Program-made: the position numbers and the translations under genes
Shown: positions 1 through 64,000 of the stretch, piece by piece
How positions within the stretch are numbered: position 1 is the stretch's first letter
Layout of the letters: every line of letters begins with the position of its first letter
Assembly: GCA_019242475.1 (NCBI GenBank)
Contig: JAFAVK010000094.1
Span: 1-64,000, forward strand
Direction of reading: 5' to 3'
DNA from: Acidobacteriota bacterium
Lineage (GTDB): Bacteria > Acidobacteriota > Blastocatellia > Pyrinomonadales > Pyrinomonadaceae
DNA length: 64,000 nucleotides
The notes under the pieces: generated by a model
Database searches by the model: none
Told to the model about the DNA's origin: nothing
The model's input: only the letters and a program-made list of their open reading frames with translations

Positions 1-312
1 CATCAAGACCTGGTTGACGGTCAGGCGGTGCAGCCAGGTCGTGAACGCCGACTCGCCGCGGAAAGACCCGGCCTTCCGGTAGAGCTGGATGAAGACCTCT
101 TGAGCTAAGTCCTCCGCCTCGGCCGTGTTCGCCGTCATCCGCAGGCAGAGGGAGTAGACGCGCCGGGAGTGGCGCGCGTACAGCTCCTCAAACGCCGCCA
201 TGTCCCCGGATGACGCCGCCTGCGTCAGCTCGAAATCCGTGGCCCGTCTCGCAGCCGAGCCTGCTTCGCCCGTCGCCCCGACCTGCCAGAGAGGGATTGC
301 TGCTTCTGTCAT
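1..312 (-). CDS. ECF RNA polymerase sigma factor (sigma-70 region 2), partial at window edge
   Basis: Reverse-strand translation from ATG at 312: [18 protein letters not shown]...[66 protein letters not shown], a typical region 2 sequence. Confidence 0.85.
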
Positions 313-615
313 CTTTAAGCTCCAGGGTGGGGGATGCGCCCGCCGGGGCGTCCCTGCCTTCGCACCCTTCCGCGGGTTTTCGCGCCCGCTCTACGGAAAG
401 GTCAAACCACAAGGAGCAAGCCGGGTGCCACGAAGACGCGCCGCAAATACCTCTAAATTTCGAGGTTTAAAAGGGTTTTGGCCGGCACTTGAACCAAATA
501 AGTAGCCGACAGCCGAAAGCGTGTAGCTGCCCGCGCAGTCTTGAAGTAAAGAATTGTTGAGGGAGTCCCACGCAGGGGATGTGAGCGTACCTAACTTGGA
601 CGGTCAAACTGAATA

Positions 616-644
616 TTGACAGGGGCGGGGTTCCGGGCTAGACT
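616..644 (+). promoter_or_regulatory. Predicted sigma70-type promoter TTGACA-N17-TAGACT
   Basis: TTGACA 616-621, 17-nt spacer, TAGACT 639-644. Confidence 0.55.
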
Positions 645-650
645 TCAAGG

Positions 651-843
651 ACTTGGACAACCCTTTCAGGAGGCTGTACACGCACAATCCCGCATACACT
701 GGGTGAAAGCGTGAGAAGAATCAAACACGAGATTCTCTACAGTATGAGGTAGCGTACGCACCTCCTCCGCAAAATTGGGTCGGGCTTCTGACCCAGCGAA
801 GCGCCCCGCACAAGCCTTTAGCGACCTGCGCGGGGCGATTTTG
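651..843 (+). ncRNA. Candidate structured small RNA, class unassigned (6S-like size)
   Basis: No convincing ORF; promoter at 616-644; internal pairing AGGAGG/CCTCCT, AGAATC/GATTCT and TGGGTC/GACCCA; ends in a GC hairpin followed by ATTTT. Confidence 0.4.
801..843 (+). terminator. Rho-independent terminator of the putative sRNA
   Basis: CGCCCCGC...GCGGGGCG followed by ATTTTGT. Confidence 0.6.
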
Positions 844-885
844 TGTCTGCGCTCAATTTAACCCGCCCAAACACCCGCCGCAATT

Positions 886-2124
886 TCAGCGCACAAAGAT
901 CGGGTTCGAGATGATCCAGGGCTTTCCTTCCAGCAGACTCCCCAGTTGATCCAGGTAGACCTCGACGCGGTAGACGCCTTTCTGTCCGACGGCCAAGGAA
1001 GAGAGCGAGGAGTCTGGGACTTCGTGCACGACCTGCCCGTCTCGGTAGAAGACCGTCCGGGCCTGCACCGGCAACGTCACTTTCAGCCGCACCTCGCCGC
1101 CGGGCGGGAGCGTTATCTCGTCGCCCATGTCGGCCCGCCCCTGCGTGGACGCGTCGCGGGGGTCGGTCGCGGCCGTGAAGCGGAAGCCGGTCGGGTCGCC
1201 GAACACGTCGAAGGCCAGGTAGAAGTTTCCACGGCGGAGGGCCGCGAGCAGGTTCGACTCGTCGAGCGGCTCGTCCTTCCCGAAGAGGACGTGCGTGCGC
1301 ACGAGGCGGAAGCTACGCTCGTAGGGGTCGAGCTTAAAGTCTAGAGTCTTCTTCCCGTCCCGATCCTTCAGGGCGAAGCCGACGTTGGCGTGCGCGTCGT
1401 TGCCGGCGAAGGCGTAGGCGCGCCCCGTGCCCGAGGCGTTGTACCCATCCCAGCGGCGCAGGTTTTCGGCCGGCCGCTCGTAGAAGCGCGCGAAGAGCAG
1501 CTCGGGGCGGCTCCAGTATGACCAGAGGCCGTCGAAGAACATCGTCGCGTAGTTGATGCGCCTGGCGTTGGTGTAGAGGTTGTAGACTTCTACGCCGTCG
1601 AACCCGGACAGCGCGGGGTCGCGCGCCTGCTCGGGGTAGCCGACGACCGCGAGCCGCGACTCGGACTTGGCGCGCGTGACGAGTTCTTGCAGCGGAGGGT
1701 TCTGCGCGGGCGCCGCGACGCCCGGGGCGACGAAGAGGCGCCCGCCGTCGGACGCGACCAGCTCGCTGCCGCCGACGAAGAGGACGCCGTCGTGCAGACC
1801 GTTGAGCGTCGCGGCGGCGGTGTCGAGGCGAGGCTGTGGGTGCTCGGTCATTACGACGAAGGCGAGCCGCTCGGACTTCGCCGCGCGCACGATCTCTTCG
1901 AGCGTGCCCGGGCTGTGCCCGCCGAGGAAGGAGTGGACGTGGAAGACGCCCGCGTACTCCGTGAGCGGTTCCTCCTCGGGCGCCGCGGCCGCGCGCCCCG
2001 CGTTGAGCGCGTCAATCGCCGCGCCCAGCCGCCGCAGCCGGTAGCTCCTGTAGGCGAACGGCGCCTGCGAGAGCAGCACCAGCGCGAGCAGGGCGAGCGC
2101 GACTTTCTTCCGGCGCTTCATCAA
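886..2124 (-). CDS. PHP-domain-containing phosphoesterase-like protein
   Basis: FHVHSFLGGHSPGTLEEIV...VVMTEHPQ motifs; N-terminal membrane/signal segment. Confidence 0.7.
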   Translation of the reverse strand: MMKRRKKVALALLALVLLSQAPFAYRSYRLRRLGAAIDALNAGRAAAAPEEEPLTEYAGVFHVHSFLGGHSPGTLEEIVRAAKSERLAFVVMTEHPQPRLDTAAATLNGLHDGVLFVGGSELVASDGGRLFVAPGVAAPAQNPPLQELVTRAKSESRLAVVGYPEQARDPALSGFDGVEVYNLYTNARRINYATMFFDGLWSYWSRPELLFARFYERPAENLRRWDGYNASGTGRAYAFAGNDAHANVGFALKDRDGKKTLDFKLDPYERSFRLVRTHVLFGKDEPLDESNLLAALRRGNFYLAFDVFGDPTGFRFTAATDPRDASTQGRADMGDEITLPPGGEVRLKVTLPVQARTVFYRDGQVVHEVPDSSLSSLAVGQKGVYRVEVYLDQLGSLLEGKPWIISNPIFVR

Positions 2125-2414
2125 TCGTCTTCGAAATCGACGGAGGCGACGTGCTCGCTGATGGTGCGGCCGAGTTGGGCGACCGCCTGGTGCTCGGGGT
2201 GCGCGTCGTAGGCTTCGAGGCCGGCGCGGTCTTGGAAGGTCGCGACGAGCCCCGTGTGGTAGGAGCGCGGGAGCTTGAGCACGTCGCGGCCGACGGCGAA
2301 GCTTTGAATCTCCGGGATGAGGCCGTCGAGGCGTCGCAGGCGCTCGACGTGCTCGCGCCGCTGCTCCTCGCTCACCTCGGGCTTGTACTTCCAGACGACG
2401 ATGTGTGTCAGCAT
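2121..2414 (-). CDS. Dabb family (stress-responsive A/B barrel) protein
   Basis: MLTHIVVWKYKPEVSEEQRREHVERLRRLDGLIPEI...SYHTGLVATFQDRAGLEAYDAHPEHQAV is typical of Dabb. Confidence 0.8.
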   Translation of the reverse strand: MLTHIVVWKYKPEVSEEQRREHVERLRRLDGLIPEIQSFAVGRDVLKLPRSYHTGLVATFQDRAGLEAYDAHPEHQAVAQLGRTISEHVASVDFEDD

Positions 2415-2425
2415 TCTTTTCGGCC

Positions 2426-3913
2426 TCAACCTTCGTTCGAGATGTCGGACAGCTTCTCGTTGAGCAGCTCCCACGCGCGGCGGACGTGTGACTCGTTCGT
2501 GCGTATGTTGCCGACGGCGAGGCGGAGGGTGAAGGCGCCGTGCAATTTCGTGTGGGAGAGGAAGATTTCGCCCGTGGCGTTGACGGCCGTCATCAGCCGC
2601 TCGTTGAGCGCGTCGAGGCGCGCGGCGCGTGCCCCGTCCGTCTCACCTTCTACGGACGGACGCGCGCGGAAGCAGACGACGCTCAAAGGCACGGGCGCGA
2701 GCAGCTCCCAGTCGGGCGAAGCTTCGACCCAGCCGGCGAAGAGGCGCGCGAGCCGGCAGTGCTCACGGATGAGCGCGGCCAGACCCTCGTGGCCGAAGTA
2801 GCGGAGGATCATCCAGAGCTTGAGCGAGCGGAAGCGGCGGCCGAGCTGCACGCCGTAGTCGGAGCCGTTGCGCACGGCGTCCTGCTCGGGCGTGCGCAGG
2901 TACTCGGGCGTGAGCGCGAACGCGCGGCGCAGAACGTCGAGCCGGCGGCTGTAGAGCGCCGAGAGGTCGAACGGCGTGAACAGCCACTTGTGCGGGTTTG
3001 TGACCAGGGAGTCGGCGCGCTCGCAGCCTTCGAGCACGCGGCGCAACTCCGGCACGACCGCCGCCGAGCCCGCGTAGGCCGCGTCAACGTGGAGCCACAG
3101 CCCTTCGCGCTCGCACACGTCGGCTATCGCGGGCACGGGGTCGATGCTCGTCGTAGAGGTCGTGCCGACGGTCGCGACGACGCAGAAGGGGAGCATGCCG
3201 GCCCGCCTGTCTTCTTCAATAAGGTGCTTGAGCGCGGCGGCGTCCATGCGGAACGACGCGTCGGCCGGCACCTTGACCAGCGAGCGCTGTCCGAGCCCAA
3301 GCGCGATGAGCGACTTCTCGACCGAAGAGTGCGCCTGCTCCGAGGCGTAGAGCCTGAGCAGCGGCAAGTCCGCCCGCCCGCTCATCCCGTCCTCGCGCAC
3401 GTGCAGATTCAAAGCCTCGCGCGCGGCGGCGACCGCGTGCATCGTCGCCACCGAGGCCGTGTCGTAGATGACGCCGCCGAACTCTGCGGGCAGCCCCATC
3501 AACTGCCGCAGCCAGTCGAGCGCCACCTCTTCAAGCTCGGTCGAGGCGGGCGACGTGCGCCACAGCATCGCCTTCGCGTCGAAGGCCGCCGAGAGCATCT
3601 CGCCCAAAATCCCCGGCGCGGAGGCGGACGTGGCGAAGTACGCGAAGAAGGAAGGGTGGTTCCAGTGCGTGACCGCAGGGACGACGAAGCGCTCGAAGTC
3701 TTCGAGTATCTCCGACATCGGCTGGCCGCGCTCGGGCGGGGAGGTGGGGAGTTGAGAGCGGAGCTGTCCGGGCTCGACCTGCGCGAGCACGGGGTAGTCC
3801 TCCGGGCGCGCGAGGTAGCCTGCGATCCAATCGACGACCTCGTGCCCGAAACGCCGGAACTCCTCCGGGCTCATGTCGCCCGCCTCCTTCGTGCCTGCCT
3901 TCTCGTCTTTCAC
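2426..3913 (-). CDS. Pyridoxal-dependent (group II / aromatic L-amino-acid type) decarboxylase
   Basis: PLP-lysine motif NPHKWLFTPFDLSALY; HVDAAYAGSA; EFRRFGHEVVDWIAGYL N-terminus. Confidence 0.9.
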   Translation of the reverse strand: MKDEKAGTKEAGDMSPEEFRRFGHEVVDWIAGYLARPEDYPVLAQVEPGQLRSQLPTSPPERGQPMSEILEDFERFVVPAVTHWNHPSFFAYFATSASAPGILGEMLSAAFDAKAMLWRTSPASTELEEVALDWLRQLMGLPAEFGGVIYDTASVATMHAVAAAREALNLHVREDGMSGRADLPLLRLYASEQAHSSVEKSLIALGLGQRSLVKVPADASFRMDAAALKHLIEEDRRAGMLPFCVVATVGTTSTTSIDPVPAIADVCEREGLWLHVDAAYAGSAAVVPELRRVLEGCERADSLVTNPHKWLFTPFDLSALYSRRLDVLRRAFALTPEYLRTPEQDAVRNGSDYGVQLGRRFRSLKLWMILRYFGHEGLAALIREHCRLARLFAGWVEASPDWELLAPVPLSVVCFRARPSVEGETDGARAARLDALNERLMTAVNATGEIFLSHTKLHGAFTLRLAVGNIRTNESHVRRAWELLNEKLSDISNEG

Positions 3914-3925
3914 AGTCTCGTCCCT

Positions 3926-6238
3926 CTAGGTCGCCGAGGCCGCCTCGGCCGCGGGGCTGAAGTAGAAGTCGTGGGTCGCGCGGCAGCCGTCGCACTTGAC
4001 GTGGACGACGACGAGGCGCCGGCCGTCGTAGACGAGCCCCTGGCGCGAGGCGACGCCGCACGCGCGGCGGCCGCAGCCGGGGCACTCGAAGCCCGCGACG
4101 TAGCCCCCGATGTCCGACTCCGCGCCGAGCCCGATGGCCGTCTCGGGCAGCGCGCCGGGCAGCCTGCGCGCGACGGCGTACGTCTCCGCCAGGCGCGTGT
4201 AGCGCCTCCTCCTCTTCAAGACGTAGAGGACGAACAGGCCGGCGCCAACGAGGAGGAGCAGGTATAAGACGACGAGCGCGGGGCTGAGGAGGGAGCCGGG
4301 TGAGATGGGCGGCCCCTGCTTCAGCTCGTAGGTCGAAATGTCGAGCGCCTTGTCTAACGTCGCGAGGTGCTCTTCGACCTTCTCGACCGGCACCGCGTCC
4401 TGCTTCGTGACCAGGGCATAGCGCAGTCGCACGACGTTGCCGTCCGCCTCCGCGTGCTCCGTGAAACTGAGCGCGTCGTCCTCGGCGGAACGCTCCCCCG
4501 TCCAGACCCACTGCGGGTACGGCAGTCGAATCTCCGTCAGTTGCTCGACGTTGGAGGGAAAATTGACCAGCAGCGGGGACGTGCGGCGCGTGGTGTCCGG
4601 CTTGCCCAGCTCGTTGCCGAAGTAGAGCGCGGCGAACTCGTGCCTCGACTCCTTCCAGAAGTCGGGGATGGTGTAGCGCTCGACGAGCGTGATCACGTCG
4701 GCCCGCTCGTCGTCCGAGACCTCGGGCAGCCCTTCCTGCCGGATGGAGGGCTCGCGGTCGGCGTAGAAGTTGACGTACTCCTTGCCCATGTCCTCGCGCG
4801 TCTGGCCCGCCAGGCGGTAGCGCGTCGCGTCGGCGTCCTCCCCGCGAAAGGTGGTCGTCACGGTGAGGCGGACGGGCGCGTCGAAGCTCGCGACCTCGAA
4901 GAGTTCGCGCACGGTGACGGTCGGCCCGTCGGGTTTCGTGAGGGGGATTTCGACGAGCGACTGCGTGTCGGGGCTGACGACGAGCGCGCGCTCGTACTCG
5001 GGCGTCGGGGCGTCGGCGAGCGTGCCGCGCTGGTAGGAGATGGTCGGGTCGATCCAGAAAGTCTGGCCGCCCAGCTCGGCGCGGACGATGACGTGGTCGA
5101 AGGCGTAGGGCGTGGGCTGCCATTCGTCGAGCGTGTGGCGCAGGTCGGTGTTGACGAGCGCGGGGCGCGCAAGAATGCCAAGCTCGTTCAGCATCGTCGC
5201 GAGCAGCAGCGTCTTGTCCTTGCAGTCGCCGAAGCGCCGCTCGAAGACCTTCGAGGGCCTGGTCGGCGTGTGCGAGTAAGTCCCCAGCTCGATGCCGAGG
5301 TAGCGCACGTCGTCCTGCACGAAGCGGCGCGCGGCCAGCAGCCTTTCTTCCGGGCTCGGGAGCCTTCGCCACTCTTCGACCTGCGCCCTGAGCGCGGGCG
5401 AAAGCTCGCCCGTCTCGTAGAGCGGCGCGGCCCAGCGCGCCACGTCGGCCCAGGTCTCGAACTCGCTGAGCTGCACGGAGGGGGTCGGGTCGTACCAGGA
5501 GGGCGTCGCGTCTTCGTAATCGACGCCGGGCGAGTTGCGGCGCTCCCAGACGTACTCGACCTCGTCGGCCCCCTGTGTGACCGTGGGCTGAAGGTCGGTC
5601 TGCTGCGGGCGGACGAAGAGCCTGCGCGCGGCAGGCCACAGGAGGCGCGCGCGCAGGAGCGCGACCGTGTCCGTGTGCGCGAGGCTGAACGTGTCGGCGA
5701 AGCGGCCCGCGAGCACGGGGTTGTCGCCGTTGACCGAGTAGGCGTAGTCGATGACGTCGCCGGGGCGCACGTCGTTGATGACGACGACGGCCGAGAGCGT
5801 GCCGTTGAAGAGCCGCTCGTCCAGCTCCTGCTCGCGCTGGACGACCTTGATCTCCGAGGGGCGCAGGGCGTTGATGGTCTGCCCGCCGCGGACGACGTTG
5901 ACGTGGTGGATGACGAGCGTCTGGTAGGAGGGCTCGAAGTCGAGCTGGAGCTGCGAGACGCGCTCGACCGCGGCCGAGGTCGTCACCTGCTGGACGAGGT
6001 GGTTGTAGCTCTCCGAGCCCGCGGCGGTGACGCGCACCTGCCGGTCGTCGAGCATGCAGCGCAGGCCGTCCTCGGGCTGGTTCTTCTCGGCGTCGGCGGG
6101 CGGCGCGACCGTCTGCACCCAGGCGGGCGGCGGCTGCACTTTGAAGTCGGGCTTGGCCGCGGCGGCGGGGCACGCGAGCGCAAGCAGGAGCGCGGCCCAC
6201 AGCAGGGCGCGGCGGCGTGTAGGGAAGAGGCGGGTCAT
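3926..6238 (-). CDS. DUF3857 / transglutaminase-like exported protein
   Basis: Signal peptide MTRLFPTRRRALLWAALLLALACPAAA; RFGDCKDKTLLLATMLNELGI transglutaminase Cys motif; C-terminal TM and CxxC zinc-ribbon-like segment. Start moved to 6238 from the longer ORF. Confidence 0.75.
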   Translation of the reverse strand: MTRLFPTRRRALLWAALLLALACPAAAAKPDFKVQPPPAWVQTVAPPADAEKNQPEDGLRCMLDDRQVRVTAAGSESYNHLVQQVTTSAAVERVSQLQLDFEPSYQTLVIHHVNVVRGGQTINALRPSEIKVVQREQELDERLFNGTLSAVVVINDVRPGDVIDYAYSVNGDNPVLAGRFADTFSLAHTDTVALLRARLLWPAARRLFVRPQQTDLQPTVTQGADEVEYVWERRNSPGVDYEDATPSWYDPTPSVQLSEFETWADVARWAAPLYETGELSPALRAQVEEWRRLPSPEERLLAARRFVQDDVRYLGIELGTYSHTPTRPSKVFERRFGDCKDKTLLLATMLNELGILARPALVNTDLRHTLDEWQPTPYAFDHVIVRAELGGQTFWIDPTISYQRGTLADAPTPEYERALVVSPDTQSLVEIPLTKPDGPTVTVRELFEVASFDAPVRLTVTTTFRGEDADATRYRLAGQTREDMGKEYVNFYADREPSIRQEGLPEVSDDERADVITLVERYTIPDFWKESRHEFAALYFGNELGKPDTTRRTSPLLVNFPSNVEQLTEIRLPYPQWVWTGERSAEDDALSFTEHAEADGNVVRLRYALVTKQDAVPVEKVEEHLATLDKALDISTYELKQGPPISPGSLLSPALVVLYLLLLVGAGLFVLYVLKRRRRYTRLAETYAVARRLPGALPETAIGLGAESDIGGYVAGFECPGCGRRACGVASRQGLVYDGRRLVVVHVKCDGCRATHDFYFSPAAEAASAT

Positions 6239-6425
6239 CTGCTTAAATTGCGTAAAGGAGTTCTCGAAGTTTCCCGGCCGGGCGAACGGGGCGAGCGGCG
6301 CCGAGTGCCGCGCGACGATTCTACAGAGTACGGGGCGCCGCGTCACGGCCGGCGCGGCGCTTCGAGGACGGGGCACGGCCGCGGCCCGGTCATAAGTTTG
6401 GCGGCAAAAAGGTGGACGATTGCAC

Positions 6426-6453
6426 TCGACACCGGGCGGTAAAACTGTATAAT
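6426..6453 (+). promoter_or_regulatory. Possible promoter upstream of livK
   Basis: TATAAT at 6448-6453 with TCGACA 16 nt upstream. Confidence 0.35.
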
Positions 6454-6660
6454 GCGCGACGTAAGCCAGACATACTCTGTTTCTGCGGGAGCTAGGCTGC
6501 GCACTCGGCTCGCGGTGATGACACCAGAATCCGACCGCCCGTTGGCGCCGGCGAGGATTTGCAGGGGCCTTCCCCCGCAGGGCCGCGCGCAGCCTCCGGG
6601 CACCCCCCAGTGTGCGAGTCCCGCCACACCGATTCAACACAGAAACTAAGCGAGGTGAAA

Positions 6661-7938
6661 ATGAAGCGCACCTTAATCACACTCGGATTGGCGACACTGC
6701 TCGCGGCCTCCTTCGCCTGCGAGCGGCGCGGCGGCGACAACGGCACGGCCGACAACGGCGGCCCCATCAAGGTCGGCATCTACGGCGACCTCTCGGGCCA
6801 GACTTCGAGCTTCGGCCAGTCAACCAAGAACGGCGCCCTGATGGCGATTGACGAGATCAACGCCGCCGGCGGCATCAACGGCCGCAAGGTCGAGTACGTG
6901 ATGGAGGACGACCAGGGGCAGCCGCAGCAGGCGAGCACCGTCGTCACCAAACTTATCAACCAGGACAAGGTCGCCGCCATCATCGGCGAGGTGGCTTCGA
7001 GCAACAGCCTCGCCGCCGCCCCCAAGGCGCAGGAGGCGAAGGTGCCGATGATCACGCCCTCCTCGACCAACCCGAAGGTGACGCAGGTCGGCGACTACAT
7101 CTTCCGCGTCTGCTTCACCGACGACTTCCAGGGCGCGGTCGCCGCCAAGTTTGCCACGAACACCCTGCACGCCAAGAAGGCGGCCGTCCTCGGCGACTTC
7201 AACTCCGACTACTCGAAGGGCATGACGCAGTACTTCGTGCAGGAGTTCACCGGCGCGGGCGGCCAGATCGTCGCGCAGCAGTCCTACACGCAGACCGACG
7301 CCGACTTCAAGGGGCAGCTCACGAACATCCGCGCGACCAGCCCGGACGTGATCTTCGTCCCCGGCTACTACGGGCAGGTCGGCGTCATCGCCAAGCAGGC
7401 GAAGGAACTGGGCATCACGGCCCCGCTCCTGGGCGGCGACGGCTGGGACTCGCCGAAGCTCTTCGAGCTGGGCGGCGCGGCGCTCGACGGCAACTACATG
7501 GTCAACCACTACTCGGTTGATGACCCGAGCCCGGCCGTCCAAAAGTTCGTCGCCGCCTACAAGGCGAAGTACGGCATCGTCCCCGACGCCATCGCCGCGC
7601 TCGGCTACGACGCGATGAACGTCCTGGCCGACGCCGTCAAGCGCGCGGGCACGACCGACAGTGCCAAGCTCCGCGACGCCATCGCGGCGACGAAGGGCTT
7701 CGGCGGCGTCACCGGCTCGATCAGCCTCAACGCCAGCCGCGACGCGGTCAAGCCCGCGGTCGTCTTCGAGCTGAAGGACAAGAAGCTGGTCTACAAGGAG
7801 ACCATCCAGCCCTCGGGCGGCGCGGGCGCCGCCCCGGCCGCCTCGCCGGCGGCCGCGGCCTCGACGGCGGGCGCCTCCTCGCCGGGCACGAACGCGAACG
7901 CCCCGGCGAACACGAACACGAACGCGGCCGCCAAGTAG
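6661..7938 (+). CDS. livK: Branched-chain amino-acid ABC transporter substrate-binding lipoprotein
   Basis: Lipobox LLAASFAC; KVGIYGDLSGQTSSFGQSTKNGALMAIDEINAAGGINGRKVE; first gene of a liv operon. Confidence 0.9.
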   Translation: MKRTLITLGLATLLAASFACERRGGDNGTADNGGPIKVGIYGDLSGQTSSFGQSTKNGALMAIDEINAAGGINGRKVEYVMEDDQGQPQQASTVVTKLINQDKVAAIIGEVASSNSLAAAPKAQEAKVPMITPSSTNPKVTQVGDYIFRVCFTDDFQGAVAAKFATNTLHAKKAAVLGDFNSDYSKGMTQYFVQEFTGAGGQIVAQQSYTQTDADFKGQLTNIRATSPDVIFVPGYYGQVGVIAKQAKELGITAPLLGGDGWDSPKLFELGGAALDGNYMVNHYSVDDPSPAVQKFVAAYKAKYGIVPDAIAALGYDAMNVLADAVKRAGTTDSAKLRDAIAATKGFGGVTGSISLNASRDAVKPAVVFELKDKKLVYKETIQPSGGAGAAPAASPAAAASTAGASSPGTNANAPANTNTNAAAK

Positions 7939-7954
7939 GCGGAGAGAGAAGGGG

Positions 7955-8872
7955 ATGGACACCTTCGTTCAGCAGCTCATCAACGGCCTGACCGTCGGCT
8001 CGATCTACGCGCTCATCGCGCTCGGATACACGATGGTCTACGGCATCCTGCGCCTCATCAACTTCGCGCACGGCGACATCTACATGCTCGGCGCCTACGC
8101 CGGCTACTTCATCGCGCGCTGGCTCGGCTTCGCGGGCGAGCCGTCGGTCGCCGGGCTCGCCGTCGTGCTCGTCGGCTCGATGCTCGCGGCCGCCCTGCTC
8201 GGGATGGCGATTGAACGTTTCGCCTACCGCCCCGTGCGCAAGTACGCGCGCATGACGACGCTCATCACGGCCATCGGCATGTCGCTCCTGCTGGAGAACC
8301 TGAGCGTCGTCATCTTCGAGGGGACGCCGCGCGCCTTCCCGGAGCTGCTGCACAACTCGACCTATCGCCTCTTCGGCAACGCCGCCATCTCGAAGACGCA
8401 GCTTTTGATCTTCGGCGTCTCCATCATCCTGATGCTGCTGTTGCAGTGGATCGTCTACCGGACGAAGGTCGGCACGGCGATGCGGGCCGTCTCGTTCAAC
8501 CTCAACTCGGCGAAGCTGATGGGCATCAACACCGACGCCATCATCGTCTTCACCTTCGCGCTCGGCTCGGCCCTGGCCGCGGCCGGCGGCGTCCTGACCG
8601 CGCAGTACAACCCGACCATCTACCCCCTGATGGGCATCATCACGGGCCTGAAGGCGTTCGTCGCGGCCGTGCTCGGCGGCATCGGCAACATCCCCGGCGC
8701 GGTGCTCGGCGGGCTGCTCATCGGCGCGGCCGAGACCTTCGTCGTCGGCTACGGCCAGCTCGTCGGCATCCCCTCGACGTACCGCGACGCCGTCGCCTTC
8801 GCCATCCTGATTCTCGTCCTCCTCTTCCGCCCCGCCGGCCTGCTCGGCACGACGGTGCAGGAGAAAGTGTAG
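7955..8872 (+). CDS. livH: Branched-chain amino-acid ABC transporter permease LivH
   Basis: QQLINGLTVGSIYALIALGYTMVYGILRLINFAHGDIYMLGAY. Confidence 0.95.
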   Translation: MDTFVQQLINGLTVGSIYALIALGYTMVYGILRLINFAHGDIYMLGAYAGYFIARWLGFAGEPSVAGLAVVLVGSMLAAALLGMAIERFAYRPVRKYARMTTLITAIGMSLLLENLSVVIFEGTPRAFPELLHNSTYRLFGNAAISKTQLLIFGVSIILMLLLQWIVYRTKVGTAMRAVSFNLNSAKLMGINTDAIIVFTFALGSALAAAGGVLTAQYNPTIYPLMGIITGLKAFVAAVLGGIGNIPGAVLGGLLIGAAETFVVGYGQLVGIPSTYRDAVAFAILILVLLFRPAGLLGTTVQEKV

Positions 8873-8874
8873 GG

Positions 8875-8963
8875 AATGATGAATGATGAGTGATGAGTGA
8901 TGAATTAAAAGCCTGTCGCTTCTCATTCATCACTCATCACTCATCACTCATCATTCATCATTT
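8875..8963. repeat. Heptamer-type intergenic inverted repeat (GATGAGT family) between livH and livM
   Basis: Arm AATGATGAATGATGAGTGATGAGTGATGA, short spacer, then its reverse complement; starts 3 nt after the livH stop, ends 6 nt before livM. Confidence 0.9.
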
Positions 8964-8968
8964 AACCT

Positions 8969-10072
8969 ATGCCTGGTTTCGTTAAAAAGCTCGTCGGCGC
9001 GGCCGTCTTCCTCGTCGTGCTCTACGCCGTCAGCGCGTTGGTGGGGCGCGAGGGGCTGTTCGGGTTCGGGCTCGGGGCGTACGAGTCGGAGGTGTTGATG
9101 CTCGTCGGCATCAACGTCATCCTCGCCGTCTCGCTGAACCTGATCAACGGCTTCACGGGGCAGTTCTCCATCGGCCACGCCGGCTTCATGGCCATCGGGG
9201 CCTACTCGTCCGCGTACTTCACCGTCTACCACGGGCAGAACCTGGAGCAGGCGCTCGGCGGCGGCGCCTTCGCGCACGCGCTCGTCTTCACCGTCGCCAT
9301 CCTCATCGGCGCGGTGGTCGCGGGCGGGATGGGGCTTTTGGTCGGCATCCCCTCTCTGAGGCTGCGCGGCGACTACCTCGCCATCGTCACGCTCGGCTTC
9401 GCCGAGATCATCCGCATCGTCATCCTCAACCTCGACGTGGTCGGCGGCGCGACCGGCTTCAGCGTCAACGTCACCTACCCGGTCACCTTCTTCTGGGTCG
9501 GGCTCTTCGCCGCCATCACCATCATCGTCGTCCGCAACGTCGTCAAGTCCGACACCGGCCGCGCGCTCATCTCGATCCGCGAGGACGAGCTGGCGGCCGA
9601 GGCGATGGGCGTCAACACGACGCGCTACAAAGTCCTCTCGTTCGTCATCAGCTCGGCCTTCGCGGGCGTGGCCGGCGTGCTCTTCGGCCACTTCAAGCGG
9701 TTCCTGGCGACGCCCGACTTCACCTTCATCAAGAGCTTCGAAGTCATCATCATGATCGTGCTCGGCGGGATGGGCTCGATCACGGGCGCCGTCCTGGGCG
9801 CCGTCGTCATCACCATCCTGCCCGAGCTGCTGCGGCAGCTGCCGTCGGTCGGCGGGTTCAACTTCGCAGACCTGCGCCTGGTCATCTACGCCGCGCTCCT
9901 CATCGTCATCATGCTGACGCGGCCGCAGGGCGTTCTGGGCGAGCGCGAGATCGGGTTCAACTGGCTGCGCCGCGCGCAGAAGGCGCCCGAGGGCGACCGG
10001 CAGGTGGGCGACGACACGGGCGTGCCCATCGCGCAACGCGCGGGCGACGCCGAAGAGGTGGAGAAGAGATGA
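8969..10072 (+). CDS. livM: Branched-chain amino-acid ABC transporter permease LivM
   Basis: NLINGFTGQFSIGHAGFMAIGAYSSAYFT; RGDYLAIVTLGFAEIIRI. Confidence 0.95.
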   Translation: MPGFVKKLVGAAVFLVVLYAVSALVGREGLFGFGLGAYESEVLMLVGINVILAVSLNLINGFTGQFSIGHAGFMAIGAYSSAYFTVYHGQNLEQALGGGAFAHALVFTVAILIGAVVAGGMGLLVGIPSLRLRGDYLAIVTLGFAEIIRIVILNLDVVGGATGFSVNVTYPVTFFWVGLFAAITIIVVRNVVKSDTGRALISIREDELAAEAMGVNTTRYKVLSFVISSAFAGVAGVLFGHFKRFLATPDFTFIKSFEVIIMIVLGGMGSITGAVLGAVVITILPELLRQLPSVGGFNFADLRLVIYAALLIVIMLTRPQGVLGEREIGFNWLRRAQKAPEGDRQVGDDTGVPIAQRAGDAEEVEKR

Positions 10073-10932
10073 GCGGCGCACCCGAACCGAGCGACGTGCG
10101 GGCGACCAAGGAGGACGGCGTCTTGGCCGAGGCCGCGCGCACGGCGCGTGCGCAGGAGACTGCCCCGGACGGCGAGGCCGTCCTGCGCACGGACAAGGCG
10201 ACCATCCGTTTCGGCGGCCTCGTCGCCGTCAACTCCCTCGACATGGCCGTCAAGCGCGGCGAAATCTACGGCCTCATCGGCCCGAACGGCGCGGGCAAGA
10301 CCACCGTCTTCAACCTCCTGACCGGCGTCTACAAGCCCACCTCGGGCGAGATCTTTTTTCAGGGGCAGCGGGTGGACGGCCTGCGCCCCTACCAGATTTC
10401 GCGCCGCGGCGTCTCGCGCACCTTCCAGAACATACGGCTCTTCCCCGGCATGACGGTGCTCGAGAACGTGATGACGGCCTGCCACCGCCACGCGCGCCAG
10501 AATCTTCTGGACGCCGTGCTGCGCACGCCCCGCTTCGCGCGCGACGAGCGCGGGCACCGCGACTTCTGCATGGAGCTGCTGGAGATTTTCGACCTCGCGC
10601 GCTTCAAGGACGAGGGCGGGACTTCGCTCGCCTACGGCAACCAGCGGCGCCTGGAGATCGTGCGCGCGCTCGCCACCCGGCCGCAGCTCCTGCTGCTCGA
10701 CGAGCCGGCCGCCGGCATGAACCCTTCGGAGCAGGACGACCTCCTGAACCTGATTCACCAGATACGCGACCGCTTCGGCCTGACCATCCTGCTCGTCGAG
10801 CACAACATGAAGGTCGTCATGGGCGTCTGCGAGCGCATCCAGGTCGTGGACTACGGCAAGTCCATCGCCCTCGGCCTCCCGCAGGAGATTCGGAACAACG
10901 CGAAGGTGATCGAAGCGTACCTAGGAGACTAG
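10069..10932 (+). CDS. livG: Branched-chain amino-acid ABC transporter ATP-binding protein LivG
   Basis: GPNGAGKTTVFNLLTGVYKPTSGEI; RTFQNIRLFPGMTVLENV; overlaps the livM stop by 4 nt. Confidence 0.95.
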   Translation: MSGAPEPSDVRATKEDGVLAEAARTARAQETAPDGEAVLRTDKATIRFGGLVAVNSLDMAVKRGEIYGLIGPNGAGKTTVFNLLTGVYKPTSGEIFFQGQRVDGLRPYQISRRGVSRTFQNIRLFPGMTVLENVMTACHRHARQNLLDAVLRTPRFARDERGHRDFCMELLEIFDLARFKDEGGTSLAYGNQRRLEIVRALATRPQLLLLDEPAAGMNPSEQDDLLNLIHQIRDRFGLTILLVEHNMKVVMGVCERIQVVDYGKSIALGLPQEIRNNAKVIEAYLGD

Positions 10933-11011
10933 TGATGAGTGATGAGTGATGAGTGATGAGTTGAAGGCCGCCTGTCTTCAACTCAGCACTCATCACTCAT
11001 CACTCATCACT
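10931..11011. repeat. Heptamer-type intergenic inverted repeat (GATGAGT family) between livG and livF
   Basis: 36-nt arms with one mismatch (AGTGATGAGTGATGAGTGATGAGTGATGAGTTGAAG), 9-nt spacer; begins in the livG TAG. Confidence 0.9.
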
Positions 11012-11018
11012 CCGAGCA

Positions 11019-11723
<705 letters not shown>

Positions 11724-11734
11724 CACGCCAAGAG

Positions 11735-11854
<120 letters not shown>

Positions 11855-11868
11855 CAATTAAAAAGCCC

Positions 11869-13287
11869 ATGAACAGGGGAGTGACAAAAGCTTTGCCGCT
11901 GACGCTGGCGGCCGGGCTCGCGGGTGCGTGCGCGCTCCCGTTCACGCAAGCCCTGGCGGCGGGCGGCGGGGCGGCCGGACACGGGCTCGACCCGTTCGTG
12001 CTCGCGGGGCTCGCGCTCATCTTCGTCGTGGCGAAGCTGGGCGGCGAGCTGTTCGAGAGGATGAACCAGCCGGCCGTGCTGGGCGAGCTGGTCGCAGGGA
12101 TGTGCGTGGGCGCGCTCGCGCTCGCGGGCGTCGGCGGCGTCGAGACCCTGCGCACGGACGCCGTCATCGGCGCGCTCGCGGAGATCGGCGTCATCATCCT
12201 CCTCTTCGAAGTCGGGCTCGAAGCGAACCTCGCGGAGATGTTGGAGGTCGGCTGGTCTTCGCTGCTCGTGGCGACCGCGGGCGTCGTCGTGCCGTTCTTC
12301 CTCGGCTGGGGCGTCTCGGCCTACTTCCTGCCCGGGGGGGCGACGCTCGTCCACGTCTTCATCGGCGCGACGCTCTGCGCGACCTCGGTCGGCATCACGG
12401 CGCGCGTGCTGCGCGACCTGGGGCGGCTCCGGACGCGCGAGTCGCGCATCATTCTCGGCGCGGCCGTCATCGACGACGTGCTGGGGCTGCTCATCCTGGC
12501 GGTCGTCGCGGGCGCCATCCGCGCCTCGGCCGCGGGCGGCACGCTCGCCTTGACGGACGTGGCCCTCATCGCGCTCAAGTCAATCGCCTTCCTCGTCGGC
12601 GCGGTGCTGGTCGGACACTTCGTCGTGCCGCACCTCTTCCGCGGGGTCGGGCGCTTCAAGAGTCGCGGCGTGCTGCTGACGGTGTCGCTCGCCTTCTGCT
12701 TCTTCCTCGCGTGGCTGGCGGCGGAAGTCGGCCTCGCGCCCATCGTCGGCGCGTTCGCCGCCGGGCTCGTGCTGGACGAGGCGCACTTCGAGCCGTTCAG
12801 CGGGCGCGGCGAGACGAAGCTCGAAGACCTGCTCGCGCCGGTCAGTGCCGTGCTCGTGCCCGTCTTCTTCGTGCAGATGGGGATGAGAGTTGACCTGAGC
12901 GCGTTCGCGCGCAGGGAGTTGCTGGGGCTGGCCGCGGCGCTCACCGTCGCGGCGATCATCGGCAAGCAGGTCTGCTCGCTCGCCGTCGTCGAGCGCGGCG
13001 TCAACCGCCTCTCCGTCGGGCTGGGGATGATTCCGCGCGGCGAGGTTGGGCTCATCTTCGCCGGCATCGGCGCGTCGCTCGTGCTGCCGAACGCGCACGG
13101 CGTGCCCGAGCCGGTCGTCGGCCCCGCCGTCTTCGGCGCGGTCGTCATCATGGTCATCGTCACGACGCTGGTCACGCCGCCCGCGCTCAAGTGGTCGCTC
13201 CAGCGAACCCCGGCCGCGCCCGAGCCGGGTCAGGACGAAGCGGTCACGGAGTACGGCGAGGACGCCGCGCGCCGCACGGAATTGTGA
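11869..13287 (+). CDS. Cation:proton antiporter (CPA2/Kef-type)
   Basis: Hydrophobic; GLALIFVVAKLGGELFERMNQPAVLGELVAGMCVGAL; GAVIDDVLGLLILAVVAG. Confidence 0.85.
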   Translation: MNRGVTKALPLTLAAGLAGACALPFTQALAAGGGAAGHGLDPFVLAGLALIFVVAKLGGELFERMNQPAVLGELVAGMCVGALALAGVGGVETLRTDAVIGALAEIGVIILLFEVGLEANLAEMLEVGWSSLLVATAGVVVPFFLGWGVSAYFLPGGATLVHVFIGATLCATSVGITARVLRDLGRLRTRESRIILGAAVIDDVLGLLILAVVAGAIRASAAGGTLALTDVALIALKSIAFLVGAVLVGHFVVPHLFRGVGRFKSRGVLLTVSLAFCFFLAWLAAEVGLAPIVGAFAAGLVLDEAHFEPFSGRGETKLEDLLAPVSAVLVPVFFVQMGMRVDLSAFARRELLGLAAALTVAAIIGKQVCSLAVVERGVNRLSVGLGMIPRGEVGLIFAGIGASLVLPNAHGVPEPVVGPAVFGAVVIMVIVTTLVTPPALKWSLQRTPAAPEPGQDEAVTEYGEDAARRTEL

Positions 13288-13289
13288 GT

Positions 13290-13309
13290 GCCCCGCCGGC
13301 CGGCGGGGC
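13290..13309. repeat. 20-nt perfect palindrome GCCCCGCCGGCCGGCGGGGC between CDSs
   Basis: Direct reading; lies between the antiporter stop and the next start. Confidence 0.7.
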
Positions 13310-13311
13310 GT

Positions 13312-14556
13312 ATGATGTTCGAGGTGTTGAGACGTAAGAGATTCATGGCGGCGCTCGCGCTCTGCGCCTTTTTAACCGCGCAGGGCTGCCGGCGGCAGGA
13401 CGCGCGCGTGGTCGAACAGACTCCGCCCGCGCGCGTGCGCGTTGGCGCCTTCATGTCCCTCTCGGGCGACACGGCGCAGTACGGCCTCTCGGCCCTGAAC
13501 GGCATCCGCATGGCCGTCGAGGAGGCGAACGCGGCGGGCGGGGTCAAGGGCCACCGCGTTGACCTCGTCGTGCGCGACACGCGCTCCGACGGGTTCGAGA
13601 CCACCGTCGTCGTCGATAAGCTCGCGCGCGAGGAGCGCGTGGACGCGCTGCTCGGCGAGGTCGTCAGCTCGCGCTCGCTCGCCGCCGCGCGCGTCGCGCA
13701 GCGCGAGCGCGTGCCGATGCTCACGCCCTCCGCCACCAGCCCCGAGATCACGGCCGTCGGCGACTACGTCTTCCGCAGTTGTTACACCGACACCTTCCAG
13801 GGCGTGGCGCTCGCGCGCTTCGCCGTCGAGAGCCTCGGCGCCCTGCGCGCGGCGATCCTCGTGGATCGCGACCAGGCGTACTCGGTCGAGCTGGCCCGCC
13901 TCATCCGCGAAGACTTCGAGCGGCGCGGCGGCAAGGTCGTCGCCGTGCAGGAGTACCCCGACGGCGAGTCGGACTTCTCCGTCCAGCTCGCGGAGGTCGG
14001 CGCCGCGCAGCCCGACGTGGTCTTCATCCCGGGTTATTACATGGAGGTGGCTTTGCTCGCGCGGCAGGCGCGCGCGCTGGGGATCAGCGTGCCGCTCGTC
14101 GGCGGCGACGGCTGGGACTCGCCGCGCCTCGCGCAGATCGGCGGGCAGGCCATTTCGGGCGGCTACTTCACCACGCACTTCTCGGCCGCAGACCCAGACC
14201 CGCAGGTGCAGCGGTTCGTCGCGGACTTCCGCCGCCTCTACGGCTCGGCGCCCGACTCCTTCGCCGCCACTTCCTACGACGCCGCGCGCATCATGCTCGC
14301 CGCCATCGAGCGCGCGCCCACGCTCGAACGCGCGGCCGTCCGCGACTCGCTCGCGGCGACGAAAGACTTCCCCGGCGTCACCGGCGCCGTCACCTTCAAC
14401 CCCGAGCGCAACGCCGTCAAGCCCATCGTCGTCGTCCGCATCGGCGACGACGGCCGCCAGACGGTCGAGGCGCACGTCACGCCCGAAGACGTGGCCCCGC
14501 CCGCCACGCCCACCCCGAGCCCGACGCCCCGCCGCGGGCGCACGCGACGCGGGTAG
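13312..14556 (+). CDS. Second branched-chain amino-acid-type ABC substrate-binding lipoprotein
   Basis: Lipobox LTAQGC; RVGAFMSLSGDTAQYGLSALNGIRMAVEEANAAGGVKGHRVDLVVRDTRSDG; colinear with the LivK at 6661. Confidence 0.85.
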   Translation: MMFEVLRRKRFMAALALCAFLTAQGCRRQDARVVEQTPPARVRVGAFMSLSGDTAQYGLSALNGIRMAVEEANAAGGVKGHRVDLVVRDTRSDGFETTVVVDKLAREERVDALLGEVVSSRSLAAARVAQRERVPMLTPSATSPEITAVGDYVFRSCYTDTFQGVALARFAVESLGALRAAILVDRDQAYSVELARLIREDFERRGGKVVAVQEYPDGESDFSVQLAEVGAAQPDVVFIPGYYMEVALLARQARALGISVPLVGGDGWDSPRLAQIGGQAISGGYFTTHFSAADPDPQVQRFVADFRRLYGSAPDSFAATSYDAARIMLAAIERAPTLERAAVRDSLAATKDFPGVTGAVTFNPERNAVKPIVVVRIGDDGRQTVEAHVTPEDVAPPATPTPSPTPRRGRTRRG

Positions 14557-14563
14557 TAACTCG

Positions 14564-15949
14564 CTACAGAGACCCCCTCGCCGCGGCGAGCGCCTCGCGC
14601 ACGCGCCCGGGCGAAGTCCCCCCCGACTGCGACTTCGTCGCCAACGTCTGTTCGAGCGAGAGCGCCTCGTACACGTCCTGCGCGACGAGCGGCGAGAACT
14701 CTTGCAGCTCCTCAAGCTCAAGCTCGTGCAGCTCAAGCCCCTTCGAGAGCGCGTGCAGAACCATGCGGCCCGCCGCCTCGTGCGCCTCGCGGAAGGGCTG
14801 GCCGCGCCGGACGAGGTAGTCGGCCAACTCGGTCGCGTTCATGTAACCGACCGACGCCGCGTCCCGCGCGCGCGCCTCGCGCAGGCGGACGTTGCGCAGC
14901 ACGGTCGCCGTCACTTCGAGCGACTCGCGCACCGTGTCGGCCGTGTCGAAGACGGCCTCCTTGTCCTCCTGCATGTCCTTGTTGTAAGTGAGCGGCAGCC
15001 CCTTGATGATCGTGAGGAGCGCGAAGGTGTGGCCGTAGACGCGGCCCGTCTTGCCGCGCACGAGTTCGAGCGCGTCCGGGTTCTTCTTCTGCGGCATCAG
15101 GCTCGACCCCGTCGCCACGGCGTCGGAGAGTTCGACGAACCCGAACTCGGTCGTCGCGTAGATGATGAGGTCTTCGGCCAGGCGCGAGAGGTGCGCCATC
15201 ACAAGCGCCGCCGCGGCGGCGAACTCGACGCAGAAGTCGCGGTCGCTCACGGCGTCGAGGCTGTTGCGCGAGACCGAGTCGAAGCCCAACTCCTTCGCGA
15301 CTAACTCGCGGTCAATCGCGTAGCTCGTCCCCGCCAGCGCGGCCGAGCCGAGCGGCATCACGTTCAAGCGCCGGCGCGCGTCCCCGAAGCGCTCGCGGTC
15401 GCGCGCGAACATCTCGAAGTAGGCGAGGCACCAGTGTGCGAAGAGCACCGGCTGCGCGCGTTGCAGGTGTGTGTAGCCGGGCAGCACCGCGTCCGCGTGC
15501 GATTCTGCTAAGTCGAGCAGCGCCGCCTGCACGCCGCGCAGGGCTTCGGCCGAGCGGTCGATCTCGTCGCGCAGCCAGAGGCGCAGCGCCGTCGCCACCT
15601 GGTCGTTGCGGCTGCGCCCCGTGTGCAACCTGCGGCCCGCGTCGCCGACCAGCTCGGTCAGGCGCGCCTCGATGAACGAGTGCACGTCCTCGGCCGCCTC
15701 GTCGTCGAAGAAGGCTTCGCCCTCGCGCTCGGCGCGCGCGAGCAGCTCGTGCAGGCCGCGCCTGATCTCCGCGGCCTCCGCGTCGTTCAGGACGCCGGCC
15801 GCGCGCAGCCCCTCGCCGTGCGCGAGACTGCCGCGCACGTCCGCCTCGAACAGCCTCCGGTCGAAGCCGAAGGAGCGGTTGTAACGCGCGAACCCCGGAT
15901 CGATCTGCCCCGTGAAGCGCCCGCCCCACAACTTTTTCGAATCTGTCAT
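14564..15949 (-). CDS. argH: Argininosuccinate lyase
   Basis: KLWGGRFTGQIDPGFARYNRSFGFDRRL; GSSLMPQKKNPDALELVRGKTGRVYGH. Confidence 0.97.
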   Translation of the reverse strand: MTDSKKLWGGRFTGQIDPGFARYNRSFGFDRRLFEADVRGSLAHGEGLRAAGVLNDAEAAEIRRGLHELLARAEREGEAFFDDEAAEDVHSFIEARLTELVGDAGRRLHTGRSRNDQVATALRLWLRDEIDRSAEALRGVQAALLDLAESHADAVLPGYTHLQRAQPVLFAHWCLAYFEMFARDRERFGDARRRLNVMPLGSAALAGTSYAIDRELVAKELGFDSVSRNSLDAVSDRDFCVEFAAAAALVMAHLSRLAEDLIIYATTEFGFVELSDAVATGSSLMPQKKNPDALELVRGKTGRVYGHTFALLTIIKGLPLTYNKDMQEDKEAVFDTADTVRESLEVTATVLRNVRLREARARDAASVGYMNATELADYLVRRGQPFREAHEAAGRMVLHALSKGLELHELELEELQEFSPLVAQDVYEALSLEQTLATKSQSGGTSPGRVREALAAARGSL

Positions 15950-16548
15950 CCGCCACCCTCCCGCTCAGCATTCTACACAAAGACGCGCCGCCGTCCGGTC
16001 AACTGAATCTACCGGCGAACACGCTTCCGTAGCCAGTTGATAGTACTCAATTCGGCACTGGCTCAGAAGTGAGCTTGCCGTCGGACGTTAGGAATTAAGG
16101 AGCAGCGTGGTCTCGGGCCGGCGCTTTCAGGAAGGCGGAAGGTCGGTGCCTTATTCCGGCCTGCCACAAACATGCGAGTGTCGGAGATAATTCCATTGAC
16201 TTCGCTCACCGCTTGGGAATATCTTGCCCACTCTGACGGCTCAACTGCGTGGGCTCTCCCGCCCATCCCAACGTTTGACACGACTGACAGCACTGTCTAG
16301 CGCTCACGCCTTTATCTCTCGCAGCGGCAGGGACGACGAGCTCATCAAGGTGCCATGTAACGCTCTCGAATGCGTCAGCCTGTCCGCCCGGAGGGTCTGG
16401 CGTAGCGCACGCGGCGAACCGCAGCCCGGAGCCGAACCCAGAGTCCCGCCGGGGGTAGTGATGGTCAGCCGCCCTGTGCCGGTAAACATCCTCACCGCCT
16501 CCGGTGTGAATGGAGAGTCGCTTCAGTAGTTCCTTGCGGAGTTTAGTC

Positions 16549-18072
16549 ATGGCAAGTAAAAAGTTTTTCATTTCGTACAAGCATGTGGAGCCGGACACCA
16601 CTCTGGCTAAGTCCCTCGCACAGGGGCTTGAGAGGGCGCGCCACGAGGTCTTTATAGACATCAACATACCTATTGGAAAAGATTGGTCGAAGGAGATAGC
16701 AGCGCAGATGGAACGGTGCGACTATCTCGTAGTTCTGATTTCGAAAGACGTTCTGAACAGCGAGATGGTTCAGGCCGAAGTGCGGTCGGCTTTTCAGAGG
16801 AACAAGCGGGATGGCTCCCCCAGCATCCTGCCAGTCCGGGTGCGCTACAACGATAAGTTAGATTATGAACTTAGCGCCTTCCTGGATCGGCTACAGCATG
16901 CGACGTGGGAGACGCCGGAGGACTCGGAAAAGATTCTCCAGGCTCTTTTGAATGCGGCGACGGATTCGACGCCCCGCCGAGACCCCGGAATCGGAGACGC
17001 GTCAAAGGGGACGGCCGTCCACGAACCGGCGGGTGCAGGCGAGAATTACTGTCGGCCCCAGCCCGTCGTTGACACGCGTGTGCTGTCGGCTCCCGGCGGG
17101 AGTATAAAGTTGACCGACCCTTTGTATTTGAGAAGGACTGCCGATTCGGTGGTGACACAGCGCGCGAAGGTCGTCGGGGAGACGCTCGTCATTAAGGCCC
17201 CGCGGCAGATGGGGAAGAGTAGCCTGCTGCTCAGGTATCTGTCCGAGTGCGCCGCGTCGGGTAAAAAACACGCCTTCCTCGATTTCTCGATCTTCTCGGA
17301 CGTCGTGGTCGAAGACTATTCGACCCTCCTGACCGAGATAGCCGGCTTCCTGACGCGGAAGTTTAAGGTCGCCGGCGCGACCCCCCGCCCGATCCCGAAT
17401 CAACAGCAACTGACCAACTTTATCGAAGACTCGATCCTTTCGTCCTTCGAGGAGCCGGTCGTCATCGCCTTCGACGAAGTAGACAGGGTCTTCGGGATGC
17501 CCTACCAGAACGACTTCTTCACGATGCTCCGTCTGTGGCACAACAAGCGGGCGGAACTCGATTCCGCGTGGGAGAAGGTTGACTTGGCGCTGGTGATCTC
17601 CACCGAGCCGTACCTGCTCATCGACACGGGCGACAGGTCGCCCTTCAACGTCTCCGAGCCGGTGCGGCTGGCGCCGTTCGGACACGAAGACTGCTCCACG
17701 CTGAACGAGTTGTACGGCGGCCCGCTGACCCGGCCGCAGCTGGAGGAGCTGCACGGCCTCCTGGGCGGCCACCCTTACCTGACCCGGCTGGCTTTCTATA
17801 AACTCGTCTCCCCGGACCCGGTGAGCATCTCGGCCCTGCTCGACCAGGCGGCCGAGACGGACGGCCCCTTCGGCGATCACTTACGCGCCTGGCTTCTCAA
17901 ACTGGGTAAGCAGCAGGCGCTCCTCAGCGGGATGAAGCAGATCCTGCGGAACGGGACTGCCGACGATGACGTTTATTACCGCCTCCATAGCGGTGGTTTA
18001 GTCCAGCGGCGGGACGGGCGCATCATCCCCTCGAACAGGTTGTACAGCCGATTCTTCAGCAACATTCTGTGA
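16549..18072 (+). CDS. TIR-domain / AAA-like (AAA_35-type) ATPase protein, putative defence component
   Basis: N-terminal TIR_2-like KKFFISYKHVEPDTTLAKSLAQGLERARHEVFIDINIP...LISKDVLNSEMVQAEV; then LRRTADSVVTQRAKVVGETLVIKAPRQMGKSSLLLRYL (Walker A) and VVIAFDEVD (Walker B). Confidence 0.8.
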   Translation: MASKKFFISYKHVEPDTTLAKSLAQGLERARHEVFIDINIPIGKDWSKEIAAQMERCDYLVVLISKDVLNSEMVQAEVRSAFQRNKRDGSPSILPVRVRYNDKLDYELSAFLDRLQHATWETPEDSEKILQALLNAATDSTPRRDPGIGDASKGTAVHEPAGAGENYCRPQPVVDTRVLSAPGGSIKLTDPLYLRRTADSVVTQRAKVVGETLVIKAPRQMGKSSLLLRYLSECAASGKKHAFLDFSIFSDVVVEDYSTLLTEIAGFLTRKFKVAGATPRPIPNQQQLTNFIEDSILSSFEEPVVIAFDEVDRVFGMPYQNDFFTMLRLWHNKRAELDSAWEKVDLALVISTEPYLLIDTGDRSPFNVSEPVRLAPFGHEDCSTLNELYGGPLTRPQLEELHGLLGGHPYLTRLAFYKLVSPDPVSISALLDQAAETDGPFGDHLRAWLLKLGKQQALLSGMKQILRNGTADDDVYYRLHSGGLVQRRDGRIIPSNRLYSRFFSNIL

Positions 18073-21000
18073 AGGTAGACGGGACAAACCTGGAGATCAA
18101 GACGGGCGGCACGCTCGACCCCCGCCGGCACGTGTATGTCAAACGGGCCGAGGACGCCGAGCTGCTGCGCCTGCTGCTACGGCGCGAGTATTGCAACGTG
18201 CTGACGTCGAGGCAGATGGGTAAGTCCAGCCTGATGGTGCAGACCGTCTTGAAGCTCCGCGAGGTCGGGGTCAAGTCGGTGACGATAGACATGGGGGGCG
18301 AGATGGGAACCCCCGCGGAGGCGAGGGACTGGTACATCGGCCTCATCAACAAAATCAGCCGAGACCTCAAACTCGGGCTGGGGATCGAGGAGTGGTGGGA
18401 GGGCTCGGGCGCCGGCACCCATAACCAAAAGCTCCTGGAGTTTTTCAGGGAACGACTCGTCCCCAGTCTGAAGTCCCCCCTCGTCATCTTCCTCGACGAA
18501 ATAGACAGCACGCTCAAGCTGGATTACCGGGACGACCTCTTCACGGCGATCCGCACGATGTACAACGAGCGCCCCGTCTTCAACGGCTACGAGGATGTGA
18601 CCTTCTGCCTGCTGGGCGTTGCGGTTCCCAACGAACTGATTAAAGACCCCCTCACGACCCCTTACAACATCGGCCAGTCAATCTCTCTGCGAGACTTCGA
18701 CCTTAGCCGGGACGACCTGAGCCCTCTGTACGCGGCCGTCTCAGAGAGTAGCGAAGCGGGGGCGGAGATCGTCAGCGAGGTCATCGGCTGGACGGGCGGA
18801 CAGCCCTACCTCACCGTCTGGTTGTGCAAAAAATTCGTCGAGCAAGGCAAGACGTCGCCGGGGGACGTGAAGGGGCTGATTGACGGCGCGTTCGGCAGCT
18901 ACGACACGGCGCAGGCGGCCGAGCACTTCCAGGAGATCGGCCGCTTCCTCACAAAGCGCGCGTCCGACCCGGTCGCCACGCTGAACCTCTACAGCGACAT
19001 CTGGCGGGGGGCGGAGGTGCCCGACGAGACGAAGCTCTCTCACGTGCAGCTCAAGCTCTCCGGCATCGTGAAGCGCGACCACGGCGGCAGCCTGCTCGTG
19101 CGTAATAAGATATATCGCACCCTGTTCACCGACCAGTGGGTGAACGACGCCCTGCTGTCCCTGCGGCCGCGGGGTAAGAGCGGGCGGCACGTCTTCATCT
19201 CTCACGCCGCGAAGGACAATGTCTTCGTGGGCGAGCTGCGCGAGACCCTCGAAGCCGCCGGGGTCGAGGTGTGGGTGGATTCCCGCGGCCCGCGCAAAGG
19301 CTCAAGGCTCTCGCCCGAGGCCGAAGCCGCGATTGCAGAAGCGCGCCAGTTCATCGCCGTCCTCAGCCCGCACGCCGTCAACACGCCCTCGGTGCGTAAA
19401 GAGATTAAGAAAGCGCTGGCGACCGAGAACAAGCGGCGGGACGAAGGCTACCGTGTGATCCCCCTGCTGCTGCCGGGCGTCACACCCGTCGCCCTGAGGC
19501 TCTTGTTCGACGAGGAGCCGGTCGGCGTCGGCGTCAAGGTCGGCGCGGACGGGGTGAAAGACGCTCTGCCGGAAATACTCGCGGCGCTCGGCGAGCGGTT
19601 GCCCGCAGACCTCGGGGCTACAGACCGCCAGACCATCGAGGCGGTGGCGGCTCGGCCCGTCGAAGAGCTGATCCTGCGGCTGGGCGACCTGAGTATGGAG
19701 ACCGAAGGCGGCAAGCGGCGGGTGAGGGCCGTCGCGCAGCTCATCCACGAGCCGGCCGACCAGACCGCCCGCGCGGTCGAGAGCCGTCGCTACGTCTTCA
19801 ACGCCCCGCTCGGGCCGGTCGAGACGGCCGACCTCCGCTGGTACCTCGAAGAGTACTTCGTCTGGCCGGTGGGGGTCTTCAAAGAGCGCGCGGCGCGCAT
19901 CGAGAGCAGCCTGCCGACGTGGGGCCAGGAGCTTTACCGGGCCGCGCTGGGCTCGCAGGCGGCTCTGGAGGCCCTGGACGCTTGGCAGCAGGCGGGCGCT
20001 TACGGCGAGCGGCGTTTCTCCGTCCTCGTAGACAGAGAGTTGCTTGAGGGCGCGGGCGAGGAGGCGCAGGCGGCCGCCGACGAGGCCGCCGCCACACTGC
20101 TCTCCCTGCCCTGGGAGCTACTGCACGACGGGCGCGGCTTCCTCTTCCACGGCAGGTACCCGGTGGGCGTGCGCCGCCGCCTGCCGAACCGGCACCGCCA
20201 ACTGACGAGGCCGAGGCCGCTGCCCATCCGCATCCTCTTCGTGAACCCGCGCCCCGAGACGGAGGACATCGGCTACTTCGACCACCGCCTCAGCGCCCTG
20301 CCCCTGGTCGAATCGGTCGAGAGCCTGGGCGAGATGGCGAGCCTCACCGTGCTCACGCCGCCGACCTTCCCCGCGCTGGAAGAGACGCTGCGGAAGGCCG
20401 CGGCGGCCGGCGAACCTTTCGACGTGGTGCACTTCGACGGGCACAGCGTTTACGACCCGGAGGCCGGGCTGGGGGCGCTCTGTTTCGAGGAGCCGGCGGA
20501 CGCCGAGAAGCTGGGGGAGCGCCGGCCACAGCTGGTACACGCCGGGAAGCTGGCCGGGGTGATACGGGATCACGGAGTCCAACTGGCCTTTCTCGATTCG
20601 TGCAAGGCCAACAGCGGCGAAGAGCACACGGCGGCCTCGATCAGCATCAGGCTGCTCGAAGAGGGCGTGACCTCGGTGGTCGCCCTGAGCTACGGCGCCC
20701 TGATCGAGACGACGCGCCGTTTCGCCCGAGCCTTCTACCAGGACTTAGCCAGCGGCCGGCGGATCGGGGCGGCGGTGCTCACCGGCCAGGAGGCGCTCAT
20801 GCGCGACAGCTCCCGCGGCAGGATCATGGGGGCCGGCGAGCTCTACCTGACGGACTGGTTCGTCCCCGTGCTCTATCAGGAAGAGTATGATCCGCAGTTG
20901 ATAACCAGTTTGCCGCCCGAGGCGATACAGCAGCTACAGGCTCAGCAGCGCCGCCACAGCCTGGGGGCGCTGCCCACCCCGCCCCTGCACCACTTCCACG

Positions 21001-23567
21001 GGCGTAGTCGTGAGCTGCTGTCCCTAGAGCGGCTGCTCTACAGGGAGCCGTGGGCGGTGATTCGCGGGCAGGGCGGCGAGGGGAAGACCACACTCGCCGC
21101 CGAGCTGGCGCGGTGGATGGTGCGCACGGGCCGTTTACGCCGCGCGGCCTTCGTCAGCCTGGCACAGAATACGGACGCGCGTGGGGTGCTCGACAGCCTC
21201 GGGCGTCAGCTCCTTCCGGAAGGCGACGCGTGGTCGGTGGCGAACTACCCCGACCTGGGGCAGGCGCTGCGGCCCGTAGAGCGCGCGCTCCGAGACCGCC
21301 CGACCATCATCGTGCTCGACAACCTCGAGAACCTGTTGCCGGACAGTTCCGGGCAGACGCCGCCGGGGGCGGCCCCGAGTCGGGAACTCTTCGAGCTGTG
21401 CCGCAGGCTGCTCGACGCCGACCCCCGGACGCGGCTGGTCTTGACGACGCGCACGCCGCTGCCCGCGCCCTTCGACGACAGGTCGCGCGAGATCGCGCTC
21501 GGCGCGCTCGCCCGCGAGGACGCCGTGCGGTTGGTCGGCGAGGTGATGAAGCAGGAGGGGCTGACTCCCAAGTCTGACGACCCGGGCACAGACCCGCAGG
21601 AGATCACAGACCTGGTCGAGGCGGTGGGCCGCCACGCCAGCGCGCTGGTCTTGCTCGCGCGAGAGGTGGCGCGCCGCGGCGTGCGCGCGACGACGGAGAA
21701 CCTGAACCGGCTGATGGCGGAGCTGCACCAAAAGTTCCCCGACGACCCCGAAAACTCTCTGTACGCCAGCGTCGAACTCTCGCTGCGGCGGCTGCCGCCC
21801 GAGAGCCGTGAGATGGCGAAGGCGCTGGCGGTCTTCCGCGGCGGCGCGCACCTCTCCGTGTTGTTGTTTGTGGCCGACGCGGAGCCAAACGCGGTGGTCG
21901 GCCTGGCGCAGCAGTTGATTGAGGTAGGGCTGGCCGAATACATGGGGTACGAACACTTGCGGCTCGACCCGGCGCTGCCCTCTTACCTGCTGCGGGGGAT
22001 GGGCCAGGACGAGCAGGAAGAGCTGCGGGGGCGCTGGGCCGCGGCGATGGGACGGCTGACGATCTTCCTGTCTGAGCAGCGGGCTAAGGACATCGAGCTG
22101 TCATCGCGGCTGACCTTGCTGGAGTTGCCAAATCTGCTGACGATGCTGCGGTGGCTGGGGGAGCGGGCTGCGCCCGAGACGGTCGTCGATCTGGCGAGCA
22201 AGATCGAAGAGCTGCTTGCCAACCTGGGCCAGCCGCAGGCGCTGGCCGAGGCGACCGCGGCGCGGGAGCGCGCGGCGCAGAGGCTGGGTGAGTGGGGGCA
22301 CGCGCGATTCTCGGCCGAGCGCGCCGAAGTAGAGCGGCTGGTCGAGCGCGGCGAGATGCAGGCCGCGTACTCGGCCGCGCTGCAACTGCTCGAGCGTAGC
22401 CTTGCGGCCGGCGAGGAGGCGTACCTGGGGGCCGACTACGACCTCGCCGTGGCGCACTTGAACCTCGGCCGTGTGCTGGAGGAGGGCGGCGCGGCCGGCA
22501 ATGCACTGGAGTTGCTGCGCGAGTCCCTGCGCCGCTTCGAGAAGCTGGCGGAGGCCGGCGACACCAACGCGGCGCGCATGGCCTCGATCTCTCTCAGAGA
22601 CATCGCCGAATCCCTGCAGGAGTTGGGGCGGCTCGACGAGGCGGCAGCGACTTATGAGGAGGCCATCAGGCGCGCCGAGGCGCTGGGGGATCAGCGACAG
22701 GTGACTGTCGCCAAGGCGCAGATCGGCACCGTCCGTCTCCGGCAACAACGCTACGCCGAGGCGCTGAAGCTGTATGAGGAGGCGCGGCGCACTTTCGAGT
22801 CCCTGGGCGAGCCGCGAAGCGTCGCCGTCGTCATGCATCAGGTCGGGATGGTCTACAGGGAGATGGGGCAATTCGAGCAGGCGGAGCGCGCCTACCGGCA
22901 GTCATTAGCTATAAAAGTTCAGCAGAAAAACCTCGCGGGCGAAGCCTCCAGTTTGGGCGAGCTGGGGATTCTTTATAGAAGATGGGGGCAATTGGAAGAT
23001 GCGGCGAAATGCTTACGGCAGGCCGCGGACATTTACGTCGGGCTGAAAGATGATAACCACGAGGGGGTAGTCCGCAACAATCTGGCCCTTACCTTCCTCC
23101 AGATGCGGCAGTACGACGAGGCGCGCCGCGAACTGCTCCGCGCCATCGAGTGCCAGGAGCCTTACGGGCATGCCGCCGAACTTTGGAAGACGTGGGACAT
23201 CCTCCACCGTTTGGAGCAGGCCAGCGGTAATGCGGCGGCCGCGGCGCGGGCGCGGGCGCGGGCCGTCGAGAGCTATCTGGCCTACCGGCGTGCCGGCGGG
23301 CAGAGCATGGAACCCGGCGCGCAAGTCTGCGCGGCGGCGGCTCAGGCGATAGGGCGGGGCGAGACGGCCGCACTGGAACAGCGGCTTACCGAACTCTCGG
23401 GAGCGGATGTCGCGCCGCCGGTCAAGGTGCTGTTCGCCAAAGTGCAAGCCGTCCTTCACGGCGAACGCAACCCGGAGCTGGCCGACGACCCGGAACTGGA
23501 CTACAGGGATGCGGTGGAGTTACGGCTGCTACTGGAGGCGGTAGCCGGGGGACAAGCTGGACGTTGA
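18069..23567 (+). CDS. AAA-like + TIR + CHAT + NB-ARC/NACHT-like NTPase + TPR giant protein, putative defence effector/sensor
   Basis: GTG start overlaps the upstream TGA (GTGA). AAA-like: YVKRAEDAELLRLLLRREYCNVLTSRQMGKSSLMV, VIFLDEID. TIR: RHVFISHAAKDNVFVGELRETLEAAGVEVWVDSR. CHAT: VHFDGHS and LAFLDSCKA. NTPase: GQGGEGKTTLA, TIIVLDNLEN. TPR-like repeats from ~22.4 kb to ~23.2 kb. Confidence 0.8.
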   Translation: MKVDGTNLEIKTGGTLDPRRHVYVKRAEDAELLRLLLRREYCNVLTSRQMGKSSLMVQTVLKLREVGVKSVTIDMGGEMGTPAEARDWYIGLINKISRDLKLGLGIEEWWEGSGAGTHNQKLLEFFRERLVPSLKSPLVIFLDEIDSTLKLDYRDDLFTAIRTMYNERPVFNGYEDVTFCLLGVAVPNELIKDPLTTPYNIGQSISLRDFDLSRDDLSPLYAAVSESSEAGAEIVSEVIGWTGGQPYLTVWLCKKFVEQGKTSPGDVKGLIDGAFGSYDTAQAAEHFQEIGRFLTKRASDPVATLNLYSDIWRGAEVPDETKLSHVQLKLSGIVKRDHGGSLLVRNKIYRTLFTDQWVNDALLSLRPRGKSGRHVFISHAAKDNVFVGELRETLEAAGVEVWVDSRGPRKGSRLSPEAEAAIAEARQFIAVLSPHAVNTPSVRKEIKKALATENKRRDEGYRVIPLLLPGVTPVALRLLFDEEPVGVGVKVGADGVKDALPEILAALGERLPADLGATDRQTIEAVAARPVEELILRLGDLSMETEGGKRRVRAVAQLIHEPADQTARAVESRRYVFNAPLGPVETADLRWYLEEYFVWPVGVFKERAARIESSLPTWGQELYRAALGSQAALEALDAWQQAGAYGERRFSVLVDRELLEGAGEEAQAAADEAAATLLSLPWELLHDGRGFLFHGRYPVGVRRRLPNRHRQLTRPRPLPIRILFVNPRPETEDIGYFDHRLSALPLVESVESLGEMASLTVLTPPTFPALEETLRKAAAAGEPFDVVHFDGHSVYDPEAGLGALCFEEPADAEKLGERRPQLVHAGKLAGVIRDHGVQLAFLDSCKANSGEEHTAASISIRLLEEGVTSVVALSYGALIETTRRFARAFYQDLASGRRIGAAVLTGQEALMRDSSRGRIMGAGELYLTDWFVPVLYQEEYDPQLITSLPPEAIQQLQAQQRRHSLGALPTPPLHHFHGRSRELLSLERLLYREPWAVIRGQGGEGKTTLAAELARWMVRTGRLRRAAFVSLAQNTDARGVLDSLGRQLLPEGDAWSVANYPDLGQALRPVERALRDRPTIIVLDNLENLLPDSSGQTPPGAAPSRELFELCRRLLDADPRTRLVLTTRTPLPAPFDDRSREIALGALAREDAVRLVGEVMKQEGLTPKSDDPGTDPQEITDLVEAVGRHASALVLLAREVARRGVRATTENLNRLMAELHQKFPDDPENSLYASVELSLRRLPPESREMAKALAVFRGGAHLSVLLFVADAEPNAVVGLAQQLIEVGLAEYMGYEHLRLDPALPSYLLRGMGQDEQEELRGRWAAAMGRLTIFLSEQRAKDIELSSRLTLLELPNLLTMLRWLGERAAPETVVDLASKIEELLANLGQPQALAEATAARERAAQRLGEWGHARFSAERAEVERLVERGEMQAAYSAALQLLERSLAAGEEAYLGADYDLAVAHLNLGRVLEEGGAAGNALELLRESLRRFEKLAEAGDTNAARMASISLRDIAESLQELGRLDEAAATYEEAIRRAEALGDQRQVTVAKAQIGTVRLRQQRYAEALKLYEEARRTFESLGEPRSVAVVMHQVGMVYREMGQFEQAERAYRQSLAIKVQQKNLAGEASSLGELGILYRRWGQLEDAAKCLRQAADIYVGLKDDNHEGVVRNNLALTFLQMRQYDEARRELLRAIECQEPYGHAAELWKTWDILHRLEQASGNAAAAARARARAVESYLAYRRAGGQSMEPGAQVCAAAAQAIGRGETAALEQRLTELSGADVAPPVKVLFAKVQAVLHGERNPELADDPELDYRDAVELRLLLEAVAGGQAGR

Positions 23568-23858
23568 TGCCGGGAGCACCCGCGCCCGCAGCGCCCACGG
23601 GGAGCGCCCGCCCGCGGCCGCCACATCGGAACCTATTCTTAAACAAACTCTCCTACACCCGTCATCCTTCTACAAGGATGGCACGGACGAGCGCGCCCCC
23701 TCGCACATCCTACCCGCCCCCCGCCCGACACATTCAGGCTCAACCTTGTTTGGAAACGATGCGAGCAGGTGGTCAGGCAACGTCGGAGGAGCTTTCAGCT
23801 AACCCGAGTCCCGCGGCCTTGCGATAATGCATCTTTGCTGGTACTTTATGCATCTATT

Positions 23859-23891
23859 CACCCGTTATGCAAATTCGCTGCATAACGGGTG
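23859..23891. promoter_or_regulatory. 13-bp perfect inverted repeat, candidate ArgR operator (ARG-box-like)
   Basis: CACCCGTTATGCA-AATTCGC-TGCATAACGGGTG immediately upstream of argR; further ATGCAT sites at ~23827 and ~23849. Confidence 0.7.
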
Positions 23892-23902
23892 GATTTCGGC
23901 TT

Positions 23903-24319
23903 ATGCAGAAGACAAAGCGCCAGCAGAAGATCATGAGCCTCATCCGGGGGCGCCGCATCGGCACGCAGCAGGAGTTGACGGCGCTCCTGGAGCGGGCCGG
24001 CTTCGTGGCGACGCAGTCGAGCGTGTCCCGCGACCTGGAGGAGTTGGGCGTCGTCAAGCACAACGGGCACTACACGCTGCCGCGGGCGGCCGAGGGCGCG
24101 GCGGCGCGCGGGCTGCTCGGCTTAGACGCGGCGGGCGACTGTCTGGTGGTGGCGAGGTGCGAGCCGGGGCTGGCCTCGGCGGTGGCGGTCGCCATCGACC
24201 GCGCCCACCTCGAAGAGATCGTCGGCACGGTCGCCGGCGAGGACACGATCTTCATCGCCGTGCACGAGCGCAAGGCGCAGCGCGCGGCCATCAAGAAGGT
24301 TTGGGAACTGTTCGGTTAG
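23903..24319 (+). CDS. argR: Arginine repressor
   Basis: [59 protein letters not shown]. Confidence 0.95.
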
Positions 24320-24333
24320 TTAAAGGAGAAGGC

Positions 24334-25539
24334 GTGACGGAGAAGATCAAGAAGGTCGTACTGGCTTACTCGGGCGGGCTCGACACGTCGGTGATGCTGC
24401 ACTGGCTGCGCGCGCAGTACGGGTGCGAGGTCGTCTGCTACTGCGCGGACGTGGGGCAGGGCGAGGAGCTGGCGGGGCTCGAAGAGAAGGCTTTGAAGAG
24501 CGGCGCGTCGAAGCTCTACGTCGAAGACCTGCGCGAGGAGTTCGTCGAGGAGTACGTGTGGCCGGCGGTGAAGGCGAACGCCTTGTACGAGGGCGTCTAC
24601 CTGCTCGGCACCAGCCTCGCGCGGCCGGTCATCGCGAAGCGGCAGATCGAGATCGCGCGGCGCGAGGGCGCCGACGCCGTGGCGCACGGCGCGACGGGGA
24701 AGGGCAACGACCAGGTGCGCTTCGAGCTGACCTACTACGCGCTGGAGCCGGACATCAAGGTCGTCGCGCCGTGGCGCGAGTGGGAGTTCAAGGGCCGGAG
24801 CGACCTCATCGCCTACGCGAAGGAGCACGACATCCCCGTCACGGCGACGGCCGAGAAGCCCTACTCGACCGACCGCAACCTGATGCACGTCTCCTACGAA
24901 GGCGGCATCCTCGAAGACCCCTGGGCCGAGCCGCCCGCCGACATCTTCCAGATGACGGCCGCGCCGGAGAAAGCGCGCGCGGAAGCCCAGTACGTCGTCA
25001 TCGGTTTCGAGAAGGGCGTGCCCGTGAGTATCGACGGCGAGAAGCTGGGCGCGGTCGAAATGCTCTCGACGCTCAACCGCCTGGGCGGTGAGCACGGCGT
25101 GGGGCGCGTTGACTTAGTCGAGAACCGCTTCGTCGGGATGAAGTCGCGCGGCGTGTACGAGACGCCGGGCGTGACGATCTTGCAGGCCGCGCACCGCGCG
25201 CTCGAATCGCTGGCGCTCGACCGAGAGGTCTTGCGGATGCGCGACGCCCTGAGCCTGAAGTTCGCCGAGAGCGCGTACTACGGCTTCTGGTTCGCGCCGG
25301 AGTCGGAGCTGATGCGCGCGACCATCGACGCGACGCAGGAGCGCGTGACGGGTGAAGTCAGGGTGAAGCTCTACCGCGGCAACGTCATCGTCGCCGGGCG
25401 CCGCTCGCCGAACTCGCTCTACCAGGAGAAGCTCGCGACCTTCGAGGCCGACACGGTCTACAACCAGCGCGACGCAGAGGGCTTCATCAAGCTCAACGCC
25501 TTGCGCCTGCGCACGCTCGCGAAGGTCAACGCCGACTAG
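24334..25539 (+). CDS. argG: Argininosuccinate synthase
   Basis: [64 protein letters not shown] start with SD AAAGGAG. Confidence 0.97.
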
Positions 25540-25559
25540 TTGAAAGGGGGACGCCGCCG

Positions 25560-26651
25560 ATGAAAGAGATGGGGATGAAGGTGACGGTCGTGGAGGCCGA
25601 CAAGATCGGTTCGGTCGTGTCTGGCTTGGGGCTCGGGCGGACTCTGGCCGCGGTGGGCGGCCGCCGCGCGGCGCGCGTGGGCGACGTGGTCGTGGTGCGC
25701 GCGCTGACCGACAGCGCCACCTACAACCAGCTCGAACTCCCGACGGGCCGCCTGGCGAAGATCAACCCCGGCGACGTGCTCGTCGGCGCCCTGGGGAGCC
25801 GGCGCGCGCTGAAGGGCTTCGTCGGCGACGTGCCGGCTGAGGCGGGCGCGGGCGACCGCCTGCACCTCTTGAACATGGGCGGCGTCATCGGCTGTTGCAA
25901 GGGGCACCACTCGTCCCTGAGCGACGCGATTGAGGTCGAGGTGCTCGGCTTCGTCGTCGATGAGAGCCAGCGTGTGCGGAACATCGGCGACGGCGCGCTC
26001 GCGCTGCGCGAATCGCTGCCCGAGGCTTGTGCGCCGCTCGTCATCGTGGCGGGCGCGTGCATGAACTCGGGGAAGACTTTCGCGGCGACCGAGATCGTGC
26101 GGCAGGCGACGCGGCAGGGGATGCGCGTGGCGGCGGCGAAGCTCTCGGGCGTGGCCGCGCTGCGCGACACGCTCAACATGGCCGACCACGGGGCGGTGGC
26201 GACCGCGAGCTTCCTCGACTGCGGCCTGCCCTCGACGGTCGGCGTCGGCGACCTCGCGCCCGTGGCGAAGGCGATTATCTCCAAGCTCAACGAGTCGGCG
26301 CCCGACCTCATCATCATCGAGCTGGGCGACGGAATCCTGGGCGGCTACTCGGTCGAGTCTGTCTTTGACGACGAGGAGCTGCGCGCGGCGATGGCGGCAG
26401 TCGTCTTCTGCGCGTCGGACTACGTCGGCGCGTGGGGCGGCATCGAGCTGTTCCGCCGCCGCGGCATCGACGTGGACGTGGTCGCCGGCTCGGTCACGGA
26501 CTCGCAGATGGGCGAGGACTACATCGAGAGCGAACTGGGCGCCCCGGCCGGCAACGCCAAGCGCGACGGCGCGCGCCTGTTCGAGTTGATAAGGAAGAAA
26601 GTTTCCAGTTTTCAGTTGTCAGTTTTCAGTGAGGCGACCGCCGGAGACTGA
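25560..26651 (+). CDS. Uncharacterised P-loop NTPase in the arginine operon (DUF1611-like?)
   Basis: VIVAGACMNSGKTFAATEIVRQATRQGMRVAAAKLSG; family assignment uncertain. Confidence 0.6.
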   Translation: MKEMGMKVTVVEADKIGSVVSGLGLGRTLAAVGGRRAARVGDVVVVRALTDSATYNQLELPTGRLAKINPGDVLVGALGSRRALKGFVGDVPAEAGAGDRLHLLNMGGVIGCCKGHHSSLSDAIEVEVLGFVVDESQRVRNIGDGALALRESLPEACAPLVIVAGACMNSGKTFAATEIVRQATRQGMRVAAAKLSGVAALRDTLNMADHGAVATASFLDCGLPSTVGVGDLAPVAKAIISKLNESAPDLIIIELGDGILGGYSVESVFDDEELRAAMAAVVFCASDYVGAWGGIELFRRRGIDVDVVAGSVTDSQMGEDYIESELGAPAGNAKRDGARLFELIRKKVSSFQLSVFSEATAGD

Positions 26652-26705
26652 GTCTCTGAGACGGGAAGGAGGGGCTGAAAGCTGAAGACTGAAAACTCAA
26701 AACTC
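26600..26705. repeat. Heptamer-type inverted repeat (TTTTCAG family) overlapping the ends of both flanking CDSs
   Basis: Arm AGTTTCCAGTTTTCAGTTGTCAGTTTTCAG; imperfect complement CTGAAAGCTGAAGACTGAAAACTCAAAACT. Confidence 0.85.
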
Positions 26706-27734
26706 AAGGTCGGCATCTTCGGCGGGTCGGGGTACGGCGGGGCGGAGCTGCTGCGCATACTGCTCTTCCACCCGCACGCGGAGGTCTTGTTCGTCACGGC
26801 CAACGAGCACGCGGGGAAGGCCGTCGGCGAAGTCCACAGGAACCTCTACGGGCTGACCGACCTGCGTTTCGTGAAGGCGCCCGAGGAGTTCGAGAGTCTT
26901 TCCGTGCTCGACTGCGTCTTCCTCGCGCTGCCGCACGGGCAGGCTTTGGAGATCGCGCCGCGTCTGCCGACGGGCGTGAAGGTCGTTGACCTCTCGGGCG
27001 ATTTCAGACTTAACGACGCGGATGAATTCAGGGAGCACTACGGGCGCGAGCACACGGCCGTCGAGCTTCAGCGCGAGTTCGTCTACGGGCTGACGGAGTT
27101 TAACCGCGAGGAGGTTAAGAACGCGCGGCTGGTGAGTAACCCCGGGTGCTTCGCCACGGCGACGCTGTTGGGACTCGGGCCGCTGGCCGCGTCGGGAGCG
27201 CTGAAGGGGCGGGTGGTGGTGGACGCGAAGACCGGCTCTTCCGGTTCGGGCGCGAAGCCCGCCGCGAACACGCACCACCCGCAGCGCTCCAACTCCTTCT
27301 ACGCCTACAAGCCCTTCACGCACCAGCACCTGCCCGAGATCGAGCAGGCGTTGCGCGGCGTAGGGGCGGGAGGGCGCTGGTCGAGCGAGCTGGTCTTCAT
27401 GACGCACTCGCTGCCGGTCTCGCGCGGCATCTTCGCTTCCATCTACGCGGAGTTGAATGAAGAGTTGACGGCCGAGCAGTTGAAGGAGATGTACGCAGAC
27501 TTCTACCGCGGCTCCTTCTTCGTCCGGCTGGTCTCGGGCTCGCCCGACATCAACTGGGTGAAGATGACGAACTTCTGCGACATCGGCTTCGCCGCGCGGG
27601 GCCGGCAGGTCGCGGTCTTCTCGGCGCTCGACAACCTCGTCAAAGGGGCTTCGGGGCAGGCCGTGCAGAACATGAACCTGATGTTCGGCCTCGAAGAGAG
27701 GACGGGCCTGTTGCTCGTCGGGGGGAACCCTTGA
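26682..27734 (+). CDS. argC: N-acetyl-(or N-succinyl-)gamma-glutamyl-phosphate reductase, probable CTG start
   Basis: VGIFGGSGYGGAELLRILLFHPHAEVLFVTANEHAGKAV; VSNPGCFATATLLGL; open frame begins after TGA 26676; no ATG/GTG/TTG before the essential glycine-rich motif; CTG 26682 preceded by AAGGAGG. Confidence 0.85.
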   Translation: MKTENSKLKVGIFGGSGYGGAELLRILLFHPHAEVLFVTANEHAGKAVGEVHRNLYGLTDLRFVKAPEEFESLSVLDCVFLALPHGQALEIAPRLPTGVKVVDLSGDFRLNDADEFREHYGREHTAVELQREFVYGLTEFNREEVKNARLVSNPGCFATATLLGLGPLAASGALKGRVVVDAKTGSSGSGAKPAANTHHPQRSNSFYAYKPFTHQHLPEIEQALRGVGAGGRWSSELVFMTHSLPVSRGIFASIYAELNEELTAEQLKEMYADFYRGSFFVRLVSGSPDINWVKMTNFCDIGFAARGRQVAVFSALDNLVKGASGQAVQNMNLMFGLEERTGLLLVGGNP

Positions 27735-28102
27735 GCGCGGAGAAGGTCTTCGAGCCCGCGCCGGTCAAACCGGAGATCACGTTCGACGTGGTCGAGCGTC
27801 TGGACGTGCGCGTCGGGACGATTGAGGCGGTCGGGGAGGTGAAGGGGTCGAGCAAGCTCCTGAAGCTCGACGTGAATTTCGGCGACCACCGGCGCACGAT
27901 CCTGGCGGGGATGAAGCAGGAGCGCGCCGACCCGCAGGAGGTCGTCGGCCGACAGGCGCTCTTCGTCGTCAACCTCGCGCCGCGGCGGATGGCGGGCGAG
28001 GTCTCCGAAGGGATGCTCTTCGACATCGGCTACGCCGACGGCATCACGCCCGCGCTCGCCACGCCGGAGAGGCCGGTGCCCGACGGCGCGCGCGCCGGTT
28101 GA
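27731..28102 (+). CDS. tRNA-binding-domain (EMAP/CsaA-like) protein
   Basis: ITFDVVERLDVRVGTIEAVGEVKGSSKLLKLDVNFGDHRRTILAGMK...VVNLAPRRMAGEVSEGMLF. Confidence 0.85.
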   Translation: MSAEKVFEPAPVKPEITFDVVERLDVRVGTIEAVGEVKGSSKLLKLDVNFGDHRRTILAGMKQERADPQEVVGRQALFVVNLAPRRMAGEVSEGMLFDIGYADGITPALATPERPVPDGARAG

Positions 28103-29334
28103 AAGTGTCGGTGACGGAAAACGAAATGACGACAGAGACGACGACCACGTTTGCGGAGATCGCGGCGCGCGAGGGGGAGTTCCAGCTCGCGACGTACAAG
28201 AAGTTCCCGTTCGCGCCCGTGAAGGGCGAGGGCTGTTGGGTCGAGACGAGCGAGGGCGAGCGCTTCCTCGACCTGTACGGCGGGCACGCCGTCTGCGCGA
28301 CGGGCCACTGCCACCCGCACGTCGTGAAGGCGCTGCGCGAGCAGGCGGGGCGTCTGCTCTTCTACTCGAACGTCGTCTACTCGGACGTGCGCGCGGCGGC
28401 GGCGGAGAGGCTGGTCGGGTGCGCGCCGGCAGAGATTACGAAAGCCTTCTTCTGCAACTCGGGCACGGAGGCGAACGAGAACGCGATGCGCATGGCGCGC
28501 ATGAAGACGGGCCGGGAGAATGTCATCACGTTCACGGGCGGCTTCCACGGGCGCACGGCCGACTCCATCAGCGCGACCTTCCTCGGCAAGTACCGAGAGA
28601 TCGGCAAGCCGAACGTGCCGGGCCACCTCTGCGCGGAGTTCGGGTCGATTGAATCGGTCGAGGCGCTGGCCGACGAGACGGTGGCGGCCGTGATGCTTGA
28701 GCCGGTGCAGTCGATGGCGGGCGTGGCGACGGCGCCGCCGGAGTTCTTTCAAGAGCTGCGTCGCCTGTGCGACGAGCGCGGGATGCTGCTCATCTTCGAC
28801 GAGGTGCAGACGGGGATCGGGCGCACGGGCTCCTGGTTCTTCGCGGGGAGCGAGGCGGCGGGCGGCGTCGTGCCGGACGTGATTACGCTGGCGAAGGCTT
28901 TGGGGAGCGGCGTGCCGGTGGGGGCTTGTTTGACGACCGAAGGCGTGGCGTCGGCGATTAAGGAGAACGATTTGGGGACGACCTTCGGCGGCGGGATGCT
29001 GGCGATGGCGGCCGTCTCGGCGACGCTCGGGGCGATTGAGGCGGACGGGATGTTGGAGAACGCGCGCGCCGTCGAGTCCTTCCTGCGCGACAGCCTGGGC
29101 GGCGTGCCGGGCGTGGCGGGCGTGCGCGGCGTGGGGCTGCTGCTCGGCATCGAGTTCGAGGAGCCCGTCGCGGCGAAAGTCAACAAGGCGCTGCTCGAAC
29201 GGCGCATCATCACGGGCACTTCGAGCGACCCGAAGGTCTTGCGCCTGCTCCCGCCGCTCTGCCTGACCGTGGAGGAGGCCGGGCTCTTCGTCGAGGCGTT
29301 GAAGGAGATTGGCGCGGATGAGATTGGCGCGTAA
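28099..29334 (+). CDS. argD: Class III aminotransferase (acetyl-/succinyl-ornithine aminotransferase)
   Basis: LDLYGGHAVCATGHCHPHVVKAL; FFCNSGTEANENAMRMAR; LIFDEVQTGIGRTG; operon context. Confidence 0.92.
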   Translation: MKVSVTENEMTTETTTTFAEIAAREGEFQLATYKKFPFAPVKGEGCWVETSEGERFLDLYGGHAVCATGHCHPHVVKALREQAGRLLFYSNVVYSDVRAAAAERLVGCAPAEITKAFFCNSGTEANENAMRMARMKTGRENVITFTGGFHGRTADSISATFLGKYREIGKPNVPGHLCAEFGSIESVEALADETVAAVMLEPVQSMAGVATAPPEFFQELRRLCDERGMLLIFDEVQTGIGRTGSWFFAGSEAAGGVVPDVITLAKALGSGVPVGACLTTEGVASAIKENDLGTTFGGGMLAMAAVSATLGAIEADGMLENARAVESFLRDSLGGVPGVAGVRGVGLLLGIEFEEPVAAKVNKALLERRIITGTSSDPKVLRLLPPLCLTVEEAGLFVEALKEIGADEIGA

Positions 29335-29337
29335 GCG

Positions 29338-30342
29338 ATGCCGAGGAATTTTCTGACAACCGCCGACTGGACGCGCGAGGAGCTTGAGGGCCTGCTCGCG
29401 GCGGCCGCGCGCTTGAAGAAGGGTGAGGACGCGTCGAAGCCGCTCGCCGGCAAGAGCGTCGGGCTCGTCTTCTTCAACCCGAGTTTGCGGACGCGCGCGT
29501 CGATGCAGGTCGGCGTGTACGAGCTGGGCGGGAACGCCGTCGTCTTGGAGCCGGGCGGGACGAGCTGGACGCTGGAGCACCGCGAGGGCGTCGTGATGGA
29601 CGGCGACAAGACCGAGCACGTCAAGGAGTTCGTGCGCGTGCTCGGGCGCTACACGGCGGCCGTCGGCGTGCGCACCTTCGCCGCGCTCAAGGACTGGAAG
29701 GAGGAGCGGCAAGACCCCGTGCTCGCCGCCTTCGCCCGGTACTCGGACGTGCCCGTCATCAACCTTGAGTCGGCGATGCATCACCCGTGTCAGGCGTTGG
29801 CGGACATGTTGACCGTGCGCGAGAAGCTGGGCGGGGGGCGCAAGCGCGTGCTGCTGACGTGGGCGTGGCACCCGAAGGCTCTGCCGATGGCGGTGCCGAA
29901 CAGCTTCGCGCTGGCGGCGGCGCAGATGGGGCACGACCTGACGATTGCGCACCCGCCCGGCTACGAGCTGGACGAAGACCTCATCCGCGAGGTCAACTCG
30001 CGCGCCTTCGACGCGGGCGCGACCGTCAACGTGACGCGCGACGTGGAGGAAGCCTTCGACGGCCAGCAGGTCGTCTACGCGAAGAGCTGGGGGAGCAAGG
30101 AGTTCTACGGGAGCCCGCAGGACGACCTGGAGGAGCGCGCGCCCTACCGCGGCGAGTGGATCGTGGACGCCCCGAAGATGGCGCGCACCGACGGCGCGGT
30201 CTTCCTGCACTGCCTCCCCGTCCGCCGCAACTGCATCGTCACCGACGAGGTGATTGATTCGCCGGCCTCCGTCGTCATCGACGAGGCCGAGAACCGCCTC
30301 CACGTACAGAAGGCCGTCATGGCGGCACTGCTCAAGGGGTAG
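29338..30342 (+). CDS. argF': N-acyl-ornithine carbamoyltransferase (AOTCase/SOTCase family)
   Basis: VFFNPSLRTRASMQVGVYELGGNAVVLEPGGTSWTLEHREGVVMDGDKTEHVKE; LTWAWHPKALPMAVPNSF; HCLPVRRNCIVTDEVIDSP; ENRLHVQKAVMAALL. Confidence 0.9.
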   Translation: MPRNFLTTADWTREELEGLLAAAARLKKGEDASKPLAGKSVGLVFFNPSLRTRASMQVGVYELGGNAVVLEPGGTSWTLEHREGVVMDGDKTEHVKEFVRVLGRYTAAVGVRTFAALKDWKEERQDPVLAAFARYSDVPVINLESAMHHPCQALADMLTVREKLGGGRKRVLLTWAWHPKALPMAVPNSFALAAAQMGHDLTIAHPPGYELDEDLIREVNSRAFDAGATVNVTRDVEEAFDGQQVVYAKSWGSKEFYGSPQDDLEERAPYRGEWIVDAPKMARTDGAVFLHCLPVRRNCIVTDEVIDSPASVVIDEAENRLHVQKAVMAALLKG

Positions 30343-30364
30343 AGCGAGGGAGGGAAGCGTGAGC

Positions 30365-31252
30365 ATGCATCAGCAACGGCTCGACCTGCTGCGCGAGGCG
30401 CTGCCCTACATCCAGCGGTTCAAGGGCAAGACGTTCGTGGTGAAGCTGTCGGGGAAGGTGACGGACGAGCCGGAGAACCTCGCGTCGCTCGCGGAGGAGC
30501 TGGCGCTCTTGCACCAGGTCGGCATCCGCGTCTGTGTCATCCACGGCGGCGGGAAGCAGTTGACCGAGCTGGCCGAGCTGATGGGGGTCGAGCAGACCAT
30601 CATCAACGGCCGCCGGGTCACGGACGACGCGACGCTCGACATGGCGAAGATGATCTTCGCCGGCAAGATTAATACGGACATCCTCGCCGCGCTGCGCCAG
30701 CGCGGGGTACACGCCGTGGGGTTGTCGGGCGTGGACGGCAACATCGTCCGCGCCGAGCGCCGCCCGCCCAAAGAGATCGTCAACCAGGAGACGGGCAAGA
30801 GCGAGCGCGTGGACTTCGGGCACGTCGGGGACGTGTTGGAGATCGACGACCGCCTGCTGCGCGTGCTCCTCGACCACGACTACCTGCCGGTCGTCTCCTC
30901 TTTGGGTGCGGACGACGAGGGGCGTGTCTTCAACATCAACGCCGACACCATCGCCGCCGAGATCGCCGTCCGGCTCGAAGCCGAGAAGCTGGTCATGCTC
31001 TCGGACGTGGACGGCATCTACCTCCGCCCCGGCGAGCAGGCGACGAAAATCTCCCGCCTCACGGCCGCCGAGGTCGAGGCGCTCATCCGCGACGGCGTCG
31101 CCACCGGCGGCATGATTCCGAAACTACAGAACATCACCGAGCTGCTGCGCCGCGGCGTCCGCAGCGCCCACATCATCAAAGGCTCCTTGCGCAACGCCCT
31201 CCTCTCCGAAGTCTTCACCGACGAGGGCACGGGCACGATGATCATCGCCTGA
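30365..31252 (+). CDS. argB: N-acetyl-(or N-succinyl-)glutamate kinase
   Basis: KTFVVKLSGKV; VCVIHGGGKQLTELAELMGVEQTIINGRRVTD; KLVMLSDVDGIY; GGMIPKLQN. Confidence 0.95.
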   Translation: MHQQRLDLLREALPYIQRFKGKTFVVKLSGKVTDEPENLASLAEELALLHQVGIRVCVIHGGGKQLTELAELMGVEQTIINGRRVTDDATLDMAKMIFAGKINTDILAALRQRGVHAVGLSGVDGNIVRAERRPPKEIVNQETGKSERVDFGHVGDVLEIDDRLLRVLLDHDYLPVVSSLGADDEGRVFNINADTIAAEIAVRLEAEKLVMLSDVDGIYLRPGEQATKISRLTAAEVEALIRDGVATGGMIPKLQNITELLRRGVRSAHIIKGSLRNALLSEVFTDEGTGTMIIA

Positions 31253-31300
31253 AGAACAATCGCCGCATCAGCAACGCCCTCCTGCGGCCCCGCGGATGAA

Positions 31301-31594
31301 ATCTGCGTTAACGCAACTACCATCTGCGTCAACGCAACTACCATCTGCGTCAACGCAACTGCCATCCGCGTTGACGCAACTGCCATCCGCGTTAACGCAA
31401 CTGCCATCCGCGTTAACGCAAACACCATCTGCGTCAACGCAGATGACAATTGCGTTAACGCAACTACCATCTGCGTTAACGCAACTACCATCTGCGTTGA
31501 CGCAACTACCATCTGCGTTGACGCAACTGACATCTGCGTTAACGCAGATTTCATCTGCGGGGCCGCAGATTCCATCTGCGGGCATGCGAACAAT
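31301..31594. repeat. Minisatellite: 14 in-phase units of 21 bp, each with a dyad centred on GCGTTAACGC
   Basis: Unit consensus ATCTGCGTTAACGCAACTACC; unit starts at 31301, 31322, 31343, 31364, 31385, 31406, 31427, 31448, 31469, 31490, 31511, 31532, 31553, 31574; degenerate units at both flanks. Confidence 0.95.
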
Positions 31595-31858
31595 GTCCGC
31601 GAGAGCGCAAATCTCCTTATCTATCTTACAGATACGGGCCGGCGTCCTGCGGGACTGACCAGCGGCCGGTTGAAAAAAGCTTGTCAGGACGGGCGAGTGG
31701 GGATAAAATCCGCCCGCCCAAGTCTCCGGCGCGACTCTCACCGCCACAAGGTCGCGCCCACGGGGGCAAGAACAGACAGGTCACTTGACGCGAACGCGGC
31801 GCTTCACGCCGAAACGCCGCACGACCTCAACCGCCCGCCTAACCAGGAGTGACTACCC

Positions 31859-32554
31859 ATGCCAATCCCGCGCACAGACAACGAGCTGATGGTCTGGCTC
31901 AACAACTTCTCGACCGGCTTCGCCGCGCACGCCGCCGCGCTCGGCTTCACCACGGCCGAAGTGAATGCAATCAACGCAGACGCCGCCATGGTGAGCTTCC
32001 TCATCGGAGACCTCGTCCCGACCTACAAGTTCGCCCTCAAGGCGTGCAGCACTTACAAAGAACGCATCATCACAGGCCCGCTCGGAAGCGCGGGCGGCCC
32101 GCCGCCGGGGACACCGACGACGGCCGTGGCGCCCGCGACCGTCCCGCCCGGCATCCTCGCGCGCCTGCGCACCCTCGTCCAGCGCATCCAACTCGCGCCC
32201 GCCTACACCGAAGAGATCGGCATCGCCCTCGGCATCACGGGAGCACAGGGCGGCGGGCCGTCCGCCCCGGTCTCGACGCCGAAGCCGACGCTCAAGGCGC
32301 GCTCGAACGGCCCCGGCACGTTGCAAGTCGATTTCACCAAGGAGAGATTCAACGGCGTGCTCGTCGAGAGCCGGCGCGCGGGCGAGGAGGGCTGGCAGCA
32401 GCTCGGGCTCGTCAGCTACAGCCCCTATCTCGACGGGCGCCCGCCGCTGGAGACCGGCAAGCCGGAGGTGAGAGAATTCCGCGCCCGCTACATCCTCCAC
32501 GACCAGGCCACGGGCGAGTGGTCGGACATCGTGACGGCCACCTTCGTCCCGTAG
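31859..32554 (+). CDS. Uncharacterised protein with C-terminal Fn3-like domain
   Basis: MPIPRTDNELMVWLNNFSTGFAAHAAALGFTTAEVNAINADAAM; proline-rich linker; beta-rich C-terminus (GVLVESRRAGEEGWQQLG...FRARYILHD). Confidence 0.6.
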   Translation: MPIPRTDNELMVWLNNFSTGFAAHAAALGFTTAEVNAINADAAMVSFLIGDLVPTYKFALKACSTYKERIITGPLGSAGGPPPGTPTTAVAPATVPPGILARLRTLVQRIQLAPAYTEEIGIALGITGAQGGGPSAPVSTPKPTLKARSNGPGTLQVDFTKERFNGVLVESRRAGEEGWQQLGLVSYSPYLDGRPPLETGKPEVREFRARYILHDQATGEWSDIVTATFVP

Positions 32555-32563
32555 TCGAGGCCG

Positions 32564-32704
32564 CCCGGGAGCGCGGGCATCCTGCCCGCCAAAGCGTGCC
32601 CCGGCACGCTTAGCAGCGAAGCGCCACCTCTCAACGTTGAGAGGTGGCGCTTCTTTGCATTCGCGCTGCGCGCTCATGGCGGGCAGGATGCCCGCGCTCC
32701 CGGG
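32564..32704. repeat. Nested palindromic element: 27-bp perfect IR enclosing two internal perfect hairpins
   Basis: Outer CCCGGGAGCGCGGGCATCCTGCCCGCC (32564-32590) / exact complement 32678-32704; inner 36-nt palindrome 32618-32653; AGCGTGCC-CC-GGCACGCT at ~32593-32610. Confidence 0.95.
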
Positions 32705-32722
32705 GGCTGTCGAATGTCTGCC

Positions 32723-33847
32723 TTAGTTGCTCCCCCTGTCGCGCATGTAGATCAGCTCTTCGACGGTGGGGGCGGTGCCGCGGGACTTGGCGCGGCGGAT
32801 GAAGTCGGAGGTGACGCCGTGGTCGCGCATGCGGATGAGCTGTTCGACCTGGAGGTGTGAGTAGCCGAGGTCTTGCAGCTCGCGGATGAACTCGACCGTG
32901 ACGCCGTGGTCGCGGATGTGTATGAGCTGTTCGAGCGAGAGCGAGTCGTAGCCCTCGGCGCGCAGCTTTTTGATGAAATCGGGCGTCACGCCGTGGTCGC
33001 GGACGCTGATGAGCCCGTCGAGCGAAGGCGTCTCGAAGCCCGCCGCCCGCAGCTCGCGGATGAAGGAGGGCGTGACGCCGTGGTCGCGCGTCCGCACCAG
33101 CTCCTCCGCCTGTAGGTCTCGGAAGCCCGCATCGCGCAGCTCGCCGACGTATTCGAGGCTGACCCCGTGGTCGCGCATCCGCACGAGCGCGTCGGCCGTG
33201 CCGAGCCGGTAGCCCAATCCGCTCAACCCGCGCACGTAGTCGGCGCGCACGCCGTGCTCGCCCATGCGGACGAGCTGTTCGAGCGTCGGCCGCTCGTAGC
33301 CCGCCGACTTCAGCTCGTCGAGCAGCGCGAGCCCGACCTCGGCCATCGCCAGCCGGAAGAGCTGCCGCGTGTCGGGCGTGCCGACGCCGCGCCGCGCCAA
33401 CTCGGCCGCGAAGCCCTGGTCGGGGACGAAGACGAAGTGGCCCGAGCCGTTCCCCTGCCGGAACCAGCCCTCGCAGGCGAACGTGCCCGCGTCCCGCCGC
33501 AGGTCGAAGCGGACGTTGGTGCCCGAGGCGCTGAGCGCCTGCTCGCGCGTCAGCCCTTGCAAAGACTCGGGCGCCACGTCGCGCGACGTGTTCCAGAAGC
33601 TCTCGTGCTTGCGCCCGTCCTGGCCCACGCGGTTCTCGTTGAAGCGCAGCGTGAGCGAAGTCTTCCCCCCGTCGGTCTGGTACTCGACGAGCCACTGCCC
33701 CTCGAAGCGCTCGGCCTGCGCCGCGGCGACGGGCGCGAGCCTGGGCGCGGCGAGCGGCGCGGAGAGCGCGAGCGCGACGAGCGCGCAGGTCAGGAACGCG
33801 AGCCGAACCGCGCGGACGCGCGCGGCGCGAAGGTTCTGCCACTTCAT
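32723..33847 (-). CDS. Exported protein with ~6 tandem 29-aa repeats ([IMV]RDHGVT..FI.EL...GY..L..EQLI.)
   Basis: Signal peptide; repeats such as VRDHGVTPDFIKKLRAEGYDSLSLEQLIH / IRDHGVTVEFIRELQDLGYSHLQVEQLIR. Confidence 0.75.
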   Translation of the reverse strand: MKWQNLRAARVRAVRLAFLTCALVALALSAPLAAPRLAPVAAAQAERFEGQWLVEYQTDGGKTSLTLRFNENRVGQDGRKHESFWNTSRDVAPESLQGLTREQALSASGTNVRFDLRRDAGTFACEGWFRQGNGSGHFVFVPDQGFAAELARRGVGTPDTRQLFRLAMAEVGLALLDELKSAGYERPTLEQLVRMGEHGVRADYVRGLSGLGYRLGTADALVRMRDHGVSLEYVGELRDAGFRDLQAEELVRTRDHGVTPSFIRELRAAGFETPSLDGLISVRDHGVTPDFIKKLRAEGYDSLSLEQLIHIRDHGVTVEFIRELQDLGYSHLQVEQLIRMRDHGVTSDFIRRAKSRGTAPTVEELIYMRDRGSN

Positions 33848-33987
33848 GTCGGTCTCTCCTGTTCGGGCGGATTCACGGGCGGCCGTTTGCAGGGAACACA
33901 CCGCCGCGCACCTGTTTGTGACAGGGGGCGGGCGCGGGTTTCAGTTTTTTTCACTCCCGCCGCCACGAGGATGAGAGAATCAGACGG

Positions 33988-35106
33988 ATGCGACGCCATA
34001 GCGGTCAGATGAGTTTGGTGCGTAGAGGGTCGGAGGGCGGGCCGCGCCCGTTCGCGCGGCGGCTTTTGCGCGAGTGGCGGCTGCGTGGCTGGCCCGTGCG
34101 CGGCGAGCGCGTGCTGTGCGCCGTCTCGGGCGGGGCGGACTCGACGGCGCTGCTGCTCGGGCTCGAAGAGTTGAAGCGCGGGGGGCTGCTCGGCGTGGAT
34201 TTGACGGCGGCGCACCTCGACCACGGGCTGCGCGGCGAGGCCGGCGCCGAAGACGCGCGCTGGGTGGAGGGGCTCGCGCGCGCGTACGGCTTCGAGTGCG
34301 TCGTCGGGCGCGCGGCCCTTTCGGAGGGGGCGCGTGAGAACCTTGAGCAGGCGGCGCGGCGCGCGCGTTACGAGTTCCTCGCCGAAGCGGCGCGCGCGTG
34401 CGGGGCGCGCGCGGTGCTCGCGGCGCACACGCTCGACGACCAGGCCGAGACCGTCCTGCTCCGCCTGCTGCGCGGGAGCGGCGCCGAAGGGCTCGCCGGC
34501 ATGGCGCCCGAGCGCGCGCTCGAAGCGGGAGGGGAAGTCCGCCTGCGCCGGCCGCTCCTGAGCTGGGCGCGCCGCGCCGACACCGAAGGCTTCTGCCGCG
34601 AGCGCGGCGTCGAGTTCCGCTCCGACGCGATGAACGAAGACGAACGCTTCGCGCGCGTGCGCGTGCGGCGCACGCTCCTGCCGCTGCTCGAAACCCTCAA
34701 CCCGCGCGCGGCCGAGACCCTGGCGCGCACGGCCGCCCTGCTGCGCGAAGACTCCGCCGCGCTCGACGCATTGGCCGCCGCGCTGCTCGCAGAGGCGCGC
34801 CCGGAAGTTGACGAAAGTGCTGGGGAAGGAACGTCGGAAGAGGCGGCGGCGCACCCTCTCAAAGTCGATGCGCTCAGGCGCGCGGCGCCCGCGCTCAGGC
34901 GCCGCGTCTTGCGGCTCTGGCTCGCGCGCGAGCGGGGCGATTTGCGCCGTCTCTCACGCGCACACCTGCTCGGCGTCGAACGTCTCCTCGAAGGCTCGCG
35001 CGGCGGCCGCGTCGCCGAACTCCCCGGCGGCGCCCGCGTCGAACGCCGCCGCAACCTCCTCCACTTCCGCCCCGCGGCGCAAAGAAAAATCGAGCACGGA
35101 ACATAA
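33988..35106 (+). CDS. tilS: tRNA(Ile)-lysidine synthetase
   Basis: VLCAVSGGADSTALLLGLEEL; AAHLDHGLRGE; AHTLDDQAETVLLRLLRGSG. Confidence 0.92.
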   Translation: MRRHSGQMSLVRRGSEGGPRPFARRLLREWRLRGWPVRGERVLCAVSGGADSTALLLGLEELKRGGLLGVDLTAAHLDHGLRGEAGAEDARWVEGLARAYGFECVVGRAALSEGARENLEQAARRARYEFLAEAARACGARAVLAAHTLDDQAETVLLRLLRGSGAEGLAGMAPERALEAGGEVRLRRPLLSWARRADTEGFCRERGVEFRSDAMNEDERFARVRVRRTLLPLLETLNPRAAETLARTAALLREDSAALDALAAALLAEARPEVDESAGEGTSEEAAAHPLKVDALRRAAPALRRRVLRLWLARERGDLRRLSRAHLLGVERLLEGSRGGRVAELPGGARVERRRNLLHFRPAAQRKIEHGT

Positions 35107-35128
35107 ACTCCTCTCCGGCCAGTGATCG

Positions 35129-35157
35129 TTGACGTGCAACCTCGGCGGGCGTATAAG
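35129..35157 (+). promoter_or_regulatory. Predicted promoter TTGACG-N17-TATAAG (copy 1)
   Basis: TTGACG 35129-35134, TATAAG 35152-35157. Confidence 0.7.
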
Positions 35158-35202
35158 ACGCCTATCGGGTAACCTCCGGCTGCTTAAAAAGTCTTAGTCA
35201 TC

Positions 35203-35238
35203 ATGGGCTCCGCCAGGCTCACCAATCTCTTGAAGTAA
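35203..35238 (+). CDS. Leader ORF MGSARLTNLLK (copy 1)
   Basis: ATGGGCTCCGCCAGGCTCACCAATCTCTTGAAGTAA, 9 nt before the downstream ATG; near-identical copy at 36512. Confidence 0.5.
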   Translation: MGSARLTNLLK

Positions 35239-35247
35239 GGAGACGCC

Positions 35248-36330
35248 ATGAACGTCCGCAGACCAGGCCGCCCCTTCCGCCGCAAAAACCTCTTCGGCGC
35301 ATTCATCGTCCCTGTGCTCTCGCTCGTCACGTTGGCGGGGCGCGCGCCGGGTGCCGGGTATCCGCGGCCGCAGGGCGGAGGGGGCGCGGTGCGAGTCGTC
35401 CCCTCAGACATGGATATGTGCGCCGCGCCCGCGCGCCCCGGTGATGCCTGGGACGGGTTCTGCCTTCGCGGAAAGGTCAAAGCCCTCACGGATGAGTTGA
35501 GGGCGGCGCGGGTAGAGGGTGGCCGTGTGGAGGACGGAGAGCTTATAGAAATAGTCAAAGAGAGCTTCGACGGGCGCGGCCGACGCACCCTGCGCGAAAT
35601 GAGCAGCAACCACCCCGGCCCGGTCGGCGCGGCCTTCAGCAAACTCGTTTACAGCTACGACCCGAGCGGGCGCATGACCGGCTGGATGTCTTACGAGGCG
35701 GGGAGCACTGTGCCGGAATTGGTCGTCGTCCTTTCGTACGACGAGCGCGGTAACAGGGTCAGGGCGGAAGCGACGGGCGCGAAGCCGGGCGCGCGGTACG
35801 TCCAGGAGTTCACCTACGACGCAGGGGGGCGGCTGGTCGGGGACAGTTTCAGCCGCCTCACGGACGGCGGTTGGCAAACGCACAGGCAGGTCGTCACCTT
35901 TGAAGGGGCGGTGGCTCACGTCCGCGTTTACTCCCCCGACGGCGCGCTGGCGTCGAGGGGAACGACCCTCAGCGACGGGCGCGGCCACCTGCTCGGCGAA
36001 GAGGGGTACCGCGTCAACGCTCAGGGCGAAGAAGAACTCGACAGAAAGGTCACGTACCGGTACGACCCGAAGGGACGGCTGACGGAGGTCATCTACCAAC
36101 GGGCGGAAGAGAGGCTCGGCGCGCGGGCCGTCTACGAATACGACGAGAGCGGCAACGTGACCTCCCTGACGAGGTACAACGCCGACGGGAGTTTCGCCGC
36201 GAGCGGACACCGCGAGTACGAGTACGACGCGGCCGGGAACTGGGTGAGGCGCGTCGATTCCGCGCGGAGCTCGGAGGGCGCCGCGCCCGCGCCGTACCTG
36301 GTCGAACGCCGCCACATCACCTACTACTAA
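35248..36330 (+). CDS. Exported YD/RHS-repeat-like protein
   Basis: Signal-like N-terminus; YSYDPSGRMTGWMSYEAG, YRYDPKGRLTEVIYQ, YEYDESGNVTSLTRYNADG, YEYDAAGNWVRRV. Confidence 0.75.
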   Translation: MNVRRPGRPFRRKNLFGAFIVPVLSLVTLAGRAPGAGYPRPQGGGGAVRVVPSDMDMCAAPARPGDAWDGFCLRGKVKALTDELRAARVEGGRVEDGELIEIVKESFDGRGRRTLREMSSNHPGPVGAAFSKLVYSYDPSGRMTGWMSYEAGSTVPELVVVLSYDERGNRVRAEATGAKPGARYVQEFTYDAGGRLVGDSFSRLTDGGWQTHRQVVTFEGAVAHVRVYSPDGALASRGTTLSDGRGHLLGEEGYRVNAQGEEELDRKVTYRYDPKGRLTEVIYQRAEERLGARAVYEYDESGNVTSLTRYNADGSFAASGHREYEYDAAGNWVRRVDSARSSEGAAPAPYLVERRHITYY

Positions 36331-36370
36331 ACCGGAGGGAATTCGGCCGCCGCGACGGGCGGCGGGTTTC

Positions 36371-36401
36371 CGGGGAAAGAGGTTGAAAATGGCGGCGGCC
36401 G
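36371..36401 (+). repeat. 31-nt intergenic motif CGGGGAAAGAGGTTGAAAATGGCGGCGGCCG (copy 1)
   Basis: 30/31 identical to 38694-38724. Confidence 0.85.
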
Positions 36402-36437
36402 CGTCGCCGAACGCCCGGCAGCTTCAACTTCTTAAGC

Positions 36438-36466
36438 TTGACGCCCCGCCGCGGCGGGCGTATAAG
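36438..36466 (+). promoter_or_regulatory. Predicted promoter TTGACG-N17-TATAAG (copy 2)
   Basis: TTGACG 36438-36443, TATAAG 36461-36466; both copies followed by leader ATG at +51 from the first T of TATAAG. Confidence 0.7.
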
Positions 36467-36511
36467 TCAGCCGTCGCTCGCACCGCCCCGCACCTCAATG
36501 CATCGGTCGTC

Positions 36512-36555
36512 ATGGGCTCCGCCAAGCTCACCAGCCTCTTGAAAGGAGAGACGCC

Positions 36556-36559
<4 letters not shown>
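36512..36559 (+). CDS. Leader ORF MGSAKLTSLLKGETP (copy 2), stop overlaps next start (ATGA)
   Basis: ATGGGCTCCGCCAAGCTCACCAGCCTCTTGAAAGGAGAGACGCCATGA. Confidence 0.5.
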
Positions 36560-38625
<2,066 letters not shown>

Positions 38626-38650
38626 GGGCTTTGAAGGCCGCCGCCGGAAG

Positions 38651-38693
38651 AAGGCCGCCCGCCGACGCCTCGCAGGTCGGCGGGCGGCCTTTT
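38651..38693 (+). terminator. Rho-independent terminator
   Basis: AAGGCCGCCCGCCGAC-GCCTCGCAG-GTCGGCGGGCGGCCTT + TT, 16-bp perfect stem. Confidence 0.8.
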
Positions 38694-38724
38694 CGGGGAA
38701 AAAGGTTGAAAATGGCGGCGGCCG
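38694..38724 (+). repeat. 31-nt intergenic motif (copy 2)
   Basis: CGGGGAAAAAGGTTGAAAATGGCGGCGGCCG; 30/31 identical to 36371-36401. Confidence 0.85.
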
Positions 38725-38932
38725 AACCTACAATCGGGGAGGCGTCCTCGCGGGCGGCAGAAGGCGCAACGGCGCGCGCGCCGTGGGCATCCAAACCAGG
38801 CCCGACTGCCGTATCAAAACAGCGGCTCGCTCCCTGAAAGTTGGCGGCCGGGCGTTGCATTTCGAGGGGTTCGGCGGGGAGCGACAAAAGGCGCCGTTTG
38901 GGTTATCATCGGCGTCGGAGGCGTAGAAGATT

Positions 38933-40858
<1,926 letters not shown>

Positions 40859-40865
40859 AGCGCGG

Positions 40866-40916
40866 GTAAAGGGGAAAAGTTAAAGGGGAAGGGGATTTCA
40901 AGCCTCTTCCCCTTTT
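40866..40916. repeat. Heptamer-type intergenic inverted repeat (AAAGGGG family) ftsH/caspase-like
   Basis: TAAAGGGGAAAAGTTAAAGGGGAAGGGG...CCTCTTCCCCTTTT. Confidence 0.7.
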
Positions 40917-40929
40917 CGTCATTCCTGAC

Positions 40930-42018
40930 ATGAAAGTGAAAGCAATCCTCCCTCTGCTCTTCATCGTCGGACTGCTCGCGTCCGCGCTGACGCCGCGCGC
41001 GGCGCGCTCGCAGCAGCGCGGCCCCGGAGCCGTCCAGGCGGCGCCTCCGGCCGGCGGCCCCTACTACGCACTGGTCATCGGCGACGGAGATTATCTCTCC
41101 CTGCCGAAGCTCGGGACGGCCGCGAGGGACGCGCGCGCGGTCGAGCGCGTGCTGCGCGAGTCGTACGGCTTCCAGACCAGGCTGCTCGTCAACGCCACGC
41201 GCCCGGAGATCGTCGCGGCGCTGTCGGGCTACAGGCGCACGCTCGGCGCGGACGCGAGCTTGCTCGTCTACTACGCGGGGCACGGGTACAGGGACGCCGC
41301 GGCCGAAAAGGCTTACTGGCTGCCGTCGGACGCGACGCGCGAAGACGTGTCCAAACGGCTCGACGCGGACGAGATGACGAACGGCATCCGCGCCGTCCCG
41401 GCCCGCCACGTCCTCGTCGTCTCGGACAGTTGCTACTCGGGCACCCTGCCGTACGTGCTCAGCGCCCCGCCGGCGAGCCCGGCCGAGCGCGAACGGTTCC
41501 TGCAAAAGATGGCCGCGGGGCGCTCGCGCACGCTGTTGGCCTCGGGCGGCGACGAGCCCCTGGCGGACGACGGCGGCCACTCCGTCTTCGCCGCCGCACT
41601 CCTGCGCGGCCTGCGCGAGATGGTCGGGCCGCGGTTCACGGCCTCCGAACTGTTCGTCGGCTACGTCCTGAGCCCCGTCGCCGGCCGCGCCGGCCGGATA
41701 CCCGCCTACAACCCGCTCCGCAACTCCGGCCACGAAGGCGGCGACTTCGTCTTCACGCGGATTAAACCCCCCGCCGTCCCAGGGTCTTGCGATGACCTGG
41801 AAGTTGAGGCGAAGCTGTACCGGACATTTCTCGACAACTACAAGAACACCCCCGAACAGCAGAAGGTCGCCTACGAGGCGGGCAAGGAGTACATCTCCAG
41901 GTACGAAAGCTGTCCGAGGGAGAGTGATAAAACCGTCGTCGCTTTCGTACGGAATTGGGTGAACAAGTACGAGAAGGCCGTCAGGGAGTGGGAGCGGTGG
42001 CACAAACAACAGCCTTGA
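40930..42018 (+). CDS. Exported caspase-like (peptidase C14) protein
   Basis: Signal peptide; YYALVIGDGDYLSLPKLGTAARDARAVERVLRESYGF; LLVYYAGHG (His) and VVSDSCYSGTL (Cys). Confidence 0.85.
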   Translation: MKVKAILPLLFIVGLLASALTPRAARSQQRGPGAVQAAPPAGGPYYALVIGDGDYLSLPKLGTAARDARAVERVLRESYGFQTRLLVNATRPEIVAALSGYRRTLGADASLLVYYAGHGYRDAAAEKAYWLPSDATREDVSKRLDADEMTNGIRAVPARHVLVVSDSCYSGTLPYVLSAPPASPAERERFLQKMAAGRSRTLLASGGDEPLADDGGHSVFAAALLRGLREMVGPRFTASELFVGYVLSPVAGRAGRIPAYNPLRNSGHEGGDFVFTRIKPPAVPGSCDDLEVEAKLYRTFLDNYKNTPEQQKVAYEAGKEYISRYESCPRESDKTVVAFVRNWVNKYEKAVREWERWHKQQP

Positions 42019-42031
42019 CGGGTGAGCACGC

Positions 42032-42802
42032 ATGATTGTCGCGCTGACGAGGGAGCCCGCGCGCGCTTTGGACGCGTGCGAGTTGACGTACAGGGAGCGC
42101 GAGCCGATTGACGCGGGCGCCGCCGCCGCGCAGCACCGCGGCTATTGCGAGGCGCTGAGAGCCTGCGGCGCGCGTGTCGTCACGCTGCCGCCGTTGGATG
42201 AGCTGCCGGACAGCGTCTTTGTCGAGGACACGACGGTCGTGCTCGAAGAGGTCGCGGTGCTGACGCGCCCGGGCGTCGAGTCGCGGCGGGGCGAGGTGAG
42301 TCTGATCGAGGCGGAGGTGGCGCGACTCCGAACGGTCGCCCGGGTCGAAGCGCCCGCGACGCTCGAAGGCGGCGACGTGCTGCGCCTCGGCCGGACGCTC
42401 TACGTGGGGCTCTCGCCGCGCACGAACGCGGAGGGCGCTCTCTCTCTGCGCAGTCTCGTCGCGCCTTACGGCTACGAGGTCTTGACGGTCGAGCCGCGCG
42501 GCTGCCTGCATTTGAAGACCGGCTGCTCCGCGCTCGACGAAGAGGCCGTGCTCTTTAATCCCGAATGGGTGGACGCCGCGGTCTTCCGCGGGCGCGAGGT
42601 CGTCCCCGTTGACGCCGCCGAGCCCTGGGCCGCGAACGTCCTGCGCGTCGGCCGTGCGGTCTGCGTGAGCGCGGCCTTCCCGCGGACGGCGGAGATGCTC
42701 GCGCGCCGCGGTTACGACGTGCGCGCCGTCGAGGTCTCCGAGTTCGCGAAGGCGGAGGGCGCGTTGACCTGCATGAGCCTCCTCTTCCGACGGCCTGATT
42801 AA
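42032..42802 (+). CDS. Dimethylarginine dimethylaminohydrolase-like (amidinotransferase superfamily)
   Basis: VFVEDTTVVLEEVAVLTRPG; LEGGDVLRLGRTLYVGLSPRTN; CLHLKTGCSAL; GALTCMSLLF. Confidence 0.85.
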   Translation: MIVALTREPARALDACELTYREREPIDAGAAAAQHRGYCEALRACGARVVTLPPLDELPDSVFVEDTTVVLEEVAVLTRPGVESRRGEVSLIEAEVARLRTVARVEAPATLEGGDVLRLGRTLYVGLSPRTNAEGALSLRSLVAPYGYEVLTVEPRGCLHLKTGCSALDEEAVLFNPEWVDAAVFRGREVVPVDAAEPWAANVLRVGRAVCVSAAFPRTAEMLARRGYDVRAVEVSEFAKAEGALTCMSLLFRRPD

Positions 42803-42886
42803 CCACAGAGGGCACAAAGGTGTTCACGGAGGGCACGAAGAAAACCTTTGTGGCCTTCGTGTGTACTTCGTGCCCTCTGTGGTTAA
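42799..42886. repeat. Intergenic inverted repeat (CCACAGAGGGCAC family)
   Basis: TTAACCACAGAGGGCAC 42799-42815 and exact complement GTGCCCTCTGTGGTTAA 42870-42886; overlaps the upstream TAA. Confidence 0.9.
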
Positions 42887-42896
42887 ATCTCGTCCG

Positions 42897-43766
42897 ATGC
42901 ATGCAAGCCGCGTCTGGAAATTCGCGCGCAGGGGGCTGCCCTGGGGCGCGCGCACGCTCGTGATGGGCGTGCTGAACGTGACGCCCGACAGCTTCAGCGA
43001 CGGCGGGCGCTTCTTCGACCGCGCACGCGCCCTCGAACACGCCGAACGGATGATGGAGGACGGAGCGAACATCCTCGACATCGGCGGCGAGTCTACGCGG
43101 CCGGGCAGCCGCGACGTGGATGCGGAGGAAGAGATACGACGTGTCGTGCCTCTCGTCGAAGCCCTCGCCGGGCGCGTCTACGTGCCCATCTCGGTGGACA
43201 CGACGAAGGCGAGCGTCGCGCGCGCCGCGCTCGAAGCCGGGGCGGAGATAATCAACGATATCTCGGGCCTGCGCTTCGACCCCGCGCTCGCCGACGAGGT
43301 CGCCCGCGTGGGGGCCGGGCTCGTCCTCATGCACTCGCTCGGCACGCGCGAGACGTTACACACGCTCCCGCCGGCCGCGGACATCATGCGCGAGGTCTTG
43401 GAGACGCTGGGGCGCGGCGTCGCAGAGGCGCAGCGTCGCGGCGTCGCACGCATGTCGATAGTCGTAGACCCCGGCATCGGCTTCGGCAAGACCCACGAGC
43501 AGAACGTCGAGTTGCTCGCGCGGCTCGACGCCGTCGTCGCGGCCTTTCCAGACTTCCCAGTCCTCGTCGGCACCTCCCGCAAGCGCTTCGTCGGCACGCT
43601 GCTCGGCGGCGCGCCCGTCGAAGAGAGATTGCACGGCACGTTGGCGACGGTCGCCGCCGCGGTGCTGCGCGGCGCACACGTCGTCCGCGTCCACGACGTG
43701 CGCCCCGCCGTCGAGACTGTCAAGGTCATCGACGCCATAAAGGCGGCGGGCGCTTGTCACCCGTGA
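42897..43766 (+). CDS. folP: Dihydropteroate synthase
   Basis: VMGVLNVTPDSFSDGGRFFDRARALEHAERMMEDGANILDIGGESTRPGS. Confidence 0.95.
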   Translation: MHASRVWKFARRGLPWGARTLVMGVLNVTPDSFSDGGRFFDRARALEHAERMMEDGANILDIGGESTRPGSRDVDAEEEIRRVVPLVEALAGRVYVPISVDTTKASVARAALEAGAEIINDISGLRFDPALADEVARVGAGLVLMHSLGTRETLHTLPPAADIMREVLETLGRGVAEAQRRGVARMSIVVDPGIGFGKTHEQNVELLARLDAVVAAFPDFPVLVGTSRKRFVGTLLGGAPVEERLHGTLATVAAAVLRGAHVVRVHDVRPAVETVKVIDAIKAAGACHP

Positions 43767-43791
43767 CTTCCGTATCGTATCGTCAAAACCG

Positions 43792-44349
43792 ATGCTGCCG
43801 AGTAAGAGACTGTTAAGCGCGACCACGCTCGCGTGCGTCGTCCTGTTGGCGTCGGGCTTCCGCGGCTGCGGGTACAAGCCCGTGACGAAGTCGGGGCTGC
43901 CGACGCACGTCAAGACGGTGGCGGTGCCTGCTTTCCAGAACCAGGCGCTGCGCTACAAGGTCGAGTCGCGCTTCACCGACGCCGTCATGCGCGAGATTCT
44001 GCGGCGCGGCAAGGGCTTGCGCGTGCAGAGCGAGACGAAGGGCGCCGACGCGGTCGTGGACGGCACCATCAAGAGCTTCGCCTTCTACGGCGTGCTGCTC
44101 GACTCGCGCGGCCGCGCCCGCATCTTCGAGGTGACGATCACGGCCGCCGTCACCGTCCGCGACCAGGTCACCAACCGCGTCCTCTACGACAACCAGGACT
44201 ACGTCTATCGCGGCGAGTTCGAGTTCACGGACGACCCGCGCTCCTTCTTCAACGAGGAAGACCCCGCGGTCGAGCGCCTCTCGCGCAGCTTCGCCGAGAG
44301 CCTCGTCTCGACGCTGGTCAACGGCTTCGGCGTCAACGAAGAACCCTAA
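43792..44349 (+). CDS. lptE: LPS assembly lipoprotein LptE-like
   Basis: GCGYKPVTKSGLPTHVKTVAVPAFQNQALRYKVESRFTDAVMREILRRGKGLRVQ; adjacent to holA. Confidence 0.8.
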   Translation: MLPSKRLLSATTLACVVLLASGFRGCGYKPVTKSGLPTHVKTVAVPAFQNQALRYKVESRFTDAVMREILRRGKGLRVQSETKGADAVVDGTIKSFAFYGVLLDSRGRARIFEVTITAAVTVRDQVTNRVLYDNQDYVYRGEFEFTDDPRSFFNEEDPAVERLSRSFAESLVSTLVNGFGVNEEP

Positions 44350-45383
44350 TGTCTACCCTCACGCGCGAAGAGCTTTGGCGGGAGTTGAAGGCGGGGAAGG
44401 TCGGGCCGCTCTACCTCCTCTTCGGGCCGGAGGACTACCTGCGGGACGCGGCGGCGCGGGCGGTGGCCGACGCCGCCTTGAAGGGCTCGCCGCTGCGCGA
44501 GTTCAACGAGTCTTCATTTGACCTCATTTCTGCTGACGTGCAGCACGCGATTGCCGCGGCCGAGCAGATGCCGATGATGGGCGGTCGCCGTGTCGTGTTC
44601 GTAACAGGTTTCATCCGGAAGCATCCTCGTGCGCCGTTGCCCGAGGCGGACGAAGAGGCGCTCGTGCGCTACGTGACGCGGCCCGTCGAGACCTCGACCG
44701 TCATCTTCGTCGCGGACAACCTCGACAAGCGGCTCAAGCTGAGCAAGACGCTCCTCGAAGTCTGCCAGAGCGTCGAGTTCGCGGAGCTGAGGGACGGGGA
44801 GCTGGCCGCGTGGGCGCGCGACAGGTTGAAGCACCTCGGCGCGCACGCCGAAGAGCGTGCGCTGCGCCAGGCGGTCGCGCTCGCCGGCCCGAGCGTGCGG
44901 AGGGTGGCGACCGAGCTTGAGAAGCTCGCGACGGCCGCGCTCCCCGGCGGGCAGGTGACTGTGGAGCTGGTGGACGAGCTGGTCGGGCGCTCGCGCGAGC
45001 TTTCGAACTTCGAGCTGTCCGACCACCTCATCGCGCGCGACCGCCGCCGCGCGTTAGAGACGTTGCGCAAACTCCTCGACGACGGCGCCGAGCCCGTCAT
45101 GCTGCTGGGCCTTTTGGCGAGCAACTTCCACCGCCTCGCGCTCGCCAAAGAGTTGATGACGCGCGGCGCGCCCGAGCAGGAGGTCTTCCGCGTCGTCAAC
45201 ATGCCCTTCAGCCAGCGCAAAGAGTTTCTCGCCACCGCCCGCCGCGCGGACGCCGACGAACTCACGCGCCGCATCGCACGCATCGCCGCGGCCGACCTCG
45301 CCATCAAGACCTCGCTCGGCGGCGGCGGTGAACGCGGCTCCCGCCTCCAACTCGAAATGCTCGTCTGCGAGCTGTCGGCCTGA
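44349..45383 (+). CDS. holA: DNA polymerase III delta subunit
   Basis: GPLYLLFGPEDYLRDAAARAVADA...; MLLGLLASNFHRLALAKEL; TAATG overlap with lptE. Confidence 0.9.
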   Translation: MSTLTREELWRELKAGKVGPLYLLFGPEDYLRDAAARAVADAALKGSPLREFNESSFDLISADVQHAIAAAEQMPMMGGRRVVFVTGFIRKHPRAPLPEADEEALVRYVTRPVETSTVIFVADNLDKRLKLSKTLLEVCQSVEFAELRDGELAAWARDRLKHLGAHAEERALRQAVALAGPSVRRVATELEKLATAALPGGQVTVELVDELVGRSRELSNFELSDHLIARDRRRALETLRKLLDDGAEPVMLLGLLASNFHRLALAKELMTRGAPEQEVFRVVNMPFSQRKEFLATARRADADELTRRIARIAAADLAIKTSLGGGGERGSRLQLEMLVCELSA

Positions 45384-45389
45384 AGAAAG

Positions 45390-45821
45390 TTAAAAGTCGA
45401 GCGGCTTCAAATCGGAGTCGAGCCAGTAGGCGCGGGCCTTGTCCGATTCGAGGCGCTTCTTGCTGTAGTAGTCGGAGGCGAGGCGCGGGTCGGCGCACGC
45501 GTCCGACAGTTCGTTGGCGAGTTCGGCGAGGCCGCGCGCCCTGTCCGCCTGCTCCGCGAACGCCAGCACCCGGCGCATCCAGAAGACCGTCAGCGTCTCG
45601 TGGTAGACGCCGGAGAGCCCGTGGTGCTCGACGAAGCGGCCGAGGCCCCGCCGCATCCGTTCGAGAGCCGCGGGGTAGGGGGAGTCGAGGAGGTAGACGA
45701 GCGCGACCGTCAGGTGCAGGCGGTGCTTGAACTCGTCCGGCGCGAACTCGCACGACTCGAACCTGCGCACCACCTCCGACACCTCCTCGTCGCTTCCGTA
45801 AGGCGCAACTTGATTCGTCAC
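45390..45821 (-). CDS. Hypothetical protein
   Basis: 143-aa ORF with plausible composition, conserved-looking. Confidence 0.5.
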   Translation of the reverse strand: MTNQVAPYGSDEEVSEVVRRFESCEFAPDEFKHRLHLTVALVYLLDSPYPAALERMRRGLGRFVEHHGLSGVYHETLTVFWMRRVLAFAEQADRARGLAELANELSDACADPRLASDYYSKKRLESDKARAYWLDSDLKPLDF

Positions 45822-45853
45822 TTTCCGCCTCCTTTCGCTGGAACTCCGGGCAG

Positions 45854-45895
45854 CAAAAAGCGAGGCAGGCCGCCACGGCGACGGCCTGCCTCGCT
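45854..45895 (-). terminator. Rho-independent terminator of rpsT
   Basis: On - strand AGCGAGGCAGGCCG-TCGCCGTGG-CGGCCTGCCTCGCT followed by TTTT; 14-bp stem. Confidence 0.8.
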
Positions 45896-45917
45896 TCGTC
45901 TGAAATGTCCGGGCGGC

Positions 45918-46184
45918 TTACTTGCCCGACTCGCCCACGCGCACCGTGAGGCGCGACTTGTAGCGCGCGGCCGCGTTGCGGTGGAGCACGCCCTTCTGCA
46001 CGGCCTTGTCGATGAGCGAGACGGTCTGCGGCAGCAGCGTCTGCGCCGACCCCGCGTCGCCGGACTCGATGGCGGCCCGCAGCTTCTTGATCCCCGTGCG
46101 CAGGCGCCCGCGGTTGCCGCGGTTGATCTCGTTCCGCTTCTCGTTCTGGCGCACACGCTTCTCGGCTGACTTGTGATTAGGCAT
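45918..46184 (-). CDS. rpsT: 30S ribosomal protein S20
   Basis: MPNHKSAEKRVRQNEKRNEINRGNRGRLRTGIKKLR...KGVLHRNAAARYKSRL. Confidence 0.97.
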   Translation of the reverse strand: MPNHKSAEKRVRQNEKRNEINRGNRGRLRTGIKKLRAAIESGDAGSAQTLLPQTVSLIDKAVQKGVLHRNAAARYKSRLTVRVGESGK

Positions 46185-46507
46185 CTCTCGATTAACTCCG
46201 TCTGTCCTCAATTCCTGGTCTGAAAAAGCTCGCCGGGGCACACTGTCGAGAATCTGCCCGCCAGAGCAAAGCCCAAAGTATAGGGAGCCCCGGCACCCGT
46301 GTCAAGGCGCGGCGGCGGGCGCGAAAACCGCCTTCGCCGTCCGCGGGCGCACGCCCGCGGCGCCCCCCGCACACACTTCCGTTGACACCCCCGCCCGCCG
46401 TGTTGTAGCGTCGTTTCTGCAATGAACGAGACCGCTTTGTCGTCCCTCATCCGCCCCCGGCACCGCCACGCCGAGCCGTCCCCGCTTGAAGGAGAAGAGA
46501 GCGACTT

Positions 46508-47476
46508 TTGAAGAAGATCGAGCTTCCGCCGCGCGCCGTCGAGACGCTCTACGGCGTCCACGACCAGAACATCAAGCACCTGGAATCGCTCCTCGATGTG
46601 CGCGTGGACGCGCGCGGCCAAGACCTTTCGCTCGACGGCAACCCCGCGGACGTGGAGACCGCCGGGCGCATCATCGAGGACTTCGCCGCGCTCTTCCGCG
46701 AGGGCAAGACCTTCACCGACAAGGAGCTCCGCGAAGCCTTCGCCCAGATCGCCGAAGACCGCAGCTACTCCCTGCGCGACTACTTCACCAAGGCGCGCTT
46801 CAACCCCGCCGGCAAGAAGCAGGTCGCGCCCAAGTCGGCCAACCAGCGCCGCTACATCGAGGCCATTCAGGCGAACGACATCGTCTTCGGCATCGGCCCC
46901 GCCGGCACGGGTAAAAGCTATCTGGCGGTGGCGATGGCCGTGCAGGCTCTGACGCAGAAGCAGGTCAGCCGCATCGTCCTCGCCCGCCCCGCGGTCGAGG
47001 CCGGCGAGCGCCTCGGCTTCCTCCCCGGCGACCTGCAAGAGAAAGTTGACCCCTACCTCCGCCCCCTCTACGACGCCCTCTTCGACCTCATGGACGCCGA
47101 GCGCGTCGCCAAGATGTTGGAGAAGCGCATCATCGAAGTCGCCCCCCTGGCCTTCATGCGCGGCCGTACGTTGGCAGATGCGTTCATCATCCTCGACGAG
47201 GCGCAGAACACGACGAGCGAGCAGATGAAGATGGCTTTGACGAGGATCGGGTTCGGGTCGAAGGCGGTCATCACGGGCGACGTGACGCAGATCGATCTGC
47301 CGACCGGCAAGCGCAGCGGGCTGGTCGAGGCCGAGCGCATCCTCTCGAAGGTCGAGGGCATCGAGTTCGTCTACTTCACAGACAAGGACGTCGTCCGCCA
47401 CCGCCTCGTCCAACAGATCATCAAAGCCTACGAGTCGCAGACCAACAAGGGTGAGGCCGCCGGCCCCGAGCGATGA
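46508..47476 (+). CDS. phoH: PhoH-like ATPase
   Basis: [81 protein letters not shown]. Confidence 0.96.
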
Positions 47477-47898
47477 TCGAGGTCGTCAACCGCCAGCGGA
47501 AGCTGCCCCTGGACTGCGAGCGCTGGCGCGCCTTCGCCGAACGCGCCTTGAGAGTGGTGCCGGCGAAGGGCGCGGGGGCGACGGTGGCGTTCGTGTCGGA
47601 CAGGGCGATGCGGGAGTTGAACCGGCGTTGGCGGGGGAAGCGTGGGACGACGGACGTGTTGTCGTTCCCGGCGGGGCAGGAGGAGTTTGAGAAGGGGGAG
47701 GGGTTGAGTCTGGGGGACGTGGTCATCTCCGTCGAGCAGGCGGCGCGGCAGGCGGCGGAGCACGGATTAGATTTTGAGAACGAGGTCGAGCAGCTCGTCC
47801 TGCACGGGCTGCTGCACCTGTGCGGCTACGACCACGAGACGGACGGCGGCGAGATGAACGCGCTGGAGCTGAGGCTGCGCCGCCGGCTCGGGATATAA
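47473..47898 (+). CDS. ybeY: Endoribonuclease YbeY
   Basis: [29 protein letters not shown] zinc site; follows phoH. Confidence 0.95.
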
Positions 47899-47902
47899 TT
47901 AC

Positions 47903-47972
47903 GTAAACCGTAAACCGCGAACCGTGACAAGAGGCTTGCGTCCTGTCACGGTTTACCGTTTACTGTTCACGG
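47903..47972. repeat. Heptamer-type intergenic inverted repeat (GTAAACC family)
   Basis: GTAAACC GTAAACC GCGAACC GTGACA...TGTCACG GTTTAC CGTTTAC TGTTCAC; starts 5 nt after the ybeY stop and ends 6 nt before the next ATG. Confidence 0.85.
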
Positions 47973-47977
47973 CCTTT

Positions 47978-49318
47978 ATGGAGACTCAGCTAGAAATCGG
48001 GGTGGGCCTGGTGCTGCTCGTAGTGCTGGCCTTCCTCTCGACGGTGGACGTGGCGTTCGGCCAGTTGAGCGACGTGGGGTTGCGGCGCCTGACGGGCGAG
48101 CGCGAGGAGCGGCCCGGCCGCTCCGTGCAGTTCCTCGGCGAGGTCTTGGAGAATCGGCCGCGCTTCCGCTTCACTTTGAACGCGGCGATCCAGGTCGTGC
48201 TGGTCGCGGTCGTCGTGCTCGTCACGTCGGTCTGTTTCCAACTGCTCGGGGCCGAGCGGCGCTTCCTGCTCATCGCGTTCTTCATCGCGCTGGCGCTGAC
48301 GATATTCTTCCGGCAGGTCATCCCGCGGCTGCTCGCGGCGGGGAACCCGGAGCGGACGCTGCTGATGCTGCTGCCGCTCTACCGCCCGTTCTACGGCGTG
48401 CTCTCGCTCCTGGCGACCCCGCGCCAGATGGCGGCCGAGCGCTCGCGGCGCGGCGGCGAAGACATACACCTCACGCGAACCGGCGCGGAAGCCCCGGACG
48501 CCGACGCGGAGGGGAACGGCGGCGGCGGGGGCGGCGGAGACATCCAGGCGCTCATCGACGTGGGGGAGGACGAGGGCATCCTCGAAGAGGATGAGAGCGT
48601 GCTCATCCAGTCCATCATCGAGTTCGGCGAGACGCGCGCCGGCGAGGTGATGACGCCGCGCACGGACATGGTCGCGCTGCCGCTCTCGGCCACCGTGCGC
48701 GAGGCGCGCGACGTGATGGAGGAGTCGAAGTACTCGCGCCTGCCCGTCTACCGCGAGCAGATCGAGGACGTGGTCGGCATCATCTACGTCCGCGACCTGC
48801 TCTCCTACTGGGCCGAGGGGCGCGAGGACGAATCAATCGAGCCGCTGCTGCGGCCCGCCTACTTCGTCCCCGAGACGAAGTCCGTGGACGAGCTGCTCGA
48901 AGAGATGCAGAAGACGCACGTCCAGCTCGCGCTCGTCATCGACGAGTACGGCGGGCTCGCCGGGCTGCTCACCGTCGAGGACATCCTCGAAGAGATCGTC
49001 GGCGAGATCGAGGACGAGGACATCGAGAGCGAGGAGATCGTCGAGATCGTCCTGTCGGACGACGGCTACTGCGACGTGCTCGGCTCGACCGAGGTCGGCA
49101 AGATCGAGCGGCTGTTTGATTTGGAGATCGAGGACGACGACTTCACGACCATCGCCGGCCTCGTCATCAATGAGTCGGGCACGGTGCCGCAGCCGGGCAC
49201 GCGCCTCAACTTCCGCGGGTTGGACGTGGAAGTCCTTGAGGCCGACGAGCGCCGCATCAACCGCCTGCGCCTCCGCCGCACGCGGGAGGACAACGAGCAG
49301 GCGGCCGCGGCCGAATAG
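47978..49318 (+). CDS. Hemolysin/CorC (HlyC)-type CBS-domain membrane protein
   Basis: Hydrophobic N-terminus; [57 protein letters not shown]. Confidence 0.9.
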
Positions 49319-49351
49319 TTCTATCCAGCGAACACGTTCGACAGGGGAAGA

Positions 49352-50488
49352 ATGGCGAAGAAGAAGAGCAAATACCTTTCGGGGCGGCGCATCGACCCGC
49401 GGGCGATTGAGGGCGGCGAGACGGTGGCCGACCTCGTGGACGAGACCTTTCTCGCGTACAACGCGGCGCGGCTGCGCGAGGCGTGCCAGTTGTTTGCAAA
49501 GAAGATGCTTGAGCCGGACGTGACCGTCGGGCTCTCCATCACGGGCGCGCTCACGCCCGCCGGCTTAGGGATTTCGGCACTCGTCCCGCTCATGCGCGCC
49601 GGGTTCGTGGACTGGGTCATCACGACCGGCGCGAACCTGTATCACGACACGCACTTCGGCATCGGCCTCTCGCTTCACCAGGGCTCGACCGCCATCTCGG
49701 ACGTGACGCTGCGGGAGGAGGAGGTCGTCCGCATCTACGACATCTTCTTCGACTACTCTGTGCTCCTGGACACCGACGCCTTCTTCCGCCGCCTGATCGA
49801 GGGCGAGGAGTTCCAGCGGCCGATGTCCACGGCCGAGTTCCACAACCTCTGCGGCAAGTACGTGCTCGAACGCGGGCGCAAGCTGGGGATCGAGAACAAG
49901 TCTTTCCTCGCCGCCGCCCACGAGTACGGCGTGCCGCTCTACACTTCGAGCCCCGGCGACTCCTCCATCGGCATGAACGTCGCCGCGAAAGCTCTGCAAG
50001 GGAACAAGCTCGCCTTCGACCCTTCGGCCGACGTGAACGAGACGGCCGCGCTCGTCCTCGCCGCCAAGCGCGGGGCCATCCACGGCCGGGGTGACAAGGG
50101 GAAGAAGCACGGCGGCAAGTCGGCCGTCTTCATCCTCGGCGGCGGGAGCCCCAAGAACTTCATGCTCCAGACCGAGCCGCAGATTCAGGAGGTCTTAGGC
50201 ATCGACGAGCGCGGGCACGACTACTTCCTGCAAGTCACCGACGCGCGCCCCGACACCGGCGGCCTGTCGGGCGCGACGCCGGGCGAGGCCGTCTCCTGGG
50301 GCAAGGTTGACCCGGAGCGTCTGCCCGACGCGGTCGTCTGCTACGTGGACTCGACCGTCGCGCTGCCCTTGATTACGTCTTACGCGCTCGCGCGCCACGA
50401 GCCGCGCCCGCTCAAACGGCTCTACGACCGCCGCGGGGAGCTGATGGAGCTGCTGCTTTCCGAGTACGAAAAATCTGAAAGAAGGTAA
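49352..50488 (+). CDS. Deoxyhypusine synthase-like protein
   Basis: [101 protein letters not shown]. Confidence 0.88.
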
Positions 50489-50507
50489 AAGGGGTTCCGG
50501 GTAGCCA

Positions 50508-50981
50508 ATGGTTAAAACGATCAAGGACGACCAGCCGCGCACGTACTTCGACTGCACGAAGTGCCCGGCCTTCTGCTGCTCGATCTACGAGCGCGTGCAG
50601 GTGACCAAGCGGGACATCACGCGCCTCGCCAAGCACTTCGGCGTCACCTTCGAGGTGGCGCGCCGCCGCTTCACGAAGCAGTGGCAGGACGAGCGGATTC
50701 TGAAGAAGGTCAAGGACACGATCTTCCCCGAGACCTGCATCTTCCTCGACCAGGAGAAGCGCGGCTGCACCATCTACCACGCGCGCCCGGGCGTCTGCCG
50801 CGAGTACCCCGACCGCTCGCGCTGCGCCTACTACGACGTGCTCCAGTTCGAGCGCCGCCAGCAGGCCGACGAGACCGTCATCCCCCTCGTCCAGATCACC
50901 TTCCGCGAGGTCAAGAAGGGGCCGGAAGTTGACGACAAGTGCGAGAAGGTCTGGGAGTGGCAGCCGGAAAAGAAACGTTGA
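50508..50981 (+). CDS. YkgJ-type cysteine-cluster protein
   Basis: FDCTKCPAFCCSIYERVQVTKRDITRLAKHFGV; CTIYHARPGVCREYPDRSRC. Confidence 0.88.
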   Translation: MVKTIKDDQPRTYFDCTKCPAFCCSIYERVQVTKRDITRLAKHFGVTFEVARRRFTKQWQDERILKKVKDTIFPETCIFLDQEKRGCTIYHARPGVCREYPDRSRCAYYDVLQFERRQQADETVIPLVQITFREVKKGPEVDDKCEKVWEWQPEKKR

Positions 50982-51051
50982 AGTCTGAACGCCGGACGAT
51001 GAACTGAAAGCAAAAATGTTCTACAGTTCACCTTTCGGCGTTCAGACTTCA
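50979..51051. repeat. Intergenic inverted repeat overlapping the stop of the YkgJ-like gene
   Basis: TGAAGTCTGAACGCCG 50979-50994 / CGGCGTTCAGACTTCA 51036-51051; inner TGAACTG/CAGTTCA. Confidence 0.9.
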
Positions 51052-51076
51052 TCGTGCCCAACAGGAGTTTAGAAAG

Positions 51077-51301
51077 ATGCGAGAACTTTTGGCGAAGTTG
51101 GTGGGGAAGAAGATCGACGTGTTCTGCGGCGGCTCGTCGAGCCTGCGGGGGAAGCTCGTCAAGGTGGACGAGGGCGTGGCGCACATGGTGGACGAGGACG
51201 ACCAGATGTTCTACGTCTCCATCGAGCGCATCGTCGTCTTCAGCGAGACCAAGTCGGGCGAGCAGCGCGCCGGCTTCAAGGCCGTCGGCTTCCGCCACTA
51301 A
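51077..51301 (+). CDS. Small (74 aa) Sm-like/beta-barrel protein, uncharacterised
   Basis: MRELLAKLVGKKIDVFCGGSSSLRGKLVKVDEGVAHMVDEDDQMFYVSIERIVVF resembles small Sm-like barrels. Confidence 0.6.
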   Translation: MRELLAKLVGKKIDVFCGGSSSLRGKLVKVDEGVAHMVDEDDQMFYVSIERIVVFSETKSGEQRAGFKAVGFRH

Positions 51302-51322
51302 AGCGGACGCTCATTAAAAGCT

Positions 51323-51357
51323 TCAGGCCGACCCCTCTCCGGAGGGCGTCGGCCTGA
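51323..51357. terminator. Bidirectional terminator between convergent genes
   Basis: TCAGGCCGAC(CCCTC TCCG GAGGG)CGTCGGCCTGA. Confidence 0.7.
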
Positions 51358-51387
51358 CGTGTGTTCGGAAGCCCGGCTCTTGAACTT

Positions 51388-52032
51388 TTACCTGCCCGCC
51401 GAGGCGACGAGCGCCGTCATCGGCACGCGGCGGAAGCCGCTGATGCGCTTCGTCCAGTAGTCGTCGAAGCGCGAGTAGACGACGCCGTGGCTGGTCGAGG
51501 CGTGGTAGAAGCCGTTCTCGTCGGCGACGATGCCGATGTGGTGCAGGTTGTTGAAGAAGACCAGCGTGCCGAACTTGTACTTCTCGTCCTCGGTCGGCGG
51601 CGCGAACTCCGCCCAGAGGCTCCTGACGGGAGTGCGCTCGAACGCCACGCCCGCCTCCTGGAAGACGCTCCACACGAACCCCGAGCAGTCGTAGCGGTTC
51701 GGCCCCGTCGCGCCCAGCCTGTAAGGCGTCCCCAGGCGCTCCTCAATCGCCGTCAACATCGAACGCTCGACGAAACCCAGCTTCGCCGTCGGCACGCCGA
51801 ACTGCGGCTTCGAAGGCGCGGGCGCGGGCTCGTCCTCGCCCTCCGGCTCCGCCTCGACCACGAAGATGTCGTTTTCGAGACGCGTGCGCCCCTGTGCTTC
51901 CGTGGTGGTCGTGGGCTGTGCGTTGGTCGCCTGGCGCGGGCGCGTCGCGGTCTGCGCCTGCGCGGAGAGCGCGAGCAGCGTCAGGGCGAACGTGGCCGCC
52001 AGCGTGCGGGGGAACAGTCTGCAAAAAGACAT
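51388..52032 (-). CDS. Exported NlpC/P60 peptidoglycan hydrolase
   Basis: Signal peptide; GTPYRLGATGPNRYDCSGFVWSVFQEAG; HIGIVADENGFYHAS. Confidence 0.88.
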   Translation of the reverse strand: MSFCRLFPRTLAATFALTLLALSAQAQTATRPRQATNAQPTTTTEAQGRTRLENDIFVVEAEPEGEDEPAPAPSKPQFGVPTAKLGFVERSMLTAIEERLGTPYRLGATGPNRYDCSGFVWSVFQEAGVAFERTPVRSLWAEFAPPTEDEKYKFGTLVFFNNLHHIGIVADENGFYHASTSHGVVYSRFDDYWTKRISGFRRVPMTALVASAGR

Positions 52033-52363
52033 CTAGGGGAACGGTCTCCTCTGCCAAAGTCTACTGATTGCCTTGGGGTATTGCTTTGCTTGAGGTGGAG
52101 GCGTTATTCCTTCGGTGCCAACGCCTAAAATCCATACTACACAATAGTTACAGGCACGACCACAACCAATGTGACTGTTTCGTGACGACGCAGCGAGACC
52201 TCCTCAAGATTTGGACGGAAAGGGGACGTGACTTTCGTTCATCCTGAAGGCAAAAGAACGAGTTCGGTACGAAAAGAAGTGACGCGACTCACATAAACTC
52301 TTTTCCCGTGGAAATTTCCGGGCGCGGCGTGATAGCATGCGCCGCCATAAAGGAGACGCTTTT

Positions 52364-53800
52364 ATGCTTTTCGTCGAGAGCAGGACGGCCGACCTGAGCG
52401 TCGAGAGAGACCTGCGCACGCCCGTCCTCGAAGCCCTGCGGCGGCGCGGCTTCGACCCGCTGATACGCTCGGCCCGCCTGCACTTCTTCGAGCAGGCCGC
52501 CGCCGGCCCAGAGCACGCCCGCGAGCTTGAGCGGGCGCTGGAAGAGCGCGCCGCGGCCGAGGGCGAGGAGCCTTACGTGCGCGGCGATGTCTTTTGTTTT
52601 GAAGACTTTGTGCATTACCTCATCTTCGGGGACGGCTTCGGCGGGGGCGCGGGGCTGCGCGCCGGCATAGTCTACGACGCCGAGACGGTCGCGCCGTCCG
52701 AGCGGCTCGAAGCCTTCTGCCGCAGCGTCGCGGAGGCGTACGAGGAGGCGGCGCGCGCGTCCGCGGGGGCGGGAGGCGGCTCGGAAGCCGCGCAGCACAT
52801 CGAGTGGCAGGCGCGCGAGGGACAGACGCACGGCGCCTTCGTTCAGGGCAGGGCCGAAGAATCTTCGGACGCGGCGCCGCGGCCGCCGGCCGTCACGCCG
52901 GAGCGTGCGCGCGGGGTCGAGATTCTTGAAGACGCGGCCGCACGCGGTTTTTTGCAAAGACTGGGCGAGGCTCACGACGACGGCCGCGCCACGGAGTTCG
53001 TCGCGGGCGGGCGCGGGCCGGAGCAGGAGTCTCTGGTCGCGAGGCTCGCGGGCGCGGGGCTCGTGCGGCGCGAGGTGCAGGTGAGCTGCCGCAAGGACGG
53101 CCATTCGCTCTTCCGCCTGCCCTCGACCGAGGCGCTCTCCATCGTCACGGCGAGCAACGCCGTGTGCAGCGTGTGCGGCTCGGCCGTGGCCGACGAGCGC
53201 GCCGAAGAACTCGTGACGCCGACGCCGCTCGCCTCTTCGCTGTTGAAGGACGGCGCGTGGCTGGTTAACAGTCTGCGCTCGATTCTCGCCAGTTTGGGCG
53301 TGCCCGAGGGGCAGACCTCGTCCTTACCGACTGATGCCGAGGGCGAGGCGCAGTTAATCGCGCACGTCTCGGGCGAGCCCTTCCGCTTCGTCCTGCGCGA
53401 CGGCGACTTCACGGGCGCGCACGCGCGGCGCGCGATAGACGGCGAAGCCGAGGCGCAGGCGACGCACACGGTCGTGGTCGCCGCGGGCAAGGTGCACGAA
53501 GAGGCGCGCGCGCGCCTGCGCGAGCACGCGAGGCGCCGCGCACGTTCGGGCAGCGAGACCGAGATCGTCTTCGTCGAAGGGCTCGACACGGCGGCCGAAG
53601 AGCTGCGCCCGCTGGTCGAGCGCGTCGCGCAGGACGCGCTCGCGCGCGAGCTGTACGAGCTGGACGCGGACGCGGGCTTCGACGTGGGCTACGCGCTCGC
53701 CGCGCGCTTCCGTCTCGCGCAGCACCGCCGCGAAGGCGCGCTCCAGGACTTAGCCGCCTCCGCCGCCGGCGCCCTCGCCGGCAGCCTCCGAGAGTTTTAA
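52364..53800 (+). CDS. Hypothetical protein (478 aa) with one CxxC pair
   Basis: Long ORF with good composition; CSVCGSAV; no family recognised. Confidence 0.6.
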   Translation: MLFVESRTADLSVERDLRTPVLEALRRRGFDPLIRSARLHFFEQAAAGPEHARELERALEERAAAEGEEPYVRGDVFCFEDFVHYLIFGDGFGGGAGLRAGIVYDAETVAPSERLEAFCRSVAEAYEEAARASAGAGGGSEAAQHIEWQAREGQTHGAFVQGRAEESSDAAPRPPAVTPERARGVEILEDAAARGFLQRLGEAHDDGRATEFVAGGRGPEQESLVARLAGAGLVRREVQVSCRKDGHSLFRLPSTEALSIVTASNAVCSVCGSAVADERAEELVTPTPLASSLLKDGAWLVNSLRSILASLGVPEGQTSSLPTDAEGEAQLIAHVSGEPFRFVLRDGDFTGAHARRAIDGEAEAQATHTVVVAAGKVHEEARARLREHARRRARSGSETEIVFVEGLDTAAEELRPLVERVAQDALARELYELDADAGFDVGYALAARFRLAQHRREGALQDLAASAAGALAGSLREF

Positions 53801-53805
53801 GGCTT

Positions 53806-53866
53806 AGGGTAAGGGGTGAAGGTCTTCACCCTTCCCCTTTCCCCTTTCCCCTTTCCCCCTTACCCT
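53806..53866. repeat. Heptamer-type intergenic inverted repeat (CCCCTTT family)
   Basis: AGGGTAAGGGG 53806-53816 / CCCCTTACCCT 53856-53866; inner GGTGAAG/CTTCACC; tandem CCCCTTT. Confidence 0.85.
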
Positions 53867-54015
53867 TTGCCCGTTGACTTGTTACCGTCCACGGCTGCCA
53901 ATTTGACGCGAAGGCCGAAAGCGGTATTGACAACCTCGCCGTCGTGGGGAGAATCTTAAGGCAGCAAGTGCCGCCCCCCAGTGCGGACTAGCCTTTCAGC
54001 CCTGAAGTTAAGACG

Positions 54016-55362
54016 ATGAACAACCGCTCTTTTCTGCTCCTGAGTCTGACGGCCGTCGTGTTTGCGCCCGCGCTCGTGTCGCGTGCGCAGCAGGCCGACC
54101 CTTCGCCGGCCTTCACGCGTCCGCGCGTCGTCAACACCGCGCAGCAGTCTTCGGCGCCGGCGCCGGTGCGCGTGCCGCAACAGCCGGTCGGGACGACACA
54201 GCAAGGCGCGCCGCCCGCGCCGTCCGCTTCTCCGGCGCCCAACCCGACGACGGCCGCGCCGCAGTACGTCGCGCCGGCCGCGCCCTTGCAGCCGGCGCAC
54301 CCGCCCTCGCTCTCTAAGTTCCGCGAGCGCGCGGCCGAGGCGCAGAGGCTTCTGAAGTCGCGGCTGACGCTCACCTCCTCGACGCCCAACACGGCCTTCG
54401 TCACGCTCGCCGCGCTCGAAGAGGGCTCTTCGAAGATTCACACGCTGAGCCTGCCGAAGGAGACCTTCCTCAAGGCGGGGACGGACGTGGTGCTGACGAC
54501 GGCGCAGGGTTTGAACGTGCGCGTGCAGGTCGTCCGCCCGAACTACGTCAACACGGCGGTCGCCCTCTCCGACGCCGCGACGGGCAAGCAGTTGACGCCG
54601 CTCGTCGTCGAGTACCCCATCGAGAAGTTCGGCCGCTTCCGCGAGATGGCCTACTACTCTTCGGCGCACCCGGCGCTCGTCTCGCCCGAGGTGTCGAAGC
54701 ACGGGCAGACGTACGTGCGCAACATGCTCGACCTCGCCGCGCAGCGCCTCAAGGAGAAGGGCAAGATCATCTCGCCCGAGACCGTGGACATCGCCGAGCG
54801 CCTCTGCCTCGTCGAGCACGTTGACCACGACCGCTACCGCCGCGAAGACCGCAAGCGCCTCTTCGAAGAGGTCTACGCGCTCTACGGGCTGAACGAGCTG
54901 GACACGTACCGCTACTCGGTCAGCTCGGCGGGCGCGGGCGGGATGGTGCAGATGATCGCCTCGACCTACCAGTTGGTGAGGCAGGCGCACCCGGGCGTGG
55001 GGCTCAACCCGGACTTCGTCGCGGGGATGCGCAACCACGGCAACGCGCTCGAAGCGATGCTGCTCTACATGCAGGACACCTGGAACGGCCTCGCGCTCGA
55101 CCCGGACGTGCTCGACGCGCTGGCGAACAAGACGGCGACGCGCGCGGAGCTGGCCGCCGCCGGTTACAACTCGAACCCCGCGCGCCTGCCGCTCTACCTG
55201 CGCCGCGGCGGCACGGCGTGGAAGAGTTTGATTCCGCGCGAGACGCAGATGTATCTCTCGATCTACTCCTCGGTCGAAGGGCTCATGCAGTTCAAGAACC
55301 GCGGCAGCGATTCCGCTCAACCCGCGCCGCAGCGGGTAGCGTCTGGAACGTCACGGGAATAA
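54016..55362 (+). CDS. Exported protein, possible lytic-transglycosylase-like
   Basis: Signal peptide; YSVSSAGAGGMVQMIASTYQLVRQAHPGVGL resembles the SLT active-site region. Confidence 0.55.
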   Translation: MNNRSFLLLSLTAVVFAPALVSRAQQADPSPAFTRPRVVNTAQQSSAPAPVRVPQQPVGTTQQGAPPAPSASPAPNPTTAAPQYVAPAAPLQPAHPPSLSKFRERAAEAQRLLKSRLTLTSSTPNTAFVTLAALEEGSSKIHTLSLPKETFLKAGTDVVLTTAQGLNVRVQVVRPNYVNTAVALSDAATGKQLTPLVVEYPIEKFGRFREMAYYSSAHPALVSPEVSKHGQTYVRNMLDLAAQRLKEKGKIISPETVDIAERLCLVEHVDHDRYRREDRKRLFEEVYALYGLNELDTYRYSVSSAGAGGMVQMIASTYQLVRQAHPGVGLNPDFVAGMRNHGNALEAMLLYMQDTWNGLALDPDVLDALANKTATRAELAAAGYNSNPARLPLYLRRGGTAWKSLIPRETQMYLSIYSSVEGLMQFKNRGSDSAQPAPQRVASGTSRE

Positions 55363-55382
55363 GTGAATACGACTTAAAACCT

Positions 55383-55465
55383 AAACGCAGAGTTCGCGTA
55401 GGCGCAGAGGGCGCGGAGAGTTTGATTCTCTCCGCGCCCTCTGCGCCTACGCGAACTCTCCGTTT
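55383..55465. repeat. Intergenic inverted repeat, 38-bp arms (37/38), 7-nt loop
   Basis: AAACGCAGAGTTCGCGTAGGCGCAGAGGGCGCGGAGAG-TTTGATT-CTCTCCGCGCCCTCTGCGCCTACGCGAACTCTCCGTTT. Confidence 0.95.
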
Positions 55466-55479
55466 AAGCTCTTACCGAC

Positions 55480-56412
55480 TTAACGCTCAAGGGACGCGCG
55501 ATCCCAGTGGGCGTGGGTCGCGGCGGCCTCGTAGGTGGCCTGAAGGAACTCTAGGAGCGCCGCGTCCGGGTCGTCGGACGTGCGGACGGCGTCGTAGGGG
55601 AGGACGAACTCTTTGAAGTCGTTGTTGTAGTAGGCGGCCCCGGGGCCGACGCGCGCGGCGTTGAAGCCCTCGGGCTCGGGGTAGGCGTAGGAGTAGAAGA
55701 TCGGCTCGGGCAGCGCCGGGCCGCCGGGCCAGGAGCCGGCGCTGGAGACCTCGTGCGAGTACGCCTCGCGCGTGATGGAGTCGGGGACACCGGGCGTGCC
55801 CGGGTGCTCGGGCGCGCGGCGGCCGGAGAAGCGCGTCACGGCGAGGTCGAAGCTGCCCCAGAAGAAATGGACGGGGCTGCACTTGCCCTCGAAGCCCGAG
55901 CGGAACTGCTGGAAGACGCGCTCCGACTGCACGAGCGCGCGCCAGAAGCGGTTCGCGTACTCCGGGTCGTAAGACTTGTGCTCAACGTCCTGCTCGAAGG
56001 GGACGGGGTCGGGGACTTCGACCGGCGTCGTCCAGATTTTCACTTCCAACCCTAACTCTTTCATCAAAGACGTGAACTCGCCGTAGAAGTCCGCGACCGT
56101 GCGCGGCGCGAGTTGCAGCGAACGCGCGTCGCCGTCGTGGGTTTCGATGACGAGCCTGTGGTCTTTGAAGTCGAAGTCGATCTGAAAAGTCCGCCGGCCG
56201 TACGGCACGGCCGAGGTGGTCAGCCCGCGCGCCGTGACGTAGAGCGGCACCTGCCACCAGTGGTTCACGAGCGGCGCCTGCGCCAGCCGCACCTTGCCGA
56301 CGACCTGCGTCCACATGTGCAGCGTCGCCAGGGTTTCGCGCCACTCGTCGAAAGGGAGGCCGGGCCAGGGGCCGGCGGCGTGCTGCTCAGTCAGGCTCAT
56401 GGAATCAACCAT
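55480..56412 (-). CDS. DUF5996 family protein
   Basis: GLPFDEWRETLATLHMWTQVVGKVRLAQAPLVNHWWQVPLYVTARGLTTSAVPYGRRTFQIDFDF; CSPVHFFWGSFDLAVTRFSGR. Confidence 0.85.
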   Translation of the reverse strand: MVDSMSLTEQHAAGPWPGLPFDEWRETLATLHMWTQVVGKVRLAQAPLVNHWWQVPLYVTARGLTTSAVPYGRRTFQIDFDFKDHRLVIETHDGDARSLQLAPRTVADFYGEFTSLMKELGLEVKIWTTPVEVPDPVPFEQDVEHKSYDPEYANRFWRALVQSERVFQQFRSGFEGKCSPVHFFWGSFDLAVTRFSGRRAPEHPGTPGVPDSITREAYSHEVSSAGSWPGGPALPEPIFYSYAYPEPEGFNAARVGPGAAYYNNDFKEFVLPYDAVRTSDDPDAALLEFLQATYEAAATHAHWDRASLER

Positions 56413-56479
56413 CCTTCTCGTCCTCGTTCAAAGCGGCGCCCGCCGAAATCCGGCGGGCGCACCCCAACGCCGGCAGCAG

Positions 56480-56950
56480 TCAGGTGGCCGCATTCTGGGC
56501 CACGTCCCACCCCGCGCTTGTGGCGGACTTCCCGGCGCCCATGAAGTCCCAGTGAATTTGATTGTAGTTCATGGTGACGGTCTCGACCGGGCGGTCGCCG
56601 CCGCCGCCCCCTATCGAGATGGACGAGAGCACCACATTCTTCAGCGTGTAGCGTAGGAGCGGCAGGACTTTACCCCCGTCGTTGCGGCCTATCGTGATTG
56701 CCACCTCGCTGAATGGACTGCCCATACAGCAAGCCTCGTTGAGCTTGGGTGATGCCTGGTCGAGGTACTTATTGACGGTGAAATCCTGATGGTTGGGTTT
56801 GCGTGAAGTTCTCTCCGTGTTCGAGATGTCGCCGGTGATCTGCATGGCGACGCCGTGGCTGAAAGAGAGCAGCTCGATCTGGTCGCGGAAGTCGGCCAGC
56901 GTTGACGTGCCCGGCATGTCCGGCGTCATCTTCATGAGAAGAACGTCCAT
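56480..56950 (-). CDS. Hcp-family (T6SS tube-like) protein, orphan
   Basis: IELLSFSHGVAMQ...RKPNHQDFTVNKYLDQASPKLNEACCMGSPFSEVAITIGR...YTLKNVVLSSISIGGGGGDRPVETVTMNYNQIHWDF. Confidence 0.85.
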   Translation of the reverse strand: MDVLLMKMTPDMPGTSTLADFRDQIELLSFSHGVAMQITGDISNTERTSRKPNHQDFTVNKYLDQASPKLNEACCMGSPFSEVAITIGRNDGGKVLPLLRYTLKNVVLSSISIGGGGGDRPVETVTMNYNQIHWDFMGAGKSATSAGWDVAQNAAT

Positions 56951-57088
56951 GTCGCCTCCATTCTGACGAGAGTTCGGGTTTGAGAGTTAGCTTGCGACGA
57001 GTTTGATAGTGCGCCCCGCGGGTTAGGCCGACCATTCTAACACATCGCGCCGCGCGCGCCGCACCGTTTAGTCGGCGGCGCGCGGAGG

Positions 57089-58993
57089 TCAGTCTCCGTA
57101 CTGCATGCTCTCGCCGAGCGTCGGGTCGGGGAGGACGTCGCGGCGCGAGTCGTCGGCGTACTGGAGTTTGTAGAGGCGCCAGTAGAGGTCGCGGCGGGCG
57201 AGGAGCTGCTGGTGCGTGCCGCGCTCGCGCAGCTCGCCGTGGTGGAGGACGAGAATCTGGTCGGCGCGCTGGACGGTCGAGAGGCGGTGCGCGACGACGA
57301 TGGAGGTGCGGTCGCGCAGGACGCGCTCGATGGCCCGCTGGATGAGCTGCTCGGTCTCGGTGTCGATGGAGCTGGTCGCCTCGTCGAGGATGAGGAGCGC
57401 CGGGTCGAAGGCGAGCGCGCGGGCGAAGGAGATGAGCTGCTTCTGTCCGACCGAGAGGCCGGCGCCGCGCTCGCGCACCTCCGACTGGTAGCCCTCGGGC
57501 AGGCGCTCGATGAAGCCGTCGGCGTGCACCTCGCGCGCGGCCCAGCGGACGCGCTCGTCCGACACGTCCTCGCGGCCGAGGCGGATGTTGCCCTCGACCG
57601 TGCCGCTGAAGAGGAACACGTCCTGCAAGACGACGGCGAAGTTCTCCCTTAAAGATTTCAAGTCCCACTCGCGCACGTCCACGCCGTCGAGCAAGACCTG
57701 CCCGCGCTGCACGTCGTAGAAGCGCATGAGGAGGTTCGTGATCGTCGTCTTCCCCGAGCCGGTGTGGCCGACGAGCGCGATGGTCTGGCCGGGCTCGGCC
57801 ACGAACGACACGTCCTTCAAGACCCAGTCCTCGCCCTTGTAGGCGAACCAGACGTGGCGGAACTCGACGCGGCCGCGCGCGCGCCCTTTCATCTGCGGGC
57901 TCTCGGGCGTCGTGATGGCGATGGGCAGGTCGAGCGTGCGGAAGATGCGCTGCGAGGCGACGAGCGCCGCCTGGAAGACGTTGTACTTGTCCGAGATGTC
58001 GCGGATGGGCTGGAAGAGCTGCTGCGAGTACTGGATGAAGGCGACGAGCGCGCCGATGGAGAGCACCTCGCGCGCGGGCGTGTTCTGCATCACGCGCCAG
58101 CCGCCGTACCAGATGATGAGCGCGACGCCGAGCGAGCCGATAAAATCGACGAGCGGGAAGAAGACCGCGTAGTAGAAGATGGTCTCGATGTTGGCCTGCC
58201 GGTAGTCGTCGTTGGCGTCGTGGAACTGCCGGAGGGACTTCGCCTCGCGGTTGAAAATTTGGACGGTCTGCGCGCCCGAGATGTGCTCCTGCAAGAACGA
58301 GTTGATGCGCGCCAGCTTCGTCCGCACGAGGTCGTAGCCGCGCCGCGCGTGCTTGCGGAACCAGGTCGTCGCCGCGAAGAGCAGCGGCACGGTGACGAGC
58401 GCGACGAGCGTGAGGCGCCAGTCCATCCAAGCCATGAAGGCGACGATGGCGAAGACCCTCAACACGTCGCCCAACCCCTCGATGACGCCCGAGGTGAAGA
58501 GTTCGTTGAGCGCGTCCACGTCGGACGTGAGCCGCGTCATGATGCGGCCGACGGGGTTGCGGTCGAAGTAGGCGACCTCCTGGCGTTGGAGCTTGTCGTA
58601 AAGCTCCGCGCGCAGGTCGTACATGACGTGCTGGCCGACCGACTGGAGGAGGACGGTCTGGAGGTACGAGACGAGCATCGTCAGGAGCTTGACGCCGAAG
58701 AAGGCGAGCGCGAGCAGGCCGAGCCCGCGGACGAAGCTGTCGTAGAGGACGCGCCACGCCTCGGCGGGTAGATTCTGGCGCTGGTCTGCCGCGGGCTTGA
58801 TGTACCAGTCGATGGCGTACTGGAAGAATTTCGGCTCGACCACGCCGAGCGCGTTGACGCCGAGCGTCAGGACGAGCGCGGGCACGATGAGGCGCCGGTA
58901 CGGCCGCAGGTAGCGCAGCAGGCGCCGGGCGATCCCGCGGTCGAACTGCTTGAGCGCCTCCTCCTCGTGAAACTGTTGGACTGTCGCGGACAT
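57089..58993 (-). CDS. ABC exporter (MsbA-type fused TM-NBD)
   Basis: [59 protein letters not shown]. Confidence 0.93.
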
Positions 58994-59025
58994 CTCTTTC
59001 GTCTAAAACCTTTCCTCGACGCGGC

Positions 59026-59487
59026 TCACATTCCGGGCTTGAAGTAGGCCGCCATCACCTGCTCGCGGCGCGGGAAGTGGAGCAATTCGCCGAGCGCGCC
59101 GAGGGCGAAGAGCAGGTAGAAGTAGTCGTTCCAGGTGATAAAGAGTCCCACCAGCCCGAGGAGCGCTGCCGACTCGCAGAGCGCCAGCGCGAGGATGAAG
59201 CCGGCCTGCAAGATGTCCGGCTGTTGCCGCTCGGCCGCGCGCTTGTACAAGGCGGACTTCAGGACGAAGGAGGCCGCGACCATAGAGAGCGCCAGGGCCG
59301 CCAGCGCGTAGAGAACCGTCGTGTTGCCCCCGCCCATCACCGCCCCTGTTCCGGCGCCGGGGCGGACGAGGCGCGTGACGAGGACGAACAGGCCGACGGT
59401 TATCAGGAACGCCCCCCAGAGTATGCGCATCACGCGGAGCCTGAAGTTAGGCCCCAAGTCGGGGCCGGCGGCCGGTCGGTTCATCAT
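59026..59487 (-). CDS. Small membrane protein between two ABC exporters
   Basis: About four hydrophobic segments in 153 aa; compact operon context. Confidence 0.6.
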   Translation of the reverse strand: MMNRPAAGPDLGPNFRLRVMRILWGAFLITVGLFVLVTRLVRPGAGTGAVMGGGNTTVLYALAALALSMVAASFVLKSALYKRAAERQQPDILQAGFILALALCESAALLGLVGLFITWNDYFYLLFALGALGELLHFPRREQVMAAYFKPGM

Positions 59488-59520
59488 GGCTTTCGGGCTC
59501 CTCCCTCAAAGTCGCGTCGT

Positions 59521-61263
59521 TCAGCTCGCCGCCAACTCCTCTTCGAGCAACTGGCGCTCGTAGAGGTCTGCGTACTCGCCGCCCGCGGCGAGCAGTTCCT
59601 CGTGTGTGCCGCGCTCGACGACGCGCCCCTCGTCGAGGACGCAGATGAGGTCGGCGTCGCGGACGGTCGAGATGCGGTGCGAGACGATGAGCGAGGTGCG
59701 CTCGCGCATCACGCCGCGCAGGCGGCCGAGAATCTTCTCCTCCGTGTAGGTGTCCACGGCCGAGAGCGCGTCGTCGAGGATGAGGATGCGCGGCTGGCGC
59801 ATGACGGCGCGCGCGATGGCCGTGCGCTGCTTCTGCCCGCCCGAGAGCGTGATGCCACGCTCGCCGACCAACGTGTCGAAGCACTCGGGGAAGTCGCGCA
59901 CGTCGTCGGCCAGCCCCGCGATCTCGGCCGCCCACTCCACCTCGGCGCGCGAAAACTTCGGGACGCCGAACGCGACGTTCTCGTCCAGCGTGTCGCTGAA
60001 GAGGAACGTCTCCTGCGGCACGTAGCCGAAGGCCGCGCGCAGCTGCGCGAGCGGGTAGTCGCGCACGTCCACGCCGTCGATGAAGACCGTGCCCGGCGGC
60101 GGCTCGACCACGCGCGGCAGCAGGTTCATCAGGGTGGACTTGCCCGAGCCCGTCCTCCCGACGAAGGCGACCGTCTGCCCGGCCTCGATGGTCAGGTCAA
60201 CGTCCTTCAGGACGGCCGGCGAGTGCTCGCCGTAGGCGAACGTCAGGTGCCTGAACTCGATGCGGCCGCGGACGGGCGGCTGCTCTTTAACAGTCGGCGC
60301 GTCCTTAATCGCGGGCTCGACGGCGAAGATGGCGTTCATGCGCTTGAGGCTCGCCGTGCCGCGCTGGTAGAGGTTGGCGACGTAGCCGAGCGCGATGAGC
60401 GGCCAGATGAGCTTCATCAGGAAGAGCGTGAACTCGACGAACTGCCCCTTAGTCATCTCGCCGCGCACGGCGAGCACGCCGCCGTACCAGACGATCAGCA
60501 CCATCCCGAGCCCGATGACGAACTGGATGAGCGGCCGCATCACGGCCGAGATGCGCACGAGCGCGAGGTTGCGCGTCGCGTACTCGCGGTTGAAGGTCTT
60601 GAAAGCCTCGACCTCGGCGTCCTCCTGCGCGTAGGCGCGCACGACCCGCACGCCCGAGATGTTCTCCTGCGCGCGCGCCGTGATGTGCGAGAAGAACTCC
60701 TGAATCTTCTCGAAGCGGACGTGCACCTGCTGGCCGAAATACTTCACCGTGAGCGAGACGAGCGGCATCGTCACGAAGAGGAGCAGGGTCAGGCGCACGC
60801 TGATCCGCAGCATCAGGGGGAGGATGACGAGGACGACGAAGACCGTCTGGAGCGTGTACATCACCATCGGCCCGGCGAGCTGGCGGACGGCGGCGAGGTC
60901 GTTCGTGGCGCGCGCCATCAGGTCGCCCGTGCGGTGCTCCTGGAAGAAGGTGAGCGGCTGCTTTTGCAAATGCGCGTAGAAGTCCTGCCGCAGGTCGTAC
61001 TCGACGTGGCGCGACATGCCGATGAGGATGTTGCGTTGGAGGTAAAGGAAGATTCCGCTCACGACGCGGATGCCGATAATGATGAGGGCGAAGCGCGTGA
61101 TCGTCGCCCAGGTCGGGCCGGCGCTCAGGGAGTCCACGGCCCGCCCGACGTAGACCGGCTCCAGCACCCCGATGACCACCGAGGCCAGGATGCAGAAGAC
61201 GCCGACGAAGAGGGACTTCTTGTACGGGCGGAAGTAGAGTGCGAATTTTCGCAGGTCGTCCAT
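59521..61263 (-). CDS. ABC exporter (fused TM-NBD)
   Basis: [58 protein letters not shown]. Confidence 0.93.
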
Positions 61264-61384
61264 GAGCGCAGAGCCGGCCGCCGCCGGGCCGTCAAACTAT
61301 ATAAAGCCTTCGACTGTCCTTTACGTTTACTCCGCCGCCTATGATGCGCGATTTTCGCCCCCGAAGACAAACGCCCCACGCGGT

Positions 61385-61519
61385 AGTAGGCAGTAGGCAG
61401 GCGGCAGTAGGCATTTGAAGGCAAGAAGAGTTAACGAAACGGAGGCGGCGAGAAATGAATCTCGCCGCCTCCGCATCATTTAACTTCTTTCTCGACCGGC
61501 TAACTGCCTACTGCCTACT
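61385..61519. repeat. Composite inverted repeat (GTAGGCA family) with internal 13-bp hairpin
   Basis: AGTAGGCAGTAGGCAG 61385-61400 / CTGCCTACTGCCTACT 61504-61519; inner GGAGGCGGCGAGA-AATGAA-TCTCGCCGCCTCC 61441-61472. Confidence 0.9.
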
Positions 61520-61527
61520 GAAAAAGA

Positions 61528-63237
61528 TTACGAGGGGTTGCAGGACTCTTGCACGTCGGCGGGCGCCTCGGACGGCAGGCCGTTGTAGACCTCGGAGGTC
61601 TCGCGCGCGGGCAGGACGGGCTCGTAAGGGGGGGAGAAGATGTCTTCGGGCGGGAGGTCTTCCGTCGAGCAGACGCGGTTGCGCCCCGTGCGCTTGGCGA
61701 GGAAGAGCGCGCGGTCGGCGCTCGTCACCAAAAGCTCGCGCGAGCTGGCGTCGTTGGGGAAGGTCGCGACGCCCAGCGAGGCCGTGATGCAGCCGACGCC
61801 CGGCACCTCTGTGCGCTCGATGCGCGAGCGCAGGCGCTCGGCGACGACCTTCGCGCCCTCGTGCCCGGCCTGCGGGAGGATGATGGCGAACTCCTCGCCG
61901 CCGTAGCGCGCGGCCGTGTCCACGCCGCGCACCTCCTCGCGCAGGGCGTTGGCGAGGATGCGCAGCGCCGCGTCGCCCGCGTCGTGCCCGTGCGTGTCGT
62001 TAACGCGCTTGAAGTAGTCGATGTCCAGGAGGATGAGCGAGACGGGCTGGCGCATGCGGGTCGCCAGGTGCAGGTCGCGTTCGAGCTGTATCTCGAAGAA
62101 GCGGCGGTTGAAGCAGCCCGTCAGGCCGTCGGTTAGGGCCTGGTGCTGCATCTGCTGGAAGAGGCGCGCATGGTTGACGGCGACGGCGACCTGGTCGGCC
62201 ACCGTGCGCAGGAGCATCACCTCGTTCTCCTGCCAGAGGCGCTGCGGGTCGTCCGACGTGACCATCAGCACGCCCATCGTCCGGTCGTGGTAGATGACGG
62301 GCACGGCCGCCATCGGGCACGCGTCCGACTCGTCCGCGTTGATACAGCCGTCGTGCACGTACGACTTGATCCGCCCACGCAGGCGCACGCCGAGCGCTTC
62401 GAGGTCGCTGAGCAGCTCGGCGCCCGCGTCCTCCTCGTCCGCGCCGTCGCGGAAGTAGAACTTGGTCAGGGAGGCCTGGCCGTGCTCGCCCTCGATGTTG
62501 AGCGCGCTCGACTCCGCGCCGAGCGCGCGCCCCACCTCGTTGACGGTCGTCTGGAGGACGCTCGGCAGCTCAAGCGTGCTGCGGATGGCGGTCGAGATGC
62601 GGTTGACGGCGATCTCGCGCACGGCCTGCTCTTGCAGGAGGCGCGCGAGCTTGGTCGTGACAGAGACCGTGAGCTGGAGCGAGGTCGTCTTCGGCACGCA
62701 GGTGCGGACGGCCTTCGAGAAGAGGTGCGCGCGGTCGGGCTGCTCGGCCGTGACGCGCGCCATCAGGTATTCGAGCGCCGAGTAGACGATGTCGGGCTCG
62801 AACGACCAGATGACCTCGTCGCCGGCCGCCTCCTGCCCCTCCTCGTCCTCGGTGCGCACCGAGGCCATCAGCGCCGAGAAGCGCGCGTCGGCGATGACGA
62901 CGAAGCGCTCGTACGACTCGCACCCGTCCGGCTTGTTCAGGAGGATCGGCTCGCGCTCCGACCCGTCGGAGAGATCGACCGCGCAGAGCCCGTCCTCGGG
63001 CGCCGCGAAGAAGAAGGCGTAGCGGGCCAGGCGCCCCACCTCACGCACGCGCGCAACGTCGCGCAAAGAGCGCTGCGCCTCCGGCAGAAGGCTCTCGACC
63101 ACCAGCGCCGCCAGGTTGTTCTCCAGCACCACGTCCTCGAAATACCGGTGAAGCTGCACAATGGTAGGCTCCGCGCAACGGACGGGTGTCAGTTGGCGTG
63201 AGTGTTGTGCGAGCAGGGCGCTGTAGAGCGAGAGCAT
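61528..63237 (-). CDS. GAF + GGDEF diguanylate cyclase
   Basis: TDGLTGCFNRRFFEIQLERDL; VRGVDTAARYGGEEFAIILPQAG (GGEEF with RxxD I-site five residues upstream). Confidence 0.9.
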   Translation of the reverse strand: MLSLYSALLAQHSRQLTPVRCAEPTIVQLHRYFEDVVLENNLAALVVESLLPEAQRSLRDVARVREVGRLARYAFFFAAPEDGLCAVDLSDGSEREPILLNKPDGCESYERFVVIADARFSALMASVRTEDEEGQEAAGDEVIWSFEPDIVYSALEYLMARVTAEQPDRAHLFSKAVRTCVPKTTSLQLTVSVTTKLARLLQEQAVREIAVNRISTAIRSTLELPSVLQTTVNEVGRALGAESSALNIEGEHGQASLTKFYFRDGADEEDAGAELLSDLEALGVRLRGRIKSYVHDGCINADESDACPMAAVPVIYHDRTMGVLMVTSDDPQRLWQENEVMLLRTVADQVAVAVNHARLFQQMQHQALTDGLTGCFNRRFFEIQLERDLHLATRMRQPVSLILLDIDYFKRVNDTHGHDAGDAALRILANALREEVRGVDTAARYGGEEFAIILPQAGHEGAKVVAERLRSRIERTEVPGVGCITASLGVATFPNDASSRELLVTSADRALFLAKRTGRNRVCSTEDLPPEDIFSPPYEPVLPARETSEVYNGLPSEAPADVQESCNPS

Positions 63238-63451
63238 CGGGAATCCCAGTCGGAACGGGAAAAGGGTGGACGCGGGTTCCGTGGATACAAAGAAGGTGCT
63301 AGACCCTTTGGCAGGTCTAGTGACAAACACATTTTGACACAAGGCAAACATGTTTGTCTACGGGTTTTTAGGGGTAAGTGTGCAGTTTTTGAACATCGTC
63401 CGCGGCCTTTCCGGCGGCCGGTTTGACGGCCGGATTCAGCCGGGTGTGAGG

Positions 63452-63889
63452 TTAAGTTTGTATGAAGTAAGTCATTGTGGAGGTTGCAACGATTTCGGCG
63501 GCCTCGTCCCGGGCCTCGACCGAGAGGATGCAGACGCGGCGGCCGCGGCGCAGGACGCGCGCCGTCGCCTCGACTCGGCCGGCGGAAGAGGGGCGGAGGA
63601 AGTGGACGGTGAGGTCAACCGTGACGGTGCGCGCGTCCGCGTCGATGACGGTGTGGACGGCGAAGGCGGCGGCCGTGTCGAGCAGCGAGACGACCGCCCC
63701 GCCGTGCAGGATGCCGCCCATCCGCGTCAGCTCCTCGCGCACGTCGAGGGCGAAAGTCGCGGCGCCGCGCTCGGCGCGGACGAACTCGAAACCGAGCAGC
63801 CCGACGTAAGGCACGCGCGCGAAGGTCTCGCGCAGCCGCGCCAGCTCTTCGGCCGAAAGCTCCTGCGAGGTCGCCCCGCCGCCGCTCAC
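63452..63889 (-). CDS. PaaI-family hotdog thioesterase
   Basis: MGGILHGGAVVSLLDTAAAFAVHTVIDADARTVTVDLTVHFLRP; GTG start overlapping the upstream TGA. Confidence 0.9.
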   Translation of the reverse strand: MSGGGATSQELSAEELARLRETFARVPYVGLLGFEFVRAERGAATFALDVREELTRMGGILHGGAVVSLLDTAAAFAVHTVIDADARTVTVDLTVHFLRPSSAGRVEATARVLRRGRRVCILSVEARDEAAEIVATSTMTYFIQT

Positions 63890-64000
63890 GAGCCGTAAAT
63901 CCCCGTGCCTTCGAGCGGCTCGACGACGACCGCCGTGCCGTAGGCGAGGACTTCGGTGACGCCCGTCGCGATCTCGGTCGCGTCGTAGCGCGCGCCGATG
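63886..64000 (-). CDS. YbjQ/UPF0145 family protein, partial at window edge
   Basis: Reverse translation ...IGARYDATEIATGVTEVLAYGTAVVVEPLEGTGIYGS*. Confidence 0.75.
   Translation of the reverse strand, partial: IGARYDATEIATGVTEVLAYGTAVVVEPLEGTGIYGS

Follow-up and report, generated by a model that had tools for sequence, protein, structure and literature searches.

The tandem array downstream of argB in the window (the whole stretch of DNA that was analysed, 64,000 nucleotides) is probably a non-coding, dispersed, minisatellite-like fold-back element of a kind that accumulates behind genes. At least 16 intergenic array copies in the same genome display one architecture while belonging to several sequence families. 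A wider proposal is put forward more tentatively: several phyla may carry an undescribed class of elements defined by architecture, namely by units that are self-complementary, span about two turns of B-DNA (20.5-22 bp) and have a dyad axis at each helical turn. Such elements would repeatedly arise with new sequences, disperse and settle behind genes, and their period would be held by a DNA-level (helical) constraint.

Organization of the array downstream of argB

Tandem Repeats Finder assigns 11.7 copies of a 21-bp period to 31301-31546 (88% match, score 343); the divergent units 13 and 14 prolong the array to about 31594 (Table 1). A gap of 28 bp separates it from the argB stop codon, in agreement with the preliminary description, which had placed a 14-unit, 21-bp array directly downstream of this gene. 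Unit identity across units 1-12 is 88%. The strict 21-bp phase asserted in that description is also borne out: identity at lag 21 is 0.80, and lags of 7, 10, 11, 14, 20 and 22 remain at background. With up to two mismatches allowed, the dyad CTGCGTTAACGCA matches 24 times in the window, where 1.2 matches are expected; 23 of the matches lie within the array, and none of 100 shuffles gave so high a count. A second dyad axis is located inside the 'spacer' of the unit, and axes of self-complementarity follow one another every 10.5 bp.

The claim that every unit carries a dyad holds for most of the array but not for all of it, because one outer pair is broken in units 4-6 (CGCG..CGCA) and unit 14 is without its right arm. 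Units 4-6, which are adjacent, carry common variants, and unit 13 has exactly the sequence that had been given for it. Terminal inverted repeats of about 34 bp each are present in the array; the bounds used in the mid-axis test were taken from these inverted repeats themselves.

Table 1. Features of the argB locus and of the array downstream of it (window coordinates)
Feature	Coordinates	Strand	Evidence
argB-type gene, N-acetylglutamate kinase, AA_kinase family	30365..31252	+	Pfam PF00696, E 5e-54
Left terminal inverted repeat, pairs with 31535-31568, axis 31425.0	31282..31315	.	inverted-repeat search; 21-nt exact inverted match; mid-axis tests
Core, 12 x 21-bp units, consensus ATCTGCGTTAACGCAACTACC, two dyad axes per unit	31301..31552	.	
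Right terminal inverted repeat	31535..31568	.	inverted-repeat search; 21-nt exact inverted match; mid-axis test
Divergent end units 13 (TGCGGGGCCGCA) and 14 (right arm lost)	31553..31594	.	
Outer flank common with the same-family array on C78, GCGCAAATCTCC..TAT.TATCT	31605..31631	+	sequence comparison

Orthologues of argB were found in 29 of the 30 relatives searched, and argD- and argF-type genes lie upstream of it. Directly 3' of the array, positions 31859-32554 (+) encode a 231-aa protein with no Pfam match. It is followed at 32723-33901 (-) by a protein of ~392 aa, likewise with no Pfam match, which contains tandem 29-residue repeats (MRDHGVTxxFIxxL...) encoded by an 87-bp repeat.

A class of symmetric arrays in the same genome

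Surveyed de novo, a 1.09-Mb sample (17.7% of the genome) contained eight long symmetric arrays, all with a period of 21 and distributed over seven unrelated sequence families; extrapolation gives roughly 45 symmetric arrays in the whole genome, with wide Poisson limits. In all seven families the unit is 21 bp long and has two dyad axes, at a spacing of 10.5 bp. Examples of the units are CGGTTCGGAACCGAAATGTTT, TTCCTTCTCAGAGAAGGAAAT, TCTCCGAGACCCAACGTTCAC, CCTGACAAGTGAGTTGTCAGC and GCCATTGCGACGCGTCGCAAC. Symmetry was assessed by column-order permutation of the 21-bp unit, which leaves composition and repetition intact and destroys the dyads. Self-complementarity (0.69-0.83) exceeded all 300 permutations in every one of the eight arrays, with Z values of 5.2-6.8, and the controls (two coding repeats, a 12-bp repeat of a relative, and L237) gave Z near 0. 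The last of these, L237:9695-10050, also from this genome, is a long 21-bp array (unit GGCATCTGTTTCGCTGCGCGA) without strand symmetry; thus, the period can occur on its own.

The preliminary description proposed a search for the dyad at other loci. A homologous second array is present on contig C78, where it follows a glycosyltransferase gene and has a similar outer flank, and the window array belongs to a multi-copy, multi-family class. Whole-genome searches located five contigs with the GGTTC family and four with the CTGACAA family; copies of these two families are roughly 70-90% identical and have unrelated flanks. Dispersed families number three, with 5, 4 and 2 copies, and at only about 70-90% likeness between copies their movement is not proven to be recent. 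The outer end motifs GCCTCCGAGG and CTTTTTG recur in three families, and no termini common to all array families were found.

Among the 16 array copies examined, 13 are at most 80 bp from a stop codon. The exceptions are C79 (177 bp), C2 (410 bp) and C15, which is located between divergent genes. Gene calls for this analysis were based on codon-position composition only, and the ORF neighbouring the C116 array was taken from a looser gene calling, the stricter filter having dropped it.

Comparison with relatives and other genomes

The sole locus comparable on both flanks is C6. Both of its flanking genes are conserved at 87-91% in the relatives G003 and G002, and the array region of 439 bp between them corresponds to 61 or 67 bp in these genomes, where the replacement holds a heptamer hairpin of the type (GTGATAA)n-loop-(TTATCAC)n; the comparison defined no exact insertion point. 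In a one-sided case, C138, a GC hairpin beside the stop codon is common to G003, and the array beside this hairpin occurs only in its own genome. No such array was found behind argB in relatives. Three same-genus relatives contained no matching array of the families searched, and 385 kb from four relatives yielded no long symmetric array, against about 2.8 expected at the density of the array-bearing genome; with so small an expectation, the absence of the class from relatives is only suggestive.

Three other genomes were chosen for containing a 21-bp TGCG array, and arrays in them were then found regardless of period or symmetry. The seven arrays recovered have units of 21, 22, 41, 42 and 43 bp, which corresponds to about 20.5-22 bp per dyad unit, and six of them are more symmetric than permutations (p < 0.05). 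Because they had been selected for TGCG-N4-CGCA, a further set of contig matches was left out as evidence for symmetry or period; many of these matches are simple near-perfect repeats. Twenty-one base pairs correspond to two turns of B-DNA, and the data, drawn from few genomes, are suggestive of a DNA-level constraint behind the two-turn period.

Searches of plasmid and phage records gave no match to the array, and viral contigs gave none to the window unit, a loose pattern retrieving two short unrelated repeats. One Rokubacteria genome contains many short near-perfect 21-bp repeats of 3-6 copies, of the type GGGTGCGTCCGCGCACC, on many contigs (L041, L049, L051, L054-L056, L058, L060, L064, L077, L094 and L102); this is a separate multi-locus palindromic repeat. 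Two further arrays, L057:47-403 of a Verrucomicrobiaceae genome (TGCGGTTCCGCAGAATGGTTT) and L152:8720-9116 of the genome studied here (TGCGGGCGCGCAGAATGGTTT), have most of the unit in common, spacer included, a likeness that may stem from convergence or transfer.

Folding, dyads and alternative interpretations

Folded as RNA, the window array reaches -188 kcal/mol (z -21 against dinucleotide shuffles), an energy lower than that of all column-shuffled versions on both strands and of all unit-order shuffles on the + strand. In most arrays, the minimum free energy (MFE) is below column-shuffled nulls, and long exact inverted matches exceed such nulls in six of eight arrays. A universal mid-array hairpin, which initially appeared strong, was rejected: of the 14 arrays put to the stricter unit-order test, just four gave clear support for fold-back about the midpoint, namely the window array, L138, L253 and C79.

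Such folding could be functional in itself if a transcribed giant hairpin terminated or insulated transcription or protected the 3' end of argB mRNA, with selection acting on structure and not on sequence. Selection of this kind would explain how unrelated sequences come to have one architecture, and it fits the fold energies given above, the location of arrays just behind stop codons and the heptamer hairpin that two relatives carry at the C6 site. Nevertheless, this reading is unlikely. An intrinsic terminator (GC hairpin followed by a T-run) was not found on the argB strand at the window array, and the three terminator-like sites there (1.3 expected) are all on the opposite strand. At two loci, an ordinary hairpin already stands beside the array, and one array lies between divergent genes. 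The limited number of arrays with midpoint fold-back and the lack of excess pairing within dyads also count against it. A search of positions 28000-36000 against Rfam gave no match at the gathering threshold.

The pairing within dyads bears equally on the protein-binding (iteron- or centromere-like) array that had been considered before. With the right-hand sides permuted within arrays, covariation between the two sides of single dyads across units showed no excess in six of seven families, and local dyad maintenance by compensatory change was dropped as an explanation. Dyads that vary independently on their two sides and are not kept by compensatory changes argue against conserved dimer-binding sites. 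An array bound by a dimeric protein, as in an iteron, a centromere or a nucleoid organiser, with all sites on the same helical face, would account for the strict 21-bp phase and for dyads every 10.5 bp, but it is distinctly improbable. Such an array would be expected next to a gene for replication or partition and with a single conserved site sequence. The neighbours here are ordinary metabolic genes of arginine biosynthesis, with no Rep or Par genes adjoining and no plasmid or phage match, and the architecture is common to unrelated sequences. A structure-specific rather than sequence-specific protein may bind the arrays.

A single, purely local expansion of a minisatellite behind argB, with a dyad that is an accident of the seed sequence, is very improbable. 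Although it is compatible with the common variants of the adjacent units 4-6 and with the lack of an array behind argB in relatives, it is already contradicted by the dispersed copies, in particular by the second member with a common outer flank at C78, and seven other sampled arrays have the same period and symmetry.

Least credible of all is a protein-coding heptad repeat on one strand. The open heptad frames reported earlier are indeed open, as are more frames, e.g., ALTQMVV on the minus strand; they extend over 120-191 codons, 21 being a multiple of three. However, several frames are open on both strands at once, and Pfam gives only a below-threshold low-complexity match. On the + strand, the central variant TCAA changes an amino acid and TTGA is silent, yet both are equally frequent, with three occurrences apiece, and the 22-, 41- and 43-bp units of symmetric arrays in other genomes would break any frame. 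The suggestion that a heptad frame is translated was abandoned on these last two grounds, and the sequences indicate that the arrays are probably non-coding. A CRISPR array was dismissed because the 9-bp 'spacers' are themselves repeated and the neighbours are arg genes.

Proposed origin and maintenance

Among the candidates raised at the outset, it is the minisatellite that gains support, now with strong secondary structure. In the favoured scenario of a dispersed fold-back minisatellite, an array would begin by insertion or seeding in 3' intergenic DNA that tolerates it and would then grow and be homogenised by replication slippage across direct repeats, which explains the common variants of neighbouring units. 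Slippage alone leaves the constancy of 21 bp unexplained. Because each unit, with its two axes, is almost identical to its reverse complement, pairing is possible between any two stretches of the array on the same strand. Homogenisation might also proceed by copying one strand from its own complement, through template switching at a hairpin or cruciform, and such copying would explain strand symmetry. Template switching has been described to homogenise inverted-repeat arms and to invert spacers (PMC8604942; see also PMC8794818). As unit-level covariation showed no excess in six of seven families, this step is a conceivable rather than a demonstrated one. Finally, a putative mover would copy arrays, in part, to other places.

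The window locus itself cannot be dated, since the region behind argB is wholly different in G003.

If transcribed behind argB, the array would form a hairpin predicted to be very stable, and termination or mRNA decay could be altered as a by-product; the effects of REP/BIME hairpins on these processes provide a model.

Relation to known repeats

The closest known system is BrickBuilt, a minisatellite with a 23-nt unit inside a MITE of Porphyromonas gingivalis, which is present in about 19 dispersed, non-identical intergenic copies of variable copy number; it is predicted to form long stem-loops and has flanking end modules with small inverted repeats (PMC4596501). The window array is likewise intergenic, dispersed and predicted to form stem-loops, and the arrays exist as dispersed non-coding copies within one genome, as expected of a BrickBuilt-like MITE. 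In contrast to BrickBuilt, which is one sequence family, they comprise at least seven unrelated families of strand-symmetric 21-bp units with two dyad axes. Because common termini and target duplications are not demonstrated, the window array is not filed as a BrickBuilt member.

REP/BIME elements, reviewed together with RAYTs (PMC2817692, PMC3733652), are similar in being extragenic palindromes that are dispersed and often clustered. However, REPs are 20-40 bp long and have one conserved sequence per genome, whereas the present arrays are built of 21-bp units with array-specific sequences, unrelated units occurring in one genome. PARCELs (PMC2996958) also combine tandem repetition with DNA dyad symmetry and a patchy distribution across phyla, but they are 25-codon coding repeats, and these arrays appear to be non-coding with 21-bp units. 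Among the satellites of prokaryotes, the survey PMC6749651 includes, in the portion consulted, heptamer satellites of Chloroflexus and non-coding satellites of certain bacteria whose sequences are unique or particular to a family; neither strand symmetry nor a non-coding class of 21-bp units is described in that portion. A limited literature search found no description of the combination of strand symmetry, two-helical-turn period and multi-family architecture, and nothing that it retrieved matched 21-bp palindromic tandem repeats.

Annotation based on sequence overlooks a class of repeats that only symmetry and period reveal; here, the arrays show up as spurious heptad ORFs on each strand. 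Should the two-turn period reflect a real constraint, the arrays would provide a natural test of the ways in which bacterial satellite DNA is built by slippage, template switching and the formation of hairpins or cruciforms, and of 3' intergenic regions as a possible refuge for satellites.

Other dispersed hairpins with repetitive arms occur in the same genome. In the window, hairpins with tandem 7-mer arms, e.g., (AGTGATG)n-loop-(CATCACT)n, lie at 8874-8956, 10931-11011 and 11736-11854, the first two directly behind stop codons. About 100 hairpins with arms of at least 24 nt were counted in 1.09 Mb of the genome; most are 7-bp periodic, and the heptamer families are few and dispersed (e.g., GATGAGT, CAGTAGG and CCGTGAA). 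A related heptamer hairpin stands where the 21-bp array would be in two relatives. Another dispersed type, in which the hairpin arms consist of CACAGAGACACAGAGG-like 8-9-mer repeats, is represented at 55382-55466 and at L148:19878-19954.
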